Source: a virus
Reading direction: 5' to 3' (one strand)
DNA: 64,000 bases
IMG/VR virus record: IMGVR_UViG_3300037516_001783
Coordinates: 1 to 64,000 of that record
Made by a program: the position numbers and the translations under genes
Notes under the pieces: generated by a model
What the model saw: the letters and a program-made list of their open reading frames with translations, nothing else
Told to the model about the DNA's origin: nothing
The model's database searches: none
Shown here: piece by piece, positions 1-64,000 of the stretch
Layout of the letters: the number at the start of each line of letters is the position of its first letter
Position numbering within the stretch: the first letter of the stretch is position 1

Positions 1-803
1 GTTGCTGATAAACAAAGTAATCCTCTGATATTGTCACAAGTTTTTATTGTAGCAATTCTTTTTACAGATAAAAATTCATGAACCTCATCTACAATCAAAA
101 GGTCTATTGTTTTTAACCAAGCTGTTAATTCTTTCTTCCTCTTGAAATTTTCCTTCTTCTTTTTGTAGATTGAAGTTTTTACTGGAAACAGAATTCCTGT
201 TAATGTTTGTATAGTTGCTACGGTTATCTGTTTACTGAAATCTAAAATTTTACCTTGAACTGTTCCGACACGACTTACTTTGTCATTTAAAAACAATTCA
301 AACTCTTTTTTAGTTTGTCTCTGTAAATCAACAGAGTCTACAATAAACAACACTTTAGAATCAAACTGTTCTATACAGATTCTTGATATTTCTGCAGATG
401 TAAAAGTTTTACCACCTCTTGTTGGAATTTGAGCAATACCAAAAGGATTTTTGAAAAATTCAATTACTGTATCTTTTTGATGTTGCCATAACATAGGATT
501 AAGATTTACTTTCTGCAAATCTACCTTGAAAGAGAATTTATCATAATCAACTGTTTTAACAGTGATATTTTGTTTCTCCATTTCATCTGTTATGTACTTT
601 GCTAAGCCGAAGTCAATTTCATACTCTTTGTCGTAAAATCTGTGAAAACCATCCCAAATACCATCTACATACAAAGCAGACATATAAGCACTTTCCTGGA
701 AAAACGACAAACATCTTTTAACATAATTCATCTCTGAACTGTTGTTACAAATAATCTTTGCTCTGAAAGTTGAAATCCTCTTTAAAGTCACCATACACAC
801 CAT
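1..803 (-). CDS. UvsW-like superfamily 2 DNA helicase (partial, C-terminus beyond left edge)
   Basis: About 267 N-terminal codons of an SF2 (DExH) helicase are visible. The translation contains a Walker A/motif I (IPTRGGKT), motif II (VDEVHE) and the start of motif III (LCLSA) at the window edge. About 110 residues precede motif I, as in T4 UvsW-type recombination/repair helicases, which have a small N-terminal domain. UvsW proteins unwind branched DNA and remodel forks and R-loops. The first in-frame ATG is at 803, a second lies at 794, and an in-frame stop sits just upstream. It diverges from the plus-strand gene at 1212 across a 400-base gap. Family assignment is sound from the motifs. The specific UvsW role is inference, and RapA or restriction-type helicases are alternatives because the C-terminal RecA domain is not visible. 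Confidence 0.85.
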   Translation of the reverse strand, partial: MVCMVTLKRISTFRAKIICNNSSEMNYVKRCLSFFQESAYMSALYVDGIWDGFHRFYDKEYEIDFGLAKYITDEMEKQNITVKTVDYDKFSFKVDLQKVNLNPMLWQHQKDTVIEFFKNPFGIAQIPTRGGKTFTSAEISRICIEQFDSKVLFIVDSVDLQRQTKKEFELFLNDKVSRVGTVQGKILDFSKQITVATIQTLTGILFPVKTSIYKKKKENFKRKKELTAWLKTIDLLIVDEVHEFLSVKRIATIKTCDNIRGLLCLSA

Positions 804-953
804 AACCCTGTTATTTCTGTGAATAACTTGTTACTGAAAAATTTTGTACTGCTACCATTGTTACATCTTTTATGTGTTGTTTCTTACTGTTGTGTTATCT
901 TTTTTCTGTGTTGTTCATGACGATTGCTGTTTTTCTCGGCATTTTAATTTTTT

Positions 954-971
954 GAATCGAGAGAATCGAGA
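954..971. repeat. Tandem repeat GAATCGAGA x2
   Basis: Two head-to-tail copies of GAATCGAGA lie in the divergent intergenic region. They could be a protein-binding site, but nothing in the sequence identifies the protein. Confidence 0.6.
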
Positions 972-987
972 TTTATAAAAATTAAAA

Positions 988-1025
988 CAAAAGTTCATCA
1001 TTTCAAAAGTTCATCAATTCATCAA
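988..1025. repeat. Direct repeats CAAAAGTTCATCA plus TTCATCAA
   Basis: CAAAAGTTCATCA occurs at 988-1000 and again at 1004-1016, followed by a shorter copy TTCATCAA at 1018-1025. The close spacing suggests iterons or operator sites in the divergent promoter region. Function is unproven. Confidence 0.6.
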
Positions 1026-1064
1026 TCAAAAACTCTCTTTCTTCTTATATTGAATACCATTATT

Positions 1065-1124
1065 CGCATGCATGTGAGTGCATATGCATGGATACATGTG
1101 TGAGTGTGGATGGATGAGTGAGGT
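1065..1124. other. Alternating purine-pyrimidine tract
   Basis: The sequence runs through GCATGCATGTG, TGCATATGCATGG and ACATGTGTGAGTG with long alternating purine-pyrimidine stretches and many ATG/CATG steps. It is unlike the A/T-run composition around it. Such tracts can adopt non-B DNA or be unwinding or binding elements. I infer only that it is non-coding and compositionally odd. Confidence 0.45.
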
Positions 1125-1150
1125 GTTATAACAACAATTGACTCATTTGC

Positions 1151-1158
1151 TAAATTTG
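1151..1158 (+). promoter_or_regulatory. Bacteroidota-type -7 promoter box (TAAATTTG)
   Basis: TAAATTTG matches the Bacteroidota primary sigma factor -7 consensus TAnnTTTG and lies about 54 bases before the ATG at 1212. A good -33 TTTG box at the usual spacing is not evident; a TTG at 1138-1140 is too close. Candidate promoter for the plus-strand MazG-like gene. Confidence 0.45.
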
Positions 1159-1211
1159 AATAACACAAATACACAAATGAAAACAAGGTTATTCAAGAAA
1201 AATAGCGAAAA

Positions 1212-1676
1212 ATGAACTACCTGTCAAAAGTAAAGAAATTCCATAAAGTGTTTGGCCACCCTGTTGTTGACAAACCTAGCATACCAGACCTTTCTAGGTG
1301 TAATCTTAGAGTTTCTCTGTTAAAAGAAGAACTTGATGAACTGATAACAGCGATATCAGAAAATGATTTAACAGAAGTTGCTGATGCGTTTGCAGACCTT
1401 CAATTTGTCCTTTGTGGGGCAATTTTAGAGTTTGGAATGGCAAGCAAATTCGACAAATTGTTTGAAGAAGTTACGAATTCAAACATGAGTAAATCTTGTA
1501 AAACAATTGAAGTTGCTGAACAAACAGTTCAAAAATACGCTGAATCTGGAATAGAAACTTATATCCAAACAGTGAAATACAAAGGTGAAAAATTCTTCAT
1601 CATCAAGAGAAAAGAAGATGATAAAATTTTGAAAAGTATCGAAATGGTACAGCCTGATTTAGCAAAAATACTTTAA
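1212..1676 (+). CDS. MazG-like / PRA-PH family nucleotide pyrophosphohydrolase
   Basis: 154 residues with the all-alpha NTP pyrophosphatase pattern: an EELDEL helix near residues 39-44 and EVADAFADLQFV near 55-66. Together these supply the acidic Mg-binding residues (ExxE and ExxD) of the MazG / phosphoribosyl-ATP pyrophosphohydrolase superfamily. Such enzymes hydrolyse (d)NTPs to NMP plus PPi. Phage members are thought to alter nucleotide or alarmone pools. The C-terminal 60 residues are outside the core and unrecognised. It is the only convincing plus-strand gene here, with its own candidate promoter and a strong terminator right after the stop, so it is probably monocistronic. Substrate cannot be read from sequence. 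Confidence 0.75.
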   Translation: MNYLSKVKKFHKVFGHPVVDKPSIPDLSRCNLRVSLLKEELDELITAISENDLTEVADAFADLQFVLCGAILEFGMASKFDKLFEEVTNSNMSKSCKTIEVAEQTVQKYAESGIETYIQTVKYKGEKFFIIKRKEDDKILKSIEMVQPDLAKIL

Positions 1677-1684
1677 TTTTTTAA

Positions 1685-1722
1685 TACCAAAGGTTTGTTT
1701 TGGTTGTGACAAACCTTTGGTA
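1685..1722 (+). terminator. Intrinsic terminator after MazG-like gene
   Basis: A perfect 14-bp stem (TACCAAAGGTTTGT paired with its complement) with a 10-base loop is followed on the plus strand by AATTTTTTT. It lies 8 bases after the stop of the plus-strand gene. The minus-strand operon converges from the other side and ends at 1729. On that strand no clear U-tract follows the stem, so bidirectional activity is uncertain. Confidence 0.85.
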
Positions 1723-1728
1723 ATTTTT

Positions 1729-2553
1729 TTATAACCACTCAATAACAAATGTAAAATCTTGTGGTTTATTGTTTATTGGTGTATGACCTGATTTCTCAAA
1801 ATCCTCATACATTTTTAACCACCTATCCTCAGCTTTAAGTGCTGACTTTTCCTTATCAACACTTCTATTCATCCAGATACATATTTCCTGTCCAGATATG
1901 AAATTATTTGATATCAGACAACTATTATCCACACCTCCTGAATAGTTATCACCAACCAAAGTTGATTGGTTAAATGACGATAAAATTGGTTGGTTTGTAA
2001 ATTCACCAATCAACTTCTTTTCAATGTAAAATTCATTATCAGATTTTCTGATTATAGAATGTTCTTGATTCATCCTAAAAGCTTTAATCACAGAATCTAT
2101 GAATAAAGTAGGAATTATATTAGTCACAAGAACTTCGACTCCTTCGATGACGACTTTTTCTCCTAAAACAAGTGAATTATTTACTTTCACTAAAGATTTG
2201 GCAAAAACCACACTCACATCAAAGAAATCTACATCATAAGGTTTGTCAGAAGATGAATTTAACAACTCAACTTGATTTGCTAATGACGCTCCTATTGTTA
2301 TGTTAACAATTGAATCTTCAGGTTTTAAAGAATAAATTAAAACACCTTTCAAATCTTCACCTGAATCGTTCTTTAAGAAAACAACTTTTGTTTCATCTGT
2401 TTCACCATTCAACATACTGTTAGACAGCACAGAAAAAACTGATTCAACCTTTCCATTTGGTATTGGTGTAGATGATATATAACCACCTAAAGATTTCAAA
2501 GGGGAGTTTTGCTCCCCATTTAATTTATCAGCACCTGAATAGTAAAATTTCAT
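1729..2553 (-). CDS. Putative tail/baseplate structural protein, last gene of late operon
   Basis: 274 residues with no recognised motif. The sequence is rich in short beta-type stretches and Asn/Ser, as in virion surface proteins. It starts two bases after the stop of the 931-residue adhesin-like protein and is the last minus-strand gene before the convergent terminator. Position at the end of the tail-fibre and adhesin block suggests a virion component or fibre-associated protein. That is inference from context only. Confidence 0.6.
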   Translation of the reverse strand: MKFYYSGADKLNGEQNSPLKSLGGYISSTPIPNGKVESVFSVLSNSMLNGETDETKVVFLKNDSGEDLKGVLIYSLKPEDSIVNITIGASLANQVELLNSSSDKPYDVDFFDVSVVFAKSLVKVNNSLVLGEKVVIEGVEVLVTNIIPTLFIDSVIKAFRMNQEHSIIRKSDNEFYIEKKLIGEFTNQPILSSFNQSTLVGDNYSGGVDNSCLISNNFISGQEICIWMNRSVDKEKSALKAEDRWLKMYEDFEKSGHTPINNKPQDFTFVIEWL

Positions 2554-2554
2554 A

Positions 2555-5350
2555 TTATAATTCTTTTACAAGTAATTTACCATCTCTAATATATGAAGAA
2601 CCTCCAAAAGATGAAACTTTTACATGACCTCTAACAGACAATTCTTCATTTGCTGTAACTTTTATTATAGCTTTTGATTTTGATACCGATAATATTGTCC
2701 ACCCATTTCCATTATCAGGAGCAGCAGCTTGTACATAAGTGAATGCATTTTTATTGATATCAAGCATACCTAAAACATCACCTGTTGATGGGTTGTTTGG
2801 TGCAACTGATATACAAACAAAACAGTCAGCTCCAGCATCACCATTGTTAGTTACTGCTGTAAATGAACCGACTCTAAAATCAACTTCATATATTTTGTCA
2901 ACATTAGAAACGGGCAACTCTATTTTCATCTCTTGGTTTGTCACACCATTTAACAACCATTTAGATGAATAATTAGTACTTACAGTTCCATAAGTGAAAG
3001 TACCTTCTGGAACAGAAACGCCACCAGAACTTTCATTTACCAAAGAAGGGTATTCAACAAAAGCACCAAATTGGTCTGCTGGTAATGTTACTGATTGATT
3101 TTGTGAGTTGATTACCTTTACTTCTTTTATGAATTTTGTTGTTTGTTTTGATATAAATGTTTGGTGTAATAACCAAGTATCTAAGTCTTTTGAATAAATA
3201 AATTGGTACAAAACTCCAGATTCATAATCCATTGCTTCATATTCTGCATTTGTACAAGTGTGAATTACAGTACCACCAATTCCTGGACTAACATCATCAC
3301 CAACTTTAAATATCAAGTTAAAAGAACCTGTTATCAACTTTTGTTTTATCTGTATGAAGAACCTACTTCCATCAGCTACAGCAGAACCATCACCTTTGAA
3401 TTTAGATAAATTTATGATATGGTCTTGAACTAAAGAATAAGGGGTTGAAGAAACTAAAGACTGATATTGCCTGTCTTGACCAACTTTTAAACATTTATAA
3501 GCGTCATTATCAACTAACAACGAAAGGTCTGTTGGGTTTACAGAAGTTATATCACCTTTGTCAATTCTGTCTCTGAATAATGAAAGAGCATTTCTGTTTT
3601 TAATCAGACGTAAGAAATCCTTAAACATATCTGAAATGTAAGGAGTTAATACATTTTCTTCATTAATATAACCAACACTATCAGAATTTATTGTATATTT
3701 TGGACCATATACTTTGTGATTCTTGTGATAGTAACTGATACTGTAATTTTTTGTAGTGTCAGTAGATAAATTCAGAGCAAGTAAAGGTATCAAAACAAAA
3801 CCATTTCTTATATCTGAAAATACAGTTTTCACCAATTCTTTGTTACTTGTAACTTCAATAACAATTTCTTCAACATTTGGTACAATTGTTACTTTAGGTA
3901 CATATTGATTCCAAATTAATTTCCAATATGGTGAATTTTCACTTGGTATTTGATTTGTATTTGAAGATAAGCTTTTGTAAACTTGCTGACCATATTTAAC
4001 ATACTCACCAACGTAAAGAGTTGTTGAAGACCATGCTGTTTGGTCAGGTGATACGTCTAAAATATCATCAGAATCTACCAATATGTAATTAATTGATGAA
4101 AATGATACTTTGTCACCTTGTTTATAAGTAACAGCAGAATTGTATAAAATAGGTTCAAAATCTTGAGGAGATAACCTATCTAAGATTACTTCTATTGTTG
4201 TACCTACTTTTACAGAATTTTTGATTATATAATACCCTTCTTGATTAACTTCTGAATTGAATGTTCTTTTGTTACTAATAAAATCTACATATAATCGATA
4301 TTCATCAAACATACCATTCGTGAATAATGCAGAATCTTTGAATATACCACCAGATAAAGTGTTTAATACAATTTTATTTTGATTTGTATTAACTGAAAAT
4401 GAATTACTTGTAACACCGAAACCAACTTTTACAATATTGTTTTCTAATGAAGAGTTTTCATTGTCATATTTTATACTTTCTACACCAATTATTTCATTCT
4501 TTTGGTTTGATATGTAATCAATTTCAGCTACACCATTGAATTTGAAAAATTCAGTCCTGTAATCTTGTATCTCAACAACACCAGATAAATTCCTTAATCT
4601 ACAAATAAAGAATTCTTTATCTTGAACATAAAATGGTTTAATTGGTGAACCGTCTAAACTTGATTCAGCAACTAACTCTATGTTCAATTCAGAATATCTG
4701 AATATGTTTTTATTTTCAGTTAAAGGTATAAATCCCGGAGTGAATGTTCCAATAACACTATAAAGTAATTCAGTTTCTGTTGTGAAATCACCACTTAATA
4801 ACAACTGTGTATCAGATATAACCTGTACAACTTCATATTCTTGTACATTCAAAGTTGAGTTGTTTAATGAAACACCATCTGAACTTCTTTTGTAAAATTT
4901 TATCTTAGAAGGGAAGTTTGGTTGTCCCCTCAATACTTTAGTAAATTGAGTTCCAACACCTGTACAAACACCATCAGAAGTAATATCTACAACTCCTTTT
5001 TCAAGAACACTTTCTTTTGCTGAAATCTTTAACCAATACCAAGCACTACTGTTAGAAATAGGTATTGGTGAATTTAAATTATTTCTTGATATACAAACCT
5101 GTCCTGCAGAATTTATAGAAATTAATGTACCATTTTGTATTGAAATTGTTTTATCACCTAAAACATCTAAATCTTGAGAGACTTGAAAGTCTGTAAAATC
5201 TTCACCTATCTTATTATTTTTAACAATACCAAATGAATCACTATTGACTTTCAATAGTTGTCCTAATGAGTCATCAAATATAAATTGAGATAATTTATTT
5301 AACTCTAAATTATCTAAAAATAAATCTTCACTGAATTTTAGCTTATTCAT
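2555..5350 (-). CDS. Large tail-tip adhesin-like protein with carbohydrate-binding-like modules
   Basis: 931 residues. Residues about 110-200 contain a beta domain with the pattern VCTGVGTQF and ISDTQLLL, a module that recurs in the tail sheath of this phage. Residues about 403-480 hold one or two CBM5/12-like (chitin-binding type 3) units, seen as TAWSSTTLYVGEYVKYG followed by a PYWKL end. The C-terminus is beta-rich. The gene overlaps the upstream 570-residue gene by 4 bases. I infer a host-surface-binding tail protein. The carbohydrate-binding call rests on the aromatic W..xxTxYxxGxxVxYxGxxY pattern. No enzymatic motif is seen. Confidence 0.65.
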   Translation of the reverse strand: MNKLKFSEDLFLDNLELNKLSQFIFDDSLGQLLKVNSDSFGIVKNNKIGEDFTDFQVSQDLDVLGDKTISIQNGTLISINSAGQVCISRNNLNSPIPISNSSAWYWLKISAKESVLEKGVVDITSDGVCTGVGTQFTKVLRGQPNFPSKIKFYKRSSDGVSLNNSTLNVQEYEVVQVISDTQLLLSGDFTTETELLYSVIGTFTPGFIPLTENKNIFRYSELNIELVAESSLDGSPIKPFYVQDKEFFICRLRNLSGVVEIQDYRTEFFKFNGVAEIDYISNQKNEIIGVESIKYDNENSSLENNIVKVGFGVTSNSFSVNTNQNKIVLNTLSGGIFKDSALFTNGMFDEYRLYVDFISNKRTFNSEVNQEGYYIIKNSVKVGTTIEVILDRLSPQDFEPILYNSAVTYKQGDKVSFSSINYILVDSDDILDVSPDQTAWSSTTLYVGEYVKYGQQVYKSLSSNTNQIPSENSPYWKLIWNQYVPKVTIVPNVEEIVIEVTSNKELVKTVFSDIRNGFVLIPLLALNLSTDTTKNYSISYYHKNHKVYGPKYTINSDSVGYINEENVLTPYISDMFKDFLRLIKNRNALSLFRDRIDKGDITSVNPTDLSLLVDNDAYKCLKVGQDRQYQSLVSSTPYSLVQDHIINLSKFKGDGSAVADGSRFFIQIKQKLITGSFNLIFKVGDDVSPGIGGTVIHTCTNAEYEAMDYESGVLYQFIYSKDLDTWLLHQTFISKQTTKFIKEVKVINSQNQSVTLPADQFGAFVEYPSLVNESSGGVSVPEGTFTYGTVSTNYSSKWLLNGVTNQEMKIELPVSNVDKIYEVDFRVGSFTAVTNNGDAGADCFVCISVAPNNPSTGDVLGMLDINKNAFTYVQAAAPDNGNGWTILSVSKSKAIIKVTANEELSVRGHVKVSSFGGSSYIRDGKLLVKEL
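3914..4041 (-). other. CBM5/12-like carbohydrate-binding module in adhesin
   Basis: Residues about 437-479 of the adhesin contain W..TTLYVGEYVKYGQQVYKS and end with PYWKL. This fits the small ChtBD3-type fold in which surface tryptophans and tyrosines contact glycans. A related unit sits in the tail sheath. Confidence 0.5.
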
Positions 5351-7059
5351 TTTATTTCCGTTATTTTTAATATTGAATTGTAAGGAATTAATTTTTGTCT
5401 TGAAAATGTTGTAACATCATCAATTGATAATTTAGAACTATTATTCTTACACATAACATGTAAGACATTATTAGTAGTTAAGAACATTTTTGAAAAAGCA
5501 CCTCTCAATGGTTTATTTTCTAATGTAGGTGTTGAAGTGTTATCTGAATAAACAGTTTGTACTGTACATCCAGAAACTAAAGGTCTTATTTGTAATGCTT
5601 GTATTGTTACTTCAGCATTGAAGTTACCTGAATTTGTATTATTTATGTACAAAACAGGTGCTATTTTAGAAGTCATAACATCCATCTTTAAATGAGTTCC
5701 AAACCCAACATTTAAAGTAGCATCTTGTTGATTTGAAATCAACTCTCTTGATGAATTATAAATTATACCTCTAACAAAATAATAAGTATCTATTCTGTTT
5801 AATTTCTTAAGTTCAAAAAAGTACTTAGTGTCAACCTCATTAAATACGTTTTTTGTTGTCAATTCATTATCTTCAATATCAAATGTCTTTACTCCAAATG
5901 TTATGTTGTTAACATTTATATTTTGTTTGATTTTGAAAGTTATTTCATAATCAATTTTACTATCTACTGGGATGAGCTTTGTAAGTTCAGTTTCATAAAC
6001 AGAAAAAGGAAAATCATTTGAAATATTAAAACCTGAAATATTTCCATAATTATCTCTCAATATTAAACTTAAAAAATTATCATTTGTATCTATACCGTCA
6101 CCTTGATAAGTTTGTGTATTGTAATATCCAACATTAGACATTTTACCATCTTTGTCAAGATTTTTTATTGTATTTTTAGACAAATAATTACCTCTAAAAG
6201 ATGGAGAAGTTTTTCCTAAACACCAAGCTGAAGTTTGATTGTAATAAAGGTCAAATTGAAATTCATCTGATTGTTTATTATCTATCAACCTTAAAAATTC
6301 ACCTTGTAACTCTTGGTCATCTTTCCCTTTAAATACAAATTCTGTACCTCTCTTAGCAACCTCTTTAAAGAAATTAACCTTTGCGTAATTTAAATCTTGT
6401 AAATCAGTAGAATCATTGAAATATAGACCTCTTTGGTTCATGAACCTGTTCAACTCTAATAATTCAGATTCAAAACCTGATATTTTCTTTTTAGTAAAAA
6501 GGAGTATTATACAAAAGAAATCTGTTAATGTTTTACAAAAAGCAATGTAATCAGCGTCATCAACTCTTGGGTTGTTTGTTTGTCCTCTCTCAATGTATTC
6601 AGGTATTATACCAACATCAAACAATTTCTTTGTGAATACCGAACTAAGTTCACTCAATTCTGGATTGAATAAGTAAAGTTCTTTGAAAATTGAGTTTGGT
6701 AAATAGTAATAATCAAAATTACTTATTGGGTCTGTTATTACAGAATTCAATGAAATACTTTGAAAAACCAATGGTGGTCCACCTGTTTCAGAACCTGACC
6801 TTGTATATCTGTAGTTTATGTAAAAACTGTCTTCTGGTGTTACATTGATTGTTGATAAATTATCGTTATTTAATGTCAACCAATCACTAAAAAATAAACC
6901 GTCTAATGAATAACAAAACTCTCTTTTGAAAAATTTATTTACAGTTTCGAATAAAACAACGTCAGTGTAACTGTCAATACTTGAATGACCAAATGTTGGA
7001 AATTTGTTACTTATTAAAAGTACGTCTCCTATCTCATAAGCAGCATTATCTACAACCAT
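5347..7059 (-). CDS. Baseplate/tail structural protein, function unknown
   Basis: 570 residues, no recognised domain. The first half contains an alpha-helical segment (residues about 120-280). The second half looks like beta-sandwich repeats rich in Asn, Thr and Ile. It is the first gene of the final structural block and is preceded by a copy of the AACAGTTATA-type motif 22 bases upstream. Start ATG at 7059 gives MVVDN. Coupling to the adhesin gene (4-base overlap) suggests the two products assemble together at the baseplate or tail tip. Inference from context. Confidence 0.6.
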   Translation of the reverse strand: MVVDNAAYEIGDVLLISNKFPTFGHSSIDSYTDVVLFETVNKFFKREFCYSLDGLFFSDWLTLNNDNLSTINVTPEDSFYINYRYTRSGSETGGPPLVFQSISLNSVITDPISNFDYYYLPNSIFKELYLFNPELSELSSVFTKKLFDVGIIPEYIERGQTNNPRVDDADYIAFCKTLTDFFCIILLFTKKKISGFESELLELNRFMNQRGLYFNDSTDLQDLNYAKVNFFKEVAKRGTEFVFKGKDDQELQGEFLRLIDNKQSDEFQFDLYYNQTSAWCLGKTSPSFRGNYLSKNTIKNLDKDGKMSNVGYYNTQTYQGDGIDTNDNFLSLILRDNYGNISGFNISNDFPFSVYETELTKLIPVDSKIDYEITFKIKQNINVNNITFGVKTFDIEDNELTTKNVFNEVDTKYFFELKKLNRIDTYYFVRGIIYNSSRELISNQQDATLNVGFGTHLKMDVMTSKIAPVLYINNTNSGNFNAEVTIQALQIRPLVSGCTVQTVYSDNTSTPTLENKPLRGAFSKMFLTTNNVLHVMCKNNSSKLSIDDVTTFSRQKLIPYNSILKITEIK

Positions 7060-7081
7060 ATGTTTTTTATTATGAAAAAAA

Positions 7082-7093
7082 CATAACTGTTTG
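7082..7093 (-). promoter_or_regulatory. Late-gene motif copy (CAAACAGTTATG)
   Basis: On the minus strand this reads CAAACAGTTATG followed by a T-run, 22 bases before the ATG at 7059. It is one of seven intergenic copies of (C)AAACAGTTATA. Candidate late promoter element. Confidence 0.5.
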
Positions 7094-7098
7094 TATCA

Positions 7099-7728
7099 CT
7101 AAAAAATAGAACCTATTACAGCAAGAATACTTAATATTGTAATTATAACAACTCCTCTGTTCTTAAGTTTTTTATTAGTTTCGTTCAAATCTTGATTCTC
7201 AGAAGCTAATTTTGAATTATCTTTGTCCTTATTTTCAATAACCTTTTGACTCTTCAATAATAAGTTTGAAACTGTATCTACTTGAAATTTTAAGGTTTTA
7301 TTTTCATTTGTTATCTCTTTGTTTAATTTTTCTAAACCTGAAGAAGTTGAATCACATATAGACAGTTCAGAAGACATTTGACCAACTATTTCTTCACAAG
7401 GTTTATACTTTTCTATATTTTTAATTAAGCTATCAATAATCTTTTTAGATTTATAATTACTGCTTAATTTTATCTTTTCTCTATCTAATTTTAGATTCTT
7501 AATTACTTTTGATAGTGAATCTTGTTTTGTCCTACTATCCTTCAATTTGTTATCAAAAAATTGCTTCACACTTTTTAATGAATCTGAGAAATCAACCTTT
7601 ACAGGTGGATGTATGTACCTAATTTCTTCCTCACGATTACCTGAACATTTGTTAAATAAAAACAAGCAAACTAAAATTGTAAAAACACAAGTAATTACAC
7701 TTGTGTTTATTGTTTTATTTTTGAACAT
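7099..7728 (-). CDS. Spanin-like membrane-anchored coiled-coil protein
   Basis: 209 residues. A hydrophobic N-terminal segment (about 11-25) ends near Cys28. A long Lys/Glu/Asp-rich coiled coil spans about 50-185, and a second hydrophobic segment is at the extreme C-terminus (191-209, VVIITILSILAVIG). A protein anchored at both ends across the periplasm matches the unimolecular-spanin architecture used to disrupt the outer membrane in Gram-negative lysis. The lipobox is not canonical, so an inner-membrane anchor at the N-terminus is equally possible. It is the last gene of the holin/endolysin group and overlaps the holin-like gene by 14 bases. Confidence 0.55.
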   Translation of the reverse strand: MFKNKTINTSVITCVFTILVCLFLFNKCSGNREEEIRYIHPPVKVDFSDSLKSVKQFFDNKLKDSRTKQDSLSKVIKNLKLDREKIKLSSNYKSKKIIDSLIKNIEKYKPCEEIVGQMSSELSICDSTSSGLEKLNKEITNENKTLKFQVDTVSNLLLKSQKVIENKDKDNSKLASENQDLNETNKKLKNRGVVIITILSILAVIGSIF

Positions 7729-7942
7729 CTTCTTCTTTTGTTATTTTAAAACCACCAATCAACATGTTGATTACACCAGCACCAATTGCCACATACAGTG
7801 CTAATTTGTCATTCCCATTTACAGTGTAATAGGAAATTAAGGTTCCTGAAATAGCAATAAATCCTGCTCTAACTCTTTCAACTTCTTCTGAAGTTTGAGC
7901 AAATAAGTTCACAAGTGAATATGTAACTTTAATCTTATTCAT
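7715..7942 (-). CDS. Small membrane protein, holin candidate
   Basis: 75 residues with two hydrophobic segments (roughly 26-40 and 46-62) joined by a short polar turn containing NGNDK, and a charged C-terminus. Size and topology fit a class II holin. It overlaps both the endolysin gene (8 bases) and the spanin-like gene (14 bases), a typical translationally coupled lysis cassette. The function is inferred from topology and neighbours; holins have no diagnostic sequence motif. Confidence 0.6.
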   Translation of the reverse strand: MNKIKVTYSLVNLFAQTSEEVERVRAGFIAISGTLISYYTVNGNDKLALYVAIGAGVINMLIGGFKITKEEDVQK

Positions 7943-8435
7943 GATTTTCTATTGTCTTAATAACACTTTTTAAAACTTTAGCGTAATTTGGGTCTGTAGC
8001 ATATCCTGCTTTTGCTACCTCTTCAGCAAATCTATATGGGTCAGCTCTGTGAATCAGAGCAGTTTTATACCTTGAATTTTTGAAGAAAAAGTCTGAATGG
8101 TTTTTGAATGATTCATATGCTGTATCGTACTTTCTAAAGTAATCTTTTACAACATATTTCCACAACTTTTTAGCTGGGTTCACTAAAACCTTAGAAATTA
8201 TACTTGGGAATTTTGCATTTGCATTATACAAAAATTCAGTTGTGGTAATCAATTGTTCATTACCATTTACACCATCAGTATCTTTAACACCGAAGAAATT
8301 ATTACCGACAGCACTTTTACCCCAACCAGATTCTAATGCTCCTTGTGCAAGGGTAAATCTGTAATCAATACCACTCTCCTTTTGCAATTTTACAGCATAA
8401 GGTTTAAATGTTTTTATAAACTCCTTTGGTGTCAT
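7935..8435 (-). CDS. Endolysin, GH73-type N-acetylglucosaminidase (FlgJ-like)
   Basis: 166 residues covering one glucosaminidase domain. The catalytic-helix signature AQGALESGWGKSAVGNNFFG puts the general acid at Glu35. The downstream FRKYDTAYESFKNHSDFF and GYATDPNYA segments are typical of the GH73/FlgJ family (Pfam Glucosaminidase). It cleaves the glycan strand of peptidoglycan. No signal peptide is seen, so it should need the adjacent holin for release. It is the core of the lysis cassette, between a TM/coiled-coil protein and the holin candidate. Confidence 0.88.
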   Translation of the reverse strand: MTPKEFIKTFKPYAVKLQKESGIDYRFTLAQGALESGWGKSAVGNNFFGVKDTDGVNGNEQLITTTEFLYNANAKFPSIISKVLVNPAKKLWKYVVKDYFRKYDTAYESFKNHSDFFFKNSRYKTALIHRADPYRFAEEVAKAGYATDPNYAKVLKSVIKTIENHE

Positions 8436-8444
8436 AATAAATAA

Positions 8445-8846
8445 TTAGTGATGATTTTTATCTTGTTTGTTTTTCAACTCTTCTTTTATTTCTTGAAGAA
8501 TCTTTTCAGTTCTCTCTTCAGCCTTGTCTAATCGCTTCTCTTGGTCTCCGATTAATTTAGCTATGACTTTGGTGGTTTCGTTAAATGTAGAAGTGCTGTG
8601 CTTTAAATTTAACTTTATTTCAGCAAACCCTTCTTTTATTTCTGAAACCTTTTCCATCCATTTGTTAGTATTATCCTCTAACTTTTGGAAATCAATTGAA
8701 TATTGGGAATCCCTCTTTTCTAAAACTTCAATCCTTGAGTTTATAGAATAGATTGTTATTTTAACCCAAATGAAGAACGAAATTAATGCAAAAATTAATG
8801 CAAAAATTTCGTTAGCAATAGGAATAAATTGTGATATGTTTCCCAT
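8445..8846 (-). CDS. Single-span membrane coiled-coil protein
   Basis: 133 residues. One transmembrane segment near the N-terminus (about 9-31) is followed by a polar, Glu/Lys-rich coiled coil to the C-terminus. This resembles phage XhlA-type or i-spanin-type proteins that sit beside endolysins. It lies 9 bases upstream of the endolysin. Role in lysis is inferred from topology and position; it could be a second holin or a holin partner. Confidence 0.5.
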   Translation of the reverse strand: MGNISQFIPIANEIFALIFALISFFIWVKITIYSINSRIEVLEKRDSQYSIDFQKLEDNTNKWMEKVSEIKEGFAEIKLNLKHSTSTFNETTKVIAKLIGDQEKRLDKAEERTEKILQEIKEELKNKQDKNHH

Positions 8847-8849
8847 AAT

Positions 8850-9302
8850 TTACTTTACAAAAGGGATTAGAGATAAGGCTTCGAATTCATCAACTTCTAA
8901 GTCATTTAACAAAGAAGAATCTATTTGTTCAACTTCAAAAGGTATTTCTAAATCACCTATTTGTTTTTCAAGTTGATTTGCTTGCTCGTTCAATTCAATA
9001 TATTGTTCGTTATCAGCAACATCTGAAATTAACAACCCATCTCTTTCGATACCTTTTTCTTTACAAATACCTTGTAATAATTCCTCAATCTTAGAATTCA
9101 ATTCATTCAAAGGATTTTCAATTTCTAAGAAACTTTCAGATTTAAGGTATAATTCTATTCCCATTCTGATGTTCAAAAGTTTGACATTTTTTTCAAATGC
9201 CATTTTTTTGTTTTTAACAAAAATACCATCTTGAATTCCGAATGAATTTTGTCTTCTCAAAGACAGCATAAAATTTTTACCTTGTGAAACTGTAACCTTC
9301 AT
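8850..9302 (-). CDS. Protein of unknown function upstream of lysis cassette
   Basis: About 150 residues from the ATG at 9302; a GTG seven codons upstream is possible but less likely. The N-terminal part is basic and beta-like. The C-terminal part contains a Glu-rich coiled coil with an acidic tail. No family recognised. It sits 3 bases before the TM/coiled-coil gene, so it is probably co-translated with the lysis genes. Confidence 0.55.
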   Translation of the reverse strand: MKVTVSQGKNFMLSLRRQNSFGIQDGIFVKNKKMAFEKNVKLLNIRMGIELYLKSESFLEIENPLNELNSKIEELLQGICKEKGIERDGLLISDVADNEQYIELNEQANQLEKQIGDLEIPFEVEQIDSSLLNDLEVDEFEALSLIPFVK

Positions 9303-9348
9303 TTTGTTGTTTTTGGAAAACACTGATTAAGTGTATGTTTAACTTACA

Positions 9349-9858
9349 TTACAACTGTTTATAGCTGTTAGTTGGTGTTATAATCACCTGTCCTTTTCTG
9401 TTTAATGGTGAAAAGTCTCTTCCTGTTAGGTTCCAATAATACTCTTTTTTACACATGTATCCTAACCACTCAAAACAGAACCAAGCGTTTTCTATGTCTT
9501 TATTTGAAATCTTTTTAGTTATGAATGAATCTACACCGAATAACTTTTTGCTGAAATAGAAAGCACCTTGAGAACCAAATATTGAGAAATCATATCTATC
9601 CCCCAAATGATTCTTGTATTCAACATCTGTTTCAACTTCTGGTAAGTATCTGATTTCACAAATAAGAGAATATTTTTTCAACATATTCTCTTTTGTTATC
9701 AAAATAACACCAAATTCAACAGCTTCAGAAAACATTTCAACACCTTCAGAATCTGTAAAGCACCAACCACAATGGTTCCAATAAGAATCAGTTCCAAGCC
9801 TTATAGTGCTTGAAACTGCATTCCCACGTCTATGAAAGAGAACAGGTGTAATTTTCAT
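9349..9858 (-). CDS. Permuted NlpC/P60-like (YiiX-type) cysteine hydrolase
   Basis: 169 residues. The order of motifs fits the circularly permuted papain-like fold. An early His sits in YWNHCGWCF (about residue 29), followed by a FSEA acidic strand. A late Cys sits in AWFCFEWLG, where permuted family members usually have a CSE motif; here it is CFE. Such enzymes cleave peptide or amide bonds in cell-wall or lipid substrates. It lies between the tail fibre and the lysis genes, so it may be a virion-associated or lysis-associated murein peptidase. Fold assignment is by pattern only. Confidence 0.5.
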   Translation of the reverse strand: MKITPVLFHRRGNAVSSTIRLGTDSYWNHCGWCFTDSEGVEMFSEAVEFGVILITKENMLKKYSLICEIRYLPEVETDVEYKNHLGDRYDFSIFGSQGAFYFSKKLFGVDSFITKKISNKDIENAWFCFEWLGYMCKKEYYWNLTGRDFSPLNRKGQVIITPTNSYKQL

Positions 9859-9860
9859 TA

Positions 9861-10394
9861 TTAAACTCTTGCTTTCATATTCTTAGTCATCAAACTAACA
9901 ATATTTGTGAACATTTTGAATGTACTGAACATAGGTTTCCAACCACCAGCAACATCAACTTTTTTCTCATATCTTTTAGGATTAAAAGAAACAGGATTTT
10001 GTGGGTCTGTTAAATCTTTTATTTCTTTTGTTAAATCATCAATAAGATGTTCAGTTCCATTACTTTGTTGGAATCCAGTAATTTGTCCATTAGAAATTGT
10101 TAATTTAACGTACAATTCGTCAGTCATAATCATTTCCTGACCATTAGGGTAACGATTGCTTAATTTACCATTTGGTTTTCTAATCCAAGTTCCTTGAAAT
10201 TTAGCAAATTCAGCAACTTTAGATTTCATAGATTTTTTGAAAATATTACTTTCATACCAAATGTCAAGTTCTTCTGAACCATCTTCATTTATGATATGTA
10301 CACCTTGGTCTTCAAGGATATCGAATTCTGGTAAAATTGTAGCAACACCATTTGCCCAATCAATTGATACTGATACTTCTGTCGTTGTTTTCAT
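9861..10394 (-). CDS. Conserved-looking phage protein, function unknown
   Basis: 177 residues without a recognised motif. It has a beta-rich N-terminal half and a basic C-terminal end. It follows the tail fibre gene by 4 bases and precedes the NlpC/P60-like gene by 2 bases. Position suggests a tail-fibre assembly chaperone or tip protein, but nothing in the sequence shows this. Confidence 0.55.
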   Translation of the reverse strand: MKTTTEVSVSIDWANGVATILPEFDILEDQGVHIINEDGSEELDIWYESNIFKKSMKSKVAEFAKFQGTWIRKPNGKLSNRYPNGQEMIMTDELYVKLTISNGQITGFQQSNGTEHLIDDLTKEIKDLTDPQNPVSFNPKRYEKKVDVAGGWKPMFSTFKMFTNIVSLMTKNMKARV

Positions 10395-10398
10395 AGTT

Positions 10399-12864
10399 TT
10401 AAGATTTTATTATTACGTTCATTGATACTCCATCTGCTCCTTGATTCAGCCTGAACTGTATTGTGTCATTAGGAGCTAAAGTTATTGCAGATGTAGGCTT
10501 TATCGAAACATCAAGTGTGTTTGCAGCTATATCTGTTGTATGAAAAGCTTCCCATCCTAATCCATTCTTGTTATAGAATACTTTATAGTTTAGAGTTGGA
10601 GCTGTTCCAAAATTTAAAGTTAAAGCGTAAATACTGCAAGCATCTACAGCTATCCATTTTGTAGAACCTGTATCATTTAACATCTGAAATAAAGATGTAT
10701 TCGCTGTGTATGTGTATTTCCAACCAAACTGAACTGTTAAGTTAGTGTTTAAAGTAGTTGCAAATGTCACAACGCTGTTGTTCTGAACTCCTTTAAACAA
10801 GTTAGCAGTAACATCATGCCATATAAGACCATTTCTGGTTGTACCTAAGTTACCTGCTACTAGGTTTAAACCCAGACCCTTGTTTGTATCTTGTAAATCT
10901 AAACAAGCACTTGCATTAATCTCACTACTAACACCAATGGCAAGTCCTCCGTTATACATTATAGCCCTCGTGCTATTTTTAGATTCAAATCTATGTATAA
11001 TACCTCCATTTGTTGATAATATAGATTTGCTTCGAGAGGTTATTATACCTAGTGAAGAAACTTCTTGAACATACGTATCTGACACAGCATGATAAACACC
11101 AAATGCCCTTAATCCAGTTACTTCATCAGCTTGAACAAATAAGTTAGTAGCAAATGAGCCGCCTAATCTAACCATTACTCTATTAGCATTATTTAAAAAA
11201 TCAACTCCATGCACTTGACCAAATACAAAACTTGACCTTGAATTTGTATAATCGTAACTAACTGCAAATGTTGGGGCACTTACATTATTAGCATCTACTC
11301 TAAAAATAGGTTTGCTAGTAGTATTAAAATCTTTAAAATAATAAGTGTTACCTCCTGTATTACCTGCTGATGTACCAAAATAAATATTTCCATTAACAGT
11401 TGCGATACTTGAACCGTTGTCTATTAATTGACTATCAACATAACCACTACCATTCCACTTACTTACATAGTTAGTAGTCAACCCTGTAGGTGTGTTAAAC
11501 TTCCCATTCCAAGTAGAAGCACTTGCAATGTAAGCATCTGCAATAGAAGTACCTTGCCACACACCTGTCCCAATCGTACCAAGAGTTGTTATTGAAGTTT
11601 GACCTACGTAAGTAGAAGCTATATCTATAGTCTTAGTTGTTCCTCCACTAACTGTAACTCTATTCAAAGTACCTACTACATCTGCAACTGTTGCTGCTGG
11701 GTATGCTAATTCTGTCCAACTTCCTATTAATGAAGTATTTGAGCCTGTTATAATAAATGTAGTCCCTCTGTCAGACCTAATACACCAATCACCTTTCTGA
11801 CCTGTCAACCCAAGCATTGCAGATTGATTAACGACAGAACCTAAATAATCAACAACAGCCAAATCAGGTAGAACAGAAGTATTTAATTTACCTGTAGAAT
11901 CTAATCCAGCATAACCGTTATTAACATTTTTGTTAGAAGTTAATTCAAAGTACTGTAAAACATTACCATCATTTTTCCATATAGGATTACCATTAACATC
12001 TGCTGCGAAACTTGATTCGCTTGCTGATGCTGAAATTGCTGAACTTTGATGTTTTAAACCTATATGTCCAGAACCATTTGTACCATTTACTTTAAAATGT
12101 TTAGCGTTAAGTGAATAGTTTCCAATATCAATGTCTTGGTTAGCATTACTACCATCTAAATCTAATTTTTGTGACAAATCAACATCACCTTCCATTAAAA
12201 AGTTTTTCCAAACACCATTCCTGTAACCTTCATATTGATAGGTTTGTGAATTATATGCTATTGAACCGTCTGTTGAATATCTCTGTGAAGTTCCTATCCT
12301 TGGTATTAAAAATCCATTACTATTTACATTAACAACTTCACCAACAAATGACGTTTCTGAAGATGAAATTTGAATTGTACCTGAACCTACATCCAATCTT
12401 GATAGACCTGTACCTGAATTTAATTGGAATAGATTACCACCAGCATAAAATTCTACTCTTGTTTCACCGTAAATATTTGCAACAGTACCATTCAATTCAA
12501 CTTTACTTTTGTTAACACCAGAAATGCTATAATACATCCCTATGTTACTTGTTGAACCTACACCAAAATAAATTTGTGGTACTGTTTCAAAAATACCAAA
12601 TTTAATGTTACTTGAACTGTCAACTAATAAGTCACCACTTATCTTTTTAGATGGTTGTGTACCTGTTATTGGAATGTAATCTCCTAAATCTCCTGTTCCA
12701 CCTACTTCACCTAAAACTTTCCATGTAAGTGTAACAGTATCGTAATATTTAATCTTTTTTACACCATTATTAGTGTCATACCACAACATCACAATGTTTA
12801 TTGGAGGTTCATATCCAACATGCATTGCTTTTATTTGACCGTAATTTTTTTGAAATGTTGTCAT
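10399..12864 (-). CDS. Tail fibre protein
   Basis: 821 residues, low-charge and Gly/Ser/Thr/Asn-rich, typical of trimeric beta-structured fibres. The middle contains the fibre repeat style TLGTIGTGVWQGTSIADAY and LTTNYVSKWNGSG, common in tail fibres of Bacteroidota phages. The last 90 residues look like a compact beta domain (possibly a receptor-binding tip). It lies after the baseplate J protein and a 107-residue protein, overlapping the latter by 4 bases. DNA for the C-terminal two thirds (10.45-11.9 kb) is noticeably richer in GC than the N-terminal part. This suggests the receptor-binding part was exchanged by recombination. Confidence 0.85.
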   Translation of the reverse strand: MTTFQKNYGQIKAMHVGYEPPINIVMLWYDTNNGVKKIKYYDTVTLTWKVLGEVGGTGDLGDYIPITGTQPSKKISGDLLVDSSSNIKFGIFETVPQIYFGVGSTSNIGMYYSISGVNKSKVELNGTVANIYGETRVEFYAGGNLFQLNSGTGLSRLDVGSGTIQISSSETSFVGEVVNVNSNGFLIPRIGTSQRYSTDGSIAYNSQTYQYEGYRNGVWKNFLMEGDVDLSQKLDLDGSNANQDIDIGNYSLNAKHFKVNGTNGSGHIGLKHQSSAISASASESSFAADVNGNPIWKNDGNVLQYFELTSNKNVNNGYAGLDSTGKLNTSVLPDLAVVDYLGSVVNQSAMLGLTGQKGDWCIRSDRGTTFIITGSNTSLIGSWTELAYPAATVADVVGTLNRVTVSGGTTKTIDIASTYVGQTSITTLGTIGTGVWQGTSIADAYIASASTWNGKFNTPTGLTTNYVSKWNGSGYVDSQLIDNGSSIATVNGNIYFGTSAGNTGGNTYYFKDFNTTSKPIFRVDANNVSAPTFAVSYDYTNSRSSFVFGQVHGVDFLNNANRVMVRLGGSFATNLFVQADEVTGLRAFGVYHAVSDTYVQEVSSLGIITSRSKSILSTNGGIIHRFESKNSTRAIMYNGGLAIGVSSEINASACLDLQDTNKGLGLNLVAGNLGTTRNGLIWHDVTANLFKGVQNNSVVTFATTLNTNLTVQFGWKYTYTANTSLFQMLNDTGSTKWIAVDACSIYALTLNFGTAPTLNYKVFYNKNGLGWEAFHTTDIAANTLDVSIKPTSAITLAPNDTIQFRLNQGADGVSMNVIIKS

Positions 12865-13184
12865 ATAACCTTTTCGTAAATTAACTCACCTAATTCGTTA
12901 ATTGAATAATTATCACTGTCAACAGCCTTTATATTTAACTCACCATTACTATCAATCCAAACTGATAATTCATCTGGGTTATTTTCAGAAACCATTAACA
13001 ACTCACCTTCTTTGAAATCAATTGAATTTAATTTACCAACTTGGTCGTCAACTAATAACACATCTTTTATCAAAGGTTCATCACTTGCTGGTGTTTGTAA
13101 ATTTATAGATTTTGTGACTCCTGTATTTGTCTTTGTATCTATGACCGATGAAGTTGTTATTTTTATCTTCTTAGAATTTGCCAT
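12861..13184 (-). CDS. Small tail protein, probable fibre attachment/adaptor
   Basis: 107 residues, acidic, no recognised family. It overlaps the J-like baseplate gene by 1 base and the tail fibre gene by 4 bases. A small gene between baseplate J and the fibre often encodes a tail-fibre connector or a short fibre N-terminus. Role inferred from location only. Confidence 0.5.
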   Translation of the reverse strand: MANSKKIKITTSSVIDTKTNTGVTKSINLQTPASDEPLIKDVLLVDDQVGKLNSIDFKEGELLMVSENNPDELSVWIDSNGELNIKAVDSDNYSINELGELIYEKVI

Positions 13185-14371
13185 TACAGTAGAGTTTGTT
13201 GTAAACTAAAATCAGCAACAGAAGGATAGTAATAAGGGTTTAAAGTCCCTGAAACTTCAGACATTACAGTACCATCTGGATTTAACATTATAAAACCTCT
13301 TATTCTAGGAATTTGGTTTGAAGGTATCTTAATATCAATTTTAGGTGAGAATGTATTATCTAAAATTCTCCTCACTCCAGGAACTCCTTTCACAATTATA
13401 AGTAAGTCTTCCCATTCTATCAAATTACCTTTAAAATAGCGATAATCGATGAACTTATTCATCCTTAATTGAGTTTCCTTTCTGATATTAGTAGCATCAA
13501 AACCACTTTCTAAAATACATCTGTAACTAACATCTATTGGGTACCAAACTGGGTTCTGTAATTTGACTCCGAATTTAGAACTTCCGTTTGGTTTATAATC
13601 AACTAAAGAAATATGTTTTTCTAAACCAACCATCATCTGATTAAATTCATTATCTGTAAAATCGATACCGTTTTGAGATACCACAGACAATAATACTTGA
13701 CCATCTGAAGCTATTCCATTATGAATAACTTTTAAGACGTTTGGATTAACTTTTATCAATGATTGTTCTAATAATCCGATTGTTCCTGTAGCAATGAAAT
13801 TACAACCATTCATGATTCTATTTCTAAAATCATCGTCATTTTCACTATCTCTACCACCTGTCGCATTATACTCGTTAATACAGTATTTGTGACCAACAGG
13901 AACAGGATTTACAGATGTTATTGATAGTGGTGCTGAATTTGTTTTTTCTCCTAGAGATTGACTTCTTACTTTTACATAACCAAATCCAGAAGCACCTATA
14001 TTTAGAGTTTGTTCAACGTCAAAAACAGTTCCGTCTAAACTTTTGAATGTGTGAAATCCTGCAATATAAGAAGTATTTATATCACCAACAACCCTTACAT
14101 AAGTAGAACTCTGACTTGAACCGAATCTATTTGAAATACCGTATCTTTGTGCTATTACATCAAGATTTTCACCATAAGCGTCTTCTGGAAATAAATGGCT
14201 TTCTAATACAGCAACATCTTTTAATATTTTTTGACCAATTTTAGCAACTCCGTACGCAATACCATTATTAACAGACAAAGGAGAAACTTTTGTAACTTTA
14301 TCTGTATTGTTAAGGAACATCTCAATGTATATTCCTTTTAATTCCTCTACAGTTGATATTTTAGTTATCAT
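13184..14371 (-). CDS. Baseplate wedge protein, J-like (gp6/gpJ family)
   Basis: 395 residues. The central part has the Baseplate_J signature: an N-terminal adhesive region with LDVIAQRYGI, then GGRDSENDDDFRNRI around residues 170-186, followed by NPNVLKVIHNG. In contractile tails the J/gp6 protein forms the inner ring of wedges around the hub and transmits sheath contraction. It overlaps the upstream 308-residue wedge protein by 4 bases. The assignment is strong by the E/DDxFRxRI signature and synteny. Confidence 0.88.
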   Translation of the reverse strand: MITKISTVEELKGIYIEMFLNNTDKVTKVSPLSVNNGIAYGVAKIGQKILKDVAVLESHLFPEDAYGENLDVIAQRYGISNRFGSSQSSTYVRVVGDINTSYIAGFHTFKSLDGTVFDVEQTLNIGASGFGYVKVRSQSLGEKTNSAPLSITSVNPVPVGHKYCINEYNATGGRDSENDDDFRNRIMNGCNFIATGTIGLLEQSLIKVNPNVLKVIHNGIASDGQVLLSVVSQNGIDFTDNEFNQMMVGLEKHISLVDYKPNGSSKFGVKLQNPVWYPIDVSYRCILESGFDATNIRKETQLRMNKFIDYRYFKGNLIEWEDLLIIVKGVPGVRRILDNTFSPKIDIKIPSNQIPRIRGFIMLNPDGTVMSEVSGTLNPYYYPSVADFSLQQTLL

Positions 14372-15294
14372 ATTGTTTTTTCACTTTCTATTAGTAAACC
14401 TCTAATTGTATTAACTGAAAATTTAAAATCAACTGAGTCTGAATTTTGAGTTATACTTTCAACTTTGAAATCAATTAATGAATCATCTGTGTTGAAAAGT
14501 AAGTATAACTGCCTCTTAATAACAGGTGAATTAATTATAGCCATATTTCCACCAACAACTAAATCTGTCCTTACACCTAAATTCTTGAATTCAGGTACAG
14601 AACCGTATTTAACATCTGTAAGAATAGAAATTGATTGTTTTGCAGTATCTATGTATGAGTTAATTTCAAAGTCTTCATTTACAAAATTAATTTTCTTTTT
14701 AAAATCAAGTCCGTAAAGTTTATCACCAACCATATTATCACATACAGATTCCAACCTTGCATTGTTTTTTCTTATGTAAGGTAAAATTAAATCTACACCT
14801 CCAGATTGATTGTAATCTTCTTCTAATAAATCGTTTGATAATGCTATGTCAACCCACCTATCATCACTTGAATCTGTACTTACTTTTTCGTTCTGAACAT
14901 CTTCTAATGTTTGATATTTTTTTGTTGTATAATCAAAAACATCGTAGTCTGATAAGTTTAACCTAACAGACCTCAACCTTCTTGAAAGATTATTTGAAGA
15001 TTGTAAAGTTGTCTTTATTTCATCTAACATTACAACTAAATCCCAATAATACATTTCACTCAACAATACTTTATTGTTAAAAATTATTGTTGAAATAACA
15101 TCACTTTCTCTTAAAAGGTTTGTTAGATTTTTGAAAGCTTTTGAATCTGGTTTTGAGACTAATAAACTAAACCAATCTTTAATTTTAACATAGTCTAATT
15201 TAAAAAATGAGTCAACGTCAATCAGATATTTATAGATATCGTATTTTGTTAATTTAACAAAATTGTCAAGAGCCTTTGTTTGATAATTTTCCAT
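14368..15294 (-). CDS. Baseplate wedge protein with gp25/W-like C-terminal part
   Basis: 308 residues. Roughly residues 190-305 look like the gp25/W (lysozyme-like wedge) fold. A strand with an ISILTDVKYGSVPEFKNLG segment matches the family pattern in which an ILT..GE.P..P..G motif follows an initial strand. The N-terminal 180 residues are helical and unrecognised. gp25 binds J-like proteins in baseplate wedges, and here the two genes overlap by 4 bases. Confidence is moderate because the canonical EPR motif is not seen. Confidence 0.6.
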   Translation of the reverse strand: MENYQTKALDNFVKLTKYDIYKYLIDVDSFFKLDYVKIKDWFSLLVSKPDSKAFKNLTNLLRESDVISTIIFNNKVLLSEMYYWDLVVMLDEIKTTLQSSNNLSRRLRSVRLNLSDYDVFDYTTKKYQTLEDVQNEKVSTDSSDDRWVDIALSNDLLEEDYNQSGGVDLILPYIRKNNARLESVCDNMVGDKLYGLDFKKKINFVNEDFEINSYIDTAKQSISILTDVKYGSVPEFKNLGVRTDLVVGGNMAIINSPVIKRQLYLLFNTDDSLIDFKVESITQNSDSVDFKFSVNTIRGLLIESEKTI

Positions 15295-16103
15295 TACAAT
15301 AGTGAAGTTAATTTATTTAAAGAACCTCTTGAAATTTGCTCTTGGTTTATCAAAGCATTAACATTAACATCTGTTGATTTTGAAGTCAGTGCTGAACTTG
15401 TAAAGCTTAACACATTTTTTGCTGATTTCTGTACAGAATCTATGGTTGTATATTTTGATAACCTCTTTTTTAATTCTGGTGAATCTATGATGTCGTCGGC
15501 TGGAGCGATAGCCTTAAAAGACATAGCATAATTCCAAATCATGTTTTTACTAATATCTTGACTAGCTTGAAAAGAAGTAACTTCTATCAAATAGTTAGCA
15601 TTAAAAGCATAGTTGTAAAAAAACACTAATACTGGAAGACCGTTGTACAAATTAGAAGTTCTGTTGTATATGTTCTCTAAAACCTTAACACACCCATATC
15701 CAGTTTTCACATTTCTTGTTAAAATGTTATCACTTTTAACATCTGAACCTCCTCTTGTTATAATCTTCAACTTTCTACCAAAATCACCACTTATTGACAT
15801 TTCAATAGGTACAAAAGAGTTGTTTTCTAAAACACTTATACCGTCAGCAGTTTTTGTTACTGTCTTACTTTTTGATTTGATAACACTCATGTTATTTGGT
15901 GTTATTGGGAAAGTGAAAAATTCTAAAACATTGTTCAAATCATTAGCGTCAACAACTTCAATTGAACATAAATAATATTCAAAATCGTTTGGTGCCACTT
16001 GATTAAGTATTGCTCTACCAGCAGGAGAAACTACTCCTCCTACATTAGATAGAAAACTACCTACATAATCTGAAACTTTCCCTAATTCACTGCCTGTTAT
16101 CAT
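15294..16103 (-). CDS. Baseplate hub/wedge connector protein
   Basis: 269 residues. A central beta domain (about 40-190) starts with LEFFTFPITPNNMSV, a pattern seen in baseplate proteins placed between spike and wedge genes (XkdP/gp53-type position). The C-terminal 60 residues are polar. It begins 7 bases after a copy of the AACAGTTATA motif and overlaps the downstream wedge gene by one base. No LysM motif is clear. Function inferred from neighbours. Confidence 0.6.
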   Translation of the reverse strand: MITGSELGKVSDYVGSFLSNVGGVVSPAGRAILNQVAPNDFEYYLCSIEVVDANDLNNVLEFFTFPITPNNMSVIKSKSKTVTKTADGISVLENNSFVPIEMSISGDFGRKLKIITRGGSDVKSDNILTRNVKTGYGCVKVLENIYNRTSNLYNGLPVLVFFYNYAFNANYLIEVTSFQASQDISKNMIWNYAMSFKAIAPADDIIDSPELKKRLSKYTTIDSVQKSAKNVLSFTSSALTSKSTDVNVNALINQEQISRGSLNKLTSLL

Positions 16104-16110
16104 ATTTTTA

Positions 16111-16120
16111 TATAACTGTT
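16111..16120 (-). promoter_or_regulatory. Late-gene motif copy (AACAGTTATA)
   Basis: AACAGTTATA on the minus strand ends 7 bases before the ATG at 16103 and overlaps the end of the upstream spike gene. One of seven intergenic copies. With this little space any transcript started here would be nearly leaderless, so a role in translation or RNA processing is also possible. Confidence 0.45.
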
Positions 16121-17009
16121 AATTGAATAACAGCGAAATCCTCTCTTTTATCAAATTGACTTTAGCAATTGAATCTGGAGCAAGTGGCAATACACCTGAA
16201 ATTGGGTCTAATACTTTGATTGCCAGAATCTCTGTAACTAAATCACCAAAAAGTTTTGCAAAATCTTCCTTCTTATTTTTAATACTTACATTCTCTTTTG
16301 CTACAGTAATTGAAGTAGATTCAGTTTCAAGTTTAACTCCAGATTCAGACATTGAAACCTTATTTTTAAATTGGTCTTGGATTGATAAATTTCCGTCACC
16401 ATCTATACTTATGATACTTTGCTTACCTTTCTTACCAACTTTGATATCAAGTGTTCCAGGAGTCTTTAAATTCACTGATTTTTCAGCATTAACATTTAAG
16501 TCTCCTTGTACATCTAAATCAAATTCAGCTTCATTTGTGTCATTACAAATTTTTAAAAATGACTTTTCACCTTTTTTATTAGAATTACAAACAAGTCTGA
16601 ATGTTCCACCCTTACCTGATAAATCAAAGTCAACAAAATTTGAAAAACTTTCCTTAAAAATTCTAAATTGCCTTTCTTCTAAAATGATAGGTTGTTCATC
16701 TTCAGTTTGTAAAATACAAACAACTTTTGACTTTCTGTAAAGTGTGTCCCTCACGCAGAATACAGCTGTACCTACCTCTCCAAACTGAGAAGGAAATTCT
16801 ATGTAATGTATAGAACCTTTGTCAATTTGAACATTCTTTTCTATTTGATTGTCAACACTTTTAATCATCAAAGTGCCCTTTTTAAAACAATCTTTTATAT
16901 ACTTTGTTCTATCGACATCTAATGGTATAATAACATGTCCTGTGAAGGCTACGTACTCATTAACTCCGTATCCCTTTTTACCTATTGTTTTTGAGTTATC
17001 ATTCATCAT
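16119..17009 (-). CDS. Baseplate spike protein (gpV/gp5-like OB fold plus beta-helix)
   Basis: About 296 residues from the ATG at 17009 (another ATG directly follows). The N-terminal half is beta-rich and contains VAFTGHVIIPLD and a GTAVFCVRD region, fitting an OB-fold. Residues about 160-240 have a repetitive short-strand pattern (LDVQGDLNVNAEKSVNLKTP) typical of the triple-stranded beta-helix needle. A helical C-terminus follows. In contractile tails this trimer forms the membrane-piercing tip below the hub. It overlaps the hub gene by 11 bases. Confidence 0.7.
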   Translation of the reverse strand: MMNDNSKTIGKKGYGVNEYVAFTGHVIIPLDVDRTKYIKDCFKKGTLMIKSVDNQIEKNVQIDKGSIHYIEFPSQFGEVGTAVFCVRDTLYRKSKVVCILQTEDEQPIILEERQFRIFKESFSNFVDFDLSGKGGTFRLVCNSNKKGEKSFLKICNDTNEAEFDLDVQGDLNVNAEKSVNLKTPGTLDIKVGKKGKQSIISIDGDGNLSIQDQFKNKVSMSESGVKLETESTSITVAKENVSIKNKKEDFAKLFGDLVTEILAIKVLDPISGVLPLAPDSIAKVNLIKERISLLFN

Positions 17010-20000
17010 CACCGTTCCTCCAAATTTCTAATTCTCTTTCTGCTCTATCAAGTTTTATTATGTTACTTTCAAGTTCATTCACTTCAATAATTTCACCTAA
17101 ATTTGGTTGATTTGAAATAGAATAATTCCCTAAAGTTTCAAAGTCTAATATGTTATCTGAAAACTGTCGTCTACTTAAGAAGAATGAAAAAATTTCTTGA
17201 TTAACTTTTAATTTAGAATAATTATCTTGGTAAGTTTCAACAACTTGTTGGACACCTTCTGAATTTTGATATGTAAGTTTAACAATTACAGCTCTATCGT
17301 TTTTAGATAAATTTTGTTTATCTGATAGCAAGTTATCAAGGTCTGCAGCAACCTTTTCACCGAATGTATAAACACTTATCCTGTCATTACCTAATGGTGG
17401 TAATTCTGGAAAGCTTCTATTGTAAGTTTCTTTTATAATACTGACAACATGATGTGCTCTTCTTGAACCTAAATCTTTGTTATAAGATACTGAAGACCTT
17501 TCATCTGTGTAACCTGTAACTCTTATAGATAGTGAACTGTCGTTTCGTAGTTTATTCACATACTTATCTATTATAGATAAATTTTTGTATGAAATTTCTA
17601 ATCTAACATTTTGATTTCTTTCATCTAACTTATTCAGTAATGATAAATCTCTTGTTGGGTCTAACAATGAAGATTCATTTGTATCGAACAACAATTTAGA
17701 ATCTTCAACAGTATCAGTTGGTATTGTTCTTTTTGTAGACAACTGTTTTTCTGAAGAATGTAAACCTGATATTATATTGAAGTATAAAGGAAGTATGTAT
17801 TGTCCAGAAGCATTGTACTCAACCATCCCTCTACTAACTGAAATAGTTGTAGTGTAATTTGTTTGCTTTTCGTTTACAGAATAGTTATGATTCACACCAT
17901 CTATGTAAAATACTTCACCTGTAGTTTTTGACCTCATCCACACACCTTTTCTTATCCTTTCGTCACCAATTACTGTAAAAGTTCCAGACCTCGTAAAAGG
18001 GAGATAAGCATTCGTTTCTATGAGAAATGATAAATCTTCAAATATTTGTCTTTCAGTTCTTGTTTTATCAGCACCATATTTTTCTTGCTCCTCTCTTTTT
18101 GGATTTATACCAGCAAAAGGAGTGTAAATATTTTGAACGTCTAAACCTTTATTACCATAAACTTCACAGAATTCTCTAAAGAATACTGCTGGCATTTCTT
18201 CTAAGTAACTGAACTGTTGTTTACCGTAAGAAACATAATCAGTATTCATCCTATACCAACTATAAACATCTCCAGAGTACCAACCTAAATTTGTTGAGAC
18301 AACCTTATCAGCAGTAATATTTAAAGCTTCTGAGTTAGAAGTTAATTCATCTAAATAAGATTTTACATCTGATTCATTGAATGGTGGTCTCCTAATTAAA
18401 AAGAAAAAGTTGTTAATGTATGTATCACTAAGTAATTCAACAAAACGGTCATCAACCATTGTTTTTATACCGTTCATTATACTACCACTGTGTACAGCTA
18501 TTGTTGTATCTCTAACATACCTATCCTGTACATTATCAGGGTCACTAATTACTTTAACAATCTTCCAAATTCCAGCAGCATCATACCTTTCTATCTTTCT
18601 GGATTCATAATTGAAGAAATCGTATTGAGATATTCTAAAATCATCTTTTACTCCTAAATAAGATAGGAATAAATTACCATTACAAATTTCTGTTGTAACT
18701 AATGAGTTAAAAATGAATGACACCATTTCACCAACAGTTCTTTCCTTACTATATGAAGCAGATAACAATTCTGTATTCATATTGAGTTTTGAAGCTAATG
18801 CTGGACGTCCCCAATTTTCCGGATTATCATTTCTAAAAATTCCTGTTTGTTGTCTAACTTCCCTACCTATGTTCAATAATTGAGTACTGTCTTCAATTAT
18901 CAATTTATTAAGGTCTCTACCTGTTATACTTACACCTCCAGAAGCATCTTGACCTTGTGTTGATACTGTATTTGTATCGACTAAACCTATTAATGAGAAA
19001 GAATTTTGTGATAATTTTTCAGTTGGATAGACTATGTTATACGGTTCATCTGGTGAGACTGTGTTAGTTTCTTTGTCAAAGATGTTATCATCATTAAATG
19101 AAATAAATACAACATCATTTGCACTTATCATGTTATGAAAATAGAAAATATTTTGCATTTTCAAATCTTCACCATTGACATTTACATCTCTATGTGTATT
19201 TCCTTTAAAGACATAACCACCTTGTCTGTTTACTTCTTTGTAACCTTTTGGTAGTACCTTTAAAGAGAAATCATTTTCATAAGACATTGTTATTGGTGGT
19301 AATGTAAATGAAAATGAAGCACCATTTTTAGTATTATTAACAACTAAGTTTTGTATAAAAGGTGAGATATCTAATAATTCACCTTGAACATCATACCTTG
19401 GTCTTGCAGAAGATTGTCCTTTTTTAACATTTACAGCTTTACACCAAATAAGTACTTTTGGTTTTTGTTGTCTTTTTAAAACTACCGATGTCTGGGTGTT
19501 AAATTTCTTCTTGAAGGTTTTAGTTACAACACTTCTTTTTAAGGCATTTAAAATAAAAGTCTTTGTATTTTTATTTGGGAATATGTTGGTTGAACCGTCA
19601 AATGGTACAAATTCTGGAAGTATCCAAGCACCACTAATTTCAATCCTAGCACCTAATGGGACATAATTAGCTTCTTGACCATCTTCAATTTTATTACCAT
19701 TTTTATCTAACTTCTCTTCACCATAAGCTTTTCTAATACTTTGTCTGTTAGTTGCTGGTGTACCAAAATTAAGTATTTTATCTGCTGTTAATTCTTTCTT
19801 GTTTAAATAATCATACCAACCTTTGTATTGAATGATTTCATCTAATGTGGTATATAAAGGGTTTGTGTGTATATAAACGATATTCCCTTTTGTCAATGGA
19901 ATAACAACACTATCAACTTGTTTTTGTTCTTCTATTCTTTGACTAACTTCTTTTTGTTTCTTTTGTTCTGTTTTTTGTACTGTACTGCTTTTTAAAGTAA

Positions 20001-20538
20001 TTTTAGATTTTTTATCAACCCATCTTTTAAATGAACTTATGGTAATGTCACCATTTTCATTATCAATACCTCTATTCCCTTCGGATATCTTTTTAGGAAA
20101 TTTCCAATTATTAGGTTTATAAAGTGTACCACCAAAAACACCATCTGCATTAGGATAAAAAGCTATCAAATACAGATGATATAAATCTGTAATTTTACCT
20201 GTATAGGCTTTAAAATATTGATAAACATATTCAAGTTGTTCGTAATTTTTTAAAGCACCCATCTTTTCAGCATAGTACTTTCTTAATGTCCTATCTTTTG
20301 ATTGTGATTTAGATAATTTACCTAGTAAACCACAACAAGTTGCAGGCATAAATTGAATCAAACCGACAGCACCTGTAACTTTATTCCTGACTGAAGGTGA
20401 GAATGTACCACCTGTTTCAGAATTAAAAATAATCATCAGCCAATCTGGGTCAACACCTAAAAGTCTTGATATACTGATTACTTTATTTTCAAATAACTGA
20501 CGATTCTCAGTTATATTCTCTATAAATTTAATTGCCAT
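16999..20538 (-). CDS. Multidomain baseplate hub: lytic transglycosylase + hub + OmpA-like domain
   Basis: 1179 residues. Residues about 20-140 are an SLT-type lytic transglycosylase, with FNSETGGTFSPSV giving catalytic Glu41 and GAVGLIQFMPAT as the family motif. The middle (about 350-930) is beta-rich and, by position next to the spike, is expected to hold the gp27/gpD-like hub. Residues about 949-1090 match an OmpA/MotB peptidoglycan-binding domain (LLFDTNESSLL, VTGYTDERSSVSYN, GSRRAHHVV). The protein would cut and anchor to the murein during penetration. It starts 1 base after the tape measure gene ends. The fusion of lysozyme and OmpA domains in one hub is unusual. Confidence 0.8.
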   Translation of the reverse strand: MAIKFIENITENRQLFENKVISISRLLGVDPDWLMIIFNSETGGTFSPSVRNKVTGAVGLIQFMPATCCGLLGKLSKSQSKDRTLRKYYAEKMGALKNYEQLEYVYQYFKAYTGKITDLYHLYLIAFYPNADGVFGGTLYKPNNWKFPKKISEGNRGIDNENGDITISSFKRWVDKKSKITLKSSTVQKTEQKKQKEVSQRIEEQKQVDSVVIPLTKGNIVYIHTNPLYTTLDEIIQYKGWYDYLNKKELTADKILNFGTPATNRQSIRKAYGEEKLDKNGNKIEDGQEANYVPLGARIEISGAWILPEFVPFDGSTNIFPNKNTKTFILNALKRSVVTKTFKKKFNTQTSVVLKRQQKPKVLIWCKAVNVKKGQSSARPRYDVQGELLDISPFIQNLVVNNTKNGASFSFTLPPITMSYENDFSLKVLPKGYKEVNRQGGYVFKGNTHRDVNVNGEDLKMQNIFYFHNMISANDVVFISFNDDNIFDKETNTVSPDEPYNIVYPTEKLSQNSFSLIGLVDTNTVSTQGQDASGGVSITGRDLNKLIIEDSTQLLNIGREVRQQTGIFRNDNPENWGRPALASKLNMNTELLSASYSKERTVGEMVSFIFNSLVTTEICNGNLFLSYLGVKDDFRISQYDFFNYESRKIERYDAAGIWKIVKVISDPDNVQDRYVRDTTIAVHSGSIMNGIKTMVDDRFVELLSDTYINNFFFLIRRPPFNESDVKSYLDELTSNSEALNITADKVVSTNLGWYSGDVYSWYRMNTDYVSYGKQQFSYLEEMPAVFFREFCEVYGNKGLDVQNIYTPFAGINPKREEQEKYGADKTRTERQIFEDLSFLIETNAYLPFTRSGTFTVIGDERIRKGVWMRSKTTGEVFYIDGVNHNYSVNEKQTNYTTTISVSRGMVEYNASGQYILPLYFNIISGLHSSEKQLSTKRTIPTDTVEDSKLLFDTNESSLLDPTRDLSLLNKLDERNQNVRLEISYKNLSIIDKYVNKLRNDSSLSIRVTGYTDERSSVSYNKDLGSRRAHHVVSIIKETYNRSFPELPPLGNDRISVYTFGEKVAADLDNLLSDKQNLSKNDRAVIVKLTYQNSEGVQQVVETYQDNYSKLKVNQEIFSFFLSRRQFSDNILDFETLGNYSISNQPNLGEIIEVNELESNIIKLDRAERELEIWRNGDDE

Positions 20539-20539
20539 T

Positions 20540-22435
20540 TTAATGTTTTGGTTCTACTGTTATTCCAACACTTTTAACTTCTCCTAATGCTCCTGTTAAT
20601 TCACCAAGACCTTTAGCTAAATCTGTCATAGATTCAGACAACATTTTACCAAAACCTCCTAACTCAGATTTCAAACCATCTAAAGAAGAAACTAATTGTT
20701 TTTCAACTGCATGTTTGAAACCTTTTGTGTCTTTTGAATATTGGTCCATTTCAGATACATCACCAACTTTTAACCCACCATTTGCATCGTAAGCGTCTAA
20801 CAATTGTTTCGATTTACTTAATGATGATATGTTAAAAGCACCTTGAACATCTCTTAATATAGAAAGTTGCCCAGCGTCTGTATCTGCGTACCCACCGTAT
20901 TCTTGTTTTAAATTCTTAATGAATTGGTTGATAATTTGTACACCTTGAGGATTACTCATATCTTCCATTTGCATAGCAACCTGTGTTGATGAAGCGTTTT
21001 GCCCTAAAACTTGTCTTGCTGCTCTAACATTCTTGAATTTATGTAAAGGGTCTGAAGCATTAGAGAAGCTTTGTTGCATACCTGAAACAAGGTCTCCAGC
21101 ATTATCACTATCTTTAAATATACCTCCTAAACCCATAACAGAATTCATGAATTTCATGTTATTCATAGAATCTGCTGATGAAACTTCACCTTTAATGTTC
21201 AAAGTTTTTTCTTGCATAGAAGTCAACTTTGACATGTATTTTGGTAATTGAGAAAGGTCTTTTCCTACACCCCTGTCGTCACCTAGTGTTATTCCAGTTT
21301 CTAACTTTTCTAACATTTTAGCAAACATATAAGTTCCAGAAAGAGAATCCATCTGCTCCTTACCTGTAAATGACTTTTCACCTGTTACATAGCTATCGAA
21401 AGTGTTATCCTTTCCTATACCCATGGTTTTCTGTAAAACCTTCTCGTCTAAAAATCTTTCTGTGATATCATATCCTGTCCTTGTTCGACCTGACATTTCA
21501 ACCATTTCATTTAATGCTTTTTCTAACTCATCAACTCCGGCAATACCAACACCCATTGATTTAGCACCTGTAAATGAATCAAGTGATTTCAACATGTTAC
21601 CCTTACCTAATGCTCCGGAAAGTTGATTAACAGTTTCACCTAATTTTTCACCACTTGTTACACCTTTCAGTAAAGTTGTAGCTATCATATCAAAAACACC
21701 CATTCCAGCAGAAGCTCCTTTAGACATACCTGATGCTCTGGCTGCTGCAAAAGTATTCATCCCACCTTGAGCGATATGAAGAGCATCACTTGCACCTCCA
21801 CCACCCATAGCTTCTGCTGCAGAACCTAAAACCTTCCCAGCAAATAAATTTTGAGCGAACTGTCTTTGAAACCTCTCTTCTGGAGTTTTGTATGTACCTT
21901 CAACTTGTTTATGCCAATCCTCAGCACTTTTAGCACGAACCCTTTCTTCGTTATACCTATCAGCACTTTCGTAATCTCCAACATTTTTCGCTTGTATTGC
22001 TTTTTTCTTGTACTGTTCTTGTACTTCTCTGAGTTGCTTTTCAGTTAAAGACCTGTATTCCCTGTGTCTTGAGTTATTCTCTTGATTCTGTTTATTTATA
22101 GCTTCAGAATTTTCTTTTAACCTTTGTGAGTTATCAGAAAATTGTTTTTCACCTTGCTTAAAATCTTGGAATTTTTGTGAAAAAGGGTTTGCATTTCCAG
22201 ATTTAAAATCTGCTCTTTCTTGACTTGAAAATTTACTTTCAAACTTTTCTCTTGCTTGTTTTGACCTTTGCTCTTCGTGTCTTTGTCTTTGAATTTCAGA
22301 CATAGAAGAAGTGTTAGTTGTATCTTTCCCAAGATACCTTTCATTGAATTTTGAAACCTCTTCATAAGCACTTTGCATCCTTTTTTTGAAGGAATCAAAG
22401 TTGGCTTCAAAATCTAAAACTATGGTCTTGTTCAT
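20540..22435 (-). CDS. Tape measure protein
   Basis: 631 residues. It opens with a VLDFEANFDSFKKRM segment, then a long Gln/Glu/Lys-rich coiled coil (about 40-190), then an Ala/Gly-rich segment around 195-300 with GGGGASDALHIAQGG and SGMSKGASAGM hydrophobic patches, and more helical sequence to the end. This is the usual tape-measure composition. It lies directly between the tail chaperones and the hub protein, as in most long-tailed phages. At about 1.5 angstrom per residue the length would correspond to a tail near 95 nm if the whole protein is extended, a family-based estimate. Confidence 0.82.
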   Translation of the reverse strand: MNKTIVLDFEANFDSFKKRMQSAYEEVSKFNERYLGKDTTNTSSMSEIQRQRHEEQRSKQAREKFESKFSSQERADFKSGNANPFSQKFQDFKQGEKQFSDNSQRLKENSEAINKQNQENNSRHREYRSLTEKQLREVQEQYKKKAIQAKNVGDYESADRYNEERVRAKSAEDWHKQVEGTYKTPEERFQRQFAQNLFAGKVLGSAAEAMGGGGASDALHIAQGGMNTFAAARASGMSKGASAGMGVFDMIATTLLKGVTSGEKLGETVNQLSGALGKGNMLKSLDSFTGAKSMGVGIAGVDELEKALNEMVEMSGRTRTGYDITERFLDEKVLQKTMGIGKDNTFDSYVTGEKSFTGKEQMDSLSGTYMFAKMLEKLETGITLGDDRGVGKDLSQLPKYMSKLTSMQEKTLNIKGEVSSADSMNNMKFMNSVMGLGGIFKDSDNAGDLVSGMQQSFSNASDPLHKFKNVRAARQVLGQNASSTQVAMQMEDMSNPQGVQIINQFIKNLKQEYGGYADTDAGQLSILRDVQGAFNISSLSKSKQLLDAYDANGGLKVGDVSEMDQYSKDTKGFKHAVEKQLVSSLDGLKSELGGFGKMLSESMTDLAKGLGELTGALGEVKSVGITVEPKH

Positions 22436-22771
22436 TTACAAACTATTTATGTCAAAATCTTCAAAGTCTTTAAGTGTTTGTTCTCTTGTATTTTTCTCAA
22501 CAACACTACTTTTAAATAACTGTTCGTCGATGTTTTTTCCAATTTCTTTTAATTTCTTAGAAATTTCATCTTCAGCTATGAGTTGTTTTATTAATAAATC
22601 TTCTGTGTAATCAAATTTTATGTCAAACAAACACATTTTTCTGTGACTGTCTGACATAAAAGGGATGTTAAATTTTCTTCTCCAAATAATATCAAATGGA
22701 AATTTTGAATTCCATTGTTTTACTGAAATAATTAAATCAGATTCTGAATTACCTTTTAAAGAACTTTCCAA
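22436..22771 (-). CDS. Second tail assembly chaperone-like protein (non-ATG start)
   Basis: 111 residues containing SKFPFDIIWRRKFNIPFMS and HRKMCLFDIKFDYTED. This resembles small proteins found between the tail chaperone and the tape measure in Bacteroidota phages. No ATG is available: the frame opens after a stop at 22786-22784 and the plausible starts are TTG at 22771 or ATT at 22774. It lies 4 bases after the first chaperone's stop, in the +1 frame relative to it. Either a weak, coupled start or a programmed frameshift from the upstream gene would explain this. The stop is followed immediately by the tape measure ATG. Confidence 0.65.
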   Translation of the reverse strand: MESSLKGNSESDLIISVKQWNSKFPFDIIWRRKFNIPFMSDSHRKMCLFDIKFDYTEDLLIKQLIAEDEISKKLKEIGKNIDEQLFKSSVVEKNTREQTLKDFEDFDINSL

Positions 22772-22775
22772 AATA

Positions 22776-23174
22776 CTACAAATCTATTTGACCTTCTTTA
22801 ACATCTTCAACATTTGGGATTTCAATTTCCTCGTCACGCATTAATTCCTTCATTAATTCATCCATCCAAGGTTTAATTTCCTCTCTCCAAGGCTTTAATA
22901 ATTTTTTAGCTATAATTGGGTCTAAATCATTATAATTCTTCACATTGAAGTCTTTTACAACTTCTGGAAGTAAAACCATGAAGTGTACAACAGCGTCAAC
23001 TAATTCTGTGATAACATAAGATTTATTTAAACCTGAACGGAGTAACTCTGGATAGGTATTGTTTGTCATACCCATTTTGTAAGTTTCAATGTCCATTAAT
23101 TGACCTACGTTTGGGAATTTAACAACAAATGATTTTCCGTCAACGTGTACATTAATTTGTTTTCTGATAGCCAT
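22776..23174 (-). CDS. Tail assembly chaperone (gpG-like)
   Basis: 132 residues, mainly helical with an acidic C-terminus and a short beta N-terminus (QINVHVDGKSFVVKFPNVGQ). Size, composition and position directly upstream of the tape measure match the tail assembly chaperones that coat the tape measure during tail polymerisation. These genes often produce a frameshifted second product, and here a second open frame starts 4 bases downstream. No sequence motif is diagnostic for the family. Confidence 0.65.
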   Translation of the reverse strand: MAIRKQINVHVDGKSFVVKFPNVGQLMDIETYKMGMTNNTYPELLRSGLNKSYVITELVDAVVHFMVLLPEVVKDFNVKNYNDLDPIIAKKLLKPWREEIKPWMDELMKELMRDEEIEIPNVEDVKEGQIDL

Positions 23175-23222
23175 GTGACTTTTGTTTTTAGATTCTCTAA
23201 TTAATAACCTTGTTATAACACT

Positions 23223-24065
23223 TTAACTGTGATTTGCTAAAGATTTCTTTTCAGCCCAATATCTTTTAGCATTTTCAGATTTTATCAACCTAATCCTTTC
23301 ATTTTCTTCTGGTGTTCTACTATCCCATTTAGCTTTTCGTTTAGCTTTAATTTGGTCTTGTTGTTCAACAGTTTTACTTGTCCAATTTTCACTCTTTTTA
23401 TTGAAAGTTATTTCTTTGTCACTTTTACTCCTATTTTTATGACCTGTGGAAACTTTATTTCCGAATTCCTTAACTTTCTCTTCAGACCTTTCATCCCACT
23501 CCTTTTGTTTTGATTCTGATAATTTGTTATATCTAACAAGTTTTATTTCTTCAGGAGTATTTTCTAAGGTTTGTCTAAATTTTACTTTAGATTCTTGTGA
23601 ATGTTGTTTACCATAAAATGGATTTCCAATACCTTGTATTCTTTTTGATATCTTTTGTTTTTGTTCTTCTGAGAATCTATAACCTAACATGAATTTCTTT
23701 CCAATCATATCTGGTCTCGGGACGCCTTGTTTTGCTAAAGATATTTTCATCCTAACTTCTTCTGTCGGTCTTCCTCCTTCACCTCCTTCAGTTTGGTTAT
23801 ATCCAATTTTAGGATTAATTGAATTAAATTGTTTTATAAAGAATTTTTCTATCTCACATATATCCTCTCCTGATATTGATTGGTATAATTCACATATTTC
23901 AAAATTTTCAATACCATACTTCCTCATTGCATTGTGTAAATAGAACCCTTTACCACTATTAGCAGTTGATTTGTGAGAATCAAATCTTATTTGAATTGTC
24001 TTTCTTGTAAAACCGATATAAATTTTACCGTTAATTTTATTTCTTATTTTATAAATATAAGCCAT
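23223..24065 (-). CDS. Free-standing GIY-YIG homing endonuclease
   Basis: About 280 residues from the ATG at 24065. The N-terminus holds the GIY-YIG core, with YIYKIRNKINGKIYIGFT as the two signature strands, IRFDSHKS with the conserved Arg, and ENFEICEL. The catalytic Glu is expected near IEKFFIKQFNS. The C-terminal half carries NUMOD-type DNA-binding repeats (the RMKISLAKQG and FSEEQKQKISKRIQG style). It is of the SegA/F-like free-standing type and sits between tail tube and tail chaperone genes, downstream of a terminator-like hairpin. It is probably a mobile gene that cuts alleles lacking it. Neighbouring genes look intact. Confidence 0.9.
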   Translation of the reverse strand: MAYIYKIRNKINGKIYIGFTRKTIQIRFDSHKSTANSGKGFYLHNAMRKYGIENFEICELYQSISGEDICEIEKFFIKQFNSINPKIGYNQTEGGEGGRPTEEVRMKISLAKQGVPRPDMIGKKFMLGYRFSEEQKQKISKRIQGIGNPFYGKQHSQESKVKFRQTLENTPEEIKLVRYNKLSESKQKEWDERSEEKVKEFGNKVSTGHKNRSKSDKEITFNKKSENWTSKTVEQQDQIKAKRKAKWDSRTPEENERIRLIKSENAKRYWAEKKSLANHS

Positions 24066-24071
24066 GATTAA

Positions 24072-24130
24072 AAAGAAAAAGTCTAAAACCAATTAAGCTA
24101 CCACACTTAAAAGGAATTAGACTTTTCTTT
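24072..24130 (-). terminator. Terminator-like hairpin after tail tube gene
   Basis: On the minus strand AAAGAAAAGTCTA at 24130-24118 can pair with TAGACTTTTTCTTT at 24085-24072 (one bulged base), followed by more T. The 32-base loop is long. It lies between the tail tube stop and the GIY-YIG start and would insulate the structural operon from the inserted gene. Moderate support. Confidence 0.5.
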
Positions 24131-24155
24131 GTTTTGAAATTCTAATATTTGTTAT

Positions 24156-24182
24156 AAGTGAATAGTGGTAGAATATTCACTT
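24156..24182. other. 9-bp inverted repeat in endonuclease upstream region
   Basis: AAGTGAATA and TATTCACTT form a 9-bp stem with a 9-base loop. The loop segment GTGGTAG is complementary to CTACCAC within the loop of the neighbouring hairpin (near 24099-24105), so the two hairpins could form a loop-loop interaction. The T-run follows on the plus strand, which has no gene here. Confidence 0.4.
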
Positions 24183-24215
24183 TTTATTTCACAACTAATT
24201 AATTATCAAGGTTTT

Positions 24216-24740
24216 TTAGAACGAGGGATATATGATTGGAGTAGTGTACTCAAATTCGACGTCCCTTGATGAAATGCTTGATTCTGAAATATTAAACCCT
24301 TCTCTTGTTAAGAAACAACCTTTGATAGAAGCAAAAACTTCGTAATCTCCAGTAATATTTCTTTGAATGAAGTTAGGGTCAGGTGATACGTTTGGAAACA
24401 AAGCGTCTGGTTGTTGAATAGATTTTACCCTTTTCAAAATATCAATCTGAACACCATCTTCTTGTAACAAAACATTATTTGCCCACTCATCAATTGTTTT
24501 AGCAATCCTGTTAATCGCTCCTGGAATCATAGACTTTTTCAAATCTATTGTCATGAATTCACATGACAAAGTTCCACTCCATTCAATTGCTGGTAACTCG
24601 TCAATATTTAGTTGACCCAAGCTTCTAACTGCACCTCTACGAATAGATTCAGTACAGCGAATACTTCTCATTTTACCAATTACTATACCATTAACTTTGA
24701 TGACTGCCAATGGTGCCGTTAAAACTCTATTATTAGACAT
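24216..24740 (-). CDS. Tail tube protein
   Basis: 174 residues, beta-rich. The opening APLAVIKVNGIVIGKMRSIR, then RRGAVRSLGQLNIDELPAIEW and SGTLSCEFMTIDL, follows the tail-tube pattern of contractile phages in which a conserved loop (a GQ.. segment) follows the first strands. It lies 11 bases downstream of the sheath gene, the standard sheath-tube order. It would polymerise as hexameric rings inside the sheath. No catalytic function. Assignment relies on size, fold-like pattern and synteny. Confidence 0.8.
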   Translation of the reverse strand: MSNNRVLTAPLAVIKVNGIVIGKMRSIRCTESIRRGAVRSLGQLNIDELPAIEWSGTLSCEFMTIDLKKSMIPGAINRIAKTIDEWANNVLLQEDGVQIDILKRVKSIQQPDALFPNVSPDPNFIQRNITGDYEVFASIKGCFLTREGFNISESSISSRDVEFEYTTPIIYPSF

Positions 24741-24751
24741 ATGTATTTTTA

Positions 24752-26758
24752 TTAAAATTTAGCGTCAAGCGTTACACCTGTGAATAACAATTTGTTAATT
24801 GGACCATTAGGTACATAACCGAAAGTAACATTCCAAGCATCACCATCTAAAGAAACTTTAACATCTTGGAATGAAATAATTAAATTATCTTTTCCGTTGT
24901 TAACAGTTCTGAAAGTTAAGTAATTTTCTGTAAATAACTTAACATCAATTGGTGAAGCAGTACTGTAATTTCCACCTACAAATAACACCCTTGAATTTAA
25001 ACATAATTCTTTTATCAATTGAGCATTGATTCTTTCGATACTCAATTCATAAGAATTACCTTCTGTATCTACAAGGTTATCATTTTTCTGTAAGGTATTA
25101 ATAGATTGATTTACAATCCAATTTTTACCATTTACAAATCTTAAGTGCCAAACGCCACCAAGCAAACATTTCTCTCTTTCAGACTTGTTTAAGTCATGAA
25201 TTGGATAGCTAATATCTAAATCCTTCCAAGTAGTTGGTACTTGAGGTTCTAATCCTGCAGTACGTCCTAATGCTATTGCAGCATGATAGAAAGAACTTAA
25301 CTTTTGCTCACCACCACCTATTTTTGGTCTAACAATACCACTATGAACAACAATAGTGTTTTTAGAGTTGTAGCTTTTTGCTATATCTAAAGAACCGTTT
25401 GTTCCGTTCAATTCGTTACTACTGTAACCACCTCCAATAAATGCAAATTTAGCAAATTCAGAATTAGCTTTAATGAAAGATAATATTTTATTGTTATTAA
25501 CACTTTTAGCATTAACACCATAATTATCTAACAAGAAGAAAGTGTTATCCTCTTCAGTAATTTCTTGTAAAACTCTATCGATATCACCAGAACTGTAAGA
25601 TTCAGTACCACCTGTAGCAATAGTGTAATTAGCATAAGTTGCTAAGTCAGCACTATCAATAAGACCAGAACCATTTACAGTTGTTGATAATTGGAAGTAA
25701 GACAAGAAATTGAAATTAACTTGAGCCCAAGTGTTAAATTCATTGATTGATGAGAATTCAGGTGACTGAACTATCAATTTCTCAGTTGAATTTGCAATAG
25801 AACCTTGACCATAAACATCACTGTAATCAGAAATTGTCCAATACTGATAAGTCATATCAGTTGCAGGATTTCTATTTATGTTAGAACCTGAAACTGAAGT
25901 GAAAACAAAACCATTGTAATAAACAGACTGACCAGCACTGTAAGTTGTGGTTGAATTCCAAGTAGGAATGTTAAAACTTGGTTCTAAGTTATTTACACCT
26001 CTGTAAGTACCTTCATAGAAGTTCAGTACAAACTTGTTAGTATCTAAAATACCAGATGTCATTTTAACACCATAACCTTTTAACAATTTGCCATTTAAGG
26101 TTACACCATTTCCAGAAAGACCTTCACTAACAACTTTGATTGTTAATACACCACCTTGAGTTTGTGCGAATTGACCTTTAAAAGCAATACCACTATTTGT
26201 TGTTGCAGCATTCGCAGTGAACTGTAATGAAGTATCACTATCTATTGTTAATACCGTACCAATTAAAACATTTGCTGAAGTTTTAATGATATCACCAACT
26301 CTTAACTCAGAAAGGAATTTTGTACTAACACCTGTTACTGAAGCTGAAGCAGTTGAAGTTGATATCGTTCCTGTTTTTGTTATATTACCACTTCCAGATA
26401 CTGTTAACACTATTTCAGGTGCAGTAGTTGTAGAAGCCTTAACAACCTGAACAGCAGAAGCACCATTACCTGTTTTAGAAGGTGAGAACAAGTAATCAGC
26501 TATATCCCAAAGGACACCACCTTTTACGAAATTCTTGAAAGTAGTTTTTTCTGTAAATTCATAAACAGTATTTTTGCCATTAGCTAATTGACCATTAACA
26601 CCAGCACCTCCACCAAAGTAAGAACCTATCCCTGTATCGATAATCATTACCTTACCAAAATCAGCTGCAGATTGTCTTTGAGTAGTACCGTTGACAGTTC
26701 TTCCGTAACTTCCAGGTTCTAAGATAGACCTGTTACCAAATTGAATTCTTATTGCCAT
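24752..26758 (-). CDS. Contractile tail sheath protein with inserted beta modules
   Basis: 668 residues. The N-terminal and C-terminal portions follow sheath conservation: an early RSILEPGSYGR segment and a C-terminal block with GGVWHLRFVNGKNWIVNQSINTL split around conserved strands, ending in GYVPNGPINKL. Residues about 130-195 are an inserted beta module (VTGVSTKFLSELRVGD, DSDTSLQF), also seen in the adhesin. Residues about 265-310 are a CBM5/12-like unit (WNSTTTYSAGQSVYYNG, ending YQYWTI). Sheath rings contract around the tube to drive injection. The decorated insertions probably face outward. It sits immediately upstream of the tube gene. Confidence 0.85.
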   Translation of the reverse strand: MAIRIQFGNRSILEPGSYGRTVNGTTQRQSAADFGKVMIIDTGIGSYFGGGAGVNGQLANGKNTVYEFTEKTTFKNFVKGGVLWDIADYLFSPSKTGNGASAVQVVKASTTTAPEIVLTVSGSGNITKTGTISTSTASASVTGVSTKFLSELRVGDIIKTSANVLIGTVLTIDSDTSLQFTANAATTNSGIAFKGQFAQTQGGVLTIKVVSEGLSGNGVTLNGKLLKGYGVKMTSGILDTNKFVLNFYEGTYRGVNNLEPSFNIPTWNSTTTYSAGQSVYYNGFVFTSVSGSNINRNPATDMTYQYWTISDYSDVYGQGSIANSTEKLIVQSPEFSSINEFNTWAQVNFNFLSYFQLSTTVNGSGLIDSADLATYANYTIATGGTESYSSGDIDRVLQEITEEDNTFFLLDNYGVNAKSVNNNKILSFIKANSEFAKFAFIGGGYSSNELNGTNGSLDIAKSYNSKNTIVVHSGIVRPKIGGGEQKLSSFYHAAIALGRTAGLEPQVPTTWKDLDISYPIHDLNKSEREKCLLGGVWHLRFVNGKNWIVNQSINTLQKNDNLVDTEGNSYELSIERINAQLIKELCLNSRVLFVGGNYSTASPIDVKLFTENYLTFRTVNNGKDNLIISFQDVKVSLDGDAWNVTFGYVPNGPINKLLFTGVTLDAKF
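25829..25966 (-). other. CBM5/12-like module inserted in tail sheath
   Basis: Sheath residues about 265-310 show W..TTTYSAGQSVYYNGFVF and a closing YW pair, the same aromatic pattern as in the adhesin at 3914-4041. Surface-exposed glycan-binding decoration of the sheath is inferred. Confidence 0.5.
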
Positions 26759-26760
26759 GA

Positions 26761-27000
26761 TTATTGTTTTTTACTTTTAACAATTTGTTCTTCCTCTTTA
26801 ACTTCAACAATTGTATCTTCAACAACTTCGTCAAAATCAGAAGAATATTCAAAATTGAAGTTACCTGATAACTTTAGAAACCAATCTCTTGGAGTAAAAA
26901 GCTTATCAACACCATACATTTTAACCAAAACTGCAGTATCGTTTTGATTTAATTTGTAGACATTTATGAATGATAATATGTTCATTTTCTCCATTTTCAT
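26761..27000 (-). CDS. Small protein before sheath gene, function unknown
   Basis: 79 residues: an N-terminal globular half (KLNQNDTAVLVKMYGV) and a very acidic then basic tail (EEVVED-type, KSKKQ end). It lies 2 bases upstream of the sheath gene and 10 bases after a late-motif copy, so it opens a transcription unit for the tail. No family recognised. The position is like that of small head-tail or sheath-associated proteins. Confidence 0.6.
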   Translation of the reverse strand: MKMEKMNILSFINVYKLNQNDTAVLVKMYGVDKLFTPRDWFLKLSGNFNFEYSSDFDEVVEDTIVEVKEEEQIVKSKKQ

Positions 27001-27010
27001 ATAATTTATG

Positions 27011-27020
27011 TATAACTGTT
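27011..27020 (-). promoter_or_regulatory. Late-gene motif copy (AACAGTTATA)
   Basis: AAAAACAGTTATA on the minus strand, 10 bases before the ATG at 27000 and upstream of the sheath-tube genes. One of seven intergenic copies. Confidence 0.5.
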
Positions 27021-27039
27021 TTTGGTTATGCTGTTATTC

Positions 27040-27714
27040 CTAATAACTTGACGCTTGAGGATTTACTTCAAACATTTTCACCAATTTGTGTCTCATAACT
27101 TCAGATACTGTACTTTCATAGAAGAAACTTACTGATATGTTTCTGTTGTAGACATTCTGTGGTAACAAATCAGTGTTCAGTTGTAAATCTTGACCAGAAA
27201 TCTTTGGTTGTCTTAAACCCATATTTTCAAAATGTTCAAATATAGCAAACATGAAATTTTTCAAAACATGGTAAATTAAAACAACTTCAGAACTGTTATC
27301 TGAAGTGATTAACATATTGTAATTTGAATCAAAAACATTTGTGAAATTTCTTTTGTATTCACCTTCATCTCCAAAAATGTTATACTGTTTATAACCTTCA
27401 CCCATACCTATGCCAACCTCACCACTAGTTTCAGAAGGTAGTAAAATATGAATTGTTGGTAATCCTTTTCTTTCTGTATTGTATCCTACATTAACAGTCA
27501 ACTTCCTAGATTCATCTTCATTTTTCAAGAATAAATTTTTACCTTGTTCATAGTAACTAAATTTATTCATTGTTATTTCCATACCATTGTCATCTTGAAA
27601 AAGGAACTCATGTAATACAGAATTCTTTTCATCTGCTTGACTTTCGAAATCAGATTTTATTAAATCTAAAATAGTCTTTACTGTATAGTGTAATATTACT
27701 TCTGGAATTAACAT
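27040..27714 (-). CDS. Putative tail terminator / tail completion protein
   Basis: 224 residues, mixed alpha/beta, with an N-terminal helix (VILHYTVKTILDLIKSDF) and C-terminal strand-helix ending. Position after the gp10-like and WYL-like genes and before the sheath genes is where T4 gp15/gp3-type or gpU-type terminators are encoded. Overlaps the WYL-like gene by 7 bases. No diagnostic motif, so this is synteny-based. Confidence 0.5.
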   Translation of the reverse strand: MLIPEVILHYTVKTILDLIKSDFESQADEKNSVLHEFLFQDDNGMEITMNKFSYYEQGKNLFLKNEDESRKLTVNVGYNTERKGLPTIHILLPSETSGEVGIGMGEGYKQYNIFGDEGEYKRNFTNVFDSNYNMLITSDNSSEVVLIYHVLKNFMFAIFEHFENMGLRQPKISGQDLQLNTDLLPQNVYNRNISVSFFYESTVSEVMRHKLVKMFEVNPQASSY

Positions 27715-28133
27715 AATAAATTATTAAAGGCTTTTTCTAATTGTGAAAATATGGTTGACATATGCTTATCATCTTCATGATAAGATTCTTTATTAGCAAT
27801 GTTTGTTTTTGAAAAGTTTATATTAAACTGATGTATCCTATCTAATCTAAACAATCTCCAATACGGTACTGCTTGGCTCTTACTTACACCTTCATTTAGG
27901 TATGCTCTCAGAATCAAATTTTCAGTACTTCTGTGAATACCGAAAGCCACAGGAGTTATACTTCTATAACCGTTAAGAACTACTCCAGCATCTTCATTTT
28001 CTTCATATAAAATATCCATTTTGAACTTATTATTAATACAATAATTTATTGTATCGTTTAAATTCATAATGTTTTTAATCCTTGGTAATCTCTTAATCCT
28101 TACATTACCAGATATGTCTTTAAATCTACTCAT
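27708..28133 (-). CDS. WYL-domain-like small protein in neck gene cluster
   Basis: 141 residues. Residues about 25-110 resemble a stand-alone WYL (Sm-like) domain: KMDILYEENEDAG, then YRSITPVAFGIHRSTENLILRA, then PYWRLFRLDRIHQF. This follows the family pattern of an I.Y followed by R.I.P...G, LRA and WR.FRLDRI. WYL domains usually bind ligands or nucleic acid ends in transcription regulators. No helix-turn-helix is attached here. It lies between the gp10-like and the tail terminator candidates, overlapping both by a few bases. A structural reuse of the fold or a regulator of late genes are both possible. Confidence 0.55.
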   Translation of the reverse strand: MSRFKDISGNVRIKRLPRIKNIMNLNDTINYCINNKFKMDILYEENEDAGVVLNGYRSITPVAFGIHRSTENLILRAYLNEGVSKSQAVPYWRLFRLDRIHQFNINFSKTNIANKESYHEDDKHMSTIFSQLEKAFNNLLC

Positions 28134-28843
28134 GTGAATAAGAGGTCTATTGAATCGTCTATTATTTTAGCAACATCTGTTTGTTGCCAAGCTTTATCCA
28201 TAAAATTCCTTGCTGTGATGCCTCTATTTATCCAACTATTTGGTGGAGATTTATCACTAACTCTTCTGAAAGTGTTGTATGAATTCAAACCTGAATTCAT
28301 TTTAGTTGTTTTTATACCTTCAAAAATACTTGCTTTGTGTTGGTATTCTTCAAAAACATGACCAACACTATTTTCAACTCTTGGTCTGGAATTTGGTGGG
28401 TAGTTTTTCAAGTCAGGTTTTCTCCCAGCTTTTATTGCTCTGTAAATACTCCATGACATTACAGCAGAAGTTTCGGCTCCTGTTGAATTTGGTGTACCTA
28501 TTGAAAATGGTATTGTTAAATACCAACCCCCATCTTTTTTCCTTTTTATCTTATAACTTTTTGAAAATCCTATTTTCATGTCATAAGGCTCTCCTCCTCC
28601 TTCAATTGCATTTGCCATCAAACCTTTTAAGTAGATTTGATTTTTTGTTACAACAATTGAATTCAAATAAATACCTTTTGTAGACCGTAATTCGTTACTT
28701 ACAATTTTGATTAAATTTTTATGAACTTCGTGTAAAATAGAAGACCTGACAACATTAGCGTATGCTTTTATTTCTGACCTTGAAATATCATATTCCGACA
28801 GGACAGCTTTTACAGGTGCTAAGTTTATCTTTAAATTTGCCAT
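28130..28843 (-). CDS. HK97-gp10-like neck/tail completion protein
   Basis: 237 residues. The segment IEGGGEPYDMKIGFSKSYK followed by GGWYLTIPFSIGTP, and the later SPPNSWINRGITARNFMDKAW, match the pattern of HK97 gp10-type proteins in Bacteroidota phages, which join head connector and tail. Overlaps the upstream Cys-rich neck protein by one base and the WYL-like gene by four, so the neck genes are tightly coupled. Confidence 0.65.
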   Translation of the reverse strand: MANLKINLAPVKAVLSEYDISRSEIKAYANVVRSSILHEVHKNLIKIVSNELRSTKGIYLNSIVVTKNQIYLKGLMANAIEGGGEPYDMKIGFSKSYKIKRKKDGGWYLTIPFSIGTPNSTGAETSAVMSWSIYRAIKAGRKPDLKNYPPNSRPRVENSVGHVFEEYQHKASIFEGIKTTKMNSGLNSYNTFRRVSDKSPPNSWINRGITARNFMDKAWQQTDVAKIIDDSIDLLFT

Positions 28844-29718
28844 TACAACAACCCTTCCTCTACGATTGTTTCACTTACGTCTTTTTTATTCACTTTTGTG
28901 TAGTCAGTATTATCATATTCCTTTAATCCTTGAAGATTATCAGCATTCCACACGTAATGTAACCTTCTCCCTATACTTTTTTGAGGTGCACCTGTTAAAC
29001 CATCTCCCTCATCACTTTCATGATTACCACAGTCAGAAGAACTTTTTGTTTTGAATAACTCTCTTTGTATATCTGTAATACAATAAACAGGTGTATGTTT
29101 ATACCTTACTGTTACTGTTACATCTGTAGAAGTAATTCTATCTTTGTTGAAAAAGATTTTGTTTTTTTCAATATAATAATCCCATTGAGAACCTTTTTCT
29201 TCTTTAGAGTATAAAGGTATCAAAGGTTGTGTTGGGCTGTTAAACATGTATATGTTCATCACCCTTAAAGGTGAATATGTTGTAAATGCAAATAACTTAT
29301 CATTGTATTTTTGTAAAAATAATACTTGAGAGAAGTTACTTTCCAAATCTTCAATTTCAAATTTATCCATGTACGTAACATCATCAACAAACATGGTTGT
29401 TATTGTTGCTGTTCCAGGATTAGATTCAGTCCAATTTTCAAATTTCTTTGAATTTGTCATATTCTGAACTAAAGCTTTAGTTCTTTTCTTGTCTATATAA
29501 AACCAACCAAGACCTGAGCAAGTTTGACAATTTGGTAATGGTGAATGTGTTTCTCTATTCATACATGGACATTTTAATGCCCTGTAATGTATCACATTAT
29601 AACCTTTCTGTATAATAACAGAATCAAACCTATTTATGTTAAAATTAACAGGTTGATGTTTTTCAACTTCATTGTTATTATAAACTCTTGTAATTAACTT
29701 TTTTTCGGTCTTTTCCAT
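28843..29718 (-). CDS. Neck protein with cysteine cluster (possible zinc site)
   Basis: 291 residues. An early segment holds KCPCMNRETHSPLPNCQTC followed by SGLGWFY, giving CxC...CxxC with nearby His, compatible with a bound zinc. The rest is beta-rich. The C-terminal 60 residues are polar and may be flexible. Located between a connector candidate and the gp10-like gene, consistent with a head-closure or adaptor role. Function inferred from position. Confidence 0.55.
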   Translation of the reverse strand: MEKTEKKLITRVYNNNEVEKHQPVNFNINRFDSVIIQKGYNVIHYRALKCPCMNRETHSPLPNCQTCSGLGWFYIDKKRTKALVQNMTNSKKFENWTESNPGTATITTMFVDDVTYMDKFEIEDLESNFSQVLFLQKYNDKLFAFTTYSPLRVMNIYMFNSPTQPLIPLYSKEEKGSQWDYYIEKNKIFFNKDRITSTDVTVTVRYKHTPVYCITDIQRELFKTKSSSDCGNHESDEGDGLTGAPQKSIGRRLHYVWNADNLQGLKEYDNTDYTKVNKKDVSETIVEEGLL

Positions 29719-29719
29719 A

Positions 29720-30547
29720 TTACATACAGTCCATAATCATACCTCTGTATTTAGCTTTCAACCCATCTATTGAACCAGCAAATGTTTTACCATCACCAAA
29801 CAAATCAGTCATATACTGTTTTATTCTTGAACCGTAAATACCACTTTCAGTACTTTTCAATAAAGAAGTGTTTTGACTTAGACCATCTAAGCTTATTGAG
29901 TAACTACTCATCCCAACATTATTATATGTATCACCTAACATAGCAAGAAGTTGTATAGCAACTAATTTACCAACAGTTGATACAAGTTGTTTTGGTACTA
30001 CGGAGAATCCTGTTATGTATGTTGAAACCCAATAGTTTGGTATGTATTTCAAACCTAACATATTTGCAAAAGGAACAACACCATTGAAAGTAACACCCTG
30101 TGATGAAGGGTTACCTGTTGAGCCACTTGGTATAACATGTATTTGTCTAAAAATAACATCATTGTCAACAGTTTGTGAACTACTTTCGTACCTAACATTT
30201 AACCAATTAGAAGGATATCCGATTTGTTTAACTTGGTTGTAATAACCTTCTAATTGTAGTGCTTTTTTTACATTGTAAGAAGTTTTTACAAAAGACCAAG
30301 AATTCCATTCTTGAAACATAAAATTAGATGTTTCTCTAATTATTTGCTCCTTGAATTTAATGTATAAAAGTGATTCTATTAATTCTTGTGCGTCTATAAT
30401 CCTATCTGAAATTATATTTTGTGACAGTTGTTTACCTTTTGAATCACAAATTGGAATACCAAAAAGATACTTTTCTATCACTTCAGAAGGACTTATTATA
30501 AGGTCTGTATTGACATTATAAGGTATGTTAAAATGTAGCTTCCCCAT
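29720..30547 (-). CDS. Putative head-tail connector/adaptor protein
   Basis: About 275 residues from the ATG at 30547. An upstream in-frame TTG at 30580 lies inside a terminator hairpin and is unlikely to be used. Mostly helical first half with a Trp-rich segment (FQEWNSWSFVKTSY), then a mixed region. It is the first gene after a terminator and a late-motif copy 8 bases upstream, and begins the neck gene set. No family recognised with certainty. Confidence 0.55.
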   Translation of the reverse strand: MGKLHFNIPYNVNTDLIISPSEVIEKYLFGIPICDSKGKQLSQNIISDRIIDAQELIESLLYIKFKEQIIRETSNFMFQEWNSWSFVKTSYNVKKALQLEGYYNQVKQIGYPSNWLNVRYESSSQTVDNDVIFRQIHVIPSGSTGNPSSQGVTFNGVVPFANMLGLKYIPNYWVSTYITGFSVVPKQLVSTVGKLVAIQLLAMLGDTYNNVGMSSYSISLDGLSQNTSLLKSTESGIYGSRIKQYMTDLFGDGKTFAGSIDGLKAKYRGMIMDCM

Positions 30548-30555
30548 GTTGTTTT

Positions 30556-30567
30556 TATAACTGCTTG
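30556..30567 (-). promoter_or_regulatory. Late-gene motif copy (CAAGCAGTTATA)
   Basis: On the minus strand CAAGCAGTTATA, one base different from the consensus, lies between a terminator hairpin and the ATG at 30547. The terminator-motif-gene order supports a promoter-like role. Confidence 0.5.
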
Positions 30568-30576
30568 TTACTAAAT

Positions 30577-30608
30577 ACAAAAAGTTGGCTTTTACACCAA
30601 CTTTTTGT
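30577..30608 (-). terminator. Intrinsic terminator between head and neck genes
   Basis: A perfect 12-bp stem ACAAAAAGTTGG / CCAACTTTTTGT with an 8-base loop; the T-run lies in the 3' arm on the minus strand. It follows the gene ending at 30638 and precedes a late-motif copy. Confidence 0.75.
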
Positions 30609-30637
30609 TAAATATATATCTATATGTTCTTATTTAT

Positions 30638-31033
30638 CTAAGGTATCACCTCATCTTTAGCATCTCCAATTGTAACATTACCATAAGAAGGAAAGTTGTA
30701 CTCAGAATTTTTACCTTCTGGAAAATCCGAACCTCCTGGAAATGTAACTACTGCTGAAAAGCTTAAAACTCCTTCTGGAAGATTAACACTTTCACTTCTT
30801 TTAATTAAAACTTCGATGATATGTGAATTTCCAACACCTGACTTTTGACGGCATACACCATACCCAGATTTAGATGTTTTATTATAAGCAACATATTTTG
30901 TTTTTACGTTGTTTTTTGTCACATACAATTGAACCCTAATTGATGTTGCTGTAGTCAAATCAACTGGGATAGAATTTTCATTAATCGGAAGTTCTATAAT
31001 AATATCTTCACCTTGTTGAAATGAAATAGCCAT
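30638..31033 (-). CDS. Beta-rich structural protein
   Basis: 131 residues of predicted beta-sandwich type. The start ISFQQGEDIIIELPINENSIPVDLTTATSIRVQLYV resembles the N-terminal beta domain of BppU-like and similar virion proteins, which begin with a ..GDT..I...V...G.P.DLTGA... pattern. It lies 3 bases after the LEM/HeH-like gene and ends before a terminator. A head decoration or neck protein is plausible. Confidence in being a real virion gene is good, in role low. Confidence 0.6.
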   Translation of the reverse strand: MAISFQQGEDIIIELPINENSIPVDLTTATSIRVQLYVTKNNVKTKYVAYNKTSKSGYGVCRQKSGVGNSHIIEVLIKRSESVNLPEGVLSFSAVVTFPGGSDFPEGKNSEYNFPSYGNVTIGDAKDEVIP

Positions 31034-31036
31034 ATC

Positions 31037-31396
31037 TTAAGCGTTTATTTTTTTGAACAAATAGTTTACCATTAATTCAGTAGGTTTAGAAGTGTTTTTA
31101 GACAACTTCTCCCACTCAGCTTCTGGAAGACCCGAAGTTTTTGCTAATTCAATTAACTCCTCTAATGAAAGTTGAGATAATGACTCCTTAGTGAAAACAT
31201 TTTCATCTTTACTTCCTTCATCCTCTGCCACAGGTTTTACAATTCCTGAAGTGTAACCCATATTTCCTTCAATTAATGAAGTTGCAACAGATTCATCTTC
31301 AAAATTCAATTCACCGTTTTCAGGGATTTCAATTTCACCTAATTCTGGAAGTATAATTCTAGTTCCTCTAAGTGATTCTTTTGCAATAACAAGCAT
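31037..31396 (-). CDS. Small head protein with HeH/LEM-like C-terminal motif
   Basis: 119 residues. The N-terminal half is beta-like (TRIILPELGEIEIPENGE). The C-terminal 45 residues form a helix-extended-helix style unit (LSLEELIELAKTSGLPEAEW and KPTELMVNYLFKK), a small fold used for nucleic-acid or protein contacts and common in short genes next to capsid genes. It lies downstream of the major capsid gene, across a strong terminator, so expression at a lower level than capsid is likely. Confidence 0.6.
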   Translation of the reverse strand: MLVIAKESLRGTRIILPELGEIEIPENGELNFEDESVATSLIEGNMGYTSGIVKPVAEDEGSKDENVFTKESLSQLSLEELIELAKTSGLPEAEWEKLSKNTSKPTELMVNYLFKKINA

Positions 31397-31416
31397 AATT
31401 AAATTTGTTTTATGTG

Positions 31417-31473
31417 AAAAAATTGGTATAATACGGTATCCCCTTTTTAGGAGTTTTGACCGTATTATACCAA
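31417..31473 (-). terminator. Strong intrinsic terminator after major capsid gene
   Basis: A perfect 15-bp stem TTGGTATAATACGGT / ACCGTATTATACCAA with a 21-base loop is followed on the minus strand by TTTTTTC. It lies 14 bases past the capsid stop. It would give high capsid transcript levels and partial read-through to the next genes. Confidence 0.88.
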
Positions 31474-31486
31474 CTTTTAATTTATT

Positions 31487-32974
31487 TTAAACACCTACGT
31501 TGATATATCTTACGATACGTTTTGGAGCGTATAATAAAGGAGTACCATACAACATAATCATGAAACGATATGCTGGTGAGATGATAGCTAAATCCATTTT
31601 CATCAGAGGAGCTAATTGAGCAAACTCAAAAGTTTCTGAATCATTTTGAATCAACAACGCATTAGCAGTTGAAGGAAGGATTCTGTTCTTATCTCTAACA
31701 ACGTTAGCACCTGTACCGTCAAATCCTGTACCTAACTCTGCAGTAGAGATTTGGAATAAAGGATAGAAAGTTGCGTTAGCACCACCACCTGTAGTAGCAC
31801 CTTTGTTAGAACGATAGATAGTGAAACCTGTAGCTGGATTTGGGTCAGAAACAGCAGCAGTGAATTTCAAGTCGATTGAAGAACCAGCAACAGCAGCAAC
31901 AACAGTACTACTTAAAGCAGTTAAAGCAGACTCACCAAATCTGTTTACAGAAGCTACAGCGTATAAATAGTTTCCTGCATCAGCAGATACCCATTTAGAA
32001 GTTGCGTCAGTATTTACAGCGATAGGAGTAGTACCATCAACAACAATTGGAAGAGGTGCTTTTGTATCAGTCGCAGATTCAGCCAATGTTCTTGGTTTCT
32101 CTGGGTTCATGAATACATCCCACTCCAATTTGATTGGACCATATTGAGATTGGAAAGTTTGAACAGCTTGACCAACTTCACCAGCACGAACAGCATCAGA
32201 GTTGATAGGAATGAATTTGTTACCGTAGAAACTAGCAACGAATTTCGAAAGAACTGCTGGAGGAGCAATTAAGTGAGTAGCAACACCGTAGTTTTCAACG
32301 ATAGCTTCAGCACCCCTTTCAATGTAAACCTCAGTAAGTGGGGCACCTCTTAAGTCAACAACAACTTCTGAGTTGTAATATTGGTCTTTAGTTGAAAACA
32401 AATCGTTTTGAGCATGCTGAGCATACAAACCGTTGAATTCAGTAGGGATGATTGCAGAGTTACCTCTTGTTAATGCTTTGTTTACTTTACGTAAAATCCA
32501 AAGAGTACCGTTTTTCACTTCTCTTTCTACGATATTACCAACTGAAGCTTGAGTATTTACAAGACTCATTGGGTGAGTAACTGATTTAGTTACACCGTAG
32601 AACTTAACTAATTGAGAACGTCTGATGTAAGTTGAGTCCTCATTTGATGGTAACTCACCTTCTAACAATGAACCTCCTCTGTCGTTACCATAAGAAGCTA
32701 ATTGGTTAAACTCCTCAACTGTATTGTAAGCAGTTTTCTTTGGTATCATTTTCCAAAGTTTGATGTTACTTTCAGAGAAAGTAATAACTTTTAAAGTTTT
32801 GTCTAAAGACTCAACTTTCAAAGCAGCACCACCTGCAGTTGTAGAGTTAGCAGTATCACGACCTGTGATAGCCTGAGCATCCAAAGCTTTGTTCAAGTTT
32901 TGTAACTCTTCCATTGAAGCTCCATTTCCTGAAAAAACTTCGTTTGGCAAATAATCGTTTATGTTAATATTCAT
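31487..32974 (-). CDS. Major capsid protein with inserted Ig/FN3-like domain
   Basis: 495 residues. The order protease-scaffold, capsid, terminator is standard for HK97-fold capsids. N-terminal region 1-60 is Ala/Thr/Asn-rich and could be removed at maturation. Residues about 60-290 and 412-495 fit the HK97 core, ending with APKRIVRYINVGV. Between them, residues about 300-412 form a beta-rich insert with LYAVASVNRFGESALTALS and GFTIYRSNKG. This matches fibronectin-III/Ig-like insertions seen in other large phages, probably displayed outside the shell. The coding DNA is richer in GC than its surroundings, consistent with a highly expressed gene. Confidence 0.87.
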   Translation of the reverse strand: MNININDYLPNEVFSGNGASMEELQNLNKALDAQAITGRDTANSTTAGGAALKVESLDKTLKVITFSESNIKLWKMIPKKTAYNTVEEFNQLASYGNDRGGSLLEGELPSNEDSTYIRRSQLVKFYGVTKSVTHPMSLVNTQASVGNIVEREVKNGTLWILRKVNKALTRGNSAIIPTEFNGLYAQHAQNDLFSTKDQYYNSEVVVDLRGAPLTEVYIERGAEAIVENYGVATHLIAPPAVLSKFVASFYGNKFIPINSDAVRAGEVGQAVQTFQSQYGPIKLEWDVFMNPEKPRTLAESATDTKAPLPIVVDGTTPIAVNTDATSKWVSADAGNYLYAVASVNRFGESALTALSSTVVAAVAGSSIDLKFTAAVSDPNPATGFTIYRSNKGATTGGGANATFYPLFQISTAELGTGFDGTGANVVRDKNRILPSTANALLIQNDSETFEFAQLAPLMKMDLAIISPAYRFMIMLYGTPLLYAPKRIVRYINVGV

Positions 32975-32990
32975 CTTCTGGTTTATTCAA

Positions 32991-34604
32991 TTATTGTAAA
33001 GTTATTCCTTTTTCCATTCTCAATCTTTGTAACACAGATTGACTAATTTTACCTCCAGTCTCAAAAGAAGTTAAAGCTTCAGAGAACTCTAAATCAACTT
33101 CACCTTTGTGGAAAGTAGCTTTGTCTAAGATATCCAAAACAAGCCTTCTATTTGTTAAACTAATAACATTAGAATCGCCACCCTTTTGAATGTCATTGTT
33201 AGGAACTTGACCACCGAAGTTTCTTTCTCTAACAGTTGATTGAGGGATAGACTTTCTTGTTATTGGTTGACTGTCAAATGATTTTGATAAATCACTGATA
33301 GTATCTCTTAAACCATTAAATGAAAGTTCAGTAGAATCTAAAGATTTCTTTAATTCACTATCTGCAGATTGAATTGCATCAATTTTTTCAGACAATGAAG
33401 ATAAATCTTTGTACATATTTTTCAGTATGACACCGATATGATGATTCTTCTCAGTAACTAAGGTAGAAATGTCAGAAATTGCTTTTAACAAAGGGTCTTC
33501 TTTTGTTTCAACTTCTTCCTTAACAATTAAACCTTTTTCTATTAATTCTTTCTCTAATTCAGCAAGTCTTAACTTTTCAGAATTAAAAGATTTAACAATA
33601 GAATCGTCATTACTTTCAATAACATCAGAATCTAAAGCCTTATCTAAAAGGTCGATAGCTTCTGAAATTGTTTTTTTAGTAATATTTTCACCTTTTTGCA
33701 TTGCACACTTTTCGATAAAGTTATAAAGCTTCTCAGCTTCTAACAGAGTTATAGCTGTTTTTTTAGTGAATATTTCTTCGTAACAACTTGCTTTTGACAT
33801 TTTATCTTCATCAAGCAAATCTAAATCGATTTCTTCATCTTCACCTTCCTCCTCTTCATTTTCTTCCTCCTCTTCTTCAACTTCACCTTTGTCTAAAATA
33901 ACTTCCTTACCATTAGCAGTTTGAAAGTCATTTTTCATTTTAGGTTTTTTCTTAGAAGGTTTTTTGAAGCTTTCAAGTTTCAGAGCATCACCTTGTCCTG
34001 GAATAGCAACATCTGTAGTTTCAGTCCCTGTTGTAACACCAGCAGAAAGGTCTTTCATTAACAGTTCAGTTTCATCGTCATATTCGTCTGAATAATCATC
34101 ATCACAACCACCCTTAATTAAATCCATATAAGTCTTAGGATTCTTAGGCATAAATGTGATAGCACATCCTGTAATCATCGCTTTTTTGATAATCTTAGGA
34201 TTAACTAAATCTCTGTCAATAGCTTTTCCCTCTATTGAAAAACCAAGATTTCTTGTAGACGAATTTTTCTTTAATGAAGTTGCTGTATTGTAAACTGCTT
34301 GAGCGATAGGATTGTCTGGATATAAGAATCCTTCAATGTACAACCCTTCTTTTGTAATCCTAGCTACTGTTGGTTCACCAATGATAGCATTTGGGTCATT
34401 TTTAGCTTGATGGTGGTAGTTTAAGAAACCACTCTTAAGGAAATATGAAACGTCGAAACCATTTGGGTCTAAAAATTCTCCATCTGCATCTTCAGCATTT
34501 GTAGAAGCTATACCACCAACTTTCATTACTTCATTACCTTTGTCATCCTTACCTTTGACAATGTCATCAAGTGGAACCCAAAACTTAAAATTCTTTTCTG
34601 GCAT
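32991..34604 (-). CDS. Prohead protease fused to scaffold-like C-terminal region
   Basis: 537 residues. Residues about 8-165 fit the HK97/S78-type prohead protease: VGGIASTNAEDADGEFLD, LNYHHQ around residues 61-66 (candidate catalytic His), IIGEPTVARITKEGLYIEG, and GFSIEGKA with candidate Ser123, followed by ITFMPKNPKTY. Residues about 240-265 are almost pure Glu/Asp. The remainder is helical coiled-coil typical of internal scaffolds. A fused protease-scaffold would self-destruct during maturation. It precedes the capsid gene by 16 bases and has its own late-motif copy. Confidence 0.78.
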   Translation of the reverse strand: MPEKNFKFWVPLDDIVKGKDDKGNEVMKVGGIASTNAEDADGEFLDPNGFDVSYFLKSGFLNYHHQAKNDPNAIIGEPTVARITKEGLYIEGFLYPDNPIAQAVYNTATSLKKNSSTRNLGFSIEGKAIDRDLVNPKIIKKAMITGCAITFMPKNPKTYMDLIKGGCDDDYSDEYDDETELLMKDLSAGVTTGTETTDVAIPGQGDALKLESFKKPSKKKPKMKNDFQTANGKEVILDKGEVEEEEEENEEEEGEDEEIDLDLLDEDKMSKASCYEEIFTKKTAITLLEAEKLYNFIEKCAMQKGENITKKTISEAIDLLDKALDSDVIESNDDSIVKSFNSEKLRLAELEKELIEKGLIVKEEVETKEDPLLKAISDISTLVTEKNHHIGVILKNMYKDLSSLSEKIDAIQSADSELKKSLDSTELSFNGLRDTISDLSKSFDSQPITRKSIPQSTVRERNFGGQVPNNDIQKGGDSNVISLTNRRLVLDILDKATFHKGEVDLEFSEALTSFETGGKISQSVLQRLRMEKGITLQ

Positions 34605-34670
34605 AATTTGTATGTTTAACTTGTATCATCATGTTATTGTAATAACAGTTTATGTCTTTGAAAATAAAAG

Positions 34671-34681
34671 ATAACTGTTTG
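34671..34681 (-). promoter_or_regulatory. Late-gene motif copy (CAAACAGTTAT)
   Basis: CAAACAGTTATC on the minus strand lies 66 bases before the protease ATG and 22 bases after a terminator hairpin. An inverted AACTGTTATT element lies at 34643-34652. Candidate late promoter for protease and capsid. Confidence 0.5.
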
Positions 34682-34702
34682 AACTGTTTCTTATATAAAA
34701 CA

Positions 34703-34738
34703 AAAATCCCCTTAGTATATTTCACCTAAGGGGATTTT
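34703..34738 (-). terminator. Intrinsic terminator ending the head-cargo island
   Basis: A perfect 13-bp stem AAAATCCCCTTAG / CTAAGGGGATTTT with a 10-base loop, followed by one more T and G on the minus strand. It separates the 284-residue modular protein from the protease-capsid unit. Confidence 0.85.
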
Positions 34739-34847
34739 AAATTTATTATGTTTTTATATTTTATCTATTCGCAACACGATTATGTAAATCATGTATTTCT
34801 TTCAACTTTTCATCAGAAGGTTCTTGATTTGTTTGGTGTATGACCAA

Positions 34848-35702
34848 TTACTTTATCATCTTTTCATTAGTTTCATATTCTTCAGACTTTTCATCTTTTT
34901 TAGGTTTCATAACCTTACCATCCTCATCTTTGATTTTAAAATCACTAAATCCTCCAAGTTCATCTGCGATTGCTTTAGCACTTCTTGACTCTCCTTTTTT
35001 ATTTACCCAATGACCTTCACCCTTACATGTGTAAGAATAACCACCACCTGAAACAACACTTCCTCTACCAGCTTCCAACAATTGGTCTTTTATTTTTTCA
35101 TAATGACCTTTCACTTGCACCTCACCTTTAGATTGTTCTTTTACACCTTCTGGTTTATGAAAATCTACTTTTAAAGGAGATTTATCGTGTCTCTTACCAT
35201 TCTTATCTTTTAACTGTAGATAACCATCATGTTTGATGTTATGAATGGTATGTTCTTCACCTTTGTAGTTTATTTTATCTCCAGGAATTACTTCTCTTAA
35301 ATGTTCTTTTTCATCTTGGTGAGGAGTTCCAGGTTTTTTCCAAACAACTTGGTGATTACCTTTCTTATTGATTATATGGGTCAACACCAACCCATTTCCA
35401 CCGTGGAAAGCTTTTTCAATAAAAGAGTGTAAAGCCTTTTCTATCTCAGACTTTTCTTCTTCCTCTTCGTCAAGTTCTTCACCCTCTTCACTTTCCTCTT
35501 CCTCAGATTCAACTTGTTTTTTACCACCTTTCAAAAGTTCGATAGTCTTCAAAGATTTTTGTAAATCCTCTTCTGTTATCAAACCTTTGTCAAAATTACT
35601 CTTTAAAGTAATTTCCATTTCCTCAAATGAAGGTTGTTTTTTAGAAAAACTTTTTTCTAAAACAGTCCCTTTATAATTATCCTCAGTTACAAAATTATAC
35701 AT
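34848..35702 (-). CDS. Modular head-island protein with shared leader and beta module
   Basis: 284 residues. Residues 1-60 are a leader nearly repeated in the protein encoded at 37575-38546 (FVTE, VLEKSF, KKQP, EMEIT, KSNF, KGLITEE, LLKGG in the same order). Residues 62-85 are Glu-rich. Residues about 86-187 are a beta module shared with the 36272-37501 protein and more distantly with the tandem ATPase (IEKAFHGG, LTHIINK, HQVVWKK, GDKINYKGEEHT, KHDGYLQLKDKNGKRHDKSP). The last 90 residues are unique, with GSVVSGGGYSYTCKGEGHW. Biochemical role unknown. I infer a virion-associated protein from its place between portal and protease. Confidence 0.65.
   Translation of the reverse strand: MYNFVTEDNYKGTVLEKSFSKKQPSFEEMEITLKSNFDKGLITEEDLQKSLKTIELLKGGKKQVESEEEESEEGEELDEEEEEKSEIEKALHSFIEKAFHGGNGLVLTHIINKKGNHQVVWKKPGTPHQDEKEHLREVIPGDKINYKGEEHTIHNIKHDGYLQLKDKNGKRHDKSPLKVDFHKPEGVKEQSKGEVQVKGHYEKIKDQLLEAGRGSVVSGGGYSYTCKGEGHWVNKKGESRSAKAIADELGGFSDFKIKDEDGKVMKPKKDEKSEEYETNEKMIK
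35142..35447 (-). repeat. Shared beta module, copy 1
   Basis: Encodes residues about 86-187 of the 284-residue protein; closely similar to 37136-37432 and distantly to 46767-47036. Recurrent blocks are GEEHT and DKNGKRHDKSP. Confidence 0.75.
35523..35702 (-). repeat. Shared N-terminal leader module, copy 1
   Basis: Encodes a 60-residue leader almost identical in pattern to the one encoded at 38367-38546. The DNA is also recognisably similar, so the duplication is probably fairly recent. Confidence 0.75.
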
Positions 35703-35723
35703 ATAGCAGTCTTTATTTTCTTA

Positions 35724-35903
35724 TTAGTTGTTTTTCTTCTTACCTTTGTAAGATTCATAGATTGAATTAAAAACATAAGCACCAACCCAATAAATAAAAG
35801 CTACAATAAATAGCCAAGGTTGTTTTTCTGTTGTTAAACCTGTGATATACAAGATTGTAGCCAATGCAAAAATTGCCACAGTAATGATTGAATGTTTAAG
35901 CAT
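35724..35903 (-). CDS. Small two-span membrane protein
   Basis: 59 residues read on the minus strand: ATG at 35903, TAA at 35726-35724. Two hydrophobic segments (about 6-22 and 30-45, including PWLFIVAFIYWVGAYVF) and a basic KGKKKNN tail. It overlaps the end of the 145-residue membrane protein gene by 70 bases in another frame, so one of the two boundaries may be wrong. No family recognised; holin-like topology is possible but the main lysis cassette is elsewhere. Confidence 0.5.
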   Translation of the reverse strand: MLKHSIITVAIFALATILYITGLTTEKQPWLFIVAFIYWVGAYVFNSIYESYKGKKKNN

Positions 35904-36271
35904 ATAAGTATAATTAATAGTGAAATTCTTACTTGAAATTGATAAGGAATCATACTCCAGAATGTATCTATTGGTCCACTTCCTAAATGTTCTTTTGGTT
36001 TACCTCTTAAGTAATTTAGTAATGTATCAAATAGAAAACCGTATGACAATAATAATGATATGAATAACAAAAGATTGTAAGGTTTTACACTATTTGTTAC
36101 AACAATACAAATAGAAACAGTCAACCATGAAGTTGCTACTTTGTACTTTCCCTTTAAATCTATTTCATGTTCTTCTATAAGTAGGTAGTCACAAAATGCT
36201 CTACCTACTATAAAAAGAATGAAGCAACCTAAATTTAGGAATAAGTGTAATATGATATGAAGTGTTTGCAT
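35834..36271 (-). CDS. Polytopic membrane protein in head island
   Basis: 145 residues with about four hydrophobic segments (LHIILHLFLNLGCFILFIVG, TSWLTVSICIVVT, YNLLLFISLLLSYGFLF and a C-terminal stretch). It begins directly after the stop of the 409-residue protein. The C-terminal 23 codons overlap the 59-residue gene. Membrane proteins are unexpected inside a head operon; an inner-membrane partner for ejected proteins or a lysis accessory are possibilities. Confidence 0.55.
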   Translation of the reverse strand: MQTLHIILHLFLNLGCFILFIVGRAFCDYLLIEEHEIDLKGKYKVATSWLTVSICIVVTNSVKPYNLLLFISLLLSYGFLFDTLLNYLRGKPKEHLGSGPIDTFWSMIPYQFQVRISLLIILICLNIQSLLWQFLHWLQSCISQV

Positions 36272-37501
36272 TTACTCTTTAGTTGGTAATTTGAAAATCA
36301 TTTCAAGGTCAGTAGTTCTACCTTTCCCACCCTTATCATCTTGCCATTCATAAACTTCACCTCTACCTTTAGAATCCAAGGTAGCACCAAACATTTCTTT
36401 CATAACATTCTCTATTTTAGAGAGGTCATTACCTTTAGGTCTACTCCAAGAATCAGATTGGTCTGATATTCTTAATTTTATATTATCACCTTCAACTGAA
36501 ACTCTACCCCAAGGGTCACCATTAGATTCATATTTATGTTGAGACAATCCAGCACGAATTATTCTTTCTGCTGCCCTATCACCACCTAATTGAATAGCTT
36601 CATCCAAAGCTTCTTTTGTTACAGGTTCACCATGGTCAACTCTGTGTTTATCAAATAATTTTTCTAACTTCTGTTTCTTTTCAATTTCAGGGTCAGGTTT
36701 TTCTAATTTTTTAGATTGTTGTTTTTGGTAATCTTCTATAGAAAGGAATGAGCCAAAATATGCATCACTATCCATTTTTCTGTATTCATTTACAGAACCA
36801 TCATTGTTGTAAACTCTTACAACTTTAAGGTCACCAAGACCACCACTTTGTGTTTTTACAGAAACAAGTTGTCCCTTTTTTAATTGAATAACACCTGTCT
36901 CACCTTTACCTCCATTTAGTGGTGCTGTACTCCATTTGAAATCAACATCTTTAGTTAATATTCTTGGGCTGTAATCATATTTGTTGAAAGCAACATCTCT
37001 CATTGCTCTGTCAATAGCAACTTGGTTAGGTTCAACAGATTCTACTTTAGGAGTTACACTTTCTACAGATTCTTTTCCATCTTCATCATGACCAACTAAC
37101 TCATCTTCTTCAACTTCCTTACCTTTAACATCCTCAGGTTTTTGGAACTCAACTTTTAAAGGTGATTTATCATGACGTTTTCCGTTTTTATCTTTTAACT
37201 GAAGGTAACCGTCGTGTTTTACAGCATGAACTGTATGTTCTTCACCCTTATAATTGATTTTGTCTCCTGGAAGCACTTCTCTCAAGTGTTCCTTTTCGTC
37301 ATGATGTACACCACCAACTTTTTTCCAAACAACTTGATGTTTGTTATTTTTGTTAATAATGTGCGTAAGGACTAATCCGTCCCCACCATGAAAAGCTTTT
37401 TCTATAAATGAGTGTAAAGCTTTTTCAATATTTTTATCTGAATTGATAATATTATCACCAATAGGTGAATTATCGTAGTGTTCTGGTGTGATGATTTCCA
37501 T
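36272..37501 (-). CDS. Modular head-island protein with shared beta module
   Basis: 409 residues using the ATG at 37501, because upstream in-frame codons run into the preceding terminator hairpin. After a short unique start, residues about 24-122 repeat the beta module of the 284-residue protein with very high similarity (KNIEKALHSFIEKAFHGG through DKSPLKVEF). Residues 125-170 are an acidic linker. The C-terminal 230 residues are unrecognised, with FKWSTAPLNGGKG and GDRAAERIIRAGLSQHKY. No catalytic motif is obvious. Together with its neighbours it suggests one common targeting or binding module carrying different C-terminal cargos. Confidence 0.65.
   Translation of the reverse strand: MEIITPEHYDNSPIGDNIINSDKNIEKALHSFIEKAFHGGDGLVLTHIINKNNKHQVVWKKVGGVHHDEKEHLREVLPGDKINYKGEEHTVHAVKHDGYLQLKDKNGKRHDKSPLKVEFQKPEDVKGKEVEEDELVGHDEDGKESVESVTPKVESVEPNQVAIDRAMRDVAFNKYDYSPRILTKDVDFKWSTAPLNGGKGETGVIQLKKGQLVSVKTQSGGLGDLKVVRVYNNDGSVNEYRKMDSDAYFGSFLSIEDYQKQQSKKLEKPDPEIEKKQKLEKLFDKHRVDHGEPVTKEALDEAIQLGGDRAAERIIRAGLSQHKYESNGDPWGRVSVEGDNIKLRISDQSDSWSRPKGNDLSKIENVMKEMFGATLDSKGRGEVYEWQDDKGGKGRTTDLEMIFKLPTKE
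37136..37432 (-). repeat. Shared beta module, copy 2
   Basis: Encodes residues about 24-122 of the 409-residue protein; partner of 35142-35447. Confidence 0.75.
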
Positions 37502-37527
37502 GGTGAATTTTGGTGATTTAAAATAAA

Positions 37528-37567
37528 AAACAACAACTAACAATTCAAACTATGTTAGTTGTTGTTT
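37528..37567 (-). terminator. Intrinsic terminator inside head island
   Basis: 14-bp stem AAACAACAACTAAC / GTTAGTTGTTGTTT with a 12-base loop, followed by TTTATTT on the minus strand. It lies after the stop at 37575 and before the ATG at 37501. Confidence 0.7.
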
Positions 37568-37574
37568 AATTTTA

Positions 37575-38546
37575 TTAAGCAAATTTTTTGAAATCTAAAC
37601 CGTGGTGTTTTGCTAATTTCTTAGCTTTATCCCAATGAAATTTTGATTTAGCTTTTGAATCATGGTCAGTTTCACCGTAATTCTCTTTATGTGCTTCAGC
37701 ATTATCAGCATGGTTATATGAATGGTTGACATGGGATTCAATTAATTCAGAAGCCTTTTCTTTAGACAAAGATTTTTCCTCATCAGATGGTTCTGTTTTA
37801 GAATCCATTTCTTTCTTCTTATTTGAAGCAGTTTCTTTTGTTTTAGAAATTTGTTCTGGTGTTTGAGACTGACTCTTTTTCTCCTTATTTTTGATAGTCA
37901 TTGCTTTTCTCCAATGGTTATCAGCAGCATCATATAATTTTTGATATTCTGGTGAGTGGCGAGAATGTTCTCCAAATTTAGATTCCATTTCCTTCATTTT
38001 ATCTTCATTCACTTTCTGAGCATCAAGATGGTCTTGTGATGAAAAGTCACTATGGTTTTTTGAAGAAACAGAGTCATAAACATCCTTACCACTTGCTGTT
38101 TTACCTAATTTATTAGTACCAACTTTTCCACCTTCATGGCTTGCTTTAATTTTTTCAAGAGTTTCTTGTCTATCTTTTTTACCTATTTCGTAATGTTTTT
38201 CAAGATGTTTTGAAGCTTCTTCATTTGAATGGTTTCTTCCGTGTGCACCGAAAGCATCATCATGGTCTTTTGAAGTAAAATTAGCATGACTTGGGTGATT
38301 AAACTTATCATAAATTGGTTTACCACTTTTTGTGTGACCAATTACTTTACCACCTCTTGAACCTTCACCACCTTTTAACAAATCAATTGTTTCTAAGGCT
38401 TTGTTGAATTCCTCTTCAGTGATTAATCCTTTTTCAAAATTACTTTTAACAGTAATTTCCATTTCTTGAAAAGTTGGTTGTTTTTTTACAAAACTTTTTT
38501 CCAACACACTACCTCTATAATCTGCTTCTGTTACAAAATTATCCAT
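37575..38546 (-). CDS. Modular head-island protein with shared leader and SGK-IYD / DHxDA repeats
   Basis: 323 residues. Residues 1-60 are the shared leader. Then two copies of a short unit follow: GHTKSGKPIYDKFNHPSHAN then FTSKDHDDA, and TASGKDVYDSVSSKNHSD then FSSQDHLDA. The rest is highly charged and helical (Lys/Glu/Ser/His rich), ending FHWDKAKKLAKHHGLDF. The SGKPIYD unit occurs in other phage head-region proteins, but I know no function for it. It is 5 bases after the upstream gene and is followed by a terminator. Confidence 0.65.
   Translation of the reverse strand: MDNFVTEADYRGSVLEKSFVKKQPTFQEMEITVKSNFEKGLITEEEFNKALETIDLLKGGEGSRGGKVIGHTKSGKPIYDKFNHPSHANFTSKDHDDAFGAHGRNHSNEEASKHLEKHYEIGKKDRQETLEKIKASHEGGKVGTNKLGKTASGKDVYDSVSSKNHSDFSSQDHLDAQKVNEDKMKEMESKFGEHSRHSPEYQKLYDAADNHWRKAMTIKNKEKKSQSQTPEQISKTKETASNKKKEMDSKTEPSDEEKSLSKEKASELIESHVNHSYNHADNAEAHKENYGETDHDSKAKSKFHWDKAKKLAKHHGLDFKKFA
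38367..38546 (-). repeat. Shared N-terminal leader module, copy 2
   Basis: Encodes the 60-residue leader that pairs with 35523-35702. Confidence 0.75.
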
Positions 38547-38551
38547 TGTTA

Positions 38552-38989
38552 TTAATTTATATTTGAAAACTGCTTAGACATTATTGAACCATCCCTTATG
38601 ATTTGCTGTAATAAAGTACTTTCTCTAGGAGTTGTCGGTACTTTCCCATTAGAATTAGCTTTATCTATCAAATTAGTGATAAAATTCTTTGATTCTACCT
38701 GATAAACTCGTCCTCTTAAACCTTTTAAGTATTCTAATGAATATTCTTTACCAACACCATTAAATACTTTCCCCTCACTCTTTTTACAGTTCACACAAGA
38801 TTTATTACATTTGAAGTTTGCTATTAACTTTTCAATCTCACGATTTTCGTTAATACAATCTCTAATTAAATCTAATATGTTATGGTCTTTTGAGGACTTA
38901 TTTTCTTGAATATAATTGTTGTTAAATAACAACCTATCTTGAAGTTCTTTTTTAGACAAACTTTCAAGTGTAAAAAGAGAAACTTGCAT
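38552..38989 (-). CDS. Small protein with cysteine cluster, head island
   Basis: 145 residues, largely helical. A CNKSCVNCKK cluster near residues 100-110 gives a possible zinc or disulphide site. It overlaps the upstream Cys-His-Asp protein gene by one base and precedes the leader-bearing gene by 5. No family recognised. Confidence 0.55.
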   Translation of the reverse strand: MQVSLFTLESLSKKELQDRLLFNNNYIQENKSSKDHNILDLIRDCINENREIEKLIANFKCNKSCVNCKKSEGKVFNGVGKEYSLEYLKGLRGRVYQVESKNFITNLIDKANSNGKVPTTPRESTLLQQIIRDGSIMSKQFSNIN

Positions 38990-40323
38990 TACTTGATTTC
39001 GTTAAATTTTATGTTGCCAATATGAGCATCATAATACTGTTTTTGAAGATTTTTGTTGTCTTCAATTTCACTTTTTAATTTATCTATTGTTTGTAAATAA
39101 TTTGTTGGTTTTTTTCTCTCTAAAATGTCAATAATATCTAACTTTTCCTTAGTAGAAACCTTAACAGATTTTAAAGCTTTATTCAACAAAATGATTTCAC
39201 TTTCTGATAAATTATGTTGTTTTTCTTTAGTCCTTAAAACATTATCTGGAGTTCTTTCAAGTAATTCTCCAGAAGGAGTCATAACTATAAAGCCGACATT
39301 TGTTTTTCTTATCAATACACCTTTTGACGGAACACCTTTAACAACACCATTTTCATCTTTTTTTCTTATGGTTAAATCAACATGGTCACCTACAGATAAT
39401 ACACCTCCAAGCTTTTTAGAAATTGTTTCTTCAACAGGTTTTTGCTTTTCAAAATCCTTTTTAATTTCTTCAATTTCTTTGTCTCTTTTACCATATCCAG
39501 GAAGTTCCTGTTTATTTATGGTTGTCCAATCACACTTGGTGTCTGTATAGAAATCACCGTTGTCTTGTAAATCTCCAAGTGTTTTGTATTCTCCAGAAGC
39601 GTCATAAAATTTACCATTCACACCCACAGCAACATGAACATCAGGTTCTCCTTCTGAACCGAACGAATGGTAGGTAGGTTTTAAACCTTTCTCTTCAAGT
39701 AGTTTTCCAAAAGCTTCAGCAAATTCATAACAACCACCACTCATGTACCAACCATCTTCCTTACCTTCTTTAAAGGTTTCTACTAAACTATAAGGGTCTA
39801 CACTGATATTAACACTGTTCTTATGTTTTATTTCGTTAAGGTCTCTGAGTACATTTTTAGGTTTTAATTCACCTGTTTTTCTGTCTCTAATTTGAGTTCT
39901 GATATTAGCTTTTACCTTACCATTACTTTCGTCTAATTTACTGAAAGTTCCTTCAACTTCAGTTCCGTCTTGTAATTTTAATAAAACAATATCACCCTTT
40001 TTGTATTTAGAACTAAGTAGTTTGTCTGGATTTATATGTTCTTTTGAATTAACATCTTCAAATGAACCTTTCCTATATTTCTGTTGGAATTTACTTACAT
40101 CAGTCTTATTAGGATTTATCCAATAGGTTTCCATAACAACCTTACCACCTCTAACAATAGGAGTTACAACCTTCTGTAAATGTGCTAAATTTCTCTCAGC
40201 CTTTTCAAGTTCTGAGATTTTACCATATTTGGAACAAACAATTAATGTTTCATAATCTTCATTAGAAATTACTAAATTGTCTAACGAAAGTTGTTTGAAT
40301 TCAGAAGGTTGTAAGAAAATCAT
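38989..40323 (-). CDS. Head-island protein with papain/transglutaminase-like Cys-His-Asp core
   Basis: 444 residues. Residues about 35-70 contain a helical segment and VRGGKVVMETYWINP, a lead-in resembling that of other island proteins. Residues about 185-260 show MSGGCYEFAEAFGKLLEE with Cys198, then DVHVAVGVNGKFYDASG with His230 and Asp241, the order and spacing of a papain/transglutaminase-like triad. A beta segment at 300-370 and a helical C-terminus follow. It may be a protease, deamidase or amidase acting in the virion or in the infected cell. Catalysis is inferred from the triad alone; substrate unknown. Confidence 0.55.
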   Translation of the reverse strand: MIFLQPSEFKQLSLDNLVISNEDYETLIVCSKYGKISELEKAERNLAHLQKVVTPIVRGGKVVMETYWINPNKTDVSKFQQKYRKGSFEDVNSKEHINPDKLLSSKYKKGDIVLLKLQDGTEVEGTFSKLDESNGKVKANIRTQIRDRKTGELKPKNVLRDLNEIKHKNSVNISVDPYSLVETFKEGKEDGWYMSGGCYEFAEAFGKLLEEKGLKPTYHSFGSEGEPDVHVAVGVNGKFYDASGEYKTLGDLQDNGDFYTDTKCDWTTINKQELPGYGKRDKEIEEIKKDFEKQKPVEETISKKLGGVLSVGDHVDLTIRKKDENGVVKGVPSKGVLIRKTNVGFIVMTPSGELLERTPDNVLRTKEKQHNLSESEIILLNKALKSVKVSTKEKLDIIDILERKKPTNYLQTIDKLKSEIEDNKNLQKQYYDAHIGNIKFNEIK

Positions 40324-40324
40324 T

Positions 40325-40579
40325 TTAAGAGAATATTGATTGTAAAGCAGTAACCATTAAGAACTTATCATTAGCAGTTGGAGTTGTTATATCCGAAACT
40401 TTAAATTTTAAAGAATCAGATTGTCCAGAAATTGCTGCTATTGGTGAACAACATCTTGTAACTAAGATACAATCTTCGTTTGGATGCGGTAAAACATTTA
40501 CAGTTCCAGATACACCATAAATGACACCATTATCATTTATTGTTACTCTATTCGATGCTTTTGTGAATGTAATTGGCAT
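40325..40579 (-). CDS. Small beta-rich protein, head island
   Basis: 84 residues, beta-rich (NRVTINDNGVIYGVSGTVNV), with a CC pair and a hydrophobic C-terminus. Three bases after the upstream gene, one base before the next. Could be a decoration protein. No family recognised. Confidence 0.55.
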   Translation of the reverse strand: MPITFTKASNRVTINDNGVIYGVSGTVNVLPHPNEDCILVTRCCSPIAAISGQSDSLKFKVSDITTPTANDKFLMVTALQSIFS

Positions 40580-40582
40580 AAA

Positions 40583-41110
40583 TTAATTCTCTAAAGTTTG
40601 TACCTGTCTCATTGATAAAATGTACTCTTTATTTTGGTCTAAGTTTTTCAACAAAGTATCAACAATTTTCAATTCACCTTTACAGTTTATCATTCTGTAA
40701 ACAGCTTGATTGTGTGATTTGTAATTGTTTGCCTCAACTTGACCACTGATTGGAGATTTATTTTCACCGAACTGTGGAGCGTTAATTTCATTCCAATAAG
40801 TATATTCATCACCATATACCAATAAACCTTCCAACTCATCACAATCACAGTCTTCGTAATAAGGTTTGATAGAAGGTTGACGTTCTAAAACTCCAGAAAG
40901 TGCTGAAACAACTTGATTACAAGCTGAATATTCACCTTCAAGTTTCATTTTCTTAGCTTCCAAAAGAGAAATAATTTCACTACCCATTTTAGGGAATTTT
41001 AAACTATCGTCATAGATAAAACTTGACATACCTTTTTCAAGTTCATCTTTGTTTGAAAAGCTGTTATAGATATTTCTTCTAGTTTGCTCTATTTTTTGTA
41101 TCGCGTCCAT
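40583..41110 (-). CDS. Helical protein of unknown function, head island
   Basis: 175 residues, mostly helical with a DCDCDELEGLL acidic-cysteine segment in the middle. Begins 6 bases after the Nudix-AAA gene. No family recognised. Confidence 0.55.
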   Translation of the reverse strand: MDAIQKIEQTRRNIYNSFSNKDELEKGMSSFIYDDSLKFPKMGSEIISLLEAKKMKLEGEYSACNQVVSALSGVLERQPSIKPYYEDCDCDELEGLLVYGDEYTYWNEINAPQFGENKSPISGQVEANNYKSHNQAVYRMINCKGELKIVDTLLKNLDQNKEYILSMRQVQTLEN

Positions 41111-41116
41111 TACTAC

Positions 41117-43171
41117 TTATTTAAAATTTATATCGTCTTCAATTACACCACCTAATAAATAATCAAATGCCTTTTTGATATTCACTTTCTTTAAACTCTC
41201 AGCATAATAATCTTTCCAATCTTCATATTGGTCTTGAGTTTCTTTTGGTAAATTTCCGAAAGTCATTTTTGCTTCTTTTATGTTACCTAAAGTTCTAACT
41301 TGTAAATCAGATTCTGGTAAGTTCTTTTGGTTCTTAACTAAAACGTCATACAACTCTTTGTTTTGTTCAAAGTTGTCATATCCGTCTCTTAATTTACCAT
41401 CCAACATTGTAGACATAGCATACAGCATTTGTTTTTTATCCAAATCTATATGTATAGGTTTACTTCTACCTTTAAGAGCAGCAGAGTCTTGGCTATCATC
41501 CAAACCTTTATTTGTAATGAAGTTTAACTTACCATGGAAATCAAATTCGTCTGGAATATCTTTAACATTTTCACCTGTTAAATCGGCTATCTTCTTTTTG
41601 AAAGTTGGTGTTATTGTTATCTTTGGAGTTTTACCTTCAAAGTTCTTAAGTAAGTTAATTGTTTTAGGATTAAACAACATACTATCACTGTCATCGAATG
41701 AAAGTAATGTTTTAGAACCCTCTTGTCCTCTATATTTATACAGATATGCAAGGAAATCACCGTAATTGAATCCCGTACCTTTCAATTCAACATAAGAACC
41801 GTTTGGATGCTCTTCTGGGTCGTAAGGTTGGTCTTTATTTATTTTGTCATAACCAAGTTCTCCCAATGCAGCTTTTTCTACATTGTATGATTTACCAACT
41901 CCTGCTTTACCACTAATTATTGTCATTAATTTAGGACTTTCGTCACTCATTAATGTTTTAATACTACCGATAATAGAATGAGCTGTTGAAGTGATTTCTC
42001 TTTTTTGATTATCGTCTAATCCTATACTTTGGTCACCGTTCCAACCAGCACCTGTTTTTGGATTATACTCACCATCCTTTAACTTTTGGATACCAAGTTT
42101 CTTTTTCTCGTCTTCAGAAAGTTTGGAAACGTCTACTTTTTCAGGTTTCTTAGTTTCTTCTTTAACCTTATCACTTTTCGGTTTTTCAGTTTTATCTTCA
42201 GAACCTTCTTTTGGATTTTCAGGTTTACTATCACCTTCTCCTTCAGCACGTTTATCATCAGGTTTAGAATCTTCTGTTTTATTATCAGCTTTTTTGTCAC
42301 CTTCCTTATTTTTATAAGGGTTTCGGTCATCTTCAGAATTTATGTATTCCTCACCTCTTTTAGCTAACTCTTTTTTTGCTGAATCAACTAAAATTCTTGC
42401 CTTTGGATTGTCATGTTCTTTGTCTAAAAAATTCTTTAAATCTTCAGTAGATGACTTTTTAGCATGAGATTCAACTTTTTTGTTATCCTGATAGATAGAA
42501 TGATAATCGTAATCAGAACTCTTGCCCTTTGGATTTTCAACCTTCTTATTAGACGGTTCGTTTGCATTATTATCTTCTTGTTTTGTGGTTTTAACTTCTG
42601 ATTGATTATCGTCATTTTTGACCCACTTTTTCATGTGTCTACCTAGCTTATCAACGATATCTTTGATATGTAGCTTACTCATGTTTAAACCCTTATTAAA
42701 CTCATCTGAATATGGGTTTGGTTGGGTTAAACTTGTAATGCTTTTTTCTAAATCTCTTTGATTAACAAAATCAAAATAATGGCTTAAAATTTCACCTTGA
42801 TTATCTAAGAAGTCAAATTCAGTTAAATCGTCATCACAAATAAGTTCATATTTATCATGTTCAAAATTTAGTATAGCAGATTCAACATCATACTCACCTT
42901 CATTTCTAACTAAAAAGTAATTAACTTCAAAATCTTCTTCACCGTTGTTTTCAATTGTTTTAAACAACAAAGAAATATCATTAGACTTTACATCTATTGA
43001 TATTTCTTCTTTTAATTCTCTTATTGCAGTTTCTATAGGCTCTTCACCGTCTTCAACTAAACCTCCTGGAAGGTTCCAACATAAATCTCCATAAGTTGCT
43101 GTAAAACTCCTTCTTAAAATAAGTACATTGGAATCCCAATCTGGTAAAATGGCTACAGAATATACGTTCAT
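41117..43171 (-). CDS. Nudix hydrolase fused to AAA-type ATPase
   Basis: 684 residues from the ATG at 43171. Residues about 1-130 are a Nudix domain: GGLVEDGEEPIETAIRELKE then EISI, a Nudix box with Ser in place of the last Gly. A 230-residue Lys/Glu/Asp/Ser-rich linker follows. Residues about 395-600 form an AAA-like ATPase, with SGKAGVGKSY (Walker A, about 420-429), TLLSFDDSD (Walker B, about 488-496), and FDFHGKLNFITNKGLDD as sensor 1. The C-terminus ends with IKKAFDYLLGG. Nudix enzymes cleave nucleoside diphosphate-X bonds. The ATPase half is related to both modules of the tandem ATPase at 44835-47057. Preceded by a late-motif copy. Confidence 0.75.
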   Translation of the reverse strand: MNVYSVAILPDWDSNVLILRRSFTATYGDLCWNLPGGLVEDGEEPIETAIRELKEEISIDVKSNDISLLFKTIENNGEEDFEVNYFLVRNEGEYDVESAILNFEHDKYELICDDDLTEFDFLDNQGEILSHYFDFVNQRDLEKSITSLTQPNPYSDEFNKGLNMSKLHIKDIVDKLGRHMKKWVKNDDNQSEVKTTKQEDNNANEPSNKKVENPKGKSSDYDYHSIYQDNKKVESHAKKSSTEDLKNFLDKEHDNPKARILVDSAKKELAKRGEEYINSEDDRNPYKNKEGDKKADNKTEDSKPDDKRAEGEGDSKPENPKEGSEDKTEKPKSDKVKEETKKPEKVDVSKLSEDEKKKLGIQKLKDGEYNPKTGAGWNGDQSIGLDDNQKREITSTAHSIIGSIKTLMSDESPKLMTIISGKAGVGKSYNVEKAALGELGYDKINKDQPYDPEEHPNGSYVELKGTGFNYGDFLAYLYKYRGQEGSKTLLSFDDSDSMLFNPKTINLLKNFEGKTPKITITPTFKKKIADLTGENVKDIPDEFDFHGKLNFITNKGLDDSQDSAALKGRSKPIHIDLDKKQMLYAMSTMLDGKLRDGYDNFEQNKELYDVLVKNQKNLPESDLQVRTLGNIKEAKMTFGNLPKETQDQYEDWKDYYAESLKKVNIKKAFDYLLGGVIEDDINFK

Positions 43172-43195
43172 TGTTTTATAAAATAACAATAAAAA

Positions 43196-43205
43196 TATAA
43201 CTGTT
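43196..43205 (-). promoter_or_regulatory. Late-gene motif copy (AACAGTTATA)
   Basis: TTAACAGTTATATTTTT on the minus strand overlaps the stop of the 72-residue gene and lies 24 bases before the ATG at 43171. One of seven intergenic copies. Confidence 0.5.
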
Positions 43206-43422
43206 AAGGGTTAATTGGCTTATAACAAGTCTCTGGATTATCGTCAAATTTTCTTATAATATCTACAAAATCAGAGTATTTCATACCATGAACTTTGGAA
43301 AAATCTTCAGCATCCAAATCTTTAGATTTGATGTCAACAAGAAACTTCCAATTCAAATACAAGTCGTACTGATAATCTAAATCAGCCAATAAACCTGTTG
43401 AGTTCTCAAATCCACCTTCCAT
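43204..43422 (-). CDS. Small protein of unknown function, head island
   Basis: 72 residues, acidic, with a helical C-terminal part (VHGMKYSDFVDIIRKF). Seven bases after the GNAT-like gene; its stop codon overlaps a late-motif copy. No family recognised. Confidence 0.55.
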   Translation of the reverse strand: MEGGFENSTGLLADLDYQYDLYLNWKFLVDIKSKDLDAEDFSKVHGMKYSDFVDIIRKFDDNPETCYKPINP

Positions 43423-43429
43423 ATCGTAA

Positions 43430-44833
43430 TTAATCTAAATTAAGTTTTTCTTTTGATAACAATTTTTCAAAAGTTTTTCTTTGAATATCATTTGTTAAGT
43501 CTAACTCACCGTCCCAACTTGAACCTGAATTTTTAAAGAAAACATTTTGTTCATGTTTGTTTAATTTTTTAGCTAAAGATTTCAACATGTACCTGTCTCC
43601 AACTTTGTCTAATTCAATTGTACTAACACTGTTATTTATTTTGTCAAGTTGATGTTCAGTTGGGTGGAAATATATTTCATATTTGAATTTTATTTTATCA
43701 CCAACTTGTTTACTATCACCTATCCTTGTTACTTTATAATTAAAACTATCCTCTTCAGAAGGTACATAAGTATCTGAATCTTGATAGTCAAGTTCGTCTT
43801 GGAAAGTATCACCACTCAAATCAGCAGTTTTAACAACCCCATCTTTTGAAATGTACTTAATTTCAGGTTTTTCACCTACCTTATGTTCACAGAAACCTCT
43901 GGCAATTAAAGTTGGTTTTATAGAACCTGAATCATTACTTTTAACAACATATCTGATGAAATTTTCTCTCATCCTTTTAACGTCACTTTCTGAAGCTGAG
44001 AAACCCCAATTCCCCCAAACAGACACACCTGTAAGCACTTCACTTTGTGTTTGTGAATTTGCTTGTACTGAAATTTTCTTAACTCCTAACTCCTTGTATT
44101 TGTCATAAAAGTTAGACATTAACTTTCTAGCAAAGTCAGTATTTCTAAGTGTTTCAGAACAACCAAAACTTGAGTGGTAAACAGAACCATCTGGTCTAAT
44201 TACTCTTGAAATCTGAAAATGTTTTGGTTGGCTAAAACCAAACTCATCAGTTGAAGCAGAATCCTCAGACATGTGAACTCTTATTGTTCCGTCAGAATCA
44301 CAAAAGAACCTTTTGTCAGAAACATTTCTTCCATTAGTGTTAGGAATGTAACTATCTATCAATTCATTACAACCTTTATAAAGGTCTGCTATATCATGAC
44401 CTTCCCAATGTTTGTTAAAATTGTTAATAGAAGTTTGGTCTGATTCAACCCTTACATTTTTTAACTTCTCTAATGTAAGTTCTGGTTTTTTAACACCGTA
44501 AGCTTCATCTGTAATTCTATCAACTTGCTTTAACACTTCTTCCTTTTTAAATTGGAAGCTGTTACCTTTCTCAACCTGTTTTAATGAATGTGATATTACA
44601 GATTGCTGGTGAAAATATTCAGCTTTTTTCAATAACTTTTTAGCCAATTCTTTTTCAGTTGAAGATAACATTTTATCTTCATTTACAGCATTAATATCTC
44701 TAATTTTTACATAAATTATGTGAGAATTTTTATCAAGTTTTTGTTGATATTCAGGATTCCCCTTCTTATGTATATTTTGTAATCCACCTTTGACAATTAC
44801 ACTGTCAAAGGCTTTTTTCAATTCATCTTGCAT
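43430..44833 (-). CDS. Head-island protein with GNAT-like domain
   Basis: 467 residues. The N-terminus starts DELKKAFDSVIVKGG, the short amphipathic motif that recurs in this island. Residues about 204-290 resemble a GNAT acetyltransferase-type fold: SVYHSSFGCSETLRNTDFAR, then a long helix KLMSNFYDKYKELGVKKISV, QANSQTQ and VWGNWGFSA. This matches the strand-helix-strand and W..GF ending of GNAT-like domains in phage head proteins. The acetyl-CoA binding loop (RGxGxG) is not clear, so activity is doubtful. One base separates it from the tandem ATPase gene. C-terminal 170 residues unrecognised. Confidence 0.55.
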   Translation of the reverse strand: MQDELKKAFDSVIVKGGLQNIHKKGNPEYQQKLDKNSHIIYVKIRDINAVNEDKMLSSTEKELAKKLLKKAEYFHQQSVISHSLKQVEKGNSFQFKKEEVLKQVDRITDEAYGVKKPELTLEKLKNVRVESDQTSINNFNKHWEGHDIADLYKGCNELIDSYIPNTNGRNVSDKRFFCDSDGTIRVHMSEDSASTDEFGFSQPKHFQISRVIRPDGSVYHSSFGCSETLRNTDFARKLMSNFYDKYKELGVKKISVQANSQTQSEVLTGVSVWGNWGFSASESDVKRMRENFIRYVVKSNDSGSIKPTLIARGFCEHKVGEKPEIKYISKDGVVKTADLSGDTFQDELDYQDSDTYVPSEEDSFNYKVTRIGDSKQVGDKIKFKYEIYFHPTEHQLDKINNSVSTIELDKVGDRYMLKSLAKKLNKHEQNVFFKNSGSSWDGELDLTNDIQRKTFEKLLSKEKLNLD

Positions 44834-44834
44834 A

Positions 44835-47057
44835 TTATAATATTAATGAGTTAAATGCTTTTTCTATATCAACGTCTACAATGAATAAACTTCCCGAATC
44901 CAATGATTTCATTAATTTTTTAACAACATTTTCTTCGTTACCATTTTCACTCCTAAAGAAGTGCATACATTTAATAACACCTTCTTCGTTCTTGTAAGAA
45001 TTCTTAATTTTGTCTATGTTTTTAGCCATAAAATTAAGAGCATCTTTGTATTCACTGTAAGTGTAGTTCTGTCCTTTTAGGTTTGTAAATCCAATACCTA
45101 ATTGTTCTCTTTTATTTATAAGATATTTAGAACGCTCTATAAAGGTATCAGGAGTTTCCTTTATATTTGCTAACATACTTCTTGATTGAATTGGCTGTGG
45201 AGCATTATCTAATGAAGAAGTGATAAAAACACACTTACCTTTGAATTGGAATTTTTCTGGTAAGTCGTTTGGGTGAGTTATGCTTTTTGGGTCAACCTTT
45301 CCAGACTCTTCGTCAGTTTCATATTTCCAACCACCTTGTCTAAGAGCGTCACCATAAGCACCGTTATCTTCAAAGTCAGAAGGTTTAAAATCAGGTTTAT
45401 AACGACCTGTATTAACACTTGTCAACCAAGCAACTTCACCATCACCAGATGTATCTAATGCTCCTTTTAACAAACCTTGACCAAGATTGCTTTCTAAAAC
45501 CTTATCAGCAGAGTTGTCAAAAACAATTGTCTTAAAGTTATGTTTAAACAAAGTTTCGTATAATGATTTCTCTGTTAAACCACCTCCTGCTGAGGAAATA
45601 ACAACATATTGATTACTTACAGGTTCCTCACCATCTTCAGGTTCGTATTCTAAGTTTTGTTGTTTCTGTAATGTACAAACTTCATGAGAATTTTGCATAC
45701 CTTTTTGTTTTAAGTAGGTAGTAACATTATTCGCATTTGTATCAGCAACAACAGCACATTTAACTTGGTTTCCTGTTACCATATCTAAAGAGTTGTAAAA
45801 CGAATCAAAGTTTTCAACTATAGACATTTCAGGCTTATCTTTCAATAAAATCTTATCAGCTTCAACCTCCCATTTCATCCCCTTTTTAGAGAAGAAATCT
45901 CTGATAGCATTACACTTTGTTAAAGTTCTACCACTTAACTCCTCTAAATTTCTCCAATTTTTAGCAAAGTAATTAGCAATACTTTCTTTCTCCTCATCTG
46001 TAACTTCTACTTTATTACCTAATGCGTCTTGGAATTTTAGAGAACTGTTAATCTTACCATAATTAGGATTCTCGATTCCGTTAATCATTTTCCTACCATC
46101 ATGTAAGATTTTATCATTTAACAGGTCCCAAGTTTCCTTTTTAGTTAATCGTAAGTTTAAGTTATCAGAATTTGTTAAAATCCTTTGGAAATTTTCAGCT
46201 TTTGGTCCATGTTTTTCAGCTTGTTTATCTAAATTCACATTAGATATTAACATAACACTACCATCGAAGTCAAATCTTGGAGGAACACCATCAGAAGTTT
46301 TCTCATGTACATTACCACTTTTAGGGTTTGTAAGAGTTACACTTCCTGTGTTAGAAGATATTGAGGTTAAAATATTCAACATGGCTGGGTCATCAAAAAC
46401 CATATCAAAATCATCCAAAATAATCTTCTTATCTTTATTGTTATAAAGCATTTCAAAGAAACCTCCGGGAGTTGTACCACCTGTGAACTTTACAACATCA
46501 CCATTTTCAAGACCTTCTTTGATTTTTGTATTTTGTAATACAGTAAAAGTTTTACCAACACCACCTGAACCTGAAGCAATAGAAAGTCTAAGAGATTTAT
46601 CATCAGCAAAATTTGATACCATTTTCTCCCACTCAATCATCCTTTCAGCTGGAGAGCCATAAATATCATAATCTAAACCACCTTCATCTTCATCAGAAAC
46701 AACTTTTTTCTCACTTGGTTTAACTTCACCTTCTGGTGTAATTGGTGCACTACCTTCACCGTCATGAGGGAATACTAATTTGTTAGGTGATTTGTCATGA
46801 CGTCTTCCTGTTTGGTCTTTCAACTTAACATATCCGTCATCTTTAACACCAACAATTGTATGTTCTTCACCGTTGTATAAAGCAACATCACCTTCTTTAA
46901 CATGTAAATGTTCGTCAGTAACTTCATCCTTTTTTACCCAAGTTAATCTCTTGTGGATTCCATGAGCACCATGAACAAGTATAAATTTTGGAACCAACTT
47001 ACCACCGTGTGATAAGTCTGCAGCCTTCTCTATGTCTGTTTCTAAATTATTTAACAT
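44835..47057 (-). CDS. Tandem AAA-type ATPase with shared beta module, downstream of portal
   Basis: 740 residues. Residues about 8-97 are a diverged copy of the island beta module (HGGKLVPKFILVHG, GEEHTIVGVKDDGYVKLKDQ). The first ATPase module has SGSGGVGKT (162-170), KIILDDFDM (211-219) and FDFDGSVMLISNVNLD (about 263-277). The second module keeps the same layout but lacks the P-loop Lys: VVISSAGGGLTEKSLYE (about 485-501), FKTIVFDNSAD (about 508-518) and FQFKGKCVFITSSLD then QSRSM (about 603-627). One active and one degenerate AAA half is common in remodelling ATPases. The C-terminus VDIEKAFNSLIL repeats the short island motif. It follows the portal gene by 14 bases. Confidence 0.75.
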   Translation of the reverse strand: MLNNLETDIEKAADLSHGGKLVPKFILVHGAHGIHKRLTWVKKDEVTDEHLHVKEGDVALYNGEEHTIVGVKDDGYVKLKDQTGRRHDKSPNKLVFPHDGEGSAPITPEGEVKPSEKKVVSDEDEGGLDYDIYGSPAERMIEWEKMVSNFADDKSLRLSIASGSGGVGKTFTVLQNTKIKEGLENGDVVKFTGGTTPGGFFEMLYNNKDKKIILDDFDMVFDDPAMLNILTSISSNTGSVTLTNPKSGNVHEKTSDGVPPRFDFDGSVMLISNVNLDKQAEKHGPKAENFQRILTNSDNLNLRLTKKETWDLLNDKILHDGRKMINGIENPNYGKINSSLKFQDALGNKVEVTDEEKESIANYFAKNWRNLEELSGRTLTKCNAIRDFFSKKGMKWEVEADKILLKDKPEMSIVENFDSFYNSLDMVTGNQVKCAVVADTNANNVTTYLKQKGMQNSHEVCTLQKQQNLEYEPEDGEEPVSNQYVVISSAGGGLTEKSLYETLFKHNFKTIVFDNSADKVLESNLGQGLLKGALDTSGDGEVAWLTSVNTGRYKPDFKPSDFEDNGAYGDALRQGGWKYETDEESGKVDPKSITHPNDLPEKFQFKGKCVFITSSLDNAPQPIQSRSMLANIKETPDTFIERSKYLINKREQLGIGFTNLKGQNYTYSEYKDALNFMAKNIDKIKNSYKNEEGVIKCMHFFRSENGNEENVVKKLMKSLDSGSLFIVDVDIEKAFNSLIL
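46767..47036 (-). repeat. Shared beta module, diverged copy 3
   Basis: Encodes residues about 8-97 of the tandem ATPase. The blocks YNGEEHT and RRHDKSP match the two closer copies at 35142-35447 and 37136-37432. Confidence 0.65.
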
Positions 47058-47071
47058 TACCTTATATTTTA

Positions 47072-48634
47072 TTATTCAAACGGATTCTCACTATCATCTG
47101 TTGGCATATCAGAATAATCTTCTTCACCATCTTCAGGTTGTACTTCACCACCTTCTTGTTCACCACCCATACCCATTTGTTGTGCAGCCATTTTGAATTG
47201 TGAGTAAGTACTTGACATAACATTATCTGCAGCTGGGTCTTTAATTTTTGGATAACCAAGTTCTTCTCTAACTTCATTTAAAGTTGCAAAGTTGGTTACT
47301 TTCTTAACTGCCATATCCAATTCCTCTGACTGACTTAATGCATCTATTCCAACGAACGATAAATAATAATCCTTATCTAATTGGTTTACCACATATTTAT
47401 TTAGTCTGGAAGCTATGAATTTTAAAAGTGGGTATAAACCTTTGTCCTTACTATGTTTTAATTTACCTTCATTATTACTTTCAAATAATGCTCTGTTTTC
47501 AGCTCCACCACTTTGTGAGAAACCTATTTCTTCTGGAGATATACAGTAAATTGCACAAGCTGTTTTGATAAGGTAATCTTGCCAAGCCTTAAACTCCATG
47601 TCTTTATTGGCAGTTTGAAGGTTGATGAATTCCATCTTTCCAGCTTCCATAACAGGAGTCTTCCAAGCATTATGAACTCCAGAAACCATTGCTTGCCACT
47701 GTTGTTTAAATTCTTGGATTTTTGCTGGTGAAACTGAACCGTCTACACGAATAATACCTTTAGGTGCTGAACCTTGTGAGAAGAATCTTCTGTTATACTC
47801 ATCTGACCATAACATAGAAGTTATTGTTGTTACAAGTTCTTCAAGTTCTGAAACTCCGTAACCAAAATTATGAATATCACTTTCTGGATTTCTAACACCA
47901 AAACATAATTCCCAAGGATAAAAATCTGCTACAACCTGACCATTGTCTACTTGACAAAATGACGGATAATAACCTTTGATTTTTTCTTTGTTTTGGTTTT
48001 GATAACTATCATCATCAACACTATCAGATATCCTAAAAGTAGATGCGTCTGTGGCAATGAATTCTATTGGTAAACCTTTTCTGTTGTAAATAACCTCAAA
48101 AGTCAATTGGTCAAAAACTAATGAATCTCTTGTTACTTTTCTTATGAAACTGTCAAAATCATCTGCTTCCCAAGAGTTGTTTGTACCACAATTCAAAATA
48201 AATTGCGTTATTTCATCAACCCTAGCTTGTTCTGCTTTTGTTAATTTTGAGTTTTCCTTACCTCTTTTTAAAATCTTAAATCCTGTACTGAATTTATCCT
48301 TCTGAGGTTCAGCAAATGCGGCAACTTGATTTACCCTTGTCTTAATAATAGCACTAATAACAGGAACTCTTGCCATACGTTTTAAATTGTCGTATGACAT
48401 CCCCATAGCTTTATCCTTGTAACCTAAAGAAGTTGCAAAATCTAATGGGTCAATTAATATAGATTTTCTATCAGAAAGTTCTCTGTTCTCTATGTATTTA
48501 CTTGCGATTGCTTGTGCTTTTACTAACTCATTTGGGTCTGTAGAAGATAGTGCACTGCCAACCAAAGACATTTTCTTAGCTAATATCTTTTCCTCTAAAG
48601 TATTTAAGATGTTTATTTTTTCTATTCTACCCAT
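47072..48634 (-). CDS. Portal protein
   Basis: 520 residues from the ATG at 48634. It follows the HK97-type portal layout: early helical clip region, MARVPVISAIIKTRVNQVAAF, a central WELCFGVRNPESDI strand segment, YNRRFFSQGSAPKGIIRVDG and the crown-side KTACAIYCISPEEIGFSQSGGAENR, a segment typical of portal proteins. The C-terminus is Gly/Gln/Glu/Asp-rich. Twelve copies form the DNA gate at the capsid vertex. It is first in the head operon, behind a terminator and a late-motif copy. The large terminase gene is not next to it in this window. Confidence 0.87.
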   Translation of the reverse strand: MGRIEKINILNTLEEKILAKKMSLVGSALSSTDPNELVKAQAIASKYIENRELSDRKSILIDPLDFATSLGYKDKAMGMSYDNLKRMARVPVISAIIKTRVNQVAAFAEPQKDKFSTGFKILKRGKENSKLTKAEQARVDEITQFILNCGTNNSWEADDFDSFIRKVTRDSLVFDQLTFEVIYNRKGLPIEFIATDASTFRISDSVDDDSYQNQNKEKIKGYYPSFCQVDNGQVVADFYPWELCFGVRNPESDIHNFGYGVSELEELVTTITSMLWSDEYNRRFFSQGSAPKGIIRVDGSVSPAKIQEFKQQWQAMVSGVHNAWKTPVMEAGKMEFINLQTANKDMEFKAWQDYLIKTACAIYCISPEEIGFSQSGGAENRALFESNNEGKLKHSKDKGLYPLLKFIASRLNKYVVNQLDKDYYLSFVGIDALSQSEELDMAVKKVTNFATLNEVREELGYPKIKDPAADNVMSSTYSQFKMAAQQMGMGGEQEGGEVQPEDGEEDYSDMPTDDSENPFE

Positions 48635-48683
48635 CACAGTTAATTAAAAACAAAACACAGTAAAATTCACCTGTTTTAAAAAA

Positions 48684-48695
48684 TATAACTGTTTG
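48684..48695 (-). promoter_or_regulatory. Late-gene motif copy (CAAACAGTTATA)
   Basis: CAAACAGTTATATTTTTT on the minus strand, 14 bases downstream of a hairpin and 49 bases before the portal ATG. The best match to the derived consensus. Confidence 0.55.
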
Positions 48696-48709
48696 TATGG
48701 AAACAATTA

Positions 48710-48739
48710 TTAAGGGATGTTAATAACAACACCCCTTAA
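48710..48739 (-). terminator. Hairpin between nucleic-acid genes and portal operon
   Basis: 12-bp stem TTAAGGGGTGTT / AACATCCCTTAA with one G-U pair and a 6-base loop. No clear T-run follows, so termination strength is uncertain. Confidence 0.5.
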
Positions 48740-48754
48740 TTTAAAATAATTTGA

Positions 48755-49246
48755 CTATTGGATTGTAACTTTTAACATTTCAATAATGTCTTCCATCTCC
48801 TTAATTTTAAGATTGACAGTATTTACTCTACATTCGTCGTCAGCAACTAATTGGTATTTTTTCACACCACCTTTTAACCTATCCTCAACACTTTTAGCTT
48901 CACCTGTGATGATGTAACCGTATTGGTCTAAAAATGCAATTTTTGTTAATAAATCCTCTTTTGATTCTGAACACTTTTTCAGTAAATCTTTTACTTCAAA
49001 CCATTCATTACCAACAATATTGTGTAAGTTGTAAAATAAAGCAAAAGCTTTCGATTTATTATCTCTAAGGTATTCCATGTGTGAATACTTAGCTACAGAA
49101 TCTTCAACAACTTCTAAAACATCAGCAAAATTTCTAATAACTTCTACAGGTGATAAACCTGTAGACTTTAATTCAGGAAGTTCTGGAGAGGTCATTAAAA
49201 ACTCACCTGATTCTTGCTTTTCAATACTTAAATTAATTTTGTTCAT
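48755..49246 (-). CDS. HicB-like N-terminus plus winged-helix-like protein
   Basis: 163 residues. Residues 1-50 (INLSIEKQESGEFLMTSPEL, STGLSPVEVIRNFADVLEV) resemble the HicB antitoxin-type fold: a short beta sheet with a Gly-containing strand turn and a helix. Residues about 75-135 could be a winged helix (FEVKDLLKKCSESKEDLLTK, FLDQYGYI). No HicA toxin gene is adjacent. A phage transcription regulator is plausible. It overlaps the nuclease gene by 14 bases. Confidence 0.45.
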   Translation of the reverse strand: MNKINLSIEKQESGEFLMTSPELPELKSTGLSPVEVIRNFADVLEVVEDSVAKYSHMEYLRDNKSKAFALFYNLHNIVGNEWFEVKDLLKKCSESKEDLLTKIAFLDQYGYIITGEAKSVEDRLKGGVKKYQLVADDECRVNTVNLKIKEMEDIIEMLKVTIQ

Positions 49247-50195
49247 CTTTTAATATATTAGACAATGTGAATTCACCTTTGTAAGTGAATGTATTTAATT
49301 TTGACTTAAATTCCTCCTGTAATTGTAATTGATGTTGTTCTGATAACCAACAAGTTTTCAATTGCATTAATTTAGCATTCCTATAAACTTTTTCAGCAAG
49401 AGCAACTTCATCTTTCTTAAATTTGAAGTGTGCATTTATCAATAAAGCAATGAACTCAATATATCCACTATCCCAGAATTCACAACCCAATAGTGAATTT
49501 TCATTCGCTTTTTGTACAATTCCTTCTGCCGTTTTATCACCCATTCCTGTACAGATATTCGGGACATTATCACCACCATCACCAACTAATATTTTCTTTA
49601 ATGTGAACTCGTTGTTATTAACTTCTATGTATTTAACCTTATCTGAATTTTTAAGTTGTACCATCTTACCTTTAGCATGATACAATTTCAAATTAGAGCT
49701 GTTATTACAATAAACAAAATTGTTACCTGTAACAGACTGAACCATATCAGCGTCTCCAGTAACAATTATTTGTGAATCACTTTTACTGTTCTTAGCGAGT
49801 TGTTCAACCCAATAAACTAACAGGTCATCACCTTCTAAACCTTCTATGCTTGAAATGATAAATCCTCTGGTTGACATAAACCTTTTGAATTTATCCATTA
49901 TAGCATAAAAGTTCTTCCAACCTTCTTCATCTGAAGGGTCTTTTATTTTATTTTTGTATTCTGGGTAGTACTCTTTTCTCCAAGATTTACCTAAGTCAAA
50001 AACAATTACAATCCTACCTATTTCTGTAAAATTATTGATTGCGTAACAACAATCAGTGATACATTTTCTGAAGAAAATACCTTGTTGTTCTTTTGTTTGA
50101 AGTGCATCTGTTAAGGTAGCATCTTGTCCCCAACCCTTTAATACACTAACACTTTTATGGAATAAATAATTCCCATCAATAATTATATTGTTCAT
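49233..50195 (-). CDS. FEN/RNase H-like 5'-3' nuclease
   Basis: 320 residues with the PIN-like 5' nuclease pattern: IIIDGNYLFHK at the N-terminus, VFDLGKSWRKEYYPEYKNKI (the arch Arg/Lys region), EGLEGDDLLVYW, IVTGDADMVQS, and KKILVGDGGDNVPN followed by the GMGDKTA helix-hairpin-helix-like element. T4 RNase H and FEN enzymes remove RNA primers and 5' flaps during lagging-strand synthesis. The metal-binding Asp cluster appears complete. It sits with ligase and other DNA genes. Confidence 0.85.
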   Translation of the reverse strand: MNNIIIDGNYLFHKSVSVLKGWGQDATLTDALQTKEQQGIFFRKCITDCCYAINNFTEIGRIVIVFDLGKSWRKEYYPEYKNKIKDPSDEEGWKNFYAIMDKFKRFMSTRGFIISSIEGLEGDDLLVYWVEQLAKNSKSDSQIIVTGDADMVQSVTGNNFVYCNNSSNLKLYHAKGKMVQLKNSDKVKYIEVNNNEFTLKKILVGDGGDNVPNICTGMGDKTAEGIVQKANENSLLGCEFWDSGYIEFIALLINAHFKFKKDEVALAEKVYRNAKLMQLKTCWLSEQHQLQLQEEFKSKLNTFTYKGEFTLSNILKDEQN

Positions 50196-50207
50196 TAAAT
50201 GATTAAA

Positions 50208-51245
50208 TTAATAAAGTAAGAATGAGTTGTCTCTTTCACCAACATTTATTTTTGACCTTTGTTTACCAACACCAACTTTCATTTTCCAATACTTTTGGTA
50301 TTCACATAACATCATTTCTATATTGTGTAATGTAAGTTCACCTGTTTCAGAAACTTCATATACCTTTTTAACCTTGTTCCAAGTTGTATATTTAAAATCT
50401 TCAACTTGTTCGTTAAACATGTCTCTTAGTAAACCTATGCCACCAATTATTTCCTTTTCTTGTAAGCTTGGAAAAATTAATCTCAACCCAACTTTACATC
50501 CTGGACCGACATTGGTGAAATCATTTTGGTCAAATTTGAACTTGAAATTCTTACAGTAAATTGTTATGTAAGTTAAGTCTTGATATAATTCATGACTAAC
50601 AAAATGTGAAACAGAAGATATCGTTTCAAAACATTTTATCAATGGTTTTACATCATTTCCTTTAGCAAGAGTTTCTATTTTACTTAACAACGAAATCATC
50701 TTTGGGATAACCTTATTACAGAAATGCCAATCTCTTGTATGACCTATAGAACCTACGCTGTTTGTACAGTATGCATTTGTAAAAGGATTCCCACCAGACA
50801 TCCTAAATTCCTTCAAAAGTTCTTCAAAAACAATTGGGTCATATTCTTCTGGTGTTGGGATACCTCTGTATGGAGAGTTCTTAATTAACCAAGAAAACAA
50901 CAAATTGTTGTTAAAGAATTTAAAGAAGAACATGTAATAATACAACAACTTTATATCATCATTTGCATACGTAATTGCAGAACCTTTTAAATTTTTAGTA
51001 TCAAAAGGTATCATTATTTTACTAATCAAGAATTGACTTTCCCTGTCTAATTCCCTGTAAACATTTGTGAATTTGTTGTTTAATAGAATTTGGTCTTTAG
51101 TCCAAGGTTTTGGTTCTTTTAAAAACCTTTTGAACCAAATATCTTGCCTCTCTTTAACTACGTAGAAAAATTCTTCTAAATTCTCTTGACAGACATCTAA
51201 ATCTTCTGAAGGCAAGAACTTCTCAAATGTATGAGGTTTTTTCAT
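50208..51245 (-). CDS. 5-hmdU DNA kinase helical-domain / thymine pyrophosphorylase family protein
   Basis: 345 residues. Residues about 26-75 contain the family motif, PWTKDQILLNNKFTNVYREL followed by DRESQFLI. This is characteristic of the HMUDK helical-domain / alpha-glutamyl or putrescinyl thymine pyrophosphorylase group described in phage DNA hypermodification systems. GYPF-like segments and an HFVSHELYQDL helix follow. No P-loop kinase motif is in this protein, so it is probably not the kinase itself. In known systems such proteins act with a 5-hmdU DNA kinase on 5-hydroxymethyl-dU residues. It lies directly after the 112-residue gene and 12 bases before the nuclease. Confidence 0.65.
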   Translation of the reverse strand: MKKPHTFEKFLPSEDLDVCQENLEEFFYVVKERQDIWFKRFLKEPKPWTKDQILLNNKFTNVYRELDRESQFLISKIMIPFDTKNLKGSAITYANDDIKLLYYYMFFFKFFNNNLLFSWLIKNSPYRGIPTPEEYDPIVFEELLKEFRMSGGNPFTNAYCTNSVGSIGHTRDWHFCNKVIPKMISLLSKIETLAKGNDVKPLIKCFETISSVSHFVSHELYQDLTYITIYCKNFKFKFDQNDFTNVGPGCKVGLRLIFPSLQEKEIIGGIGLLRDMFNEQVEDFKYTTWNKVKKVYEVSETGELTLHNIEMMLCEYQKYWKMKVGVGKQRSKINVGERDNSFLLY

Positions 51246-51583
51246 TATTTCAAAATAAATTTAATCCTTTTATCAGAAGATTTCATTTTATCTTCTACAA
51301 ATTTTTGAACTGCTAAAACAGATTCATAACTAAGGAATGTGTTTGTATTCACACCAGAATAAGTTTCTGGTAATTCACTATCGTCTACATAAAGTTTCTT
51401 ATGTGACAATGAACAAACAACAGGTTGTTTTAATTTGTTTACTTTACTAACAACTTGTATTGGATAGTAAGAATGAACTAAATGTAAAACGAATTTAAGC
51501 GATTTACTATCTTCGTATTTCTTATGTAATTCTGAAACTAATCTTTCAACCTCTTCAACTTTATCAACTTCTTCTTGAAACAT
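51245..51583 (-). CDS. Protein of unknown function
   Basis: 112 residues: an N-terminal coiled coil (EVDKVEEVERLVSELHKKYE) followed by a mixed alpha/beta part. One-base overlap with the HMUDK-type gene suggests coupled expression. No family recognised. Confidence 0.55.
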   Translation of the reverse strand: MFQEEVDKVEEVERLVSELHKKYEDSKSLKFVLHLVHSYYPIQVVSKVNKLKQPVVCSLSHKKLYVDDSELPETYSGVNTNTFLSYESVLAVQKFVEDKMKSSDKRIKFILK

Positions 51584-51610
51584 ATCATTGTTTTTTCACA
51601 AAAATACCTG

Positions 51611-51742
51611 TTATTTAAAGTAAATCAACTCACAAACAGTAACACCTTTGATGTGCATTACCTTCAGAACTGCGTTACTTAATCTATGGACGTTGTTATT
51701 TTCTACCTTAACAACGTCCTTCTTTTTTACTATTTTAGACAT
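51611..51742 (-). CDS. Small basic protein
   Basis: 43 residues (ATG at 51742, TAA at 51613-51611): starts MSKIVKKKDVVKVENNN, ends with a hydrophobic VTVCELIYFK stretch. It overlaps the end of the 85-residue gene by 8 bases and fills the gap before the 112-residue gene. Coding status is likely from tight packing but unproven. Confidence 0.45.
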   Translation of the reverse strand: MSKIVKKKDVVKVENNNVHRLSNAVLKVMHIKGVTVCELIYFK

Positions 51743-51992
51743 CTTTACAATTTTCTCTGAAGACTCTACCTTCAAGTTCACAAACTTTAAATTTATAAGC
51801 TTGTTTGTTTCCTACAATCACCTTACCACTTTCCAAAATATGTGATTCTTGTTTTTTATGTAAGATAATGGTATCATTCAAGCTTAGACTTTTAAAATTC
51901 ACAGTAAGATTTAGTGATTTATAAAACGTCAACCAATTAACATATTCTTTAGGACATTCAATTGGTAAATCAACATAAACAACTTTACTCAC
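51735..51992 (-). CDS. Protein of unknown function (GTG start)
   Basis: 85 residues, probably beginning at GTG 51992, which overlaps the upstream stop. A beta-alpha sequence with KVVYVDLPIECPKEYVNWL and NDTIILHKK. No family recognised. Confidence 0.5.
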   Translation of the reverse strand: MSKVVYVDLPIECPKEYVNWLTFYKSLNLTVNFKSLSLNDTIILHKKQESHILESGKVIVGNKQAYKFKVCELEGRVFRENCKDV

Positions 51993-52410
51993 TTTTTTCC
52001 TTTTTAACTCTTTTGGTTTTGTTTACTTCTTTGTCTAAAATCTTCATTTGATTTTCATCAACGAACCTTACATTACCATTTTGGATTTCATCTAAACATA
52101 ATTGAAACATGTCTTTTATGTTAAAAAGTTCCTCCTCCATATCCTTGATTTTGATGAACCTATTAAGTTTATTCCTCATCATCAAGTATTTCCTATTGAG
52201 TTCAATGAAGTCCTTTTTTATGTCTTTCAATTCCTTTGATTTGAAATCCTGTTGTAAGGCAACTGCTAAATGTTCTAAACCGTATTCAACACAAACAGCA
52301 GAATTAATGAAGTTCATTCTATTCTTAGAAATAGACTCATTAATTTCTTCTAAATTAGAATTCTTGTTTTCTAAAATAGTTTTTATTTTTGAACCTAAAT
52401 TACTACTCAT
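51985..52410 (-). CDS. Helical protein of unknown function
   Basis: 141 residues, almost entirely helical and charged, with a KRVKKEK basic tail. It overlaps the ligase gene by 8 bases and the 85-residue gene by 8. No family recognised. Confidence 0.55.
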   Translation of the reverse strand: MSSNLGSKIKTILENKNSNLEEINESISKNRMNFINSAVCVEYGLEHLAVALQQDFKSKELKDIKKDFIELNRKYLMMRNKLNRFIKIKDMEEELFNIKDMFQLCLDEIQNGNVRFVDENQMKILDKEVNKTKRVKKEKSE

Positions 52411-53524
52411 ATTCCTCTCTGTTTATATTGATGATTACAGGGAATCTTGGAATTCCATCAGGAGTTAAGTTCTGATATTTACAAGTAGCAGATTTACCAA
52501 TGAAATCTTTTTTCTTTAACAACAACATTTTGTAATATTCTCTATCACCTTTAATGTTGGAGTTGAAAACCTTTCCAGTCACCCTATCCTTTAAAACGAT
52601 ACCTCCAGCCATTCCTGCTCTTTCACCGTTACCTTCTTCTACATCAACAATTTCGAACTCCTCAGTAATCATTTCCTTTCTTTTTAACAAAGACTTACTT
52701 CTGTTATTTTCGTAGGCTGATAATGACGCTCTAACCATTTGACCTTCATAACCTTCTTCCAAGAATTTACCGTAAAGTTCATCAAGATGTTCGTCTGATT
52801 CAACTTCAATGGTTTCAACCAACTTTAAATATTTGAAATCGTGTTTTTCAAATATCATTTCTAACAGCTGGAATCTTTCAACAAAAGAAACGTGTTTATG
52901 TTCTGGTAATTGTATGTCGTAGATGTGGTATTCTAAAAATTCTTCTGAGATTTGTAAGTCAGATTCAGAAGGTTTTGTTTTCTTAGCGTAAGAAATGATT
53001 TTGTTAAAATCTTCTTTTAAAATGTGGTTGTAAATTTCACCGTCGATAACACAAGGTAAATTAATTTCCTCCTCCAGGATAGCAAGTTCTTTATCAAAAT
53101 GAGGAACAGAAATTACAGGTTTACCACCTCTACTGAATTTACCGTTTTCATTTTTCACCATCCTCATACCATCCAATTTAGGCTGGCAGTGTCTTCTTTT
53201 ACCTATTAGAGAACCTTTCATTTTCTCATATTCGAAGGCTAACATAGGAGCAACCATTTCTAATTTAGCAACGTCAATTAAGCTTAAACTGTGGGTGTAA
53301 CCATTGTCTAACTTCTTAACTTGTTTTGCTCTTGCTTCCAATTGGGCTTGTTCTTCTGGTGAAGTTTCATTGCTTCTACCGATATTTTTACCTTTACAAA
53401 CTGTCCAAGCAGAAGTGGTTCTAACACCTTCAATCTGACCTTCTACAGTTCTGTATTTATTACCTTCTACGATAATTTCCCAAACTTGGATGGCTCCAGT
53501 TTTAGTTCTTTTATATAACTCCAT
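52403..53524 (-). CDS. ATP-dependent DNA ligase with WGR-like N-terminal domain
   Basis: 373 residues. Residues about 1-75 resemble a WGR domain (IQVWEIIVEGNKYRTVEGQ, TSAWTVCKGKNIGR). Then comes the nucleotidyltransferase core with the adenylation motif CQPKLDGMR (Lys116), motif III-like VIDGEIYN, motif IV EGYEGQMVR and motif V LLKRKEM. The C-terminal OB fold ends with LTPDGIPRFP, a conserved phage-ligase ending. It seals nicks during replication or repair. WGR domains usually bind nucleic acid. It starts a short run of overlapping genes. Confidence 0.9.
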   Translation of the reverse strand: MELYKRTKTGAIQVWEIIVEGNKYRTVEGQIEGVRTTSAWTVCKGKNIGRSNETSPEEQAQLEARAKQVKKLDNGYTHSLSLIDVAKLEMVAPMLAFEYEKMKGSLIGKRRHCQPKLDGMRMVKNENGKFSRGGKPVISVPHFDKELAILEEEINLPCVIDGEIYNHILKEDFNKIISYAKKTKPSESDLQISEEFLEYHIYDIQLPEHKHVSFVERFQLLEMIFEKHDFKYLKLVETIEVESDEHLDELYGKFLEEGYEGQMVRASLSAYENNRSKSLLKRKEMITEEFEIVDVEEGNGERAGMAGGIVLKDRVTGKVFNSNIKGDREYYKMLLLKKKDFIGKSATCKYQNLTPDGIPRFPVIININREEYE

Positions 53525-53563
53525 GATTAAATAATTGATTAATTGAATTTTTTAAAACGCTGT

Positions 53564-53656
53564 TTAATACAGTAAAATGTCTAACAGATTAATGAAATTA
53601 AATGCAAGACAAACAACGCTTACGAAGAGAGTACCTATTACAAATATAATGTTCAT
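53564..53656 (-). CDS. Very small membrane peptide
   Basis: 30 residues (ATG 53656, TAA 53566-53564) that are almost entirely hydrophobic (IIFVIGTLFVSVVCLAFNFI). It sits in the 213-base gap between the ligase and glycosyltransferase genes. Coding status is inferred from the intact frame and start. Confidence 0.4.
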   Translation of the reverse strand: MNIIFVIGTLFVSVVCLAFNFINLLDILLY

Positions 53657-53737
53657 AATTTTCTAACTGATTTAACACTACAAAAATAGTGGTTTTAAAA
53701 TCAATTAGAAAATTATGTTTAATTAGAAAAGACCGTT

Positions 53738-54907
53738 TTATAGGTTTTTCAATGCATTTATCAACCTTAAAGCTACTTTTGTTGTATCCATTTTTCTGGC
53801 GAATTTCTGACCATTGTCTTGAATCTGTTTCAATTCTAAACTGTCTTTTTCACCTTTGAACCAATTTATGTATTCTGCTACATTTTCTAACTCAAACTGA
53901 ACACAACAATCTTCTGGGATAACATTATCAGGGTCTTCAAAGACATTTCTTTCTATCATAGAAATTGTCCTGTAACATAATGGTTCAAAGTGAGTATAAT
54001 TAGTATATCCACGAGTACTTAAATCTATACTGAATAAACTCTTAGCATAATACTTTTGAAGCAGTTCGAACGGCACATGACCGTACATATTATGAATAGC
54101 ATTAGGATTATGAACAATGATTTCACTTTTGTCAAAATTAGGGTCATCTTGAAAGTTAATCTTACTCATACGCCAATCTTCTTTTATGTTATTAAGAAAC
54201 TCATCTGTTTTCTTAATGTAATGGTATTCAATACCAACACCAAACATATTGATAGGAACTTCTACTTTGTCAATTTGTTTGAATAACTTATCATGATTTT
54301 TCCAACCAATCCATTGAGTTGCTAACATACCAATTTCTTGTTTTCTGTTAAGCTTCAATTTATCAATAGGTTCAAAATCTATAGGAAAGTAATCCCAATA
54401 CTTAACACAATCTGCTGGGAATCTTTCTACTGAATGACTGAATTTCTTTTGAGAAGAAACACAAATGTCAATGTAATCAGCTACATCTGCTGCCCAAGGA
54501 TTTGTCTTTTCCCAATTTGCGTCATGATAGATAACAACTTTAGGAGGAGTTGGTTCTGTGTATAACAATTTCCAGTTTTCAATGTCTGCTCTACCAAGAT
54601 TATCTTTAGTAGGGTGAGGAGAATTCTTACAGAAAATTATAGCGTCAAATTTATTAAGAGTTTCAATAGAATCTGCTATGTTTTGCATTGTATAACTCAG
54701 GTGATGTCCAGCTAACTGATAATCATCTAATTTCTTCACATCATTTTCACTATCACAAGTGAATCTGTTGGTTGGAGTTGCATAAAAGAATGTAGGTTCT
54801 ACACCGTTTCTTCTTAAACCCTTTTGAATTTCTTTATTCCACGTAACAATACCTCCTGCATTGTTTATAGGAAAGAAAATCATTGCTACTTTTTCTATTT
54901 TCCTCAT
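53738..54907 (-). CDS. GT-B-fold glycosyltransferase (GT4-like)
   Basis: 389 residues. A Rossmann-like N-terminus (KVAMIFFPINNAGGIVTWNK with a GG donor/acceptor loop) is followed by IIFCKNSPHP and VVIYHDANWEK, and a C-terminal half with GMLATQWIGWKNHDKLF and FELLQKYYAKSLFSIDLS and HFEPLCYRTISMIE. The last corresponds to the E.xxL...RP donor-binding region of GT-B enzymes. Phage members add sugars to modified bases in DNA or to host surface glycans. Nearby hmdU-family and ligase genes favour DNA. Substrate not determinable from sequence. Confidence 0.72.
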   Translation of the reverse strand: MRKIEKVAMIFFPINNAGGIVTWNKEIQKGLRRNGVEPTFFYATPTNRFTCDSENDVKKLDDYQLAGHHLSYTMQNIADSIETLNKFDAIIFCKNSPHPTKDNLGRADIENWKLLYTEPTPPKVVIYHDANWEKTNPWAADVADYIDICVSSQKKFSHSVERFPADCVKYWDYFPIDFEPIDKLKLNRKQEIGMLATQWIGWKNHDKLFKQIDKVEVPINMFGVGIEYHYIKKTDEFLNNIKEDWRMSKINFQDDPNFDKSEIIVHNPNAIHNMYGHVPFELLQKYYAKSLFSIDLSTRGYTNYTHFEPLCYRTISMIERNVFEDPDNVIPEDCCVQFELENVAEYINWFKGEKDSLELKQIQDNGQKFARKMDTTKVALRLINALKNL

Positions 54908-54908
54908 C

Positions 54909-55340
54909 TTAATTAAAGAATTGTTTTACTTCTCTCACTTTTCTATTTAACATTGCTATCTCTAACAATTTAATTGACTTTGTTAAGTCCATTTTACCTT
55001 CAGTATCTGTTACCAGAACTAATTCTTCAGAAGTGTAGTTAGAAAGGAAATCTATTGATTCTACCCAAGACTTAAGAATATCAATTTCTATTGTTCTGTA
55101 ACCTGATAACAAATCTTTATCTGAAGTTGTAAGCTTTATAAAGTGTTTTAACCTTACATCTGCGTAGAACTTCGTTATGATGTCAGTAGCTTTAATTGCA
55201 ACCTCTTTTTCACAACCTTTATCACATTCAGGACATAATTTATCGTACTGTAAACTTAGTTCCTTGAAGTGCGAATCAACAGTTTCTGATATCACCTTGA
55301 TATCAAATAAGAACTTGTAATATAACATTGAAAATGCCAT
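54909..55340 (-). CDS. Protein with cysteine motif, unknown function
   Basis: 143 residues, mainly helical. A CPECDKGCEKE segment near residue 36 gives CxxCxxxC, a possible zinc or Fe-S binding site, though few other Cys are present. One base before the glycosyltransferase gene, so co-translated. No family recognised. Confidence 0.55.
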   Translation of the reverse strand: MAFSMLYYKFLFDIKVISETVDSHFKELSLQYDKLCPECDKGCEKEVAIKATDIITKFYADVRLKHFIKLTTSDKDLLSGYRTIEIDILKSWVESIDFLSNYTSEELVLVTDTEGKMDLTKSIKLLEIAMLNRKVREVKQFFN

Positions 55341-55364
55341 GATTTTTATTTTTTTATGGTTAAA

Positions 55365-55409
55365 AAGTGTGGATTAACTTCAAAAAACTCTGTTAGTTAA
55401 TCCACACTT
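55365..55409 (-). terminator. Intrinsic terminator
   Basis: 14-bp stem AAGTGTGGATTAAC / GTTAATCCACACTT with a 17-base loop and TTTTTA at the 3' side on the minus strand. It ends the zinc-ribbon protein transcript. Confidence 0.8.
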
Positions 55410-55412
55410 AAA

Positions 55413-56975
55413 TTATTTACTCAATCTACCAAGAGCAGTTCGTTTTACTCCGTTGAACTCTTTATGTTCTTTAATTTCAAAAGTAGCTTTTATAACACTA
55501 CCAACTTTCACTTCTTCAGAATCACTGAATTTAGGATTAACAGTACCGAATTTTGTGAAATTATTACCTTCTTCATCAACAAATGAAAATAGAGTCCAAG
55601 TACCGAATTGTCCATTCCCAGTTTTGATATCTGTGACAGTTAAGGTTAATTTTTCTTTCTGACCAACAGTACCTACAAATTTTGTTTCTGGTGTAGATTT
55701 GAACTTCAAGAACGAAGCATATCCAGCAGATAAAACAGATAAATCTTTGTTCATTATCATTTTCTGGTTAGCAACTTTTTGAAGTTTATAATTGAAATCT
55801 TCAACGGTTCCAGAAACTTGAATTTCTTTAGTTTTGAAAGTACAAGTTACAGCACCACCAGCAAACTGTTTATCAAATTTACAACATTCAGTTATAGTGA
55901 TAGAATTATGACCAACGTAAAAACCAGAAACTGTTAGTGTACGAATACTCCCTCCGTAATTTCTTTGAATATCTTGTAATGAAGAATCAAAACCATTATG
56001 ATATTCAACTTTTTCAAAAACACCGTCTTGAATGTATTGCTTAATTTCTGCTAACCAATTATCTTGACTTAATTCAACCCTTTCAGTTACAGTTTCTGTA
56101 TAAGAATACGTATTCAACTTCAGGTTGTTAACATACTCAATGAATTCAGAAAAATCAACTTGTTTATAATCTTCAGAAACTTTCTTCAAAGATTGGTACA
56201 ACTTGTTAATTGTAGCAGTTTCTTTATTAAGTTGCATGCTTAAATCATTCTCATATTGAATATCACCATTATGGTCATAAACATAAGCACCTCTGTAATT
56301 TGTAACAGGTTTTTGAGCGAACTTTTGTTTTTCATAACCAAATTCAGAAACTTCTGGTATAAGAACAGACATCACCTTTTCCATTTCAATGCCACTGTAT
56401 TTGTTCAACCAAGACCTATCTCTACCTGACCTTCTACTATAATCATCCCAATCCTCACCATCACCGTTGAAGTTAAAAACAAGGACTTCTGTGAACATTA
56501 CTTGTAAGTTGGTGATATTAGTCTCTGACATTCCTAAAAATTCCTTAGAGCATGTAGAACCAACCTGTTTGAATGTAGTACCGTTTTTAACAATAAATGA
56601 TTTCCTACGAGCATTATGATTTCCTCCACAGTGGTCACATTTATTGTAATCTAAACCTAACTCTACAGGAGGAACTGTATTCACATCTATAGGTAAAACT
56701 ATTTGGTCTTGAAATAAAACAACTGAAACTAAATCCCAACCATTCAATTTATAAGAACTGTCAATGTCTAAAATAACATCAACAACTTCTAACATTACAA
56801 TTCTGGTATATTTCTCACCCTCACAATCCTCGTAAATAGTTTTTTCTCTGTTGTATGTATCACCATATTTAAAAGTAGGCTTCTCCAAACCCATTTTACC
56901 AACTTTCTTAGCAAAAAGATTGAATTTAGTTTCGAAGTTATGTTTAGAACAAGTTTCTATTTGAATAGTTCTCAT
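55413..56975 (-). CDS. Zinc-ribbon-containing phage protein, nucleic-acid related
   Basis: 520 residues. Residues about 110-150 contain NKCDHCGGNHNARRKSFIVK and TFKQVGSTCSKEFLG, a treble-cleft/zinc-ribbon style CxxCG...C unit seen in widespread phage proteins of unknown role. The C-terminal 110 residues (EKLTLTVTDIKTGNGQFGTW, FSFVDEEGNNFTKFG) look like an OB fold. This suggests single-stranded nucleic-acid binding. It has its own promoter-like box and terminators on both sides, so it is probably a monocistronic, highly expressed gene. Function unproven. Confidence 0.65.
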   Translation of the reverse strand: MRTIQIETCSKHNFETKFNLFAKKVGKMGLEKPTFKYGDTYNREKTIYEDCEGEKYTRIVMLEVVDVILDIDSSYKLNGWDLVSVVLFQDQIVLPIDVNTVPPVELGLDYNKCDHCGGNHNARRKSFIVKNGTTFKQVGSTCSKEFLGMSETNITNLQVMFTEVLVFNFNGDGEDWDDYSRRSGRDRSWLNKYSGIEMEKVMSVLIPEVSEFGYEKQKFAQKPVTNYRGAYVYDHNGDIQYENDLSMQLNKETATINKLYQSLKKVSEDYKQVDFSEFIEYVNNLKLNTYSYTETVTERVELSQDNWLAEIKQYIQDGVFEKVEYHNGFDSSLQDIQRNYGGSIRTLTVSGFYVGHNSITITECCKFDKQFAGGAVTCTFKTKEIQVSGTVEDFNYKLQKVANQKMIMNKDLSVLSAGYASFLKFKSTPETKFVGTVGQKEKLTLTVTDIKTGNGQFGTWTLFSFVDEEGNNFTKFGTVNPKFSDSEEVKVGSVIKATFEIKEHKEFNGVKRTALGRLSK

Positions 56976-57016
56976 GATTAAATAATTAAATGTTCAAGCT
57001 TCATTGCTTAACATTA

Positions 57017-57024
57017 CAAAGGTA
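57017..57024 (-). promoter_or_regulatory. Bacteroidota-type -7 promoter box (TACCTTTG)
   Basis: TACCTTTG on the minus strand matches TAnnTTTG and lies 41 bases before the ATG at 56975, just downstream of a terminator. No clear -33 box at the usual spacing (the upstream region is A/T-rich and overlaps the terminator). Confidence 0.5.
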
Positions 57025-57044
57025 GTAATAAAAAAATTAAAAAG

Positions 57045-57075
57045 AAAACAGTCTTTAAAAGGAAAAGACTGTTTT
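57045..57075 (-). terminator. Intrinsic terminator of the early small-gene cluster
   Basis: A perfect 12-bp stem AAAACAGTCTTT / AAAGACTGTTTT with a 7-base loop is followed by CTTTTTAATTTTTT on the minus strand. It lies 10 bases after the stop at 57086. Confidence 0.87.
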
Positions 57076-57085
57076 GATTAAAATG

Positions 57086-57292
57086 TTATGCAGAACCATA
57101 ACGAAAACTTATCCAACATTCACTACCAGAGTTCCAGTGAAAACCAAGTTCATTTAATTTAACTTTGTCTTCTTCTGAAACCTCTTCTTCTGTAATACCC
57201 ATAATCATAAGTTCATCATGTTCACAATGAGTTGGGTAATCTTCATTTTTGTACTTTAAGAAGATTTGTAAAGCTTCGATTAATTTTTCCAT
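57086..57292 (-). CDS. Conserved small phage protein, unknown function
   Basis: 68 residues ending in KLNELGFHWNSGSECWISFR then YGSA. Short phage proteins with this E.dk..L.ELGF.W....ECW.SFRYGS ending are common, but no function is known to me. It is the last gene before the terminator and starts 3 bases after the next gene's stop. Confidence 0.6.
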   Translation of the reverse strand: MEKLIEALQIFLKYKNEDYPTHCEHDELMIMGITEEEVSEEDKVKLNELGFHWNSGSECWISFRYGSA

Positions 57293-57295
57293 AAC

Positions 57296-57598
57296 TTAAT
57301 TTTCAAAAGATTCTGGTTTGATTATCACAATGTATTTTGGATTTAAACATGCTAACTCTTTATGATAAACAACAATTTCATCCTTAAAATGATTCGGATT
57401 TACTATGATACCATGTATATGGGTTATGTTTGAAATTACTGTTGTTGTGATATTATTTACACTATTTAAATATTGACGAACTTCATCTTCAATGAATTCT
57501 TTTAAACGTGGAGAATAACAAATCATTAAATCTTTGTCTGCACAACCCTTGCTATTCAACATTAAAATAGCTTCTTTTATTTTGTCATTTACTTTCAT
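57296..57598 (-). CDS. Small protein of unknown function
   Basis: About 100 residues from the ATG at 57598 (a TTG codon precedes it in frame). It overlaps the AP2-like gene by 14 bases and is alpha/beta in character. No family recognised; no domain seen. Confidence 0.5.
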   Translation of the reverse strand: MKVNDKIKEAILMLNSKGCADKDLMICYSPRLKEFIEDEVRQYLNSVNNITTTVISNITHIHGIIVNPNHFKDEIVVYHKELACLNPKYIVIIKPESFEN

Positions 57599-57869
57599 CA
57601 ACTTTTTTCTTTAAAGTGTTATTTGGTGGGACTTTCCCATCCTTAATGAATCTCAAGTCAACTGCTTTTGCCGCTTCTTTTTCACCTTCATTACCTACAA
57701 CTGATTCTGGGAATAACCTTACAAATTGATAATTTGGGATTCTAGCTTTCCAAATTATCTCACCTGTTCTTATATCTTGGTATTTGTAGACATATTTGTA
57801 CTTTTTAGACTTCGCTATTTTCTCAAGTTGAGTTTTTATCGTACCTATGTTATGAGTTGGTCTAATCAT
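57585..57869 (-). CDS. Small protein with AP2-like DNA-binding pattern
   Basis: 94 residues. The stretch KYVYKYQDIRTGEIIWKARI then FVRLFPES and EKEAAKAVDLRFI follows the AP2/ERF pattern: three strands with W.A.I, then a helix with EAA.A.D. AP2-like domains occur in homing endonucleases and some phage proteins as sequence-specific DNA binders. No nuclease domain is attached. Function inferred by pattern. Confidence 0.4.
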   Translation of the reverse strand: MIRPTHNIGTIKTQLEKIAKSKKYKYVYKYQDIRTGEIIWKARIPNYQFVRLFPESVVGNEGEKEAAKAVDLRFIKDGKVPPNNTLKKKVDESK

Positions 57870-58324
57870 CTCTTCTTTTTCTTCAATTCTCTTTGCATTT
57901 TCCTTCTAACTGCTCTACCAGAAAGGTAATGCTGAGAACCATCTGGTTTGGTAACTATATGGTCTTCATAAGATAATAAAGGTCTGTCGTAAAATGATTT
58001 GTTAAAAATATCTGGAACAGGTTCAATCTTAAACTTACTCAATACAGGCTCTTGTAACTCAGAAATTTTTGGGTCGTAAGGTATTAATTCAAAATCCTTT
58101 TCAAGTGCTGTGTGGATTTGTGCCATACCTGAACCTGCAATACCACAACCTACAATGTAAAGTGCTTTTTTCTTGGGTCCTTCAAACAACTTAACATCTT
58201 TAGCAGTAATTTCTTTTTCAACATTATCTGTAGTGTCTAAAACTTTGATAACAGATTCTCCATTTTCAATCTCATCTCTCAACTTTTGAAAGTGATTTTC
58301 CCATTTATCCTCTTGGTGTGGCAT
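57866..58324 (-). CDS. Protein of unknown function
   Basis: 152 residues with a central KKALYIVGCGIAGSGMAQIH segment, a Gly-rich stretch that could begin a Rossmann-like fold, and a very basic C-terminus (RRKMQRELKKKKR). It overlaps the genes on both sides (4 and 20 bases). No confident family. Confidence 0.45.
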   Translation of the reverse strand: MPHQEDKWENHFQKLRDEIENGESVIKVLDTTDNVEKEITAKDVKLFEGPKKKALYIVGCGIAGSGMAQIHTALEKDFELIPYDPKISELQEPVLSKFKIEPVPDIFNKSFYDRPLLSYEDHIVTKPDGSQHYLSGRAVRRKMQRELKKKKR

Positions 58325-58670
58325 TTTGAATTATGTTGTGAAGTTCTAATTTTAGATTGGCAATTTTCACATCTGCTTCCAGTAACTTACCTTCCAATTC
58401 AGATAATTGTCTCCTCAAAGATATTTCTTCATCTGTTGGTTTTACTGTCTCTTCATTTGTATTTATCAAACCTTCCTCTTTAATAAAATCATTGTAGTCC
58501 TTTAAAATTGATACATTTGACCGATGGTCATATTCACCATTTTTTGTAAATGTGATAAAACATTTAGGTTCCTCACATACTGACAGAGTAAGAGGATAAT
58601 CAGTGCCATGATTTTTGTTGTTTTCTAGAACTCCTACAATTACTACTTTTTGACCTAATTTGAATTCCAT
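58305..58670 (-). CDS. Protein with beta N-terminus and coiled-coil C-terminus
   Basis: 121 residues. The first 50 look like a small beta barrel (KLGQKVVIVGVLENN, KCFITFTKN). Residues about 70-115 are a coiled coil with heptad pattern (SELEGKLLEADVKIANLKLE). Unknown role; overlaps the downstream gene by 20 bases. Confidence 0.55.
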   Translation of the reverse strand: MEFKLGQKVVIVGVLENNKNHGTDYPLTLSVCEEPKCFITFTKNGEYDHRSNVSILKDYNDFIKEEGLINTNEETVKPTDEEISLRRQLSELEGKLLEADVKIANLKLELHNIIQNATPRG

Positions 58671-58690
58671 GATTTCTCTAATTTATTTTG

Positions 58691-58933
58691 TTAAATTGTT
58701 AAATTGTTAATTAATAGTTTTAATTCATCAATTGACGAAATTAAATGTCCCCAAGGATGAGTATCAGCATGCCATTTTTTACTTGACAATCCCATAAAAG
58801 TATCAGGAATTGGATAGAAATATTGAGGGATAACTGATTTTATGATTTTATAAATTTGTTGTTGATTTTCTTCAGTAACATTTATACACCAATCAGTTGT
58901 TAATTGTCCATCTCTAATGACTTCTTTTTCCAC
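58691..58933 (-). CDS. Small protein (GTG start)
   Basis: 80 residues if started at GTG 58933, overlapping the upstream gene by 34 bases. Contains FYPIPDTFMGLSSKKWHADT. No family recognised. Confidence 0.45.
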   Translation of the reverse strand: MEKEVIRDGQLTTDWCINVTEENQQQIYKIIKSVIPQYFYPIPDTFMGLSSKKWHADTHPWGHLISSIDELKLLINNLTI

Positions 58934-59244
58934 GATTCCTCTAATTTATTTTGTCCATTCCAGCTTACTAATTTTTCATCCTCTGTGAGGTCAACCATTT
59001 CAAAATAACCTAACTCTTGAACGAGGATTAACTTTTCATTTAAATCCTTAAAAGCTTCAAAAAATTTACTACAACAAATATCCTCACCTTGAATTGAAGC
59101 TTTATGGCATGTGAAGTGTGTAGGATATGAATTGTCTTTTGGGTTGTTACAATTTTCAATAATCTCTTTTGCTCTTTCTACAGATACAATTCTGTCTTTG
59201 GTTAGTAAGCAATTTTTACAAGGTTTATTGTAGACTTTTAACAT
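58900..59244 (-). CDS. Cysteine-containing small protein
   Basis: 114 residues with CKNCLLTKDRI near the N-terminus, a FTCHKAS and CCSKFFEAF later, giving CxxC...CH...CC. This resembles a family of small phage or bacterial proteins with a C..CP...CH...C layout, possibly metal binding. C-terminal 35 residues are charged. Function unknown. Confidence 0.5.
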   Translation of the reverse strand: MLKVYNKPCKNCLLTKDRIVSVERAKEIIENCNNPKDNSYPTHFTCHKASIQGEDICCSKFFEAFKDLNEKLILVQELGYFEMVDLTEDEKLVSWNGQNKLEESWKKKSLEMDN

Positions 59245-59259
59245 GATTGATTAAAATTG

Positions 59260-59421
59260 TTAAGCAACAACATCAACGCTGTTTTGTTTTATAGATTGAA
59301 GTGCTTCTAAAATGTTTTTAACAACAATTTCTTTCTGAGATAACCAATCTTCGAGTTGTTTTATAGTAGGAACAGCAACTAAAGAAGTTAATCTACCACC
59401 TTGCTCTATATAAACCAACAC
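59260..59421 (-). CDS. Small protein, start uncertain
   Basis: About 53 residues, GTG at 59421 (or the adjacent TTG); translates as a YIEQGGRLTSLVAVPTIKQL start and a QSIKQNSVDVVA end. It overlaps the end of the 98-residue gene by 29 bases. An open frame with no ATG, so it may instead represent a frameshifted extension. Confidence 0.35.
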   Translation of the reverse strand: MLVYIEQGGRLTSLVAVPTIKQLEDWLSQKEIVVKNILEALQSIKQNSVDVVA

Positions 59422-59689
59422 TCACTTCAATATGTTCAGCAGTTCTCTCTTCTTTGATTTTGAACTTCTCAAGTTCCTCCATAGCCTTTTCAATAAAAGA
59501 AACCTTATCTTCAACAGTTCCGTCAATATTTAACAGAATATCATGAACTAAATTCAAACTCCTTAATGAATGTGCTTTAGCTAAATCTAAATCTTCTTTG
59601 TTTCTGAATACTCCAAAACCATGTTCTTGTAACAAGAAATTTGCTAAAGTTATAGGGGCTAAATCTTTGATGTTTTTGTTATCACTCAT
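59393..59689 (-). CDS. Helical small protein of unknown function
   Basis: 98 residues, mainly helical (DLAKAHSLRSLNLVHDILLN, FIEKAMEELEKFKIKEERTA). Starts with ATG overlapping the stop of a 27-residue frame. No family recognised. Confidence 0.5.
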   Translation of the reverse strand: MSDNKNIKDLAPITLANFLLQEHGFGVFRNKEDLDLAKAHSLRSLNLVHDILLNIDGTVEDKVSFIEKAMEELEKFKIKEERTAEHIEVSVGLYRARW

Positions 59690-59772
59690 TAGAATTTTGT
59701 TTTAGTGAAGTAATTTAACAATTTAGAAAACCATGTTTGCTTGGGTCTATGCACTAATGGTTTACTCTTCAT
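59689..59772 (-). CDS. Very small basic protein
   Basis: 27 residues (ATG 59772, TAA overlapping the next ATG as TAATG), with a basic, aromatic sequence MKSKPLVHRPKQTWFSKLL. The TAATG coupling and 11-base overlap upstream support it as a real small gene, but size makes it uncertain. Confidence 0.35.
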   Translation of the reverse strand: MKSKPLVHRPKQTWFSKLLNYFTKTKF

Positions 59773-59962
59773 CTGCGTTTTCTAAGTATGCACAACTTTG
59801 TGATTCTTGTGCTCTTATTTTGAAAAGAACATTACCTTCTTTGTCAACCACAATACAGTAATTACAATCAGCTTTGTTTATGAACAACCTTAAACCTCTA
59901 ACTTCTTTAACAAGTTCAAAGGACATATCTTTGTACCTTATTTCTGTTGAAATCTTATCCAT
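59762..59962 (-). CDS. Small protein of unknown function
   Basis: 66 residues from the ATG at 59962. Alpha/beta with VDKEGNVLFKIRAQE and an acidic end. Starts one base after the upstream stop. No family recognised. Confidence 0.5.
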   Translation of the reverse strand: MDKISTEIRYKDMSFELVKEVRGLRLFINKADCNYCIVVDKEGNVLFKIRAQESQSCAYLENADEE

Positions 59963-59963
59963 T

Positions 59964-60134
59964 TTATTTAACAACTAAAATTAACATTTCATTTATATTA
60001 GTATCAAGCAAACACTTTTCAACTTTATATTCAAAACCGTAATGTAATACAACATCACCTTTAGACATTGTTATAGGGAAATCATATTCTGCTAAAATCT
60101 CCCAACCTTTCATTAAAATTACTTTTGTTTTCAT
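59964..60134 (-). CDS. Small protein of unknown function
   Basis: 56 residues (ATG 60134, TAA 59966-59964): MKTKVILMKGWEILAEYDFP start, then KGDVVLHYGFEYKVEKC, probably a short beta barrel. Seven bases after the upstream gene. Clean start, packing and stop support it. Confidence 0.5.
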   Translation of the reverse strand: MKTKVILMKGWEILAEYDFPITMSKGDVVLHYGFEYKVEKCLLDTNINEMLILVVK

Positions 60135-60141
60135 AAAGTAT

Positions 60142-60594
60142 TTACATTTTATGACCTGATTTCATTAACAATACAGTAAAAGTTTTAACATTGTTTTGAT
60201 TTGACATACTTCTAAAAACCCTTTCTATGTTGTATTCTGTAATGAATTTGTAAAACCTTTCTTGTACTTTTATAACTTTAGAAGATAAAACATGAGGAAC
60301 ATTTTCCATGAGTGCTTTTAAGTAGTAAAAATCATCCTCATCTAAAACTAATACTGTGTAACAAGGCTTTATTGCTTTACGTAAATGTGACAAATCAAGT
60401 GGGACATCCATAATCACTTTGTTTTTAGAAGTTAAATCCAAATCAACAGTTGGTGTTGAAGGGTTTTCTCCTGTAATTAATTTGCCATGTGGGTCTCTAC
60501 CATGAATCCTTTTGTCAACATAACCAGAATTCATATTCATTTGGCTTTTTACAGTAATTTCTTCCTTATATTCCCAAGGTCTTTTATTTTCCAT
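60142..60594 (-). CDS. Protein of unknown function
   Basis: 150 residues. The N-terminal third is polar and probably disordered (VDKRIHGRDPHGKLITGENP). The rest is alpha/beta (CYTVLVLDEDDFYYLKALME). No family recognised. Confidence 0.5.
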   Translation of the reverse strand: MENKRPWEYKEEITVKSQMNMNSGYVDKRIHGRDPHGKLITGENPSTPTVDLDLTSKNKVIMDVPLDLSHLRKAIKPCYTVLVLDEDDFYYLKALMENVPHVLSSKVIKVQERFYKFITEYNIERVFRSMSNQNNVKTFTVLLMKSGHKM

Positions 60595-60605
60595 ATCGTT
60601 AAAAA

Positions 60606-61178
60606 TTAATCGTCCGAACCTCCACTATCACTTGAACCTCCACCGTCATAACTTGAACCAGAATCGCTGGGAGAGTAATCATTATCAGAACTTGAATCGT
60701 TATTCCATATAGAAAAAGGACTCATTGGGTTTAACGGATTGCATGGGTCAAGTATATCATCACCACTTTGATTACCATTGGTTGCAGGACGAGAATAAGT
60801 TCTTGATTCTTGTTCCCACTTTTTAAGGTTTCTAACACGAGTTGATTCTTCCCTTTGTTTTTGCCATGCCTGACCTTCTTTTGTTCTTAGGAATTGTTCG
60901 TGTTCCCTATCCTTCTCAATTCTTTGTTTTACTTCAAAGTGTCTTCTGATTTTATCACTCCTCAAATCCTGTTTCTCTTTTGTAGTTGGTATTCTTCCAT
61001 ACCACCCTACAAACTTATCCTTAGCACTGAAACCTTTTTCACCTGTTATTGTTTCTACATTAAAGTCAGCTGATTTCTCATCTTCATTTGTTTCAGGTCT
61101 GTTTCTGTGATAATCTTTGAACTTGAGAAACAAGCAACCACAGATTATTGTTACGATAATTATTAACAGGATTTCCAT
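60606..61178 (-). CDS. N-terminally membrane-anchored protein with Ser/Gly/Asp-rich tail
   Basis: 190 residues. An N-terminal transmembrane segment (about 2-19, LLIIIVTIICGCLF) is followed by a long charged helical region rich in Arg, Lys and Glu, and a C-terminal tail of Ser, Gly, Asp (SSYDGGGSSDSGGSDD). The low-complexity tail resembles those of membrane-associated quality-control or DUF proteins. Function unknown. Confidence 0.5.
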   Translation of the reverse strand: MEILLIIIVTIICGCLFLKFKDYHRNRPETNEDEKSADFNVETITGEKGFSAKDKFVGWYGRIPTTKEKQDLRSDKIRRHFEVKQRIEKDREHEQFLRTKEGQAWQKQREESTRVRNLKKWEQESRTYSRPATNGNQSGDDILDPCNPLNPMSPFSIWNNDSSSDNDYSPSDSGSSYDGGGSSDSGGSDD

Positions 61179-61179
61179 A

Positions 61180-61464
61180 TTAACTTAAAATTTGGAATTT
61201 ATCTTTAATTATATCTTCCAAATCAACTTCTTTAGGTATGTTTTGAAAGTTCTTTTTAACATCTTCAGAAATTACTTTTATAACTTCATCTTCTGCTTCG
61301 TTGTTGTTATGGTCTTTATACCAATCGTACTCATTTTCATAATCTTCATCATCTTCCTCCCAATCAGACCACTCTAAAATTTCTTCATCTAACATTCCTG
61401 TTACACGCTCTTCAGGATAATTCTTTTCAATGAATTCAGCAATTGATTTTACAATACTTTCCAT
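61180..61464 (-). CDS. Highly acidic small protein
   Basis: 94 residues. A central run of Asp/Glu/Trp (WSDWEEDDEDYENEYDWYKD) gives a strong negative charge, flanked by helices. DNA-mimic or host-inhibitor roles are typical for such small acidic phage proteins, but there is no direct evidence. Overlaps the next gene at the shared base 61464. Confidence 0.5.
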   Translation of the reverse strand: MESIVKSIAEFIEKNYPEERVTGMLDEEILEWSDWEEDDEDYENEYDWYKDHNNNEAEDEVIKVISEDVKKNFQNIPKEVDLEDIIKDKFQILS

Positions 61465-61724
61465 TACACTTCTTTTAAATTATTTAACAAGAATTTGTAG
61501 AACTTCTTTTCAGCGTTAATTTTTAACCTTGTATAACAAGAATAAGTTTTGATATTTCCATTTCCATCCTTGTAATTGAAGTGAAATTCTTCAGCACCTT
61601 TAGGACATTTCTTGAAGTTTCCTGGAGTGTTAACTTCATGTTCTCCTCTACTTTCTGAAGTTGAAGACATTGCTGTTATCATACCAAACATAGCAGATAA
61701 CATTCCTATTTTCTTTAAAGACAT
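61464..61724 (-). CDS. Small protein with N-terminal hydrophobic signal-like segment
   Basis: 86 residues. A short basic N-terminus and hydrophobic stretch (KKIGMLSAMFGMITAMSS) could be a signal peptide, followed by a soluble part with two cysteines (KKCPKGAEEF, YSCYTRL). Possibly exported. Function unknown. Confidence 0.5.
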   Translation of the reverse strand: MSLKKIGMLSAMFGMITAMSSTSESRGEHEVNTPGNFKKCPKGAEEFHFNYKDGNGNIKTYSCYTRLKINAEKKFYKFLLNNLKEV

Positions 61725-62365
61725 AATAATTCAGATTTTTCTATTTCTCTATAATGATGTTCTTTAAAACCGTTTTCATTAAAACCACCATAGGTCAATC
61801 TTAAATCGTTGTCAATAAAAAATGCTGTAGCTTCTGTATTCTTAACACACAATTCTTTTGGGCTGTTACCTACTTGCCAATAACAACCTAAATCTATTAA
61901 CAACCTTTGAATTTTTACATTATCTTCAATATTGTCACCAACCCATATTTTACATCTATGTAAAAGTATTGGATTCTGGTCTAAATACCTTTTGATAGCT
62001 TTTTCTATAAAAACCCTCTCCATGAAGTTACTTGTACGGTGAAGGTGCATTTCACCCATATCTCTTAATTTAACAAGCCTTATATAAGTTTCTCTTGGGA
62101 TAATCTTAAATTTATCTGTAAAGTACCATCCCCAAATAACTTTGATTTGTGTTTTTACTTTAAACCAATACCAAAATCCGACAATACCTACATACAGAAT
62201 TATTGAACCGAATAATATGGCACCAAACAATGATAAACCTATGAATATAGAAGCTTGTAACAACAAATTTTTCCTTCTTAAAGATTTGTCATCAAAGACA
62301 TACATTACTGACATACCGTTCAAAACAAAGTATGTACATAACAACACTAATAAAATAATTTCCAT
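61715..62365 (-). CDS. Membrane protein with conserved soluble C-terminal phage domain
   Basis: 216 residues. Three hydrophobic segments at the N-terminus (about 2-23, 36-50, 52-67), then a basic linker and a soluble C-terminal part with KIQRLLIDLGCYWQVGN and AFFIDNDLRLTYGGF, ending HYREIEKSELL. This C-terminal unit resembles a common small phage protein family (L..LG..W and a Y.H...I...LL ending). Function unknown. Fusion of that unit to a membrane anchor is noteworthy. Confidence 0.5.
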   Translation of the reverse strand: MEIILLVLLCTYFVLNGMSVMYVFDDKSLRRKNLLLQASIFIGLSLFGAILFGSIILYVGIVGFWYWFKVKTQIKVIWGWYFTDKFKIIPRETYIRLVKLRDMGEMHLHRTSNFMERVFIEKAIKRYLDQNPILLHRCKIWVGDNIEDNVKIQRLLIDLGCYWQVGNSPKELCVKNTEATAFFIDNDLRLTYGGFNENGFKEHHYREIEKSELLCL

Positions 62366-62374
62366 TTTTGTTTT

Positions 62375-62734
62375 TTATTTATACCAATCAATATTTAACC
62401 AACCTCCTTCTGTACCGTCAGAATTCCACTGTATAAAGTAAGATTTCATTTTAGGTAACTTTCTGTTTTCATTGTAATAAGAAACAATGAATTCATAATC
62501 ATTTTCTAAGATTTTAACCTTCCTGTAGTTCAACTCTAATTGTGAAACCAAAGGTCTGTAAGAATCTTCACCAATTTCTTCGTAGATTACAAAGTAAACG
62601 TCATTTCCTCTTGGGATATCACCTTCATTCCTTAAAAACAAATCTTTGGTATCTTCATACCTACCAAGTTTTGTAGGTGGTTTTGCTACACAATCTTGTA
62701 ATGTTAAAATATAAACCTTATCCATTTTTAACAC
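62375..62734 (-). CDS. Small protein of unknown function
   Basis: 119 residues, alpha/beta, with DVYFVIYEEIGEDSYRPLVS and a Trp-rich C-terminus (FIQWNSDGTEGGWLNIDWYK). Overlaps the upstream gene by 17 bases. No family recognised. Confidence 0.5.
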   Translation of the reverse strand: MLKMDKVYILTLQDCVAKPPTKLGRYEDTKDLFLRNEGDIPRGNDVYFVIYEEIGEDSYRPLVSQLELNYRKVKILENDYEFIVSYYNENRKLPKMKSYFIQWNSDGTEGGWLNIDWYK

Positions 62735-63269
62735 CTTTTGATTTGTCTAAAACTTGATTCATTTTCCTTAATGACTGTAGATAACCAGCATAATTCCCCC
62801 AATGAAAACTTCCTGCACTTGCTCTTTCAAATTTCTTAAGGTTTGCTAATTTCACTAAATCAATAGCGTCTTTCATAGCCTTGTTATAAGAAGTAAAAGT
62901 CCCAGACATTTCACAATCACCTGTGAATTCTGACCAACCTAAACTTGTTCCAGAACTAACTTTCATTATTTGCCAAAGGAATCCGGAAGCATTTGTATAA
63001 ACAGAAACAAGGACGTCATATTCCCTCATGATTTTATGATGTTCTTCTGTCAAACGAATTAACTCTTCTACATCATCTTTTAACTTAACAATGTAACTAC
63101 TGCTACCACTTGCTATGTACAAACCGTTTGTTATTGACAAACAATTAACTTGAAATACACTGTCTAAGTGAAAATCGTTGTTTTTAATTTCTTCTGAAAC
63201 TGGAATCAAGCTTAATCCGTCTCCAGTTATTTTAGAAATGAATTCTAAATCCTTACCTTTCCTTACCAT
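62718..63269 (-). CDS. Protein of unknown function
   Basis: 183 residues with a beta-rich first half (NGLYIASGSSSYIVKLKDD) and a helical second half (NKAMKDAIDLVKLANLKKF). Overlaps neighbouring genes on both sides. No family recognised. Confidence 0.5.
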   Translation of the reverse strand: MVRKGKDLEFISKITGDGLSLIPVSEEIKNNDFHLDSVFQVNCLSITNGLYIASGSSSYIVKLKDDVEELIRLTEEHHKIMREYDVLVSVYTNASGFLWQIMKVSSGTSLGWSEFTGDCEMSGTFTSYNKAMKDAIDLVKLANLKKFERASAGSFHWGNYAGYLQSLRKMNQVLDKSKGVKNG

Positions 63270-63640
63270 TTCTTTCTGAATTTTCTAAGCTTTACTTGCA
63301 TTTCTAATAACTCACCTCTTATCTGGTGAGCATCTTCTACATAAACGTCTGAACATTGCATTTTAGCAAGTTCCTCACCGATACATTTAACAAATCTATC
63401 AATCTCTTCCTCTATCTTTATAGAAGACATTGTAGTTGAAACTACCATTTTGATTTTTAGTAATTGAGGTGTAACTCCAGGACTTGAGAAAATAACAATA
63501 TCAGATTGGTTTAATAATCCAAAAGCTTCACTTTTAAGGTCTTTACATTTTACGTTGTGTAAATCGAAACCTTTTTCTTTGTGGTTACAATCGTTGATGT
63601 CTAAAATTAAGACTTTAGGATTGTCTATTTGATTTGCCAT
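63263..63640 (-). CDS. Protein of unknown function
   Basis: 125 residues from the ATG at 63640; an upstream GTG at 63661 lies inside the tRNA-like acceptor stem and is not preferred. Early strand-helix pattern (PKVLILDINDCNHKE, SDIVIFSSPGVTPQLL) suggests an alpha/beta fold. A basic C-terminal helix follows (LRKFRKKW). No family recognised. Confidence 0.5.
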   Translation of the reverse strand: MANQIDNPKVLILDINDCNHKEKGFDLHNVKCKDLKSEAFGLLNQSDIVIFSSPGVTPQLLKIKMVVSTTMSSIKIEEEIDRFVKCIGEELAKMQCSDVYVEDAHQIRGELLEMQVKLRKFRKKW

Positions 63641-63657
63641 ATAATAATTAAATTTTG

Positions 63658-63726
63658 CCACCCCAATAGGTCTCGAACCTACATCTCTCTGCTCAGAGTA
63701 TTCTCACCGAATTAAACTACAGGGTG
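63658..63726 (-). tRNA. tRNA-like element without a normal anticodon loop (pseudo-tRNA)
   Basis: Reading the minus strand: a 7-bp acceptor stem (CACCCTG with TGGGGTG), T8 and A9, a D-arm (GTTT with GAAT, loop containing GG), a variable AGAT, and a canonical T-arm (GTAGG-TTCGAGA-CCTAT). The anticodon arm is only CTCTGAGCAGAG, a 5-bp stem with a 2-base loop, so about 5 loop bases including the anticodon are absent. Total length is 69 bases versus the usual 72-73. No other pairing gives a 7-base loop. It could be a degenerate tRNA or a tRNA mimic. No CCA is encoded at the 3' end. Confidence 0.6.
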
Positions 63727-63861
63727 GTCAATTAAAAGTTTAACAGTTTCCTCGGTTTAGACGTCGTTCCCCTCCCACTGTATTTGTTCTACTTGTGACT
63801 TTCCCAACCCTTAGGGAATTCACTTTCTTTCAGTTAATTACTCTGAAGATTTCAAATCAAA
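63727..63861 (-). other. Short GC-richer non-coding stretch, possible structured RNA
   Basis: 135 bases between the tRNA-like element and the right-edge gene with no plausible coding frame. The middle (63750-63830) is clearly richer in G+C than the surroundings. It can form a hairpin on the minus strand with stems GTGA / TCAC and TTCCC / GGGAA, and contains the palindrome GACGTC. No known RNA family recognised. It may be an unrecognised structured RNA or a degenerate second tRNA. Confidence 0.35.
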
Positions 63862-64000
63862 TTAACTTTTAATTTCTTCGATTGTATAAGTACAACCTTT
63901 TTCGTCACAATCAGAAATTACTTTAAATTTCCTCCCTCTTGATTCAATAACTTCTTGACCTTTAATAACAGCAAGACTTGTGAATTCAAATATTTCTGAT
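63862..64000 (-). CDS. Partial gene, C-terminus only (beyond right edge)
   Basis: About 45 C-terminal residues are visible (IKGQEVIESRGRKFKVISDC, DEKGCTYTIEEIKS). A short beta barrel-like end with two cysteines. The N-terminus is outside the window. No family recognised. Confidence 0.5.
   Translation of the reverse strand, partial: SEIFEFTSLAVIKGQEVIESRGRKFKVISDCDEKGCTYTIEEIKS

Follow-up and report, generated by a model that had tools for sequence, protein, structure and literature searches.

The window analysed here corresponds to the first 64,000 nucleotides of the virus record IMGVR_UViG_3300037516_001783 from IMG/VR, which is 107,935 bases long, and all the features described below lie on its minus strand. 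Positions 16999-20538 hold one intact open reading frame that starts with ATG and encodes a protein of 1179 amino acids, in which the domain matches delineate, from the N-terminus to the C-terminus, a transglycosylase, an N-terminal hub domain, a hub core, an OmpA/Pal domain, and a terminal motif. No second open reading frame matching the OmpA model was found in the virus record. Upstream, a tail sheath gene (24752-26758) was recognized by tblastn through the annotated tail sheath of Thermus phage Lalka (E = 2e-5) and through phage MA9V-3 (E = 2e-69), and the gene located just before the hub (20540-22435), whose product has no family match with Pfam or PHROG profiles, is a probable tape-measure gene by position only. 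Downstream, the next gene (16119-17012) probably codes for a baseplate or spike protein, as indicated by a match to the baseplate assembly profile phrog_9992 (E = 0.0024) and by a position equal to that of the hub-downstream gene of relatives, and the gene of the baseplate wedge protein J lies further downstream (13184-14371; Pfam Baseplate_J, E = 2.2e-12; phrog_6, E = 1.6e-25). This placement between the tape-measure gene and the spike and wedge genes, with a sheath gene present, is syntenic with that of relatives. The product of 16999-20538 is best explained as the hub of a contractile tail that doubles as tail lysin, in a phage whose host group is most likely the Bacteroidota.

Since residues 362-925 (17764-19455) have no family profile match and the deep profile of the relatives alone gave no sequence match in the PDB, the identity of this region as a hub core rests on fold comparison and on homologues. 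The latter occur in Chryseobacterium phage MA9V-3, in Bacteroides phages DAC16 and SJC03, and in a fecal phage, with a similar gene order. An AlphaFold2 model built with 54 relatives displays a confident core, with blocks of up to pLDDT 96, for which Foldseek returned from the PDB the phi812 baseplate hub first (E = 1.2e-15), and then diffocin, the MuSo2 43 kDa tail protein (3cdd, E = 1.8e-8), Mu, other contractile-system hubs, and VgrGs. In searches against viral models, SPO1 Gp12.1 and proteins named "tail lysin" were among the best named matches. Taken together, these model-based comparisons support the assignment of residues 362-925 to a predicted baseplate hub core of the gp27/VgrG type. 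Ahead of this core, residues about 219-345 (19504-19884) were delimited as an N-terminal hub domain from the N-terminal lengths of relatives and the predicted secondary structure; such a domain of about 140-170 residues precedes the core in nearly all the members of the family described below. Its sequence pattern is vaguely LysM-like, and Pfam detected no LysM domain in the hubs scanned.

At the N-terminus of the protein, residues about 14-180 (19999-20499) form an SLT-type lytic transglycosylase module. The profile phrog_196, annotated as baseplate hub, matches residues 13-177 (E = 9.3e-17), and the solved lytic transglycosidase 9udh matches the same end of the protein (E = 9.3e-15), whereas the plain Pfam SLT model stays below its threshold (E = 0.02; 14.9 versus 21.3 bits). 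The predicted catalytic residue is Glu41 (20416-20418), found in SETGG (residues 40-44) and followed by GAVGLIQF (residues 56-63), a stretch that aligns with ETGETFSPSVRN...GLIQFM of 9udh. Both hallmarks of the SLT family, namely a catalytic-type glutamate and a GxxGLxQ-type motif, are there, and the module would be expected to cleave glycan strands. The corresponding part of the full AlphaFold2 model is poor.

The second domain of interest, at residues about 945-1092 (17263-17706), is OmpA/Pal-like. The original prediction, made from the letters of the DNA, had proposed a baseplate hub carrying both a lytic transglycosylase and an OmpA-like domain in a single reading frame, and this architecture is borne out by the profiles, the PDB matches and Foldseek, the limits proposed for the OmpA region (949-1090) being right to within a few residues. 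The domain is recognized by the Pfam OmpA model PF00691 (E = 1.1e-6), with a score of 29.4 bits above the cut-off of 27.2. The NCBIfam model TIGR02802 (Pal_lipo) also matches residues 981-1085 (E = 3.5e-7), but with 30.2 bits against an equivalog cut-off of 125.35, which places the domain in the OmpA superfamily rather than in Pal itself. In addition, E. coli Pal (2hqs) matches residues 988-1091 (E = 5.7e-6), and GYTDERSSVSYNKDLGSRRA of the hub domain aligns with the counterpart segment of Pal. Homology peaks over residues 985-1040, and of the NRR pattern that Pal has towards its C-terminus only a part is retained (KNDRAVIV). At the structural level, Foldseek relates this region to Pal, MotB, and A. 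baumannii OmpA structures (3td4), including a complex with diaminopimelate (DAP); the model of the domain is of moderate confidence (mean pLDDT 59), which is too low for the side chains of the DAP pocket.

As for ligand binding, A. baumannii OmpA binds diaminopimelic acid through Asp271 and Arg286 (PMC7573547). The alignment of GYTDERSS with GHADERGT of Pal and that of LGSRRA with LGERRA of Pal designate Asp1012 (17503-17505) and Arg1027 (17458-17460), respectively, as the predicted DAP-binding residues of the hub domain, and their spacing of 15 equals that of the pair in A. baumannii OmpA. Both the family-profile match and the ligand residues, on which the original prediction could have failed, were thus found, the latter by sequence. 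The resemblance to Pal might also mean that the domain mimics this protein in order to engage the Tol-Pal-like machinery of the host (TolB), or another envelope protein, instead of murein. The presence of both free and TolB-bound Pal (2hqs, 2w8b) among the closest solved relatives fits such mimicry, which nevertheless seems quite improbable: the similarity spans the generic peptidoglycan-binding region of OmpA, no feature specific to TolB binding was found, and a profile built from the seven hub OmpA domains presented below matches OprF (E = 4.1e-10) and A. baumannii OmpA (E = 6.2e-8) at least as well as it does Pal.

Newly described here is a family of modular hubs in Bacteroidota phages, to which this hub belongs. 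While viral-contig searches with the whole hub protein or with the OmpA domain alone yielded no relative, an alignment of the hub core succeeded and gathered 63 family loci in IMG/VR. Four family loci stem from bacterial genome contigs, three of Chitinophaga and one of a Bacteroidetes bin. Besides the core, the members share the N-terminal domain and, at their end, an FNFFLxRRQF motif, to whose pattern 55 of 77 family hubs conform; in the present protein, it reads FSFFLSRRQF (residues 1117-1126; 17161-17190) and stands behind the slot occupied by the OmpA domain. Wall enzymes are found at three sites of these hubs. At the N-terminus, they are of the M15, M23 or lysozyme type, the SLT module being that of the 16999-20538 hub. 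Where a hub is encoded by two genes, the second of these begins with M23 or M15. Finally, the C-terminal slot between core and motif contains a phage lysozyme (L013), SLT_3 (L026), NlpC/P60 (L030 and L042), M15/VanY (L043, L046, L063, L092 and L093, with L091 sub-threshold), or a transglycosylase or endolysin (L002 and L033, with L090 sub-threshold). No identity was found for the long C-terminal extension of L018. Besides OmpA, the identified occupants of this slot are wall hydrolases in every case.

A search for similar fusions revealed six other uncultured hubs, on separate contigs, whose C-terminal slot is likewise filled by an OmpA domain; five of them carry a recognized wall peptidase: M23 in L053 and L078, and M15 in L056, L072 and L074. 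No hydrolase was recognized in the N-terminal module of L077. Only L053 and L056 came from the 63 loci of the core search, L072, L074, L077 and L078 having been retrieved by a targeted alignment; since this alignment was designed to pick up OmpA hubs, their frequency is better represented by 2 of 63. With the Pfam OmpA model, L053 and L078 pass the cut-off and L056 falls just short of it; L072 scores weakly, while L074 and L077 give no match, so that the membership of these last two rests on homology to the other OmpA hubs. Across the seven domains, the arginine of the DAP-binding pair is kept in all and the aspartate in six, being replaced by asparagine in L078.

In a quick tree of the cores, the six other OmpA hubs form one group and the 16999-20538 protein stands apart on a long branch. 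This tree prompted the idea that the phage and the six other hubs had acquired the domain separately, which was dropped because a tree with all seven in one clade scores better and is not rejected (AU p = 0.82); a common origin of the seven is thus compatible with the data. The long branch, together with the failure to find a close relative of the whole protein, could also be taken to reflect an assembly accident or a passing, functionless recombinant. It is however very hard to reconcile such an origin with an open frame of 1179 amino acids that continues into the conserved motif after the OmpA domain, and the recurrence on six separate contigs already disfavours it. With two hub OmpA domains as queries, no such domain was detected in a hub among 50,697 phage records at that sensitivity. 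Pal/OmpA matches that did appear in phage records were rejected as hub fusions since their genes look bacterial and the records are apparently misfiled or contaminating bacterial sequence, and so were two fecal contigs, in which the OmpA proteins are encoded in a neighbourhood of bacterial genes. A literature search did not find a hub with an OmpA/Pal-type wall-binding domain either. Fusions of hubs and lysins are known already; what is new is the OmpA/Pal-type wall-binding domain in a hub, absent from the collections searched.

Regarding its function, we favour, with a probability of roughly 60%, that the OmpA/Pal domain grips the DAP stem peptides of murein while the transglycosylase cuts, thereby holding both the enzyme and the tube on the wall. 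Contraction of the sheath would push the tube through the outer membrane and expose the hub in the periplasm, where the Pal-like domain could hold the diaminopimelate stem peptides via Asp1012 and Arg1027 as the enzyme at the N-terminus severs glycan strands close by. Hubs of the gp27/VgrG-type fold are generally trimers; if this one is too, each tail tip would have several grips. The hold on the wall might last long enough for a local hole to form and for DNA to pass. The best support for a wall-anchoring role is that the other recognized occupants of the C-terminal slot all act on the wall. Besides, the enzyme may vary while the OmpA domain stays because a grip would be indifferent to which bond is cut. 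The anchoring to murein put forward in the original prediction is therefore plausible and better supported than before, by the shared slot and the recurrence with other wall enzymes, as far as sequence comparison goes.

Against a wall grip count the incomplete NRR pattern, the asparagine of L078, the lack of a recognized hydrolase in L077 and the fact that most relatives are devoid of the OmpA domain. This last fact makes the domain dispensable for assembly, and thus weighs on another explanation, in which the OmpA fold has lost peptidoglycan binding and serves as a structural part of the baseplate, packed on the spike, the wedge or the tube. Folds of the wall-binding type are known in principle as baseplate scaffold, the LysM-type domain of T4 gp53 being a precedent for such a structural role, and the location between the hub core and the conserved hub motif would keep the domain near the hub body. 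The loss of the aspartate in L078 goes in the same direction, whereas the conservation of the ligand arginine in all seven domains and of the aspartate in the six others, as well as the filling of the slot by wall enzymes elsewhere, do not, and we regard this structural role as a possible but doubtful one. More speculative and rather unlikely is a contact sensor that also grips, in which murein binding would release or position the enzyme and commit the tail to opening; wall cutting and DNA release would then occur only on peptidoglycan, and enzymes could be swapped freely under one constant sensor.

Compared with known systems, the tail-lysin hubs of the SPO1/phi812 type (SPO1 Gp12.1, the Listeria and Lactobacillus "tail lysin", PHROG 1015) likewise fuse the hub fold to wall-degrading enzymes, and PHROG 1015 matches the cores of the hub relatives. 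Their sequence identity to the present hub is however about 10-16%, and the records examined report no OmpA-type domain. The hub core fold is also shared with T4 gp27/gp5, Mu-type hubs and VgrG. In T4, the lysozyme sits on the spike protein, whereas in the present phage the hub itself bears the enzyme and, in addition, a wall-binding domain. The OmpA-type domain of TagL from the type VI secretion system serves a contractile machine as well (7bba and 5m38 were among the structure matches), but what TagL fastens to the wall is a membrane complex of the cell that secretes, not a tip that is injected. The peptidoglycan-binding domains of Pal, OmpA and MotB resemble that of the hub in fold, sequence and diaminopimelate-binding Asp/Arg pair; they belong to bacterial envelope proteins, while the hub version lies inside a predicted virion hub, without lipid anchor or barrel. 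Finally, the hub of Chryseobacterium phage MA9V-3 (XQU63079.1) has a homologous core, the same kind of gene order and a contractile setting, the contractile tail of this phage being documented by electron microscopy (PMC13120357), but its C-terminal slot is occupied by a transglycosylase instead of OmpA, and it has no N-terminal SLT module.

The suggestion that the fusion is an adaptation to the Bacteroidota envelope fared less well. The Chryseobacterium, Bacteroides and Chitinophaga loci do show relatives that have Bacteroidota as hosts or reside in them, but the claim is weakly supported because no more than 2 of the 63 loci gathered with the core carry the domain, which is thus an option within the hub family rather than a general adaptation. 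For these poorly studied phages, a modular hub family is hereby described, and its OmpA domain could be a natural DAP-type wall-binding module. The finding suggests that a phage tail tip may carry its own cell-wall holdfast beside the drill, in a slot where relatives carry an enzyme, and it offers a route to asking whether wall anchoring aids the local, non-lethal opening of the wall during DNA entry.

At ten loci among the relatives, two genes lying side by side together code for the baseplate hub; these loci comprise the OmpA-bearing uncultured hubs L053, L056, L072, L074, and L077 as well as L035, L041, L047, L065, and L069. The gene break lies close to the middle of the hub core in these ten loci, and the second gene starts with a wall peptidase of the M23 or M15 type, L077 being the only exception. 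The hub C-terminus is reached in many relatives about 10-30 residues from the start of the conserved terminal motif. The hub of the window continues for about 53 residues beyond this motif (16999-17160, minus strand), a tail that is predicted by modelling to be mostly helical.

Other minus-strand genes of the window were also annotated. A GIY-YIG-type homing endonuclease gene (23223-24092; phrog_314, 4.6e-37) is flanked by the gene adjoining the tail sheath and by the genes preceding the hub. A 690-residue protein carrying a NUDIX domain at its start (41117-43189; Pfam, 4.6e-12) is encoded among the head genes. In the tail sheath itself (24752-26758), residues 127-197 resemble a tail-fiber family (phrog_1980, 4.4e-7) and perhaps constitute a surface-displayed insert.

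Finally, ARAGORN detected in locus L006 a minus-strand tRNA with a TCA anticodon, listed as tRNA-SeC (16595-16665; about 80595-80665 of the record), with a tRNA-Tyr nearby. This TCA-anticodon tRNA could read UGA, although the standard code already gives open reading frames for the structural genes here.
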